A stretch of DNA of 37,179 nucleotides from Pelagibacteraceae bacterium AG-313-A04 (GTDB lineage: Bacteria; Pseudomonadota; Alphaproteobacteria; Pelagibacterales; Pelagibacteraceae). A program made the position numbers and the translations under genes. The DNA lies in the NCBI GenBank assembly GCA_003284275.1, contig QBVU01000007.1:1-37179 (forward strand). Reading direction: 5' to 3'. Positions 1 to 37,179 of this stretch are shown here, one piece after another. Each line of letters opens with the position of its first letter. The stretch's first letter is position 1. The notes under the pieces are model-generated. The model saw only the letters and a list, made by a program, of their open reading frames with translations, did not search any database and was not told the origin of the DNA.

Positions 1-1262
1 GCGCCGGAATAAGAAATATATTAAATAGATTAGATCGAAAAGACAAAATAATAATTGTTTGGTCAGATCTAATTTTAGAAAAAAAACTTATATTCAAAAA
101 AAGTCCTACTATTGTTACAACATCATCTTTTACATGCAGGTGGTCTATAAAAAATAATAAAATGATTGAAAAAACCTCAGCAAATAATGGAATACCAGGT
201 ATATTTTATTTTGAAAATAAGAATTTATTAAAATCTATTCCCAAATCAGGTGAATTTGTAAGATGGTGTTCTTTAAACATCAAAAATTTTTATACTAAAA
301 AAATAAATGACCTTAAAGAATTAGGAGATTTTTCTACAATAGAAAATTCGTATAATAAAATTGGCTATGGTAGATATTTTAATAAAATCAAAATAACAAA
401 TAAATTTGTTATAAAAAAATCAATAGACAAGAATTACGATCATTTAATAAAAAAAGAATTGAAATGGTACAATGAAGTTTCAAAACTTGGCTACAATGAT
501 ATACCAAAGATTTACAATAGCAAAAATTTTAAAATGGAAAAAATTCAAGGAAGGCACCTATTTCAATATGAAAATCTGGAGAAAAAAAAATACCATAAAA
601 TTATAGAAAATATTTTATTTAGTTTATCAGATTTACATTCAAAAAAAATAACTGACTCAAACAAAACAGATCTTAAAAACGTATATATTAAAAAAACTCT
701 CGATAGACTTAAATCTGTCTCAAAAATGATTCCAAATTTTTCGTCTGTCGAGTCTTTTACGATAAATGGTTTAAAATGTAAAAATTATCTACATTCTAAA
801 AATTTAAAGATGTTTAACCAAATAAATGATTTACTATATAATAAAAAATTTAATTCAATTCATGGAGATCCAACTCTTTCAAATATCTTAATAAAGAATA
901 ATTTAAAACCTGTATTCTTTGATCCAAGAGGTTATTTTGCTAATAATGCAAATATTCTTGGAGATAGCTTTTATGATTTTTCAAAAGTCTATTATTCTTT
1001 AGTTGGTAATTATGATTTGTTTAATAGAAGAAAGTTTAAGTTATACATTGATAATTACAGTATAGAAATAATGATGGATAATATTTACCCAGAAGGAGCT
1101 GAAAAAATATTTAAATCTCATTTTAAAAAGAATATTAACAAAATTGAGATAATACATGCTCTGATATGGTTATCGTTGAGCGGTTATGTAAAAGACGATA
1201 TAGATTCAATATTAGCAAGTTTTTACAATGGTATTTATTGGATGAATAAGGCTTTAAAATAA
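1..1262 (+). CDS. Nucleotidyltransferase-kinase fusion, 5' end outside window
   Basis: The frame is open from position 3 to the left edge, so the ATG at 162 is internal and the true start lies outside the window. Of 419 visible residues, about 1-95 look like the C-terminal part of a sugar-phosphate-type nucleotidyltransferase: a GIPGIFYF strand, then a GEFV segment. The rest resembles an aminoglycoside/choline phosphotransferase fold, with the catalytic-loop signature HGDPTLSN (His287, Asp289, Asn294) and a metal-binding FFDPRG (Asp307). In known families such fusions phosphorylate a small alcohol or sugar and activate it as a nucleotide for a surface polysaccharide; the substrate here cannot be read from sequence. 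The HAD phosphatase gene begins at the next base, then a glycosyltransferase, which supports a glycan role. Fusion confidence is high, substrate unknown. Confidence 0.75.
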   Translation, partial: AGIRNILNRLDRKDKIIIVWSDLILEKKLIFKKSPTIVTTSSFTCRWSIKNNKMIEKTSANNGIPGIFYFENKNLLKSIPKSGEFVRWCSLNIKNFYTKKINDLKELGDFSTIENSYNKIGYGRYFNKIKITNKFVIKKSIDKNYDHLIKKELKWYNEVSKLGYNDIPKIYNSKNFKMEKIQGRHLFQYENLEKKKYHKIIENILFSLSDLHSKKITDSNKTDLKNVYIKKTLDRLKSVSKMIPNFSSVESFTINGLKCKNYLHSKNLKMFNQINDLLYNKKFNSIHGDPTLSNILIKNNLKPVFFDPRGYFANNANILGDSFYDFSKVYYSLVGNYDLFNRRKFKLYIDNYSIEIMMDNIYPEGAEKIFKSHFKKNINKIEIIHALIWLSLSGYVKDDIDSILASFYNGIYWMNKALK

Positions 1263-1628
1263 ATGAAAAGAATTAAACTATCTAAAAATATGGCCCATAC
1301 ATGGTTTATAGATTTAGATGGAACTATTTTAAAACACAATGGATACATAATTGATAAAAAGGATACTTTGCTTAAAGGTGTTAAAAATTTTTTTAAACAA
1401 ATTCCGAAAAAAGATAAAATAATTATAACAACAAGCAGAAAAGCTAATTATCTTAAAAAAACTAAATTTTTTTTAAAAAAAAACAAAATTAGATTTAATC
1501 AGATTATCTGTAATCTTCCTTTTGGTGAACGAATTTTGATAAATGATATCAAGCCTAAAAATAAACTAAAAACTTCAATAAGTATAAATCTTAAAAGAGA
1601 CAAGGGCCTTTTAAAATATAAGATTTAA
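1263..1628 (+). CDS. Small HAD-family phosphatase of glycan locus
   Basis: A 121-residue protein with HAD motif I, FIDLDGT (Asp17 nucleophile, Asp19 acid/base), a motif II threonine/serine region TTSRK, and a C-terminal INDIKPKN in place of the usual acidic motif IV. Size and motifs resemble the minimal, cap-less HAD phosphatases of capsule and lipopolysaccharide loci. The likely job is removing phosphate from a sugar-phosphate or polyol-phosphate intermediate. The ATG follows the upstream TAA with no gap and the next gene starts one base after this stop, so the three genes read as one operon. Function is inferred from family and neighbours; the substrate is unknown. Confidence 0.7.
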   Translation: MKRIKLSKNMAHTWFIDLDGTILKHNGYIIDKKDTLLKGVKNFFKQIPKKDKIIITTSRKANYLKKTKFFLKKNKIRFNQIICNLPFGERILINDIKPKNKLKTSISINLKRDKGLLKYKI

Positions 1629-1629
1629 A

Positions 1630-2874
1630 GTGAAAAAAAAATTATTATTGATAGAAACAGAAATGCAAGGGCCAGGAGGGCATTATTTAGATAATTTACT
1701 TGAGTCTTTTTTCTTTTTTAGAAATGATTTTACAATACATGCTGTCTTAAATAAAATGTTTGATGCTAAGGGAACATTTGTTCCTGATGATTTAAATGTA
1801 CATAAAATCCTTGAAAGAAATAATTTTGAAAAAAAAGAAAATAAATTTTTACATTATGTTTTTGAATTATGGTTTTTTTTAAAAGGAATTTTATCTTCGA
1901 TATTTCTTATTCCTCATTTTGTAATTCAAAAAAACTTTTTAAACTATATAAATGCACTAATTTCTAATAGATTTATTTTACCTAGATATTTTTCTGAAAT
2001 TTATTTCTTTCTTAAAAAAAATAATTTCACCGGAAAAGACCATATTTTTTTTCAAACAACTAGAAATAAGCATATGTCATTAGCTAATTTCTTAGTAAGA
2101 ATTGAAAAACAAATACCCAAAATACATTTAAGAATTCTTTACACCCCAATCGAAAGAAAGTTCGGTGGGTTTTATTTTTTTTTAAATAAAATAAAATTTT
2201 TTCTTAATAATAAGATATATTTATACGTTCTTACAAAAAAAAACTTTGATATTTTCCAAGCTAAACTTAATTCAAGTAACGGTATTTTTTTAAGCAATAT
2301 ACCTTGGGTTTTTTTCAAAAGAACTAATCATAAAAGTCATAAAACTGTTGGTTATATGGGTGATGCAAGAGTGAATAGGGGTTTTAATTTTTTACCGAAA
2401 ATAATTAAAGAATTAAATAATTTGTCTAAAGATTTTAAGTTTATAATACAATATTCAAAAGTTAATAAAGATGTAAAGGATACTAGTGACGAGCTTCTTA
2501 ATTTAGCTAAATCTAACTCTAATGTAACTGTTTATCTAAAATATATGGATTATAAAGAATTTAGAGATACTCTCCAGAAGATTGACATTATGCCAATTTT
2601 ACATAATGCTGATGAAATAAATCTTGGAAACCCTTCAACTATTTATTCGAGTATAACGCATCAAATTCCCATGACTTTACCATCGAACTTAAAGTATATG
2701 AAAGATGTTCTTGTTCATAAATCCTATGAAGAAGCTGATGACATAGATGAAATTATTAAAAAAATTGATCTTATTAAAAACAATTATGAATCTTATTTAG
2801 TATCTGCAAGAAAAAATTCTGAAATATTGTTAAAACTATTTAATGAAGATCCTCTTAAAAAGAATATAAACTAA
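1630..2874 (+). CDS. Probable glycosyltransferase (GT-B fold)
   Basis: A 414-residue protein starting at GTG. The N-terminus has a strand followed by a Gly-rich turn (GPGGHYLDN), as in retaining GT-B enzymes. The C-terminal half has VGYMGDARVNRGF, a typical opening of a GT4-like donor-binding domain, and then a MPILHNADEINLGNPSTIYSS stretch where GT4 enzymes place their sugar-nucleotide contacts. No membrane helix is convincing, although a Phe/Lys-rich middle section (roughly residues 60-135) may associate with membrane. It is the last gene of the visible glycan operon and runs convergently into the recombinase gene 9 bases away. Donor and acceptor are unknown. Base composition is very low in G+C. 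Confidence 0.65.
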   Translation: MKKKLLLIETEMQGPGGHYLDNLLESFFFFRNDFTIHAVLNKMFDAKGTFVPDDLNVHKILERNNFEKKENKFLHYVFELWFFLKGILSSIFLIPHFVIQKNFLNYINALISNRFILPRYFSEIYFFLKKNNFTGKDHIFFQTTRNKHMSLANFLVRIEKQIPKIHLRILYTPIERKFGGFYFFLNKIKFFLNNKIYLYVLTKKNFDIFQAKLNSSNGIFLSNIPWVFFKRTNHKSHKTVGYMGDARVNRGFNFLPKIIKELNNLSKDFKFIIQYSKVNKDVKDTSDELLNLAKSNSNVTVYLKYMDYKEFRDTLQKIDIMPILHNADEINLGNPSTIYSSITHQIPMTLPSNLKYMKDVLVHKSYEEADDIDEIIKKIDLIKNNYESYLVSARKNSEILLKLFNEDPLKKNIN

Positions 2875-2883
2875 TTTTAATTA

Positions 2884-3798
2884 TTATTTATTAGTCAATT
2901 TATTTAATGCGTTATTTTTAAATAAATCTGCCTCTTTAATGTATCTTCTTACCATATCTACAGACTTATGCCCGGTCATTGCCATGATATTTCTTTCACT
3001 AGCTCCATATTCAGCTGTTGTGGTTGCAAAACCCGATCTAAGACTGTGACCAGCATATTTTTTTTCATCTAGACCTGCGCTTAATGCATGTTTTTTAATT
3101 ATTAAAGCTACATTTTTATCTGAAATTGGAAAAACTAAACTATTTCTATTTTCATACATCCAATTTTTAAGATGCTCTACAGGACAATACTCAATAAATT
3201 TAAAAGAGGGGATAGCTTTAGTCATTCCCTCTCCAGATTGGTCTGATTTTGATTTTTTGACAAATATTTTTACTCCTTCATTAACAAATTCAACATCATC
3301 TCTAGTAATAGCAACCAGCTCAGACCTTCTAAATCCACCTGAAAAACCTATTAAAATTAGTGATTTATCTCTAAGTTTTTTATGTTCACTAGCAGATGAT
3401 TTATCAATTACTTTAATAATATTTTTTAAGTCATTGAATAATAATGGTTTTTTTGCTTTTTGATGTACGCCTATTTGTCTTTTAATGCCCATTAAATTTT
3501 CCACTATTATAGGATGTTTGGTGTCTAGATAATGACCTTTATATTTATGCATTACATTAATTGAAGCTAAGCGCCTTCTAAGAGTACTGAATCTAGATTC
3601 TTTAGATAAATGAGTTAGATACAAAGATATTATTTTAGGTTCAGTAGGCATGCTTTGCAATCCATGCTTGGAGCAAAATAAAATAAAGTCATTGAAATCA
3701 GATTTATACGCTCTGATAGTATTTTTAGCCTTTGACATCTTTAAATTGTCTAAAGTTTCAATTTCTAGTTTTTTTATCTCAGTCGTTAAATCATTCAT
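2884..3798 (-). CDS. Tyrosine recombinase / integrase
   Basis: A 304-residue site-specific recombinase. Residues about 1-105 form a helical SAM-like core-binding domain and about 115-300 the catalytic domain. The full catalytic set is visible: Arg157 (GGFRRSEL), Lys184 (KKSKS), His251 and Arg254 (HSLRSG), His277 (TGHKS) and nucleophile Tyr286 (RRYIKE). Length and plan match Xer-like and integron-like enzymes without an arm-binding domain. The ATG at 3798 lies two bases from a perfect inverted repeat that looks like a recombination core site. An internal ATG at residue 21 is an alternative start. G+C is higher than in the glycan genes it faces. It could be an island integrase or a single-recombinase Xer system; I favour an element-borne enzyme. 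Confidence 0.93.
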   Translation of the reverse strand: MNDLTTEIKKLEIETLDNLKMSKAKNTIRAYKSDFNDFILFCSKHGLQSMPTEPKIISLYLTHLSKESRFSTLRRRLASINVMHKYKGHYLDTKHPIIVENLMGIKRQIGVHQKAKKPLLFNDLKNIIKVIDKSSASEHKKLRDKSLILIGFSGGFRRSELVAITRDDVEFVNEGVKIFVKKSKSDQSGEGMTKAIPSFKFIEYCPVEHLKNWMYENRNSLVFPISDKNVALIIKKHALSAGLDEKKYAGHSLRSGFATTTAEYGASERNIMAMTGHKSVDMVRRYIKEADLFKNNALNKLTNK

Positions 3799-3800
3799 AA

Positions 3801-3829
3801 ATTTCCGATAACCATTAATTATCGGAAAT
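3801..3829. repeat. Perfect 11-7-11 inverted repeat, dif-like recombination site candidate
   Basis: Left arm ATTTCCGATAA (3801-3811), spacer CCATTAA (3812-3818), right arm TTATCGGAAAT (3819-3829). The arms are exact reverse complements. Xer dif sites have 11-bp arms whose inner ends read ATAA and TTAT around 6-8 bp; this site has that design. It begins two bases from the recombinase ATG, so it could instead be an operator, or an mRNA hairpin that hides the GGA in front of the start. No second copy was found in the window. Confidence 0.65.
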
Positions 3830-3875
3830 AATATATTAAGTGATTTTAGATGTCAATACGTATAATTTTATACTA

Positions 3876-4040
3876 ATGATTAAATTTATTCTTCCTATAA
3901 TAGTATTTATAGCTGCTGTTTATGGAATTTCCTACTTCTGGACTAATTCAAGTTCAAAAGGCAAAAAAATGATAGCTATAGGCTTAATAATAGCTCTTAT
4001 AGTAGGCTTATCTCTAACAATTTACTTAATATTTGACTAA
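3876..4040 (+). CDS. Small two-helix membrane protein
   Basis: A 54-residue protein with two hydrophobic helices (about residues 4-18 and 31-52) joined by a short basic loop with SSSKGKK. I chose the ATG at 3876 because it sits at the start of the first helix. A GTG at 3840 in the same frame would add 12 residues that do not extend the domain. The stop TAA shares a base with the ATG of the alkyltransferase gene (TAATG), so the two are probably translationally coupled. No family is recognised. Being upstream of a DNA-repair gene does not by itself suggest a role. Confidence 0.6.
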   Translation: MIKFILPIIVFIAAVYGISYFWTNSSSKGKKMIAIGLIIALIVGLSLTIYLIFD

Positions 4041-4315
4041 TGAAGCTAGTGGGAACTGAATTTCAACTGAAAGTATGGGCTTATTTGAGGAAAATACCCC
4101 GTGGAAGTGTTAAAACCTACACTCAGGTAGCCAAAGGCATTGGAAAACCCCTTGCAGTGCGCGCTGTAGCTAATGCTATAGGAAAAAACCCCTATGCACC
4201 CAAAATTCCTTGCCATAGAGTTATAAGATCTGATGGATCACTTGGAGGCTATTCAGGCAAAGGAGGTGTAAAAACTAAGAGATTTTTACTAAAAAAAGAG
4301 GGTATAAGGCTCTAG
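4040..4315 (+). CDS. ogt: Single-domain O6-alkylguanine-DNA alkyltransferase (MGMT family)
   Basis: A 91-residue protein equal to the C-terminal DNA-binding/active-site domain of Ogt/MGMT (full proteins are about 160-200 residues). The acceptor cysteine is present in IPCHRVI, so it is not an alkyltransferase-like (ATL) protein, in which Trp replaces Cys. The helix-turn-helix Arg (AVRAVANA), the Asn hinge (GKNP), the GGYSGKGGVKTK loop and the Glu near the C-terminus (LLKKEG) are all visible. It should remove alkyl groups from O6 of guanine in one suicide transfer. G+C is 115 of 276 by my count (about 42%), far above the glycan genes upstream, which suggests transfer. It overlaps the small membrane gene by one base. 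Confidence 0.88.
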   Translation: MKLVGTEFQLKVWAYLRKIPRGSVKTYTQVAKGIGKPLAVRAVANAIGKNPYAPKIPCHRVIRSDGSLGGYSGKGGVKTKRFLLKKEGIRL

Positions 4316-4738
4316 AATTGTTATTTGACGGGCGATCGGGTCTATTAGCCCCTATTTCACTGTATTTTTAACCCACACACCAGTCAGTTGCACTCTAAAA
4401 TCAATGATCGCAAAAAAAACACCCTCTAAGGCCGTTTAAACGCTATATTTTGTACACGAAGTGCTTGTAGAATTGTTAATTATTGCTGCTTTTAGAGCAG
4501 TCTAAAACACCCTATTTTGCTGAATTTTAGCTTTTCAATTTCTAGTTTTTAAGAGTTTATCTTATAAAACCTTGATTTTTAGCACCTCTTTGGACTTATT
4601 TATTGCTTTTTTATTACTTTTTAAAGCTTAAATAAGCTAAATTTTTCAATGTTTATTTACTTTTTTTGTTATATATATAAATAATACTTACCTATTACTT
4701 TATTAATTACTTTAATTACATTACTTAAGTCACTGTAT
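4316..4738. other. 423-base gene-free stretch with a G+C-rich left half
   Basis: No convincing gene is visible on either strand. Positions 4321-4440 contain 49 G/C of 120 by my count (41%), and composition then falls to the local background by about 4500. Visible structure: a palindrome CGTTTAAACG near 4433-4442, a small hairpin CTGCT-TTTAG-AGCAG near 4486-4500, TAGAATTGTTA twice (about 4313 and 4469), and AAAACACCCT twice (about 4414 and 4504). An 18-base stretch (4533-4550) also occurs in the recombinase gene, and 4700-4735 resembles another part of that gene. It may be an untranslated RNA, an attachment region or decayed element DNA. Confidence 0.5.
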
Positions 4739-5638
4739 TTATTGAAAATATTTAAGGCTTAAATAAACTACAATTGGGATAGTAAAAAATGACATAATAG
4801 TAGATGTCACGATAATGCTTGCTACGCTGTCGACCACCTTTCTCTCTGAATACATTGAGCCCACTAAATAAGTTAAAACTGCACTTGGCATACATGATTG
4901 AATTAAAAGAACACCAGCAGCAAAACCGTTTAAATTAAGAAATTTAATTAATCCAAATCCTATTAAAGGTCCAATAATAACTCTAACCGCTCCTAGAATT
5001 GATGCATGAGTCCAAGTCACAACTTTTAATCTTGATAAAGCAATACCTAAAGACATTAAAACTAAAAATATAGTAGCGTATGTAAGCAAAAATGTAGTGT
5101 TTTCTAAATATCCAGGAACATCCCATTCAAAATATAAAAATATGACTGAAACAATTATTCCGTAAATTGGCATATTCTTAATTAATATTTCAAATGAAAA
5201 GCTTTTTTTGGCCAATAAAACTCCAAGTGTAAAGTGAAGAAGAATAATTACTGATGCAATTGCAGATGCAACCCCTAGCCCGGCTGTACCATAAGCAAAT
5301 AAACAAATAGGAATACCCATGTTTCCAGTATTAGGTAAAATTAATGGTGGTAATTCACTTATAAAATCTTTCTTAAGTAAAATAAGAAATAAAATACCTA
5401 CAACAGAAAAGCCTCCAATTATGAATAATGCATAAATAAAGTATTCGGTAAAAACACTTAAAGTTACTCCAGTAGTTGTTATTGTGTAAAAAATCATTGC
5501 AGGAGTTCCTACGTTACCTGCGAATGTAGTTATGAAATCAGTGCTAATTTCTGGGTTTTTTTTCCCAAGGTAATAACCAATACCAATGACAAAAAAAACT
5601 GGGGCAATTACATCAATAAGTTTTAGGTAGAGCTCCAT
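4739..5638 (-). CDS. AEC-family permease (auxin efflux carrier-like)
   Basis: A 299-residue integral membrane protein with about ten hydrophobic segments in two similar halves, as in the AEC/bile-acid-arsenite transporter superfamily. The first-half signature ILPNTGNMGIPICLFAYG and the second-half QSCMPSAVLTYLVG correspond to the conserved Asn/Pro-rich unwound helices of this family. Bacterial members export or import organic anions such as malate; the substrate cannot be assigned. Its ATG overlaps the stop of the upstream SbmA-like gene by one base (TAATG), so the two are co-translated. The gene ends beside the gene-free region. G+C is ordinary for the core genome. Confidence 0.9.
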   Translation of the reverse strand: MELYLKLIDVIAPVFFVIGIGYYLGKKNPEISTDFITTFAGNVGTPAMIFYTITTTGVTLSVFTEYFIYALFIIGGFSVVGILFLILLKKDFISELPPLILPNTGNMGIPICLFAYGTAGLGVASAIASVIILLHFTLGVLLAKKSFSFEILIKNMPIYGIIVSVIFLYFEWDVPGYLENTTFLLTYATIFLVLMSLGIALSRLKVVTWTHASILGAVRVIIGPLIGFGLIKFLNLNGFAAGVLLIQSCMPSAVLTYLVGSMYSERKVVDSVASIIVTSTIMSFFTIPIVVYLSLKYFQ

Positions 5639-6645
5639 TAAGCTCTTACATCAGATTTTTGAGGTTTTCTCAACTTCTTAGTGTTGTAGTTAATAGCTGT
5701 TTCAAATTCCATTAACCGTTTATGGATGGATCTTAATTCGGTAATTCTAGTCCAATTATATAAAAACACAGAAAAAGCGTCTTTTACCTCTCCAAATGCA
5801 TTAACTACTTGCATCATAACACCCAAAGTAAAAGCAGCCGTAAATAGGCCTGGTGCCATAATTAAAAACGGCACAATGACAAACAACTGTCTATACCAGA
5901 TAGCCCATAAATCAAAGTAACCATAGTGCAAAAAAAGCTTGTGATAATTGAATTTTATACCAGTAAATAGTTGTAAAATGGTTGGAGCCTGCACATAGTT
6001 TTTTCTATCATCTTCTCCATAAACCAGCTCTTTTCTAAAGGCAGCCTCTACTTTCTGATTGTTATATTCTAAGCCTGGAAGTTTTATACCAACCAACCAA
6101 CTAATTAAAATTCCACCTAAACTTAAAGTCAGAGCCACCCAAACTAAGGACCCTGAAACATTATTTAAAAAAGGGACAGTTACATTCGAAGATAGGACGA
6201 ATAAAATAGGAATAAAAGCTATTAAAGTCATTATTGCTTTTACAACTTGCAGACCAATAGACTCAACTATCTTTGCAAAATTCATACAATCTTCTTGGAT
6301 ACGTTGAGATGAACCTTCAACTTTTGCCTCTGTGGCTCTCCAATAAGGCATATAAGAAAATGTAATAGCTTCACGCCATCTAAAAGCCCAAAGTCTAGTA
6401 AACCAATTCGTGAATGCAAATATTGTTACATAAGGTAGCGCTATATACAAGAATCTCTTTATTGACTCCCAAAATTCAGAAATATCTCTATCTTCAGCGG
6501 TTTGAAGAATATCGTAAAAATCTTTATACCAGCTATTAAATAAAACATCTAAATAAGTCTGTAGTACAAGGAGTGTAATAATAAAGAATCCTCCACCGTA
6601 GGACCAAACATACCATTTTTTATCTTTAAAAAAACTTCGCCACAT
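5638..6645 (-). CDS. sbmA: SbmA/BacA-like peptide transporter
   Basis: A 335-residue inner-membrane protein of the SbmA/BacA family. These proteins are related to ABC-transporter membrane domains but lack the ATPase, and they take up peptides, peptide antibiotics and cobalamin-like molecules by proton motive force. The family core is visible: LNSWYKDFYDILQ near residue 37, TRLWAFRWREAITFSYMPYWR near 88, RIQEDCMNFA near 114, and helices up to about residue 300. E. coli SbmA is about 406 residues, so this is a short version, trimmed mainly at the N-terminus. It lies 2 bases after the NDUFS4-like gene and overlaps the AEC gene by one base. Family is confident; cargo is unknown. Confidence 0.88.
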   Translation of the reverse strand: MWRSFFKDKKWYVWSYGGGFFIITLLVLQTYLDVLFNSWYKDFYDILQTAEDRDISEFWESIKRFLYIALPYVTIFAFTNWFTRLWAFRWREAITFSYMPYWRATEAKVEGSSQRIQEDCMNFAKIVESIGLQVVKAIMTLIAFIPILFVLSSNVTVPFLNNVSGSLVWVALTLSLGGILISWLVGIKLPGLEYNNQKVEAAFRKELVYGEDDRKNYVQAPTILQLFTGIKFNYHKLFLHYGYFDLWAIWYRQLFVIVPFLIMAPGLFTAAFTLGVMMQVVNAFGEVKDAFSVFLYNWTRITELRSIHKRLMEFETAINYNTKKLRKPQKSDVRA

Positions 6646-6647
6646 AT

Positions 6648-6932
6648 TTAATTCTTAAGAAAATTATCAGCGTAAGATTTAATTACAAATTCTTTTTTCT
6701 TAGGATCAATAATTGTGACAGAAATATTATTTTTTTTGGCATATTCAATAGCTTTTTCCTTAGATGGAAACTTTAAAACGACTTCTTCTAAAGTATCGGT
6801 AGAAGTTTCCCATCCCATTAAAGGATTAATTGATGGGTCTTTCGTTTCAAATTTTAAAACCCATTTTTTTTGCTTGCCCCTCCCCGATTGCATGGCTGTC
6901 TTGGCTGGGATATAAATTTTAGCTTTTTTCAT
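6648..6932 (-). CDS. NDUFS4-like complex I accessory subunit
   Basis: A 94-residue protein matching the bacterial homologue of mitochondrial NDUFS4 (18-kDa subunit, ETC complex I subunit conserved region). Family marks are the early PAKTAMQSGRGK...WVLKFE, then PLMGWETSTDT, the FPSKEKAIEYAKKN helix and the C-terminal YADNF. In alphaproteobacteria it is an accessory subunit on the peripheral arm near the NADH-oxidising module. It is encoded away from the nuo operon. The ATG lies only six bases after the CCA end of tRNA-Pro, so it is probably expressed from the tRNA promoter, with tRNA 3' processing creating the mRNA 5' end. Confidence 0.93.
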   Translation of the reverse strand: MKKAKIYIPAKTAMQSGRGKQKKWVLKFETKDPSINPLMGWETSTDTLEEVVLKFPSKEKAIEYAKKNNISVTIIDPKKKEFVIKSYADNFLKN

Positions 6933-6938
6933 ATTTAA

Positions 6939-7015
<77 letters not shown>

Positions 7016-7024
7016 ATCGTCTGT

Positions 7025-7053
7025 TTTATAGGTTAATTATATGTTTTTGGCAA
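7025..7053 (-). promoter_or_regulatory. sigma70-type promoter for tRNA-Pro
   Basis: Read on the minus strand: -35 TTGCCA (7048-7053), 17-base spacer, -10 TATAAA (7025-7030), placing the start about 2-4 bases before the tRNA. Both hexamers match consensus at five of six positions. The -35 overlaps the -35 of the divergent nhaA promoter. Confidence 0.6.
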
Positions 7054-7074
7054 TTGAAAGATGGTCTCTATACA
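7047..7074 (+). promoter_or_regulatory. sigma70-type promoter for nhaA
   Basis: -35 TTGGCA (7047-7052), 16-base spacer, -10 TATACA (7069-7074), expected start near 7081 and the nhaA ATG at 7089, giving a leader of only about eight bases. Confidence 0.5.
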
Positions 7075-7088
7075 AGTAAATAATACCC

Positions 7089-8261
7089 ATGATCCAACAA
7101 ATTACAAAACCTTTTAAATATTTTTTTAAGCTTGAAGCTGCTTCAGGATTAGTTCTGCTTTTTGCTGCGATCCTCGCACTTATTATAAGTAACGGACAAT
7201 TAAGTGATATTTATTTTTCTTCTCTAGAAAAGTACATAATTCTTGGAACAAAAGAATTTGGTTTAAAATTAAGTGTGCTTCATTGGATTAATGATGTGTT
7301 AATGGCAATTTTTTTCTTTTTTGTTTCATTAGAAATAAAAAGAGAATTTCTTCAAGGTGAGTTATCAAATCCAAAACAAGCTATGCTTCCAATTATAGGT
7401 GCTGTAGGCGGAATGGCAGTTCCAGCATTATTTTATATTATTATAAATTATTCAGATAGTACCACATTAAATGGATGGGCTATACCATCAGCTACAGACA
7501 TTGCTTTTTCTTTAGGTGTGTTATCACTATTAGGAAAAAGAGTTCCTATATCTTTAAAAGTTTTTTTAACAGCTTTAGCAATCATCGATGATTTGGGAGC
7601 TATAGTTATTATTGCTTTCTTTTACTCAGGGAATATTGAAATAAAATATTTAATTTTAATGCTCGTATCAGTAATTCTTTTAGTTGGTCTCAATAAATTT
7701 AAAGTAAAAAGTTTTATACCTTTTTTAGTTGTAGGGGTATTTTTATGGGATTTCACCCATCAATCCGGAATTCATGCTACTATTGCCGGAGTATTATTAG
7801 CTTTAACTATTCCTCATAATATAAAAAATAATAAAGAGTCCATGCTACTAAAATTAGAGCATGGTCTTTCACCATATGTAGCGTTTGGAATTATGCCAAT
7901 TTTTGCTTTTGCTAATGCAGGTGTATCTTTGGAAGGTTTGACTTTTAAAACTCTTTTAAATCCAGTTCCATTAGGAATAGTACTCGGCTTATTTTTTGGA
8001 AAACAAATAGGTGTATTTGTGCTTTCTTATATTTCTATAAAACTTAAATTTGCAGATAAGCCTACTGGTTCAACATGGCCAGCTTTATATGCAGTATCAA
8101 TATTAACTGGCATAGGTTTTACTATGAGTTTGTTTGTAGGAAACTTAGCTTTTGCAAATAATTTAGAATATATAGATGGAGTAAAAATTGGAGTTTTAAC
8201 TGGTTCTTTATTGTCTACTCTTTTTGGGTATTTCTTATTACTAATATTTTCAAAAAAATGA
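7089..8261 (+). CDS. nhaA: Na+/H+ antiporter NhaA
   Basis: A 390-residue inner-membrane antiporter of full family length with about twelve helices. The ion-binding Asp pair is present (Asp167-Asp168 in LAIIDDLGAIV), as are the unwound-helix motif ATDIAFSLGVL and HQSGIHATIAGVLLAL. It exchanges sodium for protons and controls cytoplasmic pH and sodium, fitting a marine cell. It heads a three-gene operon, nhaA, SufU-like scaffold and glutathione peroxidase, joined by two four-base ATGA overlaps. A good promoter lies just upstream, divergent from tRNA-Pro. Confidence 0.96.
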   Translation: MIQQITKPFKYFFKLEAASGLVLLFAAILALIISNGQLSDIYFSSLEKYIILGTKEFGLKLSVLHWINDVLMAIFFFFVSLEIKREFLQGELSNPKQAMLPIIGAVGGMAVPALFYIIINYSDSTTLNGWAIPSATDIAFSLGVLSLLGKRVPISLKVFLTALAIIDDLGAIVIIAFFYSGNIEIKYLILMLVSVILLVGLNKFKVKSFIPFLVVGVFLWDFTHQSGIHATIAGVLLALTIPHNIKNNKESMLLKLEHGLSPYVAFGIMPIFAFANAGVSLEGLTFKTLLNPVPLGIVLGLFFGKQIGVFVLSYISIKLKFADKPTGSTWPALYAVSILTGIGFTMSLFVGNLAFANNLEYIDGVKIGVLTGSLLSTLFGYFLLLIFSKK

Positions 8262-8653
8262 TTAGCAAAGATATAATTAAATTAGCTTCAAGAAGTAATA
8301 ATTTTGGCCTAAAAAATAATTATTCTCACAAAACTTCTTTGAAAAATTCGTTATGCGGGGATAAAATAACTCTTGAACTTATTGTTAAAGACAAAAAAGT
8401 AAGTTCTATGAGATATGAAACAGAAGCATGTATTTATTGTGAAGCATCAGCGAGTCTTTTATCAAAGAAGATTAAAAATTTTTATTTAAAAGATATTAAG
8501 AAAGATTTTTTAATTTTAAAAAATTTTAATAAAAAAGATTTTAAAATACCTAGTAATTTGTCAGTTTTTAAAAAATTATTTTCAAGCGACAATTTAAGCA
8601 GAATAAAATGTTTAATATTGCCATTTAATGCTGTATTAAAAGCTTTAAAATGA
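8258..8653 (+). CDS. SufU/IscU-like Fe-S scaffold protein
   Basis: A 131-residue protein of the NifU-N/IscU/SufU fold. The three expected cysteines are present: Cys33 in LCGDKI (with the adjacent Asp), Cys58 in ACIYCEASAS, and Cys118 in RIKCLILP. An extra Cys61 sits where SufU has Ser or Ala. Such proteins accept sulfur from a cysteine desulfurase to build or pass on Fe-S clusters. No suf or isc genes are next to it, so it may be an accessory, SufE/SufU-type sulfur acceptor. The ATG lies inside the nhaA stop (ATGA), and its own stop overlaps the next ATG in the same way. Confidence 0.82.
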   Translation: MISKDIIKLASRSNNFGLKNNYSHKTSLKNSLCGDKITLELIVKDKKVSSMRYETEACIYCEASASLLSKKIKNFYLKDIKKDFLILKNFNKKDFKIPSNLSVFKKLFSSDNLSRIKCLILPFNAVLKALK

Positions 8654-9189
8654 TTAAAAAATATCTATTTTTAATAATTATGTTTGGATTATTTAGCATG
8701 GGCTCAAAAACATACGCTGAAATTGCATATAATTTTAAATTTAATGGAATCGATGGTAACCAAATTAACCTAGCTGATTATGAAAATAAAGTTTTAGTAG
8801 TGGTAAATGTAGCATCTAGATGTGGATTTACACCACAATACTCTGATCTTCAAAAAGTTTGGGAAGATTATAAAGATAAAAATGTTGTAATAATTGGTGT
8901 ACCTACAAATAATTTCAAACAAGAGCCAGGTTCTAATAAGGAAATCAAAGATTTTTGTGAAACAAATTTCAATATTAATTTTCCAATGACTGAAAAAATT
9001 GATGTATTAGGAAAAAATGCACACCCTTTTTTTAAATGGGCTAAGGAAAATTATGGAAATAGTGCAATTCCTAAATGGAATTTTCACAAAATTATAGTAG
9101 GGAAAGACGGAAAAGTAGCTAATACATTTTCTTCGATCACAAAACCATCCTCAGAAAAGTTTAGAAAAGCAATAGAAAAGTTAATTTAA
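8650..9189 (+). CDS. Exported glutathione/thioredoxin peroxidase (GPx family)
   Basis: A 179-residue thiol peroxidase. Residues 1-23 look like a signal peptide (KK, hydrophobic core, then a TYA-E boundary), so it probably acts in the periplasm. The catalytic set is visible: Cys58 in VASRCGFT (cysteine rather than selenocysteine), Gln91, and Trp143-Asn144 in KWNFHK. Cys103 in DFCETNF is at the position of the resolving cysteine of thioredoxin-dependent members. It should reduce hydrogen peroxide and lipid peroxides. It is the last gene of the nhaA operon. Its stop overlaps the stop of the convergent hydrolase gene, both using one TTAA. Confidence 0.93.
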   Translation: MIKKYLFLIIMFGLFSMGSKTYAEIAYNFKFNGIDGNQINLADYENKVLVVVNVASRCGFTPQYSDLQKVWEDYKDKNVVIIGVPTNNFKQEPGSNKEIKDFCETNFNINFPMTEKIDVLGKNAHPFFKWAKENYGNSAIPKWNFHKIIVGKDGKVANTFSSITKPSSEKFRKAIEKLI

Positions 9190-9953
9190 AAAGAAAAGCT
9201 TAATCCATCATAAGCAGGAATTATATTTCTTGGTAATTTATTTTTTAACTCAAAATAATCTAAATCAGTATGCAGATTAGTAAGTATAGCTTTTTTTGGC
9301 CTAATAAGATTTATTAAATCCATAGCAGACTCAAAATTAAAATGAGATGGATGTTTATCAATTTTTAGACAATCAACTATTAAGTAATCTAGATTTTTAA
9401 GATAGATTAAATTTTTTTTTGGTACATTATTACAATCACTCAAATAACCAATTTTCTCCATTACATATCCAGTTGCATTAATTAATCCGTGATTAACTTC
9501 AAATGATTTTATAGATAATTTATTTAATCCTTTTCTTATTGAAAAATTTTTATTAATAATATTAGCCTTCATAATTGGCTTATATCCATGTTTATTTACA
9601 AAACAAAATTTATAACTTTTTTTTAAAGCTCTTATAGTTCTGGAACTGCCGTAAATTGCAATTTTTGATTTGTTTTTCCAATAAAATGGTCTCATCTCAA
9701 AAATGCCTGCAGTTTGGTCTGCGTGTTCATGAGTGTAAATAATAGAGTCTAATGTTTTTATTTTGTTTTTTAAAAATTGATGTTTAATATCTGGCGATGT
9801 ATCAATAAGAACCGATAAGTTTCCTTTTTGAATATGGGCGCAACATCTAGTTCTTTGATTTTTTGAATTTTTTTTTAGTTTACCTGTATAGCTAGTAATC
9901 CATGGAGAACCTAACGAACTACCGCATCCAAGAATAGTGAATTTATTTTTCAA
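9186..9953 (-). CDS. PhnP-like metallo-beta-lactamase-fold hydrolase
   Basis: A 255-residue MBL-fold protein. The metal motif is THEHADQ (His75, His77, Asp79); the final Gln instead of His is usual in the alphaproteobacterial family beside tatD. Further ligands are likely in the VNHG, SDCN and LHTDLDY segments. PhnP members cleave cyclic phosphodiesters; the natural substrate of this branch is not settled. It starts at TTG, whose TG is shared with the TatD stop (TTGA), the same coupling seen elsewhere as ATGA. No nearby ATG fits, so TTG is accepted. It is the last gene of the mltB-to-MBL run. Confidence 0.85.
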   Translation of the reverse strand: MKNKFTILGCGSSLGSPWITSYTGKLKKNSKNQRTRCCAHIQKGNLSVLIDTSPDIKHQFLKNKIKTLDSIIYTHEHADQTAGIFEMRPFYWKNKSKIAIYGSSRTIRALKKSYKFCFVNKHGYKPIMKANIINKNFSIRKGLNKLSIKSFEVNHGLINATGYVMEKIGYLSDCNNVPKKNLIYLKNLDYLIVDCLKIDKHPSHFNFESAMDLINLIRPKKAILTNLHTDLDYFELKNKLPRNIIPAYDGLSFSF

Positions 9954-10726
9954 TTTAATTTACCAAATAAATTGAAGAAATTATTTGAAGTAGTTTTAGA
10001 GAACTCTTCAAAAGAAATTTTTTTAAGATCTGACAAAAATTTAACTGTATGTATTATATAACTAGGTTCATTTGGCTTACCTCTTAGGGGAACAGGCGAA
10101 AGATATGGAGCATCAGTTTCAACTAAAATTTTGTTATTTGGTAGATCTCTAAATGTATTCGCTAAATCTAAAGACTTTTTAAAAGTCACAACCCCACTAG
10201 CTGAAATATAAGCTCCTAAATCTATCAATTTAAACGCAAATTCTCTAGAACCAGTAAAACAATGAATTAATATTTTGAAATGTTTTTTCTTTAAATGTTT
10301 TTCTAAAATTTTAAAAGTTTCTTTTTCAGCTGACCTAGTGTGAACGATTATTGGTAAGTTATTTTCTTGGGCAGCATATATATGTTCTTCAAAGCAATTT
10401 ATTTGATCATTTTTTTCTGAATGGTTGTAATAAAAATCTAAACCTGTCTCACCAATACCAATGACCTTTTTATTTAAATTAACCTTTTCAATTATGTCTG
10501 AAGCTTTTATATGTTGGTGTGATTTTGCTTCATGAGGATGAATACCATAAGTTCCAAAAACACATTTGTGTTTTGTAATAATATTTATAATCTTATTATA
10601 ACTCTTATCCTCAGTTGAAATTGTTAAAATATATTTTACCCCATCTTGATTTGCTCTATCAATTGTCTCATTTAGTGAATTAGACATAGGTTCGTAAGTT
10701 AAATGGCAATGTGAATCAATTATCAT
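9950..10726 (-). CDS. tatD: TatD-family metal-dependent hydrolase (DNase)
   Basis: A TIM-barrel amidohydrolase of about 258 residues. Metal-site motifs in order: IDSHCHL at the N-terminus, GETGLDFYY near residue 92, PIIVHTR near 125, LIHCFTG near 155, and ETDAPYL near 205. TatD proteins show 3'-5' exonuclease activity on DNA and act in repair of oxidative damage. I place the start at the ATG at 10726, which gives the family-typical opening; the TTG two codons earlier is a worse choice. It overlaps the end of metG by 11 bases and is coupled to the MBL gene. The metG-tatD-MBL order is common in alphaproteobacteria. Confidence 0.95.
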   Translation of the reverse strand: MIIDSHCHLTYEPMSNSLNETIDRANQDGVKYILTISTEDKSYNKIINIITKHKCVFGTYGIHPHEAKSHQHIKASDIIEKVNLNKKVIGIGETGLDFYYNHSEKNDQINCFEEHIYAAQENNLPIIVHTRSAEKETFKILEKHLKKKHFKILIHCFTGSREFAFKLIDLGAYISASGVVTFKKSLDLANTFRDLPNNKILVETDAPYLSPVPLRGKPNEPSYIIHTVKFLSDLKKISFEEFSKTTSNNFFNLFGKLN

Positions 10727-12257
10727 TTTCAATTTTTTTAAAAAGTATATCTAAATTTTTTAATTCTTTATCGTTATCTATAATATTTTCTTTTCTTATC
10801 GTTTCTATTGAAATATCTTTATCAGATATATTAATTGTATTTAAAACTTTTCTAGTAGCAATCGGTATTATTGGATTTAAAAGTATTGATATATTCTTAA
10901 TTTGTTCAACAATAGTATTTAAAATTGTATTCATTCTTTCAGGATTTTTTTGTTTAAATAACCATGGTTCTGAGTCGTTAAAATATTTGTTAGCTTCAAA
11001 AGAAAAATTAACAACTGTCTTGATATATTCATTTAGATTTTGTTTATTTATTAAATCGATAAGTTTTGGAATGTTGTCTTTTATATTGTTAATTAATTTA
11101 GTATCAGTTTCTTTAAAATTATTAGTTTTAGGAATTTTATTATTACAATTTTTTTTTATAAATGAAAAAACTCGTTGACATAAATTCCCGTAATTATTCG
11201 CTAAATCATTATTAATACAATTTTTTAAATTTTCCAATGAGATTGAACCATCGTTTCCAAGTGAAACTTCTTTTACAAGGTAATACCGTAATTGATCGAC
11301 TCCATATTTATCTATTATCTCCAAGGGATCTAAAATATTTCCTAATGATTTAGACATTTTTTTATCATCGGAAAGTATCCAGCCGTGTCCAAATACTCTT
11401 TTAGGTAATGGAAGTTTTGCAGCCATTAAAAAAGCTGGCCAAAAGACAGCGTGGAATCTCAATATATCTTTTCCTATTATATGTACATCTGCAGGCCAAA
11501 AACTTTTATATTTTACATTTTCTATATCTGGATAATCTAGAGCGCTTATATAGTTTGTTAATGCGTCCAACCAAACATAAATTACATGTTTATTATTTTT
11601 AGGCACGGGTATGCCCCAAGAAAATGAAGTTCGGCTTATAGAAAGATCTTTTAATCCTTTTTTTACAAATTTGATAACTTCGTTTCTTCTAGAATTTGGT
11701 AAAATGAAATTTTTATTATCCTCGTAATATTTAATAAGTTTGTTTTGCCAGACAGAAAGTTTAAAAAAATAAGACTCTTCTTCAACCCACTCTACTAATG
11801 ATCCTGAAGATTTTGATACATGTTTTCCATTACTTTCTTCAATTTCATCTTCATCATAAAAAGCTTCATCTGAAACAGAATACCAACCACTATATTTATC
11901 TAAATAAATATCCCCTGACTCTACAAGTTTATTCCAGATTTCAATTACTGATTTATAATGTCTTTTTTCAGTTGTTCTAATAAAATCATCATTTGTTAAG
12001 TTTAAAGTTTTTGTTAATGATCTAAATGTGTCTGATAATTCATCACAGAAAATCTTAGGGTCTTTGTTGTTTTTTTTTGCTTCTTTTTCAATTTTTTGCC
12101 CATGTTCATCTGTTCCGGTTAAAAATAAAACATTAAAACCTTCAAGTCTCTTAAATCTTGCAAAAATATCTGCAACAATACTAGAGTATGCATGACCCAT
12201 ATGTGGTTTTCCTGATGGGTAATAAATTGGAGTAGTTATATAATAATTTTTAGCCAT
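10716..12257 (-). CDS. metG: Methionyl-tRNA synthetase
   Basis: A 513-residue class I synthetase that charges tRNA-Met. The ATP-binding HIGH-type motif reads HMGH near residue 20 and the KMSKS loop reads KKMSKSLGN near 300. The anticodon-binding helical domain follows, with the WLFK-containing segment near residue 430. The zinc knuckle of the E. coli-type enzyme is absent; DEAFYDEDEIEE runs on without Cys pairs, as in other short alphaproteobacterial MetRS. There is no C-terminal tRNA-binding OB domain. It overlaps holB by 8 bases upstream and tatD downstream. Confidence 0.97.
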   Translation of the reverse strand: MAKNYYITTPIYYPSGKPHMGHAYSSIVADIFARFKRLEGFNVLFLTGTDEHGQKIEKEAKKNNKDPKIFCDELSDTFRSLTKTLNLTNDDFIRTTEKRHYKSVIEIWNKLVESGDIYLDKYSGWYSVSDEAFYDEDEIEESNGKHVSKSSGSLVEWVEEESYFFKLSVWQNKLIKYYEDNKNFILPNSRRNEVIKFVKKGLKDLSISRTSFSWGIPVPKNNKHVIYVWLDALTNYISALDYPDIENVKYKSFWPADVHIIGKDILRFHAVFWPAFLMAAKLPLPKRVFGHGWILSDDKKMSKSLGNILDPLEIIDKYGVDQLRYYLVKEVSLGNDGSISLENLKNCINNDLANNYGNLCQRVFSFIKKNCNNKIPKTNNFKETDTKLINNIKDNIPKLIDLINKQNLNEYIKTVVNFSFEANKYFNDSEPWLFKQKNPERMNTILNTIVEQIKNISILLNPIIPIATRKVLNTINISDKDISIETIRKENIIDNDKELKNLDILFKKIENDN

Positions 12258-13185
12258 TATTTAATTTGTTATTAATAGCATTAATTAACGAATTTTGATT
12301 AAGATTTAAAGTCAAGTATTTATTTAAATTATCCGATACAAAACTTTTTAATTCAAAAATTATATCACTTTTAATAATATTTTGATCATTTAAGTTTTTA
12401 AAATAAAAATCTGATAAATAAAAAGCTATATCCATAAATATGTTATCTTTTTTTTTTTTATGTAAATCTAATAATAAACTTAAACTATCTATAAAATTAT
12501 TATTAATCGATATTTCATATTCATCAAAAATATAATTAAATTTTAAGAAATTTCCTGGTGTTAGTTCTGATTTTTCTGGATCTAAATTTACTTCAATATT
12601 ATGATAATTAACTAACTCGTTTATTATTTTTATTCTTTTTGACTCACTAAGAATAATTTTTATCTCTAAAGACCTTGATTTAATCGTATCTAATAGGGAT
12701 TTTGCATTATTATAAATTAATATAAAATAATTATTTGCGCTTGGTTCTTCTAGAATTTTAAGTAATGCATTAAGGCTATTAATATTAAAAAGCTCAACAT
12801 CATCAAGGATGATAAATCTATCCTTGTTATAAATAGATGATTTTTGAATAACTGATTTGAGATTTCTGATATCATCAATTTTAATAGATTTAAAGTCAGA
12901 GCCTTTTACATAAAGTATATTCTGAAAAATATTATCTTTAAATTGTTTAAATAAAACTGACGTATCTTTCAAAAAAAAGTTTTTCTTGTCATATTTTTTT
13001 TCATCAAATATAGAAAAAAGAAAATGATTTACTAAAGTTGATTTACCACAACCTTTCAAGCCTGATAATAATAAAACATTTGGTAATTTTTTTTTAATAT
13101 ATAAAGATGATAAAAGATTAAAATCTTTTTCAAGGCCGAATAAATGTAATGAATATTTAGGATCAAAATATTTTGGATTATCCAT
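12250..13185 (-). CDS. holB: DNA polymerase III delta-prime subunit
   Basis: An AAA+ clamp-loader subunit of 311 residues from the ATG at 13185. The P-loop GLKGCGKST lies near residues 42-50, ILDDVE is a Walker B-like strand, LLKILEEPS is typical of delta-prime, and TIKSRSLEI corresponds to the SRC motif with Ser in place of Cys. The four-Cys zinc module of E. coli delta-prime is missing. The domain after about residue 190 is poorly conserved. The start overlaps the tmk stop by one base (TGATG), and a TTG one codon earlier is not needed. tmk-holB-metG-tatD is the usual alphaproteobacterial order, which supports the call. Confidence 0.9.
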   Translation of the reverse strand: MDNPKYFDPKYSLHLFGLEKDFNLLSSLYIKKKLPNVLLLSGLKGCGKSTLVNHFLFSIFDEKKYDKKNFFLKDTSVLFKQFKDNIFQNILYVKGSDFKSIKIDDIRNLKSVIQKSSIYNKDRFIILDDVELFNINSLNALLKILEEPSANNYFILIYNNAKSLLDTIKSRSLEIKIILSESKRIKIINELVNYHNIEVNLDPEKSELTPGNFLKFNYIFDEYEISINNNFIDSLSLLLDLHKKKKDNIFMDIAFYLSDFYFKNLNDQNIIKSDIIFELKSFVSDNLNKYLTLNLNQNSLINAINNKLNNG

Positions 13186-13829
13186 CAAATTTTTAAATGC
13201 TTTTTTACTATTGTAAGAATTTTTTTTTCTAGGGCGTTATCATCTGATGATGAATCTAAAATATAATAGTTTTTTTTATTTTTTGCAATTTTTAGAAATG
13301 ATTTTTGAGCTTTTGTATAAAAAGATTGAGCGAAATTATCATATCTGTTTTTCGATTTACGTTTTTTAAGTCTAAATTTTGAAGATTTAATAGAAACTTT
13401 TAAAATAAAAACTAAATTAGGCTTTATACCATCAAGTATTTTGTTGTGAATATTGTTTATAAATTTTATATCAACCTTTTTTCCATAAACCTGGTAAGCT
13501 AATGTGGAGTCAGTGAACCTGTCACATATTACAATTTTTTTTTTTATCAGCGCAGGTTTTATTTTATTTTTGATATGTTCATTTCTTGCAGCTAGATAGA
13601 GCAGAGTATCTGTGTACTTATCAAATTTATTTTTTGTGCTTTTATTAAAATAGTCTTTTAAAATTAAATTTCTTATTAATTCTGAACTTTTTGTTCCTCC
13701 TGGTTCTCTTGTTAGAATCGTGTCAATTTTATTTAGCTTTAATTTATTGTAAAGTTTTCTGCTTTGATAAGATTTACCGCATCCCTCCACTCCTTCAAAA
13801 ACTATGAAAAAAGGTTTTTTTTTATACAT
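13185..13829 (-). CDS. tmk: Thymidylate kinase
   Basis: A 214-residue kinase that converts dTMP to dTDP. Its P-loop FEGVEGCGKS (Lys19) opens the protein. The REPGGT motif (near residue 41) and CDRFTDSTLAYQ (near 100) bind the nucleotide. The LID region near 150 is rich in Lys and Arg (FRLKKRKSKNRYDN). Length is normal. It overlaps the carboxypeptidase gene upstream by 8 bases and holB by one base. Confidence 0.96.
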   Translation of the reverse strand: MYKKKPFFIVFEGVEGCGKSYQSRKLYNKLKLNKIDTILTREPGGTKSSELIRNLILKDYFNKSTKNKFDKYTDTLLYLAARNEHIKNKIKPALIKKKIVICDRFTDSTLAYQVYGKKVDIKFINNIHNKILDGIKPNLVFILKVSIKSSKFRLKKRKSKNRYDNFAQSFYTKAQKSFLKIAKNKKNYYILDSSSDDNALEKKILTIVKKHLKI

Positions 13830-14970
13830 CTCCCCAAATCAAATAATTTAGAGATGTTAGTAAGCTTTTGAAAAAATTAACTTTTTTAATATCTTCTGCT
13901 GCATACAAAGGTATTTCTTTTAATACATTATCTTTTTGTGTAACGATAATTTTGCCCACTTCTTCATTCTGATCAATCGGGGCTTGGATGGGCCCTGAGT
14001 AGGCCAATGAAACGTTTAAATATCTAATGTCTTTTTTATTGATAGTTACATAAAAACTTTCTTTAGTAGTAACTTTTAGTTTATTTTTAACACCTAGCCA
14101 TGTATCTATTTCAAAAAAAGTTTCATCTTTTTTAGAAATCTCAAAAGTGTTTGTATTTCTAAAACCCCAGTTCAATAGTTTTAGTGACTCAGAGCTTCTT
14201 AAATTTTTAGTTTCAAAACCTGATGCTACTGCTATTACTCTTCTATCATTTTTTTTCATTGAGCTAGCTAAAGAATATTTCTCAACTGCTAAATAACCAG
14301 TCTTTACTCCATCTACCCCAACACTTTTGTACAACAAAGGATTTCGATTACCTTGTTTAATAGGTTCCCCGCCAGTTCTATCCCATGTGAAAGTTTTTTC
14401 AGCAAATAACTCGTAATAATTTGGATAATTTTTGATTAAATGTTTTGACATCAAGGCAATGTCACGCACTGTAGACACATTATCAGGATCATTAATTCCT
14501 GACGAATTCGTAAAATTTGTTGAAGTCATACCTATCTCACCTGCTTTCTCATTCATCATTTCAGCAAAATTTTCTTCTGATCCAGCAATACCCTCGGCAA
14601 GAGCTACGCAAGCATCATTACCAGAAGCAATAATTATGCCCTTAAGAAGATCTTCAACAGAAACTTGGTCATTAATCATTATAAACATTGATGAATAACC
14701 TGCTTGAGATAATCTCCAAGCATTTTCTGATACAGTAAACATATCATCTAAAGATAACTTATTTTCTTTAATTAGTTCAAAAGCAACTATCGCAGTCATT
14801 ATTTTAGTCATAGAAGCTGGATAGATTTGTGAGTCTGGATCTAATTCAAATAAAATTTTATCAGAATGGTAATCAATTAAAATACCTGTTCTAGCTTGTA
14901 GATTTGGATTAGCAAAAAGTTTAGTGTTTAAACTAAATATTAAAATAATTATGATTAAAAATTTATTCAT
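13822..14970 (-). CDS. D-alanyl-D-alanine carboxypeptidase (PBP5/6 family)
   Basis: A 382-residue low-molecular-weight penicillin-binding protein. A signal peptide ends near FA-N at residues 20-21. Active-site motifs are Ser53-x-x-Lys56 (ASMTK), Ser116-Gly-Asn118 (ASGND) and Lys223-Thr-Gly (GVKTG). A C-terminal beta domain (about 275-355) precedes an amphipathic tail, as in DacA/DacC. It trims the terminal D-Ala from pentapeptides in the periplasm and so limits cross-linking. It sits between the SPOR lipoprotein (8-base overlap) and tmk. This family of genes next to an RlpA-like gene and tmk is common in alphaproteobacteria. Confidence 0.95.
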   Translation of the reverse strand: MNKFLIIIILIFSLNTKLFANPNLQARTGILIDYHSDKILFELDPDSQIYPASMTKIMTAIVAFELIKENKLSLDDMFTVSENAWRLSQAGYSSMFIMINDQVSVEDLLKGIIIASGNDACVALAEGIAGSEENFAEMMNEKAGEIGMTSTNFTNSSGINDPDNVSTVRDIALMSKHLIKNYPNYYELFAEKTFTWDRTGGEPIKQGNRNPLLYKSVGVDGVKTGYLAVEKYSLASSMKKNDRRVIAVASGFETKNLRSSESLKLLNWGFRNTNTFEISKKDETFFEIDTWLGVKNKLKVTTKESFYVTINKKDIRYLNVSLAYSGPIQAPIDQNEEVGKIIVTQKDNVLKEIPLYAAEDIKKVNFFKSLLTSLNYLIWGDV

Positions 14971-15703
14971 TTAAAAATATATCTAAATCCTCAAATCCAA
15001 AAGCTCTTAGTTTAATGTAATCATTTTTTAAAGAATTAATAGAGCTATATGGTCCTGAAATTACTAAAGTTTTTTTATTATTTTTCTTTTGTATCATTAA
15101 TTTATTAATATCAAAATCTTGTATGTCTTTATTGATTCTTTTCTTCAAGAATTTTGCTGTATCAATTGAATAAAATGATCCAAGAAGAATATAAACATGA
15201 TCTGTTTTTTTTATTTTTTTTCTTTTTGCCTTTTTAGAAATATTTGATATTTGAACTGAAGCAACAGGTGCTTTTGAGGAAATGTTTTTTTCCTCTTTAA
15301 ACATTTTTGCTTCTTCAGCTATAAAAGATTTGTTCTTTTTTACTTCGATAATTTCTAATATTGGTAAATTTATATCTAAATCTAATTTTTCTGCAGCTGC
15401 TTTTGTGATCAAAACTTTATAAAAATCAGGATATCTTATTCGCTTAATGTTTTTTAGGATTATGCTTTCATTATTTTTAGGATTTGAAATTTTTAGGAGT
15501 GTACCTGTCTTAAGATTTTGATGTGAAATTTGAAATTTTTCATTATTCATTTTTCCTTGAATAATTTTTTCAATAAAATCTTTATCATTGTATACATACG
15601 CAAAACCAGTAGCGCTATATGACTCCTTTTTATTTAATGTAGTCAATTGCGGTGTACAAGCTGAAATTAAAAAGACCAAAAAAATAATTATCTTAAATTT
15701 CAT
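14963..15703 (-). CDS. RlpA-like lipoprotein with degenerate barrel and SPOR domain
   Basis: A 246-residue lipoprotein: signal peptide with lipobox ISAC (Cys16). A central region (about 60-122) follows the double-psi beta-barrel pattern of RlpA (LKTGTLLKISNPKNNESIILK... then KAAAEKLDLD...ILEIIEV), but it lacks the conserved NDRGPF and catalytic Asp; IKRIRYPDF occupies that place. A Lys-rich linker leads to a C-terminal SPOR domain (about 168-246; VYILLGSFYS, LVISGPYSS). RlpA is a transglycosylase that cuts naked glycan strands at septa. This copy probably binds denuded peptidoglycan without cutting. It overlaps mltB by 11 bases and the carboxypeptidase by 8. Confidence 0.72.
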   Translation of the reverse strand: MKFKIIIFLVFLISACTPQLTTLNKKESYSATGFAYVYNDKDFIEKIIQGKMNNEKFQISHQNLKTGTLLKISNPKNNESIILKNIKRIRYPDFYKVLITKAAAEKLDLDINLPILEIIEVKKNKSFIAEEAKMFKEEKNISSKAPVASVQISNISKKAKRKKIKKTDHVYILLGSFYSIDTAKFLKKRINKDIQDFDINKLMIQKKNNKKTLVISGPYSSINSLKNDYIKLRAFGFEDLDIFLNE

Positions 15704-16703
15704 TATTAAACCTTTCTTTAAGAGTACATACGGCTAATGCGAAACGCAAAGATCTATTCCAATTTAAAATTTTTTCATAGTTATCAAAAACTATGTATGC
15801 AGGCTCAAACGTTTGGGCTCCTGGTATGATATCCTTATCAGGAATAATTATTGCCGCGGTATAATTATCGTCAATTTTTAAATCCTCAAAGTTTTTAATA
15901 TATTTTTTTAGAAAATTAATTTTTTTTTTGTTTTTTATATTTCTTGCAGATGAATTTAAATATTTTTTAGGTATATTGTCATTAAGTTCAATTTTAAAAA
16001 AACATGGCTGATTTTTTTTCCAGCCAATAGTTTTCAAATAATTAGCTGCAGAGGCAAATGAATCCTCAATATTTTTGAGTTCTATAGTTTTATTTTTATT
16101 ATAATCTATTGCATAATTTCTTATTGTTCTGGGCATAAACTGAAAATTACCAAAAGCACCAGCCCAAGAACCATATAAAATACTTCTATCAATAATATTT
16201 CTATCCACTAATTTTAATAATATTATTAATTCTTTTGTAAAAAATTCACTTCTTCTTTGATCAAAACTTAACGTCGCTAGTGAGGATACAATATCCATTT
16301 TACCTAAATATTTTCCAAAATTGGTCTCTATACCCATTAAAGCTAACAATAATTCTTTTTCTACTTCAAATTCTTTTTCGACGGTGTCTATTATTTTTTT
16401 ATCTCTTTTGTAAAGTTTTAAACCCTCTTTAACTTTATTCTTCGAAGATCTTTTTTTGATATAAGTAAAAGTATCTTCGTAGAATTCTGGTTGGAATCTA
16501 TCATACTCAATCACTTTAGGTAAAAATTTTGCGTCTCTCATTATATCATTAACAACTTTTTCTGAAATACCTGAATTTATGGCTCGAGATTTAAATTTTA
16601 CTTTCCATTGATTGAAATCATTCATTGCTATGGCATGATTAAAAAATAAAAAAAATAGAAATATAAAGTTAAGAAAAAATTTGAACATTTTCTTAGTTAT
16701 CAT
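15693..16703 (-). CDS. mltB: Lytic murein transglycosylase B
   Basis: A 336-residue soluble lytic transglycosylase of the MltB family (GH103). There is an N-terminal hydrophobic signal segment up to about residue 26 without a clear lipobox. The catalytic Glu126 is in LLALMGIETNFG, and GAFGNFQFMPRT lines the saccharide groove. It cleaves the MurNAc-GlcNAc bond to form 1,6-anhydro ends, which feed recycling by NagZ, encoded at the right edge of the window. It is the first gene of the minus-strand run to the MBL gene. An ATG five codons downstream is an equally possible start. Confidence 0.94.
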   Translation of the reverse strand: MITKKMFKFFLNFIFLFFLFFNHAIAMNDFNQWKVKFKSRAINSGISEKVVNDIMRDAKFLPKVIEYDRFQPEFYEDTFTYIKKRSSKNKVKEGLKLYKRDKKIIDTVEKEFEVEKELLLALMGIETNFGKYLGKMDIVSSLATLSFDQRRSEFFTKELIILLKLVDRNIIDRSILYGSWAGAFGNFQFMPRTIRNYAIDYNKNKTIELKNIEDSFASAANYLKTIGWKKNQPCFFKIELNDNIPKKYLNSSARNIKNKKKINFLKKYIKNFEDLKIDDNYTAAIIIPDKDIIPGAQTFEPAYIVFDNYEKILNWNRSLRFALAVCTLKERFNNEI

Positions 16704-16744
16704 AATTAATAAGTATCAACTAGACAATTAAATAGACTTATTTA

Positions 16745-16773
16745 TTGTTATTTAAGGACTTTGATAGTATTAA
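16745..16773 (+). promoter_or_regulatory. Possible promoter for tRNA-Ser
   Basis: TTGTTA (16745-16750), 17-base spacer, TATTAA (16768-16773), about 20 bases before the tRNA. Both hexamers match at only four of six positions, so the call is tentative. Confidence 0.35.
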
Positions 16774-16792
16774 GAGACATAACTTATTTTAA

Positions 16793-16882
16793 GGAGAGGT
16801 GGCTGAGCGGTTGAAAGCACTGGTCTTGAAAACCAGCAACGGGGCAACTCGTTCGTGGGTTCGAATCCCACCCTCTCCGCCA
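16793..16882 (+). tRNA. tRNA-Ser(UGA)
   Basis: A 90-base class II tRNA. The acceptor GGAGAGG pairs with CCTCTCC, the anticodon loop is CTTGAAA (anticodon TGA) in stem CTGGT/ACCAG, a long variable arm CAACGGGGCAACTCGTTCG follows, the T arm has GGTTCGAATCC, and CCA is encoded. The sdhE stop codon on the other strand begins at the next base. Confidence 0.97.
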
Positions 16883-17140
16883 TTATAATCTAAATTTCTT
16901 AAATATTTTGGAAACTTCATTTTTATCAATATTTTCTTTAATAATGCCATGTTGATAGTAATTAAGTATTACTTCATCTTCAAAATTTAGAAATCTATCT
17001 AATTCATTTAAAAGCTGTTCATTAAATAAATCAATATTTTTATCAACAAACGAACTTAATAATATATCCATTTCTTTGGTTCCTCTATAACCAGCTCTAT
17101 AAATCAATTTTTTTTTGAATATTTCTAATTTATTATTCAT
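16883..17140 (-). CDS. sdhE: SdhE/SDHAF2 flavinylation factor
   Basis: An 85-residue all-helical protein of the SdhE (DUF339) family. It helps attach FAD covalently to succinate dehydrogenase subunit A. The defining RGxxE motif is Arg19-Gly-Thr-Lys-Glu23 in GYRGTKEMD, followed by the FLNFEDEVILNYY helix. Length is normal. It ends against the CCA of tRNA-Ser with no spacer, and it is divergent from recG across 32 bases that must hold both promoters. recG and sdhE are neighbours in many alphaproteobacteria. Confidence 0.94.
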   Translation of the reverse strand: MNNKLEIFKKKLIYRAGYRGTKEMDILLSSFVDKNIDLFNEQLLNELDRFLNFEDEVILNYYQHGIIKENIDKNEVSKIFKKFRL

Positions 17141-17172
17141 TAAATTATATTATACCGAATTTAATCTATTAA

Positions 17173-19212
17173 ATGAACAAAGATAATATTTTCGACAATA
17201 TTAACACTATAAAAGGCGTTGGATCGCAATTAAGTAAATACTTAAAAAAAAGAAAAATAGAAAAAATAAAAGATATAATTTTAAATTTCCCCTATTCTGA
17301 GACAGACAGGTCAAAAATAGTGAGGTTAAGTGAACTTGAGGTCGGTACGATTTGCTCAATTAAAGTAAAAGTAAAAAAACTTAATTTTCCTAGAATAAGA
17401 AATTTACCTAATAAAATAATCTGTGAGGATGAAACTGGCAAAATTGATATTGTTTATTTTAATAGCCGAGAAGGATATCTAAGAAAACTTTTTCCTTTAA
17501 ATGAGTGGGTCATCATAAGTGGAAAAATTAATTTTTTTAATAAAAAATATCAAATAACAAATCCTGATTATGTCACTACGATAGAAAATCAAGATTATGT
17601 CGTTAAGAATATACCTAAGTACAATTTAACGAAAGGTATTAATGAAAAAAAATATAGATCTATAAGTGAAAAAATCATATCGAACATTCCTAAAATTAAT
17701 GACTGGCTTGATAATCAGTTTATTGAAAAAAATAAGTTACTAAATTGGAATAAAGCTATTAAAAACCTTCACTTAAATGAAAAAAAAGACAATAAATCAA
17801 AAAGCTATAGAAGAATAGTATTTGATGAAATTTGTGCGAATTTTTTATCTTTATCAGAAAATAGAAAACGAATTAGAAAAAGGAAAAAAGCAAAAATATT
17901 TGATAATAAGAAAGTTGAGTATTTAATAAAAAAACTACCATTTAAATTAACTAATAGTCAAAATACTGTCCTTAAAGAAATTGATCAAGATTTACTTAGC
18001 CATAAAAGAATGTTTAGAATTATACAAGGCGATGTAGGATCGGGCAAAACTATTGTTTCTCTTTTATCAATTTATAATGTTGCACAAAGCGGCTATCAAA
18101 CTGCTTTGATGAGTCCAACTGAAATTTTAGCAAAACAACATTTTGAATTGTCCAAAAAAATATTTGGCACTTTATTGAAAATTAGACTTTTAACTGGAAA
18201 AACCGAATACAAGGAAAGGAAAAGTATTTTAAAAGAATTGAAAGAAGGTAAGATTGATTTAATTATTGGAACACATTCGTTATTCCAAAAAACAATTAAA
18301 TTTAGAAATTTAGGTTTAACTGTAATAGATGAACAGCATAAATTTGGTGTAAAACAAAGAAGTGACTTAGCAAAAAAAGGTGGGGACAATTGTGATGTAC
18401 TATTAATGTCTGCCACTCCAATTCCAAGGACTATGATGATGTCTCTTTATGGAGATATGGATATTTCTAAAATTAATGAAAAACCTGCTGAAAGAAAACC
18501 AATACAAACATTAAGTAAGCCAGAAAAAAAAATAAATGAGTTATGGCCATCCATTAAAAGACAAATCGACTATGGAAATCAAGTTTTCTGGGTATGTCCA
18601 TTGATTGAGGAGTCAAGTTTTTTGGATTATTCATCAGCAAAAAAGAAATATGAAATAATTAATAAAAAATTTCCTAATAAAGTTGGTCTTATACATGGAG
18701 CGCTTGATAATGAGGAGAAAGATAAAATTTTAAATAAATTTCTAAATAAAGAAATTTTTATTTTAGTTTCAACAACAGTTATTGAAGTTGGTATAGATTT
18801 TCCTAATGCAAACTTAATTATAATTGAAAATGCTAATAAATTTGGTCTAGCACAATTGCATCAATTACGGGGAAGAGTTGGTAGAGGCCAAAAACAGGGA
18901 GTTTGTATTTTGTTATTTAAAGAAGGATTAAGTAAAAGTGCAATTAAAAGAATTAAGATATTAAAAAACTCAGACGATGGTTTTTTTATAGCTGAAGAAG
19001 ATTTGAAATTAAGGGGATTTGGTGATTTAATTGGATATCAACAAAGTGGAATTAAGAATTTTAGATTTGCAGATCCCTTACATCACGAAGATTTGTTTGA
19101 ATTAGCAGAAAAATATATTCTTGATATTCAAGATGATATTAATGAAAAAAAATATTCCTTTCTTTTAAAGTTATTTGATAAAGCTGAAATTATTAATATA
19201 GAAGAATTTTAA
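17173..19212 (+). CDS. recG: ATP-dependent DNA helicase RecG
   Basis: A 679-residue branch-migration helicase that remodels stalled forks and Holliday junctions. An N-terminal wedge/OB domain (about 60-160) is followed by a superfamily 2 motor. The P-loop GDVGSGKT lies near residue 286, the DEQH box (VIDEQHKFGVKQR) near 386, MSATPIPRT near 415, and the arginine-rich motif VI QLRGRVGRG near 568. The C-terminal TRG region LRGFGDLIGYQQSG is intact. Length is normal. The stop shares a TTAA with the convergent DUF502 gene. Confidence 0.97.
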   Translation: MNKDNIFDNINTIKGVGSQLSKYLKKRKIEKIKDIILNFPYSETDRSKIVRLSELEVGTICSIKVKVKKLNFPRIRNLPNKIICEDETGKIDIVYFNSREGYLRKLFPLNEWVIISGKINFFNKKYQITNPDYVTTIENQDYVVKNIPKYNLTKGINEKKYRSISEKIISNIPKINDWLDNQFIEKNKLLNWNKAIKNLHLNEKKDNKSKSYRRIVFDEICANFLSLSENRKRIRKRKKAKIFDNKKVEYLIKKLPFKLTNSQNTVLKEIDQDLLSHKRMFRIIQGDVGSGKTIVSLLSIYNVAQSGYQTALMSPTEILAKQHFELSKKIFGTLLKIRLLTGKTEYKERKSILKELKEGKIDLIIGTHSLFQKTIKFRNLGLTVIDEQHKFGVKQRSDLAKKGGDNCDVLLMSATPIPRTMMMSLYGDMDISKINEKPAERKPIQTLSKPEKKINELWPSIKRQIDYGNQVFWVCPLIEESSFLDYSSAKKKYEIINKKFPNKVGLIHGALDNEEKDKILNKFLNKEIFILVSTTVIEVGIDFPNANLIIIENANKFGLAQLHQLRGRVGRGQKQGVCILLFKEGLSKSAIKRIKILKNSDDGFFIAEEDLKLRGFGDLIGYQQSGIKNFRFADPLHHEDLFELAEKYILDIQDDINEKKYSFLLKLFDKAEIINIEEF

Positions 19213-19823
19213 TCTATATTTGTTGTCCCTGCTGAAACAATAAATTTAGATGCTTGTTCAAATGAAATATCAAGAAAAATTAAATCTTTCTTTGGAACTA
19301 GTAAGAGAAAACCACTTGTTGGATTAGGTGTTGTTGGAACAAATACATTTATTAAATCCTCTTTAATTTTTTCTTTAATCAAACCTTCATTTTCTTTGGT
19401 TGCAAATCCTACAGCCCATACACCCTTACGAGGATATTCTAATAATACAACACTTTTTTGTTTATTGTCTGTTTTAGTAAAACTTTCGGTCATTTGACCT
19501 ATTGCAGAATATATTGTCCTTAAAATTGGGATTTTTTTAAGTACGTTATTAAATAACTCAAAAAATTTTTTACCCAAAAAAGAAAGTGACAACCATCCTA
19601 TAAAAGTAATTATTATAAGTGCTATTAAAATCTCAACACCTGGAATATCAAACGGTAAGTAATTATTAGGATTAATTTCTTTTGGTATAACTTTGCTAGA
19701 AATTCTTATAATGAATAATGTTAAGTATAATGTTATCCCAATTGGAATTAAAACAACAACACCCGCTATAAAATTATTTCTTAATTTTGCAAAAATTGAT
19801 CTTTTTAATGATGGTTCAGGCAT
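19209..19823 (-). CDS. DUF502 membrane protein
   Basis: A 204-residue protein of the DUF502 family. Two hydrophobic helices (about 16-36 and 52-76) carry the family opening LRNNFIAGVVVLIPIGITLYL. A soluble C-terminal half has PILRTIYSAIGQMTESF, then VVLLEYPRKGVWAVGF and FVPTTPNPTSGFLLLVP. No biochemical role is established for the family. It is often found beside recG in alphaproteobacteria, as here, where the two genes converge with a four-base overlap. A 25-codon hydrophobic reading frame ends three bases before its start. Confidence 0.9.
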   Translation of the reverse strand: MPEPSLKRSIFAKLRNNFIAGVVVLIPIGITLYLTLFIIRISSKVIPKEINPNNYLPFDIPGVEILIALIIITFIGWLSLSFLGKKFFELFNNVLKKIPILRTIYSAIGQMTESFTKTDNKQKSVVLLEYPRKGVWAVGFATKENEGLIKEKIKEDLINVFVPTTPNPTSGFLLLVPKKDLIFLDISFEQASKFIVSAGTTNID

Positions 19824-19826
19824 TTG

Positions 19827-19904
19827 TTATGTATAGCTTGAGTAAACAATAAAAATTATTATCATAATAAAAATTGCAATTAATAATTTATTATTTAAAA
19901 TCAT
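19827..19904 (-). CDS. Candidate 25-residue single-helix membrane peptide
   Basis: ATG at 19904 to TAA at 19827-19829, three bases before the DUF502 start. The product opens MILNNKLL and continues as one Ile/Phe-rich hydrophobic helix ending YSSYT. Spacing and hydrophobicity favour a real small membrane protein. However, short Ile/Phe-rich frames arise easily in AT-rich DNA and no family is recognised, so confidence is low. Confidence 0.3.
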   Translation of the reverse strand: MILNNKLLIAIFIMIIIFIVYSSYT

Positions 19905-19915
19905 GAATCTTAATT

Positions 19916-20749
19916 ATGTATAACATAAATAGACGTAAATTTCTTGGCTATTTTGGATGCGGATGCTGTTCTCTTTTGCTGCCCTCTTGTACTACTGTTC
20001 CAATCACCGAAAGAAAACAACTAAGTATTATTCCTGAATCTAGAATAAATAAACAGGCTGAAGCTGCTTATGAGCAATTTAGGGTTAAAACAAAATTAAT
20101 TAACTCAGGTTCACAATTAAATGAAATTAAAACAATAGGAAAAAAAATGGAATTAGCCGTAAGTTCTTTCTTTAAAAGTCAACAAAAAGAAGATCCTACA
20201 AAAAATTTTGGCTGGGATTATGTTTTGGTTGATAATGATAAAATTGTAAATGCTTGGTGTATGCCAGGTGGAAAAATCGCAGTGTACACTGGATTGCTCA
20301 AAGTGACAAAAAACACAGATGCTCTATCTATTGTTATGGGTCATGAGATAGCACATGCTGTTGCTCGTCACTCTGTCGAAAGAATGAGTCACGCAATGTC
20401 AATTAACTTAGGAACGGCTATAGCAGACATTTTTTTAGGTGGAGCTATAAACAGAACAAGAAATACCGTTGGTCAGAATACCGGTTTAGATATATTTCAG
20501 TTAGGGATAATGAATCCATTTGGTAGAAAACAAGAAACAGAAGCGGATTATCTTGGATTAATTTTTTCATCTTTATCTGGTTATGATATTAGAGAGTCCA
20601 TTAAACTCTGGGAGCGTATGGCTGAAAAGAATAAAGGTAAAGAACCTCCGGTATTTTTAAGTACTCATCCGAGCAGTAAAAAGAGAATTGAAAATTTAAG
20701 TAATTGGATAGGCGATATTATGGTTAAGTATCCTCCAATTAAAGTATAA
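19916..20749 (+). CDS. Tat-type lipoprotein M48 metallopeptidase
   Basis: A 277-residue peptidase of family M48 (LoiP/BepA-like). The zinc site is His143-Glu144-x-x-His147 in GHEIAHAVARH, with a third ligand Glu in QETEADYLGL. The N-terminus has a twin-arginine motif (NRRKFL, Arg6-Arg7), a hydrophobic core and a lipobox LPSC (Cys25), so it should be exported by Tat and lipid-anchored. Cys15, Cys17 and Cys18 lie inside the signal. LoiP-type enzymes cleave damaged or misfolded envelope proteins. It is divergent from DUF502 and ends one base before the convergent tRNA-Lys. The tatABC genes are in this same window. Confidence 0.93.
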   Translation: MYNINRRKFLGYFGCGCCSLLLPSCTTVPITERKQLSIIPESRINKQAEAAYEQFRVKTKLINSGSQLNEIKTIGKKMELAVSSFFKSQQKEDPTKNFGWDYVLVDNDKIVNAWCMPGGKIAVYTGLLKVTKNTDALSIVMGHEIAHAVARHSVERMSHAMSINLGTAIADIFLGGAINRTRNTVGQNTGLDIFQLGIMNPFGRKQETEADYLGLIFSSLSGYDIRESIKLWERMAEKNKGKEPPVFLSTHPSSKKRIENLSNWIGDIMVKYPPIKV

Positions 20750-20750
20750 T

Positions 20751-20826
20751 TGGTGAGCCCTGATGGACTCGAACCATCGACACCCTCCTTAAAAGGGAGG
20801 TGCTCTACCAACTGAGCTAAGGGCCC
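20751..20826 (-). tRNA. tRNA-Lys(UUU)
   Basis: A 76-base cloverleaf. The acceptor GGGCCCT pairs with AGGGCTC (one G-T), the D arm is TAGCTCAGTTGGTAGAGCA, the anticodon loop is CTTTTAA (anticodon TTT) in stem CCTCC/GGAGG, the T arm has GGTTCGAGTCC, and CCA is encoded. It lies downstream of tgt on the same strand. Confidence 0.97.
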
Positions 20827-20837
20827 TAAAAGACGTA

Positions 20838-20866
20838 CTTTTATCCATAAATATATAGAATTTCAA
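20838..20866 (-). promoter_or_regulatory. Promoter for tRNA-Lys
   Basis: Minus strand: -35 TTGAAA (20861-20866, five of six), 17-base spacer, -10 TAAAAG (20838-20843, four of six), about 11 bases before the tRNA 5' end. It lies between the tgt stop and the tRNA, so tRNA-Lys need not depend on read-through from tgt. Confidence 0.45.
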
Positions 20867-20870
20867 ATGA

Positions 20871-21986
20871 TTAATTAAATAAATTTATGTATTTTTTATA
20901 AAAGGTATTAAATGTCCCATCTTTAATATTTTTTCTTATTTCACGCATAAATTGTTGATAAAAATTAATATTATGAAGAGAGATTAGCATTGATGCCATC
21001 ATTTCATTAGATTTTATTAGATGATTTAAATAACTCTTTGAATATTTGTTTAATTCTCTTATCTTGCAATTTAAATCTAATGGTTCCTTATTATTTTGAT
21101 ATTTAGAATTTTTAAGATTTAATTTACCTTCCCAAGTAAAAGCAAGGCCTGTTCTACCTGATCTTGTGGGCATGACACAATCAAACATATCTATACCCTC
21201 ATTAACTGCGCCTAAGATATCGGATGGTGTTCCTACGCCCATTAAGTATCTAGGTTTATTTTTTGGAAGATAATCCATCGTTTCATTTAAAATTCTAAAC
21301 ATATCTTCCTGTTTTTCTCCCACAGCTAAACCGCCCATAGCGTAACCGTTAAAATCAATTTTTAATAATTTTTCAATGCTTTCTATTCTTAAATCTTTGT
21401 AAAGACCCCCTTGTGTAATACCAAATAAACCTTTCGATCTATCGTTGCCAAATTCAATCTTACTTCTTTTTGCCCACTCTGTTGAAATATTTATCGCATT
21501 GGATAAAATTTTTTTATCTAAAGTTAATTTAGGACATTCATCAAGTACCATCATTATATCTGAGTTGATGCACTTTTGGACTTGAATACTTTTTTCAGGA
21601 CTTAAGATTATTTTTTTTCCATCTAAATGAGATGAAAAAATCGCACCTAATTTTAAATCTATTTTATTAAATTTAGATAAAGACATAATTTGATATCCTC
21701 CTGAGTCAGTAAGAATAGGTTTATTCCAATTCATAAAATTATGTATTCCATCAAATTTTTTTAATACTTCAATGCCAGGCCTCAGTAGAAGATGATAGGT
21801 GTTTCCTAAAATAATTTCAGTATTTGTTTTTAAAATATCATCGGTAAATACTCCTTTAACGGTTCCTTGGGTTCCAACTGGCATAAAAGCTGGAGTATTG
21901 ATCGATCCTCTTGATGTAATTATTTTACCTACACGCGCCTTGCCTTCTTGAGTAATTAACTCAAAAGAAAATTCTTTATTGGACAT
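20871..21986 (-). CDS. tgt: tRNA-guanine transglycosylase, zinc site eroded
   Basis: A 371-residue Tgt that swaps guanine 34 for preQ1 in GUN-anticodon tRNAs. The TIM-barrel motifs are intact: LTDSGGYQIMSL, SHLDGKK, GGLAVGE near residue 220, and FDCVMPTRSGRTGLAFT near 265 with the nucleophile Asp. The C-terminal zinc subdomain is not. Aligned without gaps to the canonical C-x-C-x2-C...H set, it has Cys307, Ile309, Leu312 and His338, so two of four ligands are lost while the flanking YSKSYLNHL and HNINFY remain. It follows the cyclophilin gene by 5 bases. queA, often beside tgt, is not here. Confidence 0.95.
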   Translation of the reverse strand: MSNKEFSFELITQEGKARVGKIITSRGSINTPAFMPVGTQGTVKGVFTDDILKTNTEIILGNTYHLLLRPGIEVLKKFDGIHNFMNWNKPILTDSGGYQIMSLSKFNKIDLKLGAIFSSHLDGKKIILSPEKSIQVQKCINSDIMMVLDECPKLTLDKKILSNAINISTEWAKRSKIEFGNDRSKGLFGITQGGLYKDLRIESIEKLLKIDFNGYAMGGLAVGEKQEDMFRILNETMDYLPKNKPRYLMGVGTPSDILGAVNEGIDMFDCVMPTRSGRTGLAFTWEGKLNLKNSKYQNNKEPLDLNCKIRELNKYSKSYLNHLIKSNEMMASMLISLHNINFYQQFMREIRKNIKDGTFNTFYKKYINLFN

Positions 21987-21991
21987 TTGAA

Positions 21992-22543
21992 TTATTTAGA
22001 TTTTAAAGAAATTATTTTATCTGGATTTGGAACTAATCCACTATTTGGATCACCCTTTTTTATCATATCAATAAATTCCATACCTTTAATTACTTTTCCA
22101 AATGCAGAATATTGTCTATCTAAATGCGGAGCTGAATCAAAACAAATAAAAAATTGACTGTTTGCACTATCAGGATTTGCAGATCTTGCTGCTGATAAAA
22201 TACCCCTAGTGTGAGCAATATCCGTAAATTCTGCTTTCAGATTTGGTAAGTCTGATCCTCCAGTGCCGGCTAATGATAAATTGAAATCAGGACTATTAGA
22301 ATTTCCAAATTTTACGTCTCCAGTTTGTGCCATAAAACCATCTATCACACGATGAAAAACTACACCATCATATTTCCCTGATTCTGCTAACTCTTTAAAA
22401 CGCTTAACATGATTAGGAGCCTTCTCAGGATAAAGTTCAATCTCAACATCACCGTAAGTTAATTTTAAAATCATATTTGCTTGTAACGAAAAATTAGTTA
22501 GTAAACCAAAAAAAACTATAAATAAATAAAAAAGTGACTTCAT
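21992..22543 (-). CDS. Periplasmic cyclophilin-type peptidyl-prolyl isomerase
   Basis: A 183-residue cyclophilin that speeds cis-trans isomerisation of prolyl bonds. A signal peptide covers residues 1 to about 22 (cleavage near LQA-N), so it acts in the periplasm. Catalytic marks are VVFHRVIDGFMAQTGD (Arg in FHR) and NSQFFICF, with FGKV near the end. Length is normal for the short bacterial form. Its ATG overlaps the coaD stop by one base (TAATG). In alphaproteobacteria ppi genes commonly follow gyrA and coaD, as here. Confidence 0.94.
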   Translation of the reverse strand: MKSLFYLFIVFFGLLTNFSLQANMILKLTYGDVEIELYPEKAPNHVKRFKELAESGKYDGVVFHRVIDGFMAQTGDVKFGNSNSPDFNLSLAGTGGSDLPNLKAEFTDIAHTRGILSAARSANPDSANSQFFICFDSAPHLDRQYSAFGKVIKGMEFIDMIKKGDPNSGLVPNPDKIISLKSK

Positions 22544-23031
22544 TAAAATTTATTTTTTATCATTTTTACAGTTGATTTAGTTACAAATCTATTAATATTT
22601 CCTCCTAAATTTGCAATTTCTTTGACAAATTTAGATGAAATAATTTGATTTTCAATATCTGACATTAAAAACATGGTTTCTATTTTTGAATCTAGTTTTT
22701 TATTCATACCTGCTAATTGAAATTCATACTCGAAGTCAGAAACAGCTCGCAAACCTCTTATAATAGTGCTTGCTTTATATTTTTTACATAAATTGATAGT
22801 TAAATCTTCAAAACTAATAATCTTAATTTTTTTTTTATTCAATTTTAAATCGCTAAATAATGAACTGTGAATGATTTTTAATCTTTCATCAATTGAAAAA
22901 TGGTAATTTTTATTAATATTATCAGTTGTAGCAACAATAACTCTATCAAATATATTTACAGATTTTTTAATAACATCTATATGTCCAAATGTTATTGGAT
23001 CAAATGTACCAGGATAAATTGCTATATTCAT
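22543..23031 (-). CDS. coaD: Phosphopantetheine adenylyltransferase
   Basis: A 162-residue enzyme of coenzyme A synthesis; it transfers AMP from ATP to 4'-phosphopantetheine to give dephospho-CoA. The nucleotidyltransferase motif YPGTFDPITFGHIDVI (T-F-G-H) opens the protein, IIRGLRAVSDFEYEFQ is the substrate loop, and the closing ISSKFVKEIA motif is typical. The start abuts the gyrA stop with no intervening base, and the stop overlaps the cyclophilin ATG. Confidence 0.97.
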   Translation of the reverse strand: MNIAIYPGTFDPITFGHIDVIKKSVNIFDRVIVATTDNINKNYHFSIDERLKIIHSSLFSDLKLNKKKIKIISFEDLTINLCKKYKASTIIRGLRAVSDFEYEFQLAGMNKKLDSKIETMFLMSDIENQIISSKFVKEIANLGGNINRFVTKSTVKMIKNKF

Positions 23032-25602
23032 TTATTTTATATTATCCTCTATTTTTATTACAGAAACTACTTTTTCTATTCCATTAAGTTTTTTAATCCT
23101 CACACCTTGTGTGTTTCTACCAGCAACTCTTATTTCTTTGACTGCGCAACGCATAATACTACCTTTATCGGTTGATAAGATTATCTCATCAGTTTCATTT
23201 ACCACCAAGGAGGAAGCAATGTTGCCATTTCTGGGAGAATTAATTATACCTATAATTCCTTTCCCCCCTCTATTTGTAACTCTGTAATCCAAATAAGATG
23301 ATCTTTTGCCATAACCATTCTCAGTAACTGATAGGATAAATCTATCAAGTCCATTTTTAATTTTTTTGTCTTTTTTAATAGTTTTTGCATCTAATTTGGT
23401 ATTATCAAGTATCGAAAGTGAAATAACTTTATCTTTATCCTTCAGTTGAATTCCTTTTATACCTTTTGAAGATCTCCCTTTAAATAATCTAAGTTTTTTT
23501 GACTTGAACCTTATACACTTGCCCAATTGAGTGCTTAATAAAATATCTTGATCGTCTTTACAAATTTTAACACCTATAATTTTATCATCTTGATCTAATT
23601 TCATTGCTATTTTTCCACTATTATTAATATTGATGAAATCCTCTAAAGTATTTTTTCTTACATTTCCTTTTGATGTTGCAAAAACTACCATTAGATTTTT
23701 CCATTCTGCTTCATCTTCAGGCAAAGGCATAATAGAACTTATAGAGTGATGACTTTTGAGTGGTAGAATATTAAAAATAGATTTACCTTTTGAGGCGGCC
23801 GTTCCTTCAGGTATTTTATGTGCTTTAATCTTATAAACTAATCCTTGAGTAGAAAAAAACAAAACGGGTGTATGGGTATTTGCGGTGAATATTTGTACTA
23901 CAAAGTCCTCTTCTCTAGTTGAAATACCAGTTTTGCCTTTTCCGCCCCTTTTTTGAGCTTTGAGAGAACTCAGTGGGCTTCTTTTTATATAACCTTGATT
24001 AGTAATGCTTATTACGACAGACTCCTTTTGAATTGTTTCTTCTATATTATAATTAAGAACAGCATCAATAATTTTTGTTTTCCTTGGAGAAGCAAACTTA
24101 TCTTTTATATTTTCTAATTCCTTTACAATTAATTTATATAATTCCTTTTTAGAATTAATAATTTTATTATACTCGATAATAAGTTCTGCTAATTTGCTGA
24201 TTTCATTTTCAATTTCTCCAATTCCGTAAGCTGTTAGTTTTTGTAATCTTAATTCTAAAATTGCATTCACTTGCTCGTTTGAAAGTGAGTAACTAGTAAT
24301 ATTTTTCTTTTTTTCTATTAATGATATAAGATTCGTACTTTTTTTTATTTTCCATTTTTTTGAAAGTAAATTCTTTTTTGCAATTTCTACATCTTTTGAA
24401 TTTTTAATAATCTTAATTATCTCATCTATATTTTCAACGGCAGTAGCTAAACCAATTAAAATATGAGCTCTCTCCTCTGCTTTTTTTAAATCAAATTTAA
24501 CTCTTTTAATAACTGTATCTTCTCTAAATTTTAAAAATTCAGAAATGAACTCTTTAAGATTTAAAATTTTTGGTTTGTTATTTACTATTGCTAAAGTATT
24601 AAAACCAAATGAACTTTCAATATTTGTAAGTTTGTACAATTGTCTTCTTATCGTTTCAGGCTCAACACCTTTTCTTAATTCTATAACAACTCTTATACCC
24701 TCTCGATTAGACTCATCTCTTATATCTCTTATGCCTTCAATTTTTTTGTCTCTAACCAATTGAGCAATTTTTTCTATTAAAATTGATTTATTTACTTGAT
24801 ATGGAATAGATTTAATTAATAGAACTTCTCTTCCACCTTTTTTTTCTTCCAGTTCTATTTCGCCTCTGATTTTAAACGATCCCCTACCTTTATTGTAACC
24901 TTGTTTAATAATATCTTTGCCGATTATTATTCCTCCTGTAGGAAAGTCTGGACCAGGAACATGTTTCATTAATTGTGCAATTGTAATATCTTTGTTATTT
25001 ATAAATGCAATTGTGCCATTAATTATCTCTCCGAGATTATGAGGAGGGATACTCGTAGCCATCCCAACTGCGATACCGCCTGCGCCATTAACAAGTATAT
25101 TAGGATACTGGGAGGGTAAAACCTCAGGTTCTTTTTCAGTTTCGTCATAATTACTACGATAAGAAACAGTGTTTTTTTCTAGATCTTCAGTTAAAAATTG
25201 TGAAATTTTACCAAGTTTAGTCTCGGTATATCTCATAGCAGCAGGTGGATCTCCATCAATTGATCCAAAATTACCTTGACCAGATATTAATGGTACGCTC
25301 ATTGAAAAATCTTGAACTAGTCTTACTAAAGCATCATAAACAGATTGGTCACCGTGTGGATGGTATTTACCAATAACATCTCCTACTATACGAGCAGATT
25401 TTCTAAAAGGTTTAGACCAATCATATCCCCCTTTATACATCGCATAAATTATTCTTCTATGAACAGGTTTTAAACCATCTCTGACATCGGGTAACGCCCT
25501 ACTCACAATTACGCTCATTGCATAAGATAGATAAGAAGAACTCATCTCATCTTGTACAAATATAGGTTTAAATGTTTTATTCGAAACTGTATTCTTTTCC
25601 AT
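23032..25602 (-). CDS. gyrA: DNA gyrase subunit A
   Basis: An 856-residue type II topoisomerase subunit. The breakage-reunion domain carries catalytic Tyr125 in AMRYTE (E. coli Tyr122). The C-terminal beta-pinwheel holds a GyrA box written QKRGGKG, which separates it from ParC. In the quinolone region the sequence is [11 protein letters not shown]: Gln86 stands at the position of E. coli Ser83, while Asp90 (E. coli Asp87) is kept. With GyrB it introduces negative supercoils. The gene lies 6 bases after ssb and abuts coaD. Confidence 0.98.
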
Positions 25603-25608
25603 GAAATA

Positions 25609-26067
25609 TTAGAAAGGAATTTCATCATCCAAATCAGAACTATCCTGATTTAGATTATCATTTGGTAATGAGCTTTTATTTTCTGAAACAAGATTAGAAT
25701 TACTGCTATTACCTCTGCTATCTAACATAGTTAGACTTGAATTATAACCCTGTAAAACTATTTCAGTAGAGTATTTGTCTTGCCCTGTTGACTCATCTTT
25801 CCATTTTCTTGTACTTAGCTGGCCTTCAACATAAACATTGGCTCCTTTTTTTACATATTGTTGGACAACATTGACTAAACCTTCATTAAAAATTACAACC
25901 CTATGCCACTCAGTTTTTTCTTTTCTTTCTCCACTAGACTTATCTTTCCAGCTTTGACTTGTGGCTATACTAAGTCTAGCAACGCTTTTACCGTTAACCA
26001 TTTGTTTAATTTCTGGGTCTGCGCCTAAACGACCTATTAATTGAACTTTATTTAAACTTCCTGCCAT
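25609..26067 (-). CDS. ssb: Single-stranded DNA-binding protein
   Basis: A 152-residue SSB. The OB fold (about 1-110) includes NKVQLIGRLGADPEI and TEWHRVVIF. An acidic, Asn/Ser-rich linker leads to the C-terminal tip DLDDEIPF, which recruits replication and repair partners such as RecG, also encoded here. It is divergent from uvrA, an arrangement widely kept in proteobacteria, and the shared 99-base gap carries a LexA-box-like repeat. Confidence 0.97.
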   Translation of the reverse strand: MAGSLNKVQLIGRLGADPEIKQMVNGKSVARLSIATSQSWKDKSSGERKEKTEWHRVVIFNEGLVNVVQQYVKKGANVYVEGQLSTRKWKDESTGQDKYSTEIVLQGYNSSLTMLDSRGNSSNSNLVSENKSSLPNDNLNQDSSDLDDEIPF

Positions 26068-26072
26068 ATTAA

Positions 26073-26092
26073 TTTGAATATATTTTGAATAT
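26073..26092. promoter_or_regulatory. Direct repeat between ssb and uvrA, LexA-box-like
   Basis: TTTGAATAT occurs at 26073-26081 and again at 26084-26092. The cores GAAT (26076-26079) and GAAT (26087-26090) are separated by exactly seven bases. The alphaproteobacterial LexA box is GAAC-N7-GAAC (GTTC-N7-GTTC on the other strand), so this differs by C to T in each half. Placement between ssb and uvrA fits SOS control. Confidence 0.4.
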
Positions 26093-26166
26093 TTATTTAT
26101 TAAAGTAATAATTTATATCATAATTAATGAATAAATATAAGACGTATGTTTAATTAAGGAAAAAAT

Positions 26167-29046
26167 ATGTTGAAAAAAATCGTTGTAAAAGGCGCAAAAG
26201 AACACAATTTAAAAAATGTTTCTCTTGAAATACCAAAAGAGAAATTAGTTGTTATCACCGGCCTTTCTGGGTCAGGAAAATCCTCTTTGGCGTTTGATAC
26301 AATATATGCTGAAGGACAACGTAGGTACGTTGAAAGTCTTTCTTCTTATGCAAGACAATTTTTAGATAAGATGAAAAAACCAAAAGTAGATCTGATAGAA
26401 GGTTTAAGTCCAGCTATTTCAATAGAACAAAAAAATACATCAAAGAATCCTAGGTCCACAGTGGCTACTGTAACAGAAATATATGATTATATGAGAGTAT
26501 TGTTTGCAAGAGTTGGTATACCTTACTCCCCGTTCACTGGAAAACCTATTGTATCTCAGCCGATAAGTGAAATGGTGGATAAAATCAAAAAATTACCTAA
26601 AGACAGCACCATTTATCTTTTGGCACCCATAGTTAGGGGTAGAAAAGGAGAATACAAGAAGGAAATTCTAAATTTTAAGAAGAGAGGTTTTACGAAAATA
26701 AAAGTAAATGGCGAATATCTAAATATTGATGATTTTCCAAATCTAAATAAAAAATTGAAGCACGAAATCTCTATAGTTGTTGATAGAATAGTTCTTAATT
26801 CAAATCTTGGTAATAGACTAGCGGACAGTGTTGAAACAGCAGTAAATCTCTCAAATGGATTGTTAGTAGTTGAATATGAGAATGAAACTCTACCAAAAAA
26901 GTTTAGAAAATTAGAAACAGTCACTTTTTCATCAAAATTTTCATGTCCTGAAAGCGGTTTTACTATTGAGGAAATTGAACCCAGACTTTTCTCTTTTAAT
27001 TCTCCATACGGAGCTTGTGAAGATTGTGAAGGTATAGGACACAGTCTTAATGTTGATCCAAATTTAGTAGTTTCTGACCCAAAAAAAAGTCTACAAGACG
27101 GCGCTATAGAACCTTGGGCTAAATCGACTTCAATGTATTACATACAGACATTAGTATCAATTGCCAAACATTATAAGATTTCAATGAGTGATCCATGGAA
27201 AAAAATACCCAAAAAAATACAAGATGTAATCTTATTTGGGTCAGATGAGGATGAGATAAAATTTTCTTATGATGATGGATATGAATCTTATACAACAAAA
27301 AAAACGTTTGAAGGAGTGGTTAATAATTTAGAAAGACGATATCTGGAAACAGACAGTGAATGGAAGAGAGAAGAAATTTCTCAATATCAGAGTGAAACAA
27401 ATTGTGAAAAATGTAAAGGAATGAGATTAAAAGATGAAGCTTTATGTGTAAAAATTAATGACTTAAATATAAGTGAAGTTACAGAAAAATCTATAGATGA
27501 TGCTCAGAAATGGTTTGAAAATCTTCAAAATGTTTTAACAGAAAGAGAAAATAAGATTGCACAACATATTTTAAAAGAAATTAATGAAAGGTTAAACTTT
27601 TTACTTAATGTAGGTTTAAATTATTTAACATTATCAAGAGAATCAGGAACATTATCAGGTGGAGAAGCTCAAAGAATAAGATTGGCTTCACAAATAGGTT
27701 CAGGTCTTACAGGCGTACTTTATGTGCTTGACGAACCTTCAATCGGCTTACATCAAAGGGATAACAAAAAACTTATTAGGGCTTTACAAAAGTTAAGAGA
27801 TCTTGGAAATACAGTTATTGTTGTTGAACATGATATTGAAACAATGGAAAACTCTGATCATATTATAGATATTGGTCCCGAAGCAGGATTAAATGGAGGA
27901 CAGATAGTTGCTACCGGAACAGTCAAAGAAATTATTCAAAATAAAAAAAGTATCACGGGAGATTATTTATCTGGTAAAAAATTTATATCAGTTCCTAAAA
28001 AACGAAGAATGGCAAAAAATGGAAGATTTATAGAAATAAGTGGAGCAAGCGGAAATAATCTTAAAAAGGTCAATCTTAAAATACCAGCTGGAACTTTTAC
28101 GTGCGTGACAGGTGTGTCAGGTAGTGGAAAATCAACATTAATATTACATACTCTATACAACGCATTTAATTTACTTCTTAATAAAAATAAAAGCCGTAAG
28201 GTGCCAAAAGCTTTTACAGGTTTTAAAGGAACAGAACTAATAGATAAAATAATTGATATTGATCAATCACCTATTGGGAGAACTCCAAGATCAAATCCAG
28301 CTACTTATACTGGAGCATTTGGCCCGATAAGAGATTGGTTTGCTGGATTGCCGGAATCTAAAGCACGTGGTTACAAAGTTGGTAGATATTCTTTCAATGT
28401 AAAAGGCGGGAGATGTGAAACTTGTGAAGGAGACGGCGTGATAACTTATGAGATGCACTTTCTTCCGGATGTTTTTATTCCGTGTGATACATGCAAAGGT
28501 GCAAGATATAACAGAGAAACTTTAGAAATAAGATTTAAAAACAAAAATATAGCGGATGTTTTAGATATGACAGTTGATGAAGGATGTGATTTTTTTGAGA
28601 ATATACAGAACATCAGATCTAAACTTATAACTCTTAAACACGTTGGCTTGGGTTATATGAAAATTGGCCAACAAGCTACAACACTTTCCGGAGGAGAGGC
28701 ACAAAGAATAAAACTAGCAAAAGAATTATCAAAAAGACCTACAGGAAGAACTTTGTATATTTTAGATGAACCAACAACTGGTCTACACTCACATGACATA
28801 AAAAAACTATTAGAAATCCTTCAAGCTTTTGCAAATACTGGTAATACGGTTGTAGTTATTGAGCATAATCTTGATGTAATAAAAACAGCTGATCATATAA
28901 TCGATATGGGTCCTGAAGGTGGAATAAATGGAGGAAAAATTATTGCCGAGGGAACACCTGAAAAAGTATCAAATGTAAAAGAGAGTTTTACTGGTAAATT
29001 TCTTAAAGAAATCATAGGTGATAACTCAATGAAAAAAACTGCTTAA
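26167..29046 (+). CDS. uvrA: Excinuclease ABC subunit A
   Basis: A 959-residue damage-recognition ATPase of nucleotide excision repair, with two ABC modules: P-loops GLSGSGKS (about 32-39) and GVSGSGKS (about 650), and signatures [12 protein letters not shown] and [12 protein letters not shown]. The zinc finger of module II is complete (CETC ... CDTC). In module I the first Cys pair reads CPESG, so the second Cys is Ser, followed by an intact CEDC; I recall the same change in other alphaproteobacterial UvrA. A strong Shine-Dalgarno AAGGA lies six bases before the ATG, unusual among the coupled genes here. Confidence 0.98.
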
Positions 29047-29058
29047 ATAATTTATTTG

Positions 29059-29067
29059 TGCTATAAT
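29059..29067 (+). promoter_or_regulatory. Extended -10 element, possible leaderless promoter
   Basis: TGC followed by a perfect TATAAT (29062-29067). No good -35 is seen, which an extended -10 can tolerate. The expected start, about seven bases after the -10, coincides with the ATG at 29074. Confidence 0.45.
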
Positions 29068-29073
29068 GGAATC

Positions 29074-29676
29074 ATGACAAATATACTGCAATCGTTATCA
29101 AAAACAGTTCACATTTCTCTTGGTCTAACAATATTATTTTTTATAAGTTTGCATTTTTTTGGTGATGGTTTTGCATTAGATACAATTTTTTGGAGTTGGT
29201 TATTCAGATTTATTCACGTAGCCGTAGGAATTATGTGGGTTGGATTGTTATGGTACTTTAACTTTGTTCAAATACCAAACATGGCAAAAATTCCAGATGA
29301 GCAAAAACCAGCAATTGGAAAAGTAATTGCACCTGCTGCTCTATTTTATTTTAGATGGGCCGCAGCTTTCACGGTGCTATCTGGACTTATTTTAGCTTGG
29401 CTTAATGGTTATGTTCATAGTGCGATGATAATCGGGCTAGATGGCTCAGGTGGAAAAAATACAGCCATAGGAATTGGAATGTGGTTAGGTTTGATAATGG
29501 CTTTCAATGTATGGTTTGTAATATGGCCAAATCAAAAAAAAGCTTTAGGCATGGTTGAGTGTACTTCGGAAGAAAAAGCTGCATCTGCTAAAACAGCAAT
29601 GCTATTCTCAAGAACAAATACCTTGCTCTCTTTGCCAATGTTGTTAGCGATGGTAGCTGCCCAAAATTTATATTAA
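29074..29676 (+). CDS. PuuD-like membrane protein (urate oxidase N-terminal family)
   Basis: A 200-residue membrane protein matching the N-terminal membrane domain of PuuD (PF06181-type). Marks are FRFIHVAVGIMWVGLLWYFNFVQIP, then FYFRWAAAFTVLSG, NVWFVIWPNQKKAL and a C-terminal FSRTNTLLSLPMLLAM. There are about five helices, and His in several could bind haem. Full PuuD adds a cytochrome c domain and oxidises urate; that domain is absent, so urate oxidation is doubtful. I start at the ATG at 29074; an upstream TTG at 29056 would place the -10 element inside the gene. It converges on secF with a one-base gap. Confidence 0.8.
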   Translation: MTNILQSLSKTVHISLGLTILFFISLHFFGDGFALDTIFWSWLFRFIHVAVGIMWVGLLWYFNFVQIPNMAKIPDEQKPAIGKVIAPAALFYFRWAAAFTVLSGLILAWLNGYVHSAMIIGLDGSGGKNTAIGIGMWLGLIMAFNVWFVIWPNQKKALGMVECTSEEKAASAKTAMLFSRTNTLLSLPMLLAMVAAQNLY

Positions 29677-29677
29677 T

Positions 29678-30574
29678 TTACGGTACTATTTTTTCTTCTT
29701 CTTTTTCTATAGTTTTGTAACTCACTTTAAAAAATTTTAATATTGGGGAAGCAACAAATATCGATGAGTAAGTTCCAATAAAGACACCTAAAATCATAGC
29801 AAAAGAGAAACCTCTTAAAATTTCACCTCCTAATATAAAGATTGAAAATAAAGCTAATAAGGTAGTAACTGAAGTAATTATTGTACGTGCAAGAGTTTCG
29901 TTAATAGATAGATTTGCTATTTCACCTATTTCTAGTTTATGAAATTTACCTAAATTTTCTCTAACTCTATCATAAATTACCACCGTATCATTCATAGAAT
30001 AACCAACTATGGTAAGCACCGCCGCAATAATTGATAAATTAATTTCTAAAGATAAAAGTGAAAAAATACCAAGAGTAATTACAACATCATGGAACAATGC
30101 TGCTATAGCTCCTATACTAAACTGCCATTCAAATCTAACCCAAATATAAAAAAGCATGGCAGCTAAAGATAAGGTAATAGCTATTATGCCTGATTGCAAA
30201 AGTTCAGCACTAACCTTTGGTCCAACATTTTCTACACGTCTAAAATTTATTTCAGAACTTAAAGTGTCAGAGAGTTTTTTTTTAATTTTAGGTATTAACT
30301 TATTATTTTCACCTTGTTCTTCAACTTTAATTAAAAAATCTCCATCATTTCCGAACTTTTTAACATTAACGTCACCTAAATTCATGTCATTTAAAGAGCT
30401 TCTAATTGAGGAAACATCTGCATTTATAGATCTTAATTCTATTAGAGTTCCCCCTTTAAAATCAATTCCATAATTTAAGCCTTTAAAAAATATTAAAACA
30501 ACACTTAATATAAATAATATTATAGAAAAAATGTTTGCAGTTTTAAATCTTAAAGAAAAATTATAATTAGTCAT
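29678..30574 (-). CDS. secF: Protein translocase subunit SecF
   Basis: A 298-residue RND-type membrane protein that works with SecD to pull secreted proteins into the periplasm using the proton gradient. The family opening GIDFKGGTLIELR follows the first helix. A periplasmic domain covers about 45-125. The five-helix block contains VGYSMNDTVVIYDRVREN, with the Asp that matters for proton coupling, and ETLARTIITSVTT. Length is normal. Its ATG overlaps the secD stop by one base (TAATG). Confidence 0.97.
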   Translation of the reverse strand: MTNYNFSLRFKTANIFSIILFILSVVLIFFKGLNYGIDFKGGTLIELRSINADVSSIRSSLNDMNLGDVNVKKFGNDGDFLIKVEEQGENNKLIPKIKKKLSDTLSSEINFRRVENVGPKVSAELLQSGIIAITLSLAAMLFYIWVRFEWQFSIGAIAALFHDVVITLGIFSLLSLEINLSIIAAVLTIVGYSMNDTVVIYDRVRENLGKFHKLEIGEIANLSINETLARTIITSVTTLLALFSIFILGGEILRGFSFAMILGVFIGTYSSIFVASPILKFFKVSYKTIEKEEEKIVP

Positions 30575-32109
30575 TAAATTTTAATTCCCTTATTATTATT
30601 TAAAACAACTAATGAAGTTAAGTGCCTAGCTAAAAAATAAGCTGTGAATAATGTAGTAATAATTCCAATTCCTAAAGTGATAGCAAATCCTTTGACTGGA
30701 CCAGAACCAAAAGCAAATAATATAATTGCTGCGATTAAAGTAGTTATATTTGCATCTAAGACTGTAATTTTAGCTCTTGAATATCCGCTATCAAAAGCAT
30801 GGATAATAGATTTTTCTGTTTTAAGTTCTTCTCTAATTCTTTCAAAAATTAGTACATTTGCATCAACTGCCATTCCAACTGTTAATATAATTCCAGCGAT
30901 ACCAGGTAGGGTCAATGTTGCTTCAAGAATTGTCAATATTCCAACTAGCATGATTAAATTAGCTATCAAAGCAGTATTAGCTATCAACCCAAAAACTTTA
31001 TACTTATAGAACATAAATATAATAACTAAAATAAAGCCTATTATTAAAGAAGTTATACCTGATTTAATTGAATCCTCACCCAAATCAGGTCCTACTGTTC
31101 TTTCCTCAACAACTAGAAGCGGAGTTGGTAATGCGCCAGAACGAAGAAGTAAAGCTAGATCGGTTGCTTCCTGAAAGGTAAAGTTTCCTGAGATCATACC
31201 ATTTCCGGAAGTGATTGGCTCATTAATATTCGGAGCACTTACTATTTCACCATCTAGAACTATAGCCAATCTCTTTCCTACATTGTCAGTAGTAGCTCTG
31301 CCAAATTTTTGAGCCCCCAGCCTATCCAACGTAAAAGATACTGTGGGTTCATTATTTTGATTTTGTATGCTTGGCTGAGCATCTATAAGATTTTCACCAC
31401 TCATAACGATTCTTTTACTTACAAATAATTTTTCCCCATTTTCAGAAATAAGTTCTTCAGAACCAAATTCATCATTGTCTGAAACCAATCTAAAATTTAA
31501 TTGTGCAGTTTGTCCTAAAAGAGATTTTATTCTCTCTGGATCCTTTAGACCTGGTAGTTCAACTAAAATTCTTTTTTCACCTCTCTGAAGAATAGTTGGT
31601 TCTTTAGTTCCAACATCATCAATTCTGCGCCTTACAATTTCAATTGATTGTTTAAGTGCTGAATTATTTATAGTCAATAATCCAAACTTCGAGAAACTAA
31701 TTTCGATCTGGTTATTGTTAATCTTTTTATAATCCAACTCAAATGCTCTATAATTATCTAAATAAGGATTTATTGCATTATCTTTTTTTGAAAAAAATAA
31801 CAATTCAAATTTCTCAAAGTCATCTATCATTAAATATAGATTTTGATTATTTATTTTAAAGTTTTGATAATCTAAATTATTGTCTTTTAGTAGCTTCTTT
31901 AATGGTATAACTTTAGATTGAATTTTTTCTTGAACCAAATTATCGGCATTTATTTCTAATAGAAGATATGATCCTCCTTGAAGATCTAAACCTAAATTTA
32001 TTTTTTTTTCTATTATTTTTATTTCTTGAAAGTTTAAAATTGAAAAAAAGCCAACAAATAAAAAAATAATATAAATTATCAATACATTTATTTTTGAAAA
32101 ATTTAACAC
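30574..32109 (-). CDS. secD: Protein translocase subunit SecD
   Basis: A 511-residue partner of SecF, starting at GTG. It has an N-terminal helix, then the D1 motif GLDLQGGSYLLLEI, a periplasmic domain (P1 base and head) to about residue 340, and six helices with VGMAVDANVLIFERIREEL, whose Asp takes part in proton flow. FRLVSDNDE-type strands and VELPGLKDPERIKSLLGQTAQLNFR are typical of P1. It follows yajC by nine bases. Confidence 0.97.
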   Translation of the reverse strand: MLNFSKINVLIIYIIFLFVGFFSILNFQEIKIIEKKINLGLDLQGGSYLLLEINADNLVQEKIQSKVIPLKKLLKDNNLDYQNFKINNQNLYLMIDDFEKFELLFFSKKDNAINPYLDNYRAFELDYKKINNNQIEISFSKFGLLTINNSALKQSIEIVRRRIDDVGTKEPTILQRGEKRILVELPGLKDPERIKSLLGQTAQLNFRLVSDNDEFGSEELISENGEKLFVSKRIVMSGENLIDAQPSIQNQNNEPTVSFTLDRLGAQKFGRATTDNVGKRLAIVLDGEIVSAPNINEPITSGNGMISGNFTFQEATDLALLLRSGALPTPLLVVEERTVGPDLGEDSIKSGITSLIIGFILVIIFMFYKYKVFGLIANTALIANLIMLVGILTILEATLTLPGIAGIILTVGMAVDANVLIFERIREELKTEKSIIHAFDSGYSRAKITVLDANITTLIAAIILFAFGSGPVKGFAITLGIGIITTLFTAYFLARHLTSLVVLNNNKGIKI

Positions 32110-32118
32110 GAAAAAGAA

Positions 32119-32403
32119 TTATTTTTTTACTTCTTCTTTTTTAAGTAAGCTAGTAATTGTTGATCTAATAATTTGAACTTTTGTATTTTCACCAATAATC
32201 ACTTCAATCCGGTCGTCCTCCATGACCCGGTCAACTATACCAATTATGCCGCCAGAGGTTATAACTTCGTCACCTCTTTTTAGTGAATCAACCATAATTT
32301 TGTGATCTTTTACTCTTTTTTGCTGAGGTCTAATAAGAAAAAAGTAAAAAATAACGAATATTAGAATTAATGGAATAAACTGTGCAAAACCTTGACCGCT
32401 CAT
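32119..32403 (-). CDS. yajC: Sec translocon accessory subunit YajC
   Basis: A 94-residue single-span protein. The helix (about 8-24) is followed by FLIRPQQKRVKDH and the LKRGDEVITSGGIIGIV fold typical of YajC. It associates with SecDF. It is the first gene of the yajC-secD-secF unit and is separated from serS by 47 bases that contain a hairpin. In many alphaproteobacteria other genes (for example surE and pcm) lie between serS and yajC; none do here. Confidence 0.95.
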   Translation of the reverse strand: MSGQGFAQFIPLILIFVIFYFFLIRPQQKRVKDHKIMVDSLKRGDEVITSGGIIGIVDRVMEDDRIEVIIGENTKVQIIRSTITSLLKKEEVKK

Positions 32404-32425
32404 GTTGAGAGAAATATATGAAAAG

Positions 32426-32456
32426 ATCTAGTTTAACAAGTAAATTTTAACTAGAT
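32426..32456 (-). terminator. Hairpin at the end of serS, possible weak terminator
   Basis: ATCTAGTT (32426-32433) and AACTAGAT (32449-32456) are perfect reverse complements around a 15-base loop. Read on the minus strand the stem is followed by CTTTTC. One arm contains the serS stop codon. It is A/T rich, so termination would be weak. Confidence 0.3.
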
Positions 32457-33698
32457 TTTGTCTTGGTTATTCATGTACTTTTTTAGAATTGGCGGAATAT
32501 TTACAGACCCGTCCTCATTTTGATTATTCTCCAACAAGGCTATCATCAATCTTCCTACAGCTAGTCCTGAACCGTTTAACGTTCCAAGAAAATCAGATCC
32601 TTTTTCTGATTTAAATTTTGCACCCATTCTTCTGGATTGAAAAGACCCGCAAGATGAGCAGCTTGAAATTTCCCTGTATTTATTTTCAGACGGAATCCAA
32701 GCCTCGATATCATATGTTTTTTCAGCACTAAAGCCCATATCTCCAGATGATAAAAGAATAACTTGATACGGAATTTCGAGCTTTTTTAGTATTTTTTCTG
32801 CACAATTCAACATCCTATTAAGTTCATCATTACATTTTTCCGGCTCGATAATGGTCACAAGTTCAACTTTATAAAATTGGTGTTGTCTAATCATACCTTT
32901 TGTATCTTTTCCATAACTTCCAGCCTCTTTTCTAAAACAAGGTGTAGATGCAACAAACCTTTTCGGTAATTTACTCTTTTCAATAGTTGATTTTCTTACA
33001 AGATTTGTGAGCACCACTTCTGCTGTTGGTATCAGGAACTTTCTTTGATCTGTATTATCAAATTTAATTTCAAATTGATCGTCTTCAAATTTTGGTAATT
33101 GACCAGTTCCAAACATGACTTCCTCATTTACTATTAAAGGCGGTGAGATCTCAACATAATTAAATTCATTTACATGTGTATCAAGCATAAAATTAATTAA
33201 TGCTCTTTCTAGTAAGGCATAATTTTCTTTTAAAATAACAAATCTTGATCCTGATAATTTTGTCGATGTTTCAAAATCAATGTTACTATTTTTAGAACCT
33301 AGTTCAACGTGAGATTTTATCTTGAAAGAAAATTTTTTAATAATACCCTCTTTTTTAATTAGTTTGTTGGACTCTTGGTCCTTTCCAATTGGTACATCAT
33401 CTAACGCAATATTAGGGAGCGAGTGAATTATCAAATTTAATTCATTCTGACTTTCAAATTGCTTTTTTGATAATATTTCAATTTCATTAGATATTTTTTT
33501 CGATTTTTCAAAATTGGATTTATCTTTTGATTTAGATATAGATTTTTTTTCTTGTTCTAGTTTTTCTTTTTTATTTATTAACTCTCTATTAATAGTGTCT
33601 TTTCTAATAAATTCTTCCGTATCAAAATTAACATTTCTATCTGATAGTTTTTTTTTAAAAGTTTCTAAATTATTTCTTAAATCTTTAATGTTATGCAT
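32451..33698 (-). CDS. serS: Seryl-tRNA synthetase
   Basis: A 415-residue class II synthetase. The N-terminal long coiled-coil arm (about 1-105, Lys/Glu rich) grips the long variable arm of tRNA-Ser, one of which is encoded in this window. Motif 2 reads FRKEAGSYGKDTKGMIRQHQF near residue 255 and motif 3 reads LNGSGLAVGRLMIALLEN near 375, with serine-binding SCSSCGSFQSRRM before it. Length is normal. It overlaps tatC by 8 bases, the usual alphaproteobacterial order. Confidence 0.98.
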   Translation of the reverse strand: MHNIKDLRNNLETFKKKLSDRNVNFDTEEFIRKDTINRELINKKEKLEQEKKSISKSKDKSNFEKSKKISNEIEILSKKQFESQNELNLIIHSLPNIALDDVPIGKDQESNKLIKKEGIIKKFSFKIKSHVELGSKNSNIDFETSTKLSGSRFVILKENYALLERALINFMLDTHVNEFNYVEISPPLIVNEEVMFGTGQLPKFEDDQFEIKFDNTDQRKFLIPTAEVVLTNLVRKSTIEKSKLPKRFVASTPCFRKEAGSYGKDTKGMIRQHQFYKVELVTIIEPEKCNDELNRMLNCAEKILKKLEIPYQVILLSSGDMGFSAEKTYDIEAWIPSENKYREISSCSSCGSFQSRRMGAKFKSEKGSDFLGTLNGSGLAVGRLMIALLENNQNEDGSVNIPPILKKYMNNQDKI

Positions 33699-34458
33699 CT
33701 TCTAAATTATCACGTTTGGCTTTTTTTTCTGTGAATCTTACAGTTATTATAGACAACTCATAGAGCAATAAAAGTGGAATTGCTAGACCAACTTGAGTTA
33801 TTGGATCTGGGGGAGTTAGAATAGCAGCAATAGTAAAAATGATTACTATTATATATCTCCTTGATTTTTTTAAATATTCCGAATTAACAACTCCAATTCT
33901 TGCTAAAAGATTCAATAATATTGGTAGCTGAAAACTTATTCCAAAGGCAAAGATTAATCTCATTATCAGAGATAAATACTCGTTTACTTTAGCTTCTAAT
34001 TGAATAGGTAAACTTGTATTTGAACCCATTGTTTCAAAAGATAAAAAAAACTTAATAGCTAATGGCATAACTAAGTAATAAACTAGCATACCTCCGAATA
34101 AAAAAAGTATTGGAGTAGACACTAAATAAGGTAATAAAGCTTTCTTTTCATTTTTGTATAATCCTGGAGCTATAAATTTATAAATTTGTATAAGTAGAAC
34201 TGGACTACCTAAAAAAACAGCAGAAAAAAAAGCAACTTTTAAATAAGTAATAAAAGTTTCATGTAGTGCAGTAAAAATAAGTCGTCTAGATGTTGGGTCA
34301 TCTTTAACTGCCTCTGCATATGGGTTAACTAAAAATGCATATATATATTCTGCAAATGTATAAGAGATTATAAAAATAATCAGAATAAATATTATAGATT
34401 TAATTAACCTAGATCGAAGCTCTATAAAATGACTTGTGAAAGAATTATTCTGGCTCAT
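33691..34458 (-). CDS. tatC: Sec-independent translocase TatC
   Basis: A 255-residue six-helix protein that recognises the twin-arginine signal. FTSHFIELRSRLIKS opens the protein (the conserved E-L-R-x-R cap), LFTALHETFITYLKVAF is the first periplasmic loop, FGISFQLPILLNLL contains the conserved Phe-x-x-Gln region, and AAILTPPDPITQ closes. It overlaps tatB by 14 bases and serS by 8. The M48 lipoprotein near 19916 is a candidate client. Confidence 0.97.
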   Translation of the reverse strand: MSQNNSFTSHFIELRSRLIKSIIFILIIFIISYTFAEYIYAFLVNPYAEAVKDDPTSRRLIFTALHETFITYLKVAFFSAVFLGSPVLLIQIYKFIAPGLYKNEKKALLPYLVSTPILFLFGGMLVYYLVMPLAIKFFLSFETMGSNTSLPIQLEAKVNEYLSLIMRLIFAFGISFQLPILLNLLARIGVVNSEYLKKSRRYIIVIIFTIAAILTPPDPITQVGLAIPLLLLYELSIITVRFTEKKAKRDNLEDA

Positions 34459-34681
34459 TTTTTCTTTCTTTATTTTTCTTTTTTGGATTGGTTATATTTT
34501 TTTCAATATCGATTTCTTCTGTGACTGAAGTAACTTCTCTCTGAAAACTACTTAAGGTATTTTTTAATTTTCCAAAAAAAGAGCCAATTTTTTTTAGAGC
34601 TATTGGAAATTCTTTTGGGCCTAAAACTAATATTGCAATTATAACGACTGTTAAAATCTCTAACCAACCAATTTGAGGCAT
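34445..34681 (-). CDS. tatB: Sec-independent translocase TatB
   Basis: A 78-residue protein with one helix and an amphipathic helix. The opening MPQIGWLEILTVVIIAILVLGPKEFP has the TatB-specific Glu in the helix and the GP hinge. An FFGKLKNTLSSFQREV helix and a short charged tail follow. E. coli TatB is about 171 residues, so the tail is much reduced. It lies 6 bases after tatA. Confidence 0.92.
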   Translation of the reverse strand: MPQIGWLEILTVVIIAILVLGPKEFPIALKKIGSFFGKLKNTLSSFQREVTSVTEEIDIEKNITNPKKKNKERKNEPE

Positions 34682-34687
34682 ATTAGC

Positions 34688-34885
34688 TTATTTATTTTCA
34701 GAATTTGTGTCTGAGTCTTTTTCTGAATTGTCGTTTCCAGCGGATGGGTCATCAGACATACCTTTTTTAAAACTTTTAATTCCTTTAGCGAGATCTCCCA
34801 TAATACTAGAAATTTTTCCTTTTCCAAAAAGGATTACAACTAAAACTGCTATTATAATTATACCTGTCCAACCAATATTTCCCAT
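34688..34885 (-). CDS. tatA: Sec-independent translocase TatA
   Basis: A 65-residue pore-forming subunit. A single helix in [25 protein letters not shown] ends in the FGKGK hinge. An amphipathic helix with [15 protein letters not shown] and an acidic, Ser/Asn-rich tail follow. Length is typical of short alphaproteobacterial TatA. It stands first in tatABC. Confidence 0.94.
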
Positions 34886-34925
34886 ATAAAAATTATATAC
34901 AATAAATCTTCTTAAATATATATGT

Positions 34926-35612
34926 TTATTTTTCTTCTTCTGGAGCTTTTTTTATAGCTTCATCAATATCTTCATAAATATTGTTTTTTTCTTTAAGTGA
35001 TTGTTCTTTAAAAAATTTACCTGTTCCAAATATTGACCTATCAATGGTTGATGTATCGATCAACCCTGCTGAGCCAAGTTCGTCTATTGTAGGTAAATCA
35101 GAAAGTTTTTGGATATTAAAATGATTTAAAAAGTTTTCAGTTGTAGCATACTGTATTGGTTTACCTGGTACATCTTTTCTACCAGCTGGTCTTACCCAGT
35201 TCAACTCTAGCAATATATCTAACGTATTAGAAGCAAAAGAAACACCCCTTATCTCCTCGATTTCAGATCTAGTAACGGGCTGATGATAAACAATAATAGC
35301 TAATGTTTCTACAGTTGCCTTTGACAATTTTTTTTGTGTAGATTTTTGAAGTGCCATTAATTTAGATAAATCTTCAGCTGTTCTAAAAGACCATTTATTT
35401 TTTATACAAACTAAATTAATACCACGATTTTTATATATTTCTTTTAAGTTATCTAAAATTTTTTTTATATCAGTGTTTGTTTGAATTCTTTTTTCTATTG
35501 TCTCAATATCAAGTGGTTCAGAAGCAGCGAACAAGATAGCTTCTATTTGTCTTTCTAATTTTGAGGGTGATGACGGGAAATGAATTATATTATCTTTTTT
35601 TTTACTAGACAT
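34926..35612 (-). CDS. scpB: Condensin subunit ScpB
   Basis: A 228-residue kleisin-interacting protein that joins SMC-ScpA in chromosome compaction. It has two winged-helix domains: [23 protein letters not shown] near residue 20, and [28 protein letters not shown] near 98, followed by [23 protein letters not shown] Lys/Glu-rich tail follows about residue 190. It starts one base after the scpA stop, and a 40-base gap separates it from tatA. Confidence 0.95.
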
Positions 35613-35613
35613 T

Positions 35614-36339
35614 TTATATCCTTTTAATCATTAACTTTTCAAATATTTTACTTTGCGAAACTTTAATTATTCCTTCTTTAGTTAGTTCTAGACTTGCGGC
35701 AAAAATACCTGCTATACCAGTTCTTTTCATTTCATTTTTTAAATAAAATTTTGGGATTAATTCGTTGATGTTTTTCCAATCTTTAATTTTATCCAAATTA
35801 TCTCTAAGTTGTTTTATTCCTTCTTCTGTTGTTAAAACTGGCAACCTTGGAATGCTAATACTTTGAAAAGTTTTCTGCATTTGAATTCCTGCGTAACTTT
35901 TTAGAAGTTCGTATAATGACAACTCATATATTGGAGTGTTGATTGATCTTATTCCACCCTTCATGCCTCTTGTAAATATATGAACACCTAGTCTTTTTTT
36001 TTTTAACATTTGATCTGATAATATTCTTATGAGCTCAAGTTTTTTTAATTGTAATTTTAATTTTTCAGCAACCTCTAGTGCTTTAAAATCATCCTCTTCA
36101 TCTTCAGGTAATAAAAGTTTAGATTTTAAGTAGGCTAGCCAAGTTGCCATAAGTAAAAATTCTGAAGCTGTTTCTAAATTAAGATTTTCATTTTTTTTAA
36201 TATATTCCAAAAATTGATCGGCTAATTCTGTAATAGAGATTTCGGCTAAATTAACTTTTTGTGACTTTGCTAAATTTAATAGAACTTCAAGTGGTCCACT
36301 GTAATTAGGAATATTTATTGATATTTGATTTGATTCCAT
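35614..36339 (-). CDS. scpA: Condensin kleisin subunit ScpA
   Basis: A 241-residue kleisin that bridges the two SMC heads. The N-terminal SMC-neck-binding part has YSGPLEVLLNLAKSQKVNLAEISITELADQF. ATWLAYLKSKLLLPEDEED follows. The C-terminal winged helix (FAASLELTKEGIIKVSQSKIFEKLMI) binds the SMC cap. Length is normal. The gene follows nagZ by 8 bases, the usual alphaproteobacterial nagZ-scpA-scpB order. Confidence 0.96.
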   Translation of the reverse strand: MESNQISINIPNYSGPLEVLLNLAKSQKVNLAEISITELADQFLEYIKKNENLNLETASEFLLMATWLAYLKSKLLLPEDEEDDFKALEVAEKLKLQLKKLELIRILSDQMLKKKRLGVHIFTRGMKGGIRSINTPIYELSLYELLKSYAGIQMQKTFQSISIPRLPVLTTEEGIKQLRDNLDKIKDWKNINELIPKFYLKNEMKRTGIAGIFAASLELTKEGIIKVSQSKIFEKLMIKRI

Positions 36340-36347
36340 TAATAATT

Positions 36348-37179
36348 TTACCTTAAAATTTTGAAAATTTCTGATGTTTTTTTTGCAGTAAATTTATCAA
36401 CATATGGAACAGATTTGATCAATTTAAAGTTGTCTTTAGTATTTCCTCTGCAATAAAGAACTAAATTACAACCTGCTTCTAGAGCTTTTCTTGCATTAGT
36501 TACTAAGTCATATTTCAAAGCTTTCATTGAAATATCATCTGACATTAAGATACCTTTAAAACCAATTTTTTTTCTAATAATTTGACTTATGATTATTTTT
36601 GAAAATGTAGAAACATTTTTAGCATCAATTTTTGAATAAAGAATATGCCCTGTCATTGCTAATCTTGCTGAATTAAGTTTAAAAGGAAAAAAATCAATAA
36701 GATTCAAATTTTTTTCACTTAAATTTACCTTAGGTAAAAAAATATGACTATCTTGAGTAGCGCATCCGTGCCCAGGAATATGTTTTATTACAGAAATGAT
36801 TTTATGCTTTTGACACTCACGAACTGTAATATCGCCTAAAATTTTAACTATTTCTTTATTATTTGAAAAACTTCTTAAACCAATAATTTTACTAGTATTC
36901 TTTCTTAATACATCTAAGACAGGTATAGTATTAATATTCACACCAATAATCTTGAGTAAATTACATAGAGATTTTAAATAGTTTTTATAAATAAATATTG
37001 CAGATTTCTTATCTTTCTCGAAAACTTTCCCAAAATTATAAGCATTCAAATGATGATTAAAAATATTTTTTAATCTTGAAACTTTCGAGCCTTCTTCATC
37101 AATTAAAATTGGAAAATCTTTACTTTTAGAAAATTTTCTAATTTGATGAATCAGTCTTTGTGTTTGTTTTAATGAATAA
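36348..37179 (-). CDS. nagZ: Beta-N-acetylhexosaminidase NagZ, 5' end outside window
   Basis: The frame stays open from the stop at 36348 to the right edge, so a TTG at 37049 is not the start. The extra upstream codons encode the family opening PILIDEEGSKVSRLKN. A GH3 enzyme, NagZ removes GlcNAc from 1,6-anhydro-muropeptides in the cytoplasm. Motifs: VIKHIPGHG with the following QDSH (His-Asp general acid/base loop), MTGHILYSKID, and ILMSDDISMKAL carrying the nucleophile Asp. In the opening motif the usual GGRV reads GSKV. About 277 of an expected 330-340 residues are visible. Confidence 0.93.
   Translation of the reverse strand, partial: YSLKQTQRLIHQIRKFSKSKDFPILIDEEGSKVSRLKNIFNHHLNAYNFGKVFEKDKKSAIFIYKNYLKSLCNLLKIIGVNINTIPVLDVLRKNTSKIIGLRSFSNNKEIVKILGDITVRECQKHKIISVIKHIPGHGCATQDSHIFLPKVNLSEKNLNLIDFFPFKLNSARLAMTGHILYSKIDAKNVSTFSKIIISQIIRKKIGFKGILMSDDISMKALKYDLVTNARKALEAGCNLVLYCRGNTKDNFKLIKSVPYVDKFTAKKTSEIFKILR

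Follow-up and report, generated by a model that had tools for sequence, protein, structure and literature searches.

In SAR11 bacteria, a short palindrome directly upstream of a tyrosine recombinase gene is very probably the chromosome dimer resolution (dif) site of a single-recombinase system of the Xer type, with the adjacent 304-aa recombinase as its sole enzyme. Few bacterial groups in the ocean are as abundant as SAR11. A 2009 survey by Carnoy and Roten, in the part of its text available, gives Pelagibacter ubique as having no dif/Xer system (PMC2731167). Furthermore, Pelagibacter is absent from the main text of Kono 2011 (PMC3025954) and of PMC8138268, the available passages of PMC7858055 and PMC3861242 deal with SAR11 or Xer in other contexts only, and no description of a SAR11 dif site was found in the literature searched. 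Against the 2009 survey's view, a site, an enzyme, and a terminus are now proposed at base resolution, and dimer resolution in streamlined genomes becomes directly testable. The features of known single-recombinase Xer/dif systems that were found here are one recombinase, a site of ∼30 bp with inverted arms, one site per chromosome, a location at the terminus in relatives, and adjacency of site and gene.

The window, meaning the whole stretch of 37,179 nucleotides of Pelagibacteraceae DNA that was analyzed, contains at positions 3801-3829 the sequence ATTTCCGATAA-CCATTAA-TTATCGGAAAT, in which the arms are exact reverse complements. The palindrome is separated by 2 bp from the ATG of the recombinase gene (3796-3798, minus strand). 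The perfect 11-7-11 arrangement described in the original prediction is confirmed from the sequence of the window (Table 1). Within the 959-kb genome that the window comes from (19 contigs, 87% complete), TTATCGGAAAT occurs just as the two arms, and the window holds no other perfect palindrome with 11-bp arms and a spacer of 6-8 bp. By itself, the palindrome is only mildly surprising: among 200 first-order Markov sequences as long as the window, 43 hold a perfect palindrome with 11-bp arms and a spacer of 6-8 bp, and 19 of the 200 hold one when the spacer is 7 bp alone. The weight of the argument rests on conservation and position, and it is because of these, not of the palindrome alone, that an origin by chance is excluded. 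The inner arms of E. coli dif, ATAA and TTAT, are like the SAR11 arms. The earlier statement that eight of eleven bases of the right arm equal those of the E. coli XerD arm is correct against the E. coli dif sequence.

Table 1. Positions in the window of the palindrome, its parts, the neighboring gene, and the putative expression signals.
Feature	Position	Strand	Remarks
Tyrosine recombinase, 304 aa	2884..3798	-	Sole PF00589 protein found in genome
Short uORF MVIGNL	3795..3815	-	TGA overlaps gene ATG
dif-like recombination site, perfect 11-7-11 palindrome	3801..3829	.	Minus-strand reading ATTTCCGATAA-TTAATGG-TTATCGGAAAT
Gene-proximal arm (half-site)	3801..3811	.	
7-bp central region	3812..3818	.	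Gene strand mostly TTAATKG
Outer arm (half-site)	3819..3829	.	Overlaps -10 element
-10 element TATTAT	3828..3833	-	17 bp from -35; enters outer arm
-35 element TTGACA	3851..3856	-	

A domain search identified a phage-integrase catalytic domain and a SAM-like N-terminal domain in the recombinase. Its genome gave one match to PF00589, in a search that was positive in 14 of 14 control genomes. The residues R157, K184, H251, R254, H277, and Y286 are invariant across 17 orthologues; their putative catalytic roles are assigned by alignment with XerD, with the lowest certainty for the lysine. Scores fall far short of the cut-offs of the curated models for XerD (75 bits, cut-off 330), XerC (69 bits, cut-off 335), XerS (40 bits, cut-off 267), and XerA (76 bits, cut-off 220), the last being the top NCBIfam model. 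The best sequence match in the PDB is XerD. A Foldseek comparison of the predicted structure placed Cre at the top, then XerA and XerH, with XerH-difH structures among the matches, and this ranking is supportive at most, given the middling quality of the structure model (mean pLDDT 72.4). Among 570 confirmed relatives, the named records in the best 80 are from SAR11 (Pelagibacteraceae), and include uncultured Pelagibacteraceae single cells, Candidatus Pelagibacter ubique SCGC AAA795-E07, and Pelagibacterales SAG-MED41, along with one record labeled Candidatus Puniceispirillum. In one single-contig genome (G216) the gene lies at 997,875-998,828. The xerD gene of two published expression studies is presumably the recombinase gene described here. 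In the available text of one of them, SAR11_1019, annotated as xerD, is induced 8.5- and 7.6-fold under sulfur limitation and recA 7.3- and 3.1-fold (PMC5069961); the available text of the other has xerD and recA up in light (PMC3090418).

The site adjoins orthologous recombinases in related genomes, as had been anticipated. A core pattern, GATAATTAATNGTTATC, was found with at most one mismatch in 119 of 169 genomes of the genus, at 125 places (one exact copy per genome and six extras with one mismatch), against 9 matches to a reversed control pattern. In 116 of these 119 genomes the site is right upstream of the recombinase and on the same strand. Two genomes have the site with no recombinase gene found (G024 and G109, where the site is at a contig end), and in a third (G028) the exact core (C2:66656) and a recombinase fragment (C7:2-367) are on different contigs, through either separation or an assembly error. 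Two others (G012 and G075) have the gene, with no site found when it was looked for, and the sole integrase of G130 is another, longer one. PF00589 matches occur in 120 of the 169 genomes, and exactly one in 110 of those 120. When loci were retrieved by their protein alone, 80 of them named and 30 from 12 genera, GATAA-TTN5-TTATC stood no more than 90 bp upstream of the recombinase in all 110. Across the family, the recombinase is present in 296 of 397 sampled genomes, in 121 of 140 near-complete ones, and in 13 of 14 genera. Its absence from 19 of the 140 near-complete genomes, with any PF00589 match in just three of these 19, reflects either assembly gaps or real loss; single contigs are absent from the 58 family genomes that are without a listed match to the recombinase, six of which have a PF00589 match.

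In these relatives, the site marks the replication terminus. The original prediction had looked to the flip in GC skew to locate the true dif, and the flip falls close to the palindrome: in all 14 relatives, from five genera, the site and the cumulative GC-skew maximum are 578-2,531 bp apart, over stretches of 40-400 kb around the site in genomes picked for long or closed contigs. The combined chance of such nearness, ∼10^-22 as a product per genome, is overstated because the genomes are related and most stretches are centered on the site. In G021 the maximum near the site is the maximum over 400 kb. A coarse tour of the skew around one closed genome (G195) gave a noisy curve in which individual 10-kb windows run counter to the trend. 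On the contig of the window just 3.8 kb lie between the site and the left end; the skew is near zero (0.006) over this stretch and weakly negative (-0.037), as expected, to the right. The site can also be used to locate the replication terminus in SAR11 genomes from sequence.

Searches for the gamma domain of FtsK were positive in 31 of 37 genomes of the genus and 19 of 24 of the sister family. The KOPS motif of E. coli, GGGNAGGG, points toward the site 24 times and away from it 0 times, with at least one copy in each of the 14 genomes. Pooled permutations of its letters also point toward the site more often (873 versus 251), and on this scale 24 of 24 has P ∼0.002 for hits that are not independent; the polarity is partly a matter of composition and counts as supportive only. 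A copy of GGGNAGGG at ∼3,050-3,130 bp from the site recurs in G021, G167, G034, G107, G071, and G195, and related genomes have the hit at ∼3,050 bp in common.

The upstream part of the site appears to be shared with a promoter. In 149 of 154 distinct regions a TTGAC precedes the GATAA core by 31-34 bp; in relatives TATTAY follows this TTGAC after 17 bp and enters the outer arm. Because the -35 box stands at this fixed distance, transcription is predicted to start inside the site, within its left arm, and bound recombinase should therefore block transcription. Autoregulation of the recombinase through a promoter that overlaps its own site is plausible, and to this extent so is the proposal that one element serves both recombination and self-control; the RNA hairpin through which that control was to act is unlikely. 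The overlap with a promoter-like sequence at a fixed distance, along with the symmetry of the palindrome, would suit a mere operator at which the recombinase, or some other regulator, represses the recombinase promoter and at which no recombination takes place. We regard this as improbable, since an operator gives no reason for a GC-skew maximum at most 2.6 kb away in 14 of 14 genomes. It is likely that the operator role is true in addition to the dif role, and not instead of it.

No XerC- or XerD-like proteins were seen in Pelagibacteraceae in PF00589 searches of the genome of the window and of 30 family genomes. These 30, from 12 genera, have exactly one PF00589 match in 24 cases, and in 8 of 11 for single-contig genomes, which were selected among genomes having a recombinase match. 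The extra matches, in G198, G200, G201, G208, G248, and G272, are in frames of 340-491 aa. Longer integrases, in frames of ∼345-465 aa, were also noted in G034, G185, G389, G130, G142, G010, G198, G208, and G200; such longer extra integrases of some SAR11 genomes probably belong to mobile elements. Three sister-family controls each have two proteins, of 305-314 aa and 133-156 bits, and matches to the recombinase of the window number two in 18 of 24 sister-family genomes and one in 6 of 24. Canonical dif, with up to three mismatches, was found in 0 of 14 Pelagibacteraceae genomes versus 14 of 22 from the sister family, a test that misses 8 of 22, which leaves the zero weak when taken alone. A better dif with separate XerC and XerD, which would have spoken against the original prediction, was found neither in the PF00589 searches of the family nor in the canonical-dif search of 14 family genomes. 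The simplest reading of these sequence comparisons is that XerCD/dif has been replaced in the lineage of the Pelagibacteraceae.

Gene and site might instead be a mobile element, a remnant of a plasmid or phage that inserted at the terminus, with the palindrome as its attachment site and no host function. The recombinase does have plasmid and viral relatives, and mobile elements are known to target dif, as stated in the available part of PMC9765430. We consider this explanation very doubtful: there is one exact copy per genome, the six extras among the 125 places all having a mismatch, a second copy is absent from the genome of the window, the module is present in 13 of 14 genera, and an XerCD/dif system to exploit is undetected.

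The surroundings of the site are variable. Divergent neighboring ORFs of 104 loci, chosen mechanically and clustered as proteins, form 12 groups that have no blastp link, while the site is constant; clustering of the flanks by nucleotide gave one uninformative cluster of 127, and the protein clustering was used instead. In the window, the divergent neighbor (4040-4315) is a methylguanine-DNA methyltransferase of which the DNA-binding domain, 91 aa long, is all that is left; a small ORF (3876-4040) comes before it. A gene like this methyltransferase is the divergent neighbor in 27 of the 104 related loci. The suggestion that the palindrome is the attachment site of the adjacent glycan/repair island, which does lie close by in the window, can be set aside as having next to no probability, given that the genome has no second copy to bound an island, that the site is constant while its neighbors in relatives fall into 12 groups, and that in relatives it is at the terminus. 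Just as little credit is due to an RNA hairpin that governs translation of the recombinase by burying the GGA before its ATG, as the fold has -13.4 kcal/mol if the whole site is transcribed but -2.1 kcal/mol if transcription begins where predicted, in the left arm, and the position at the terminus is left unexplained. The short uORF that had been pointed out, with its ATG in the loop and its TGA over the gene start, is present by sequence. Its ATG is in the center in 123 of 154 distinct regions and the frame reaches the gene start in 103 of 154; it is possibly a by-product of the conserved TTAATGG center.

The other reading in the original prediction, a one-enzyme Xer-like resolution site, is strongly supported by its place beside orthologues, its terminus position, and XerC and XerD going unseen. 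We infer binding, cleavage, dimer resolution, dependence on FtsK, autoregulation, and the direction of capture of the module. In a dif site of this type, one recombinase monomer would sit on each half-site, and in a dimer of sister chromosomes the two sites would be paired to give a recombinase tetramer. The tetramer would then swap strands across the 7-bp center in two tyrosine-mediated steps and so restore monomers, with the asymmetry of the center (TTAATGG or TTAATTG) setting the direction of the site. At the septum, delivery and triggering of the reaction are probably the work of FtsK, which keeps its gamma domain. As the promoter enters the site, bound recombinase probably represses its own gene.

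Different site-specific recombination systems share some of these properties. Cre is a plasmid dimer resolvase that acts at loxP, with a 13-8-13 arrangement. Cre, the top structural match, and probably the plasmid 'site-specific integrase' family, whose members are sequence relatives carried on plasmids, belong to dimer-resolution systems of plasmids, whereas the SAR11 module is chromosomal, family-wide, and at the terminus. Canonical XerCD/dif, which includes the best PDB sequence match XerD, uses two recombinases and a 28-bp dif with a 6-bp center, in contrast with one recombinase and a 7-bp center in SAR11. The archaeal XerA/dif system has a single recombinase, and XerA is reported to be active without FtsK (PMC5357621, available portion). 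The same portion describes XerS/difSL of streptococci and lactococci, where one tyrosine recombinase likewise has a dif-like site that adjoins its gene, but XerS has 356 aa, an 11-bp center, and unequal arms, against 304 aa, a 7-bp center, and symmetric arms in SAR11. XerH/difH of Helicobacter and Campylobacter also has a single recombinase with its site near the gene (PMC9765430, available portion); we liken it to the SAR11 system by fold and description, and it differs in having 354-362 aa, imperfect arms, and a center of 6-10 bp (PMC5357621, available portion) compared with 304 aa, matched arms, and 7 bp here. Also comparable is XerL/dif of the Legionellales, a single recombinase in a group thought to be without Xer/dif, with long uninterrupted arms (10 and 12 bp) and a site near the GC-skew maximum. 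The same description sets it apart, since the Legionella gene is >400 kb from dif while the SAR11 gene adjoins its site, and the catalytic tyrosine is Tyr387 in XerL and Tyr286 here. In that study the same argument from GC skew was followed by bench proof (PMC9765430, available portion for all points on XerL).

The SAR11 sites have arms of two types, A (TTCCGATAA-7-TTATCGGAA) and B (ATTACTAAYGATAA-7-TTATCAATAGTAAT), and the symmetry of the B arms is imperfect. Among 152 distinct sites, arm positions 1-5 and 9 are complementary in 151 or 152, and position 8 in 147, as T-A in 99 and, with both sides changed, as A-T in 48. Positions 6, 7, 10, and 11 are complementary in just 99-123, partly because of the imperfect B arms. 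Type A sites go with enzymes of 293-308 aa (42 rows) and type B sites with enzymes of 317-326 aa (48 rows). The difference in length is mainly a loop of 12-13 residues in the catalytic domain, near residue 223 of the protein in the window. B-arm enzymes have this loop, as do plasmid relatives, and A-arm enzymes lack it. As plasmid relatives have a like loop, it fails to predict the type of arm outside SAR11. In an AU test, a single clade for A or for B was unrejected (p 0.405 and 0.441). SAR11 offers half-sites and recombinases in naturally matched pairs, a series in which specificity can be studied. At one locus (L041, on contig C14 of G070) a B-type site with a disrupted right arm is beside an intact recombinase, and a second integrase is ∼4.5 kb away on that contig.

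Relatives outside SAR11 point towards the origin of the system. Plasmid relatives of the recombinase number 1660 records at E ≤1e-10, and 20 that were listed have 34-42% identity and come from Bacillota, Chlamydiota, Proteobacteria, and others; a further 17 viral contigs and 5 phage records complete the non-SAR11 relatives found. Seventeen of the 20 listed plasmids were examined, the second P. polymyxa and two Sphingopyxis macrogoltabida records being omitted. In 8 of the 17, a site like TTCCGATAA-(6 or 7)-TTATCGGAA is 40-134 bp upstream of the gene start, and an equally good match was obtained in 0 of 40 shuffles for each. The Niallia taxi plasmid has a perfect TTCCGATAA-7-TTATCGGAA; one mismatch is found in Alicyclobacillus dauci and A. 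curvatus, two in A. acidoterrestris and Methylomonas (the latter with a 6-bp spacer), and four in Protochlamydia, Sphingopyxis, and Blastomonas, of which the last two have 6-bp spacers and near-identical sites. The Niallia and Methylomonas records are unannotated at this point, and their gene starts were set by us. A ninth candidate, at -485 in a Rubrobacter plasmid and with six mismatches, was not counted. No convincing upstream site was found for L356, L358, L359, L360 (a weak one), L361, L365, L369, and L371; L356, the plasmid relative closest by identity, is thus among the nine of 17 that have none.

The plasmid relatives, which we take to resolve multimers, and the like sites in 8 of 17 of them suggest a captured plasmid resolution module. 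Most likely the SAR11 gene and site are such a multimer-resolution module that replaced XerCD/dif, with the capture running from plasmid to chromosome. This suggests how the resolution module of a plasmid may come to serve in chromosome maintenance. We lean, with modest confidence, towards a fuller history in which the ancestor of the Pelagibacteraceae dropped XerCD/dif and adopted a one-enzyme plasmid module, comprising the recombinase and a palindrome with a built-in promoter, as its only dimer-resolution system. FtsK/KOPS would have been re-wired to it, and half-site specificity would later have switched between the two arm types alongside the 12-13-residue loop.

In a quick tree with long branches the SAR11 recombinases group together as a single clade (SH-aLRT 96); three viral contigs are closest to it (97), and plasmid enzymes surround them. 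The SAR11 clade with its plasmid and viral relatives stands apart from the sister-family Xer rows. The nearest relatives outside the SAR11 clade, at 34-35% identity, are three IMG/VR contigs (L252, L258, and L259), and no like palindrome was seen when looked for upstream of their genes. Among all 17 viral relatives, palindromes with a spacer of 6-8 bp within 400 bp upstream were found in L265 and L268 only. The palindrome of L268, at -375, is GC-rich and of 13-6-13 form. In L265 the palindrome, at -371 relative to the recombinase match, is of perfect 13-7-13 form, and its inner arms read GATAA/TTATC.
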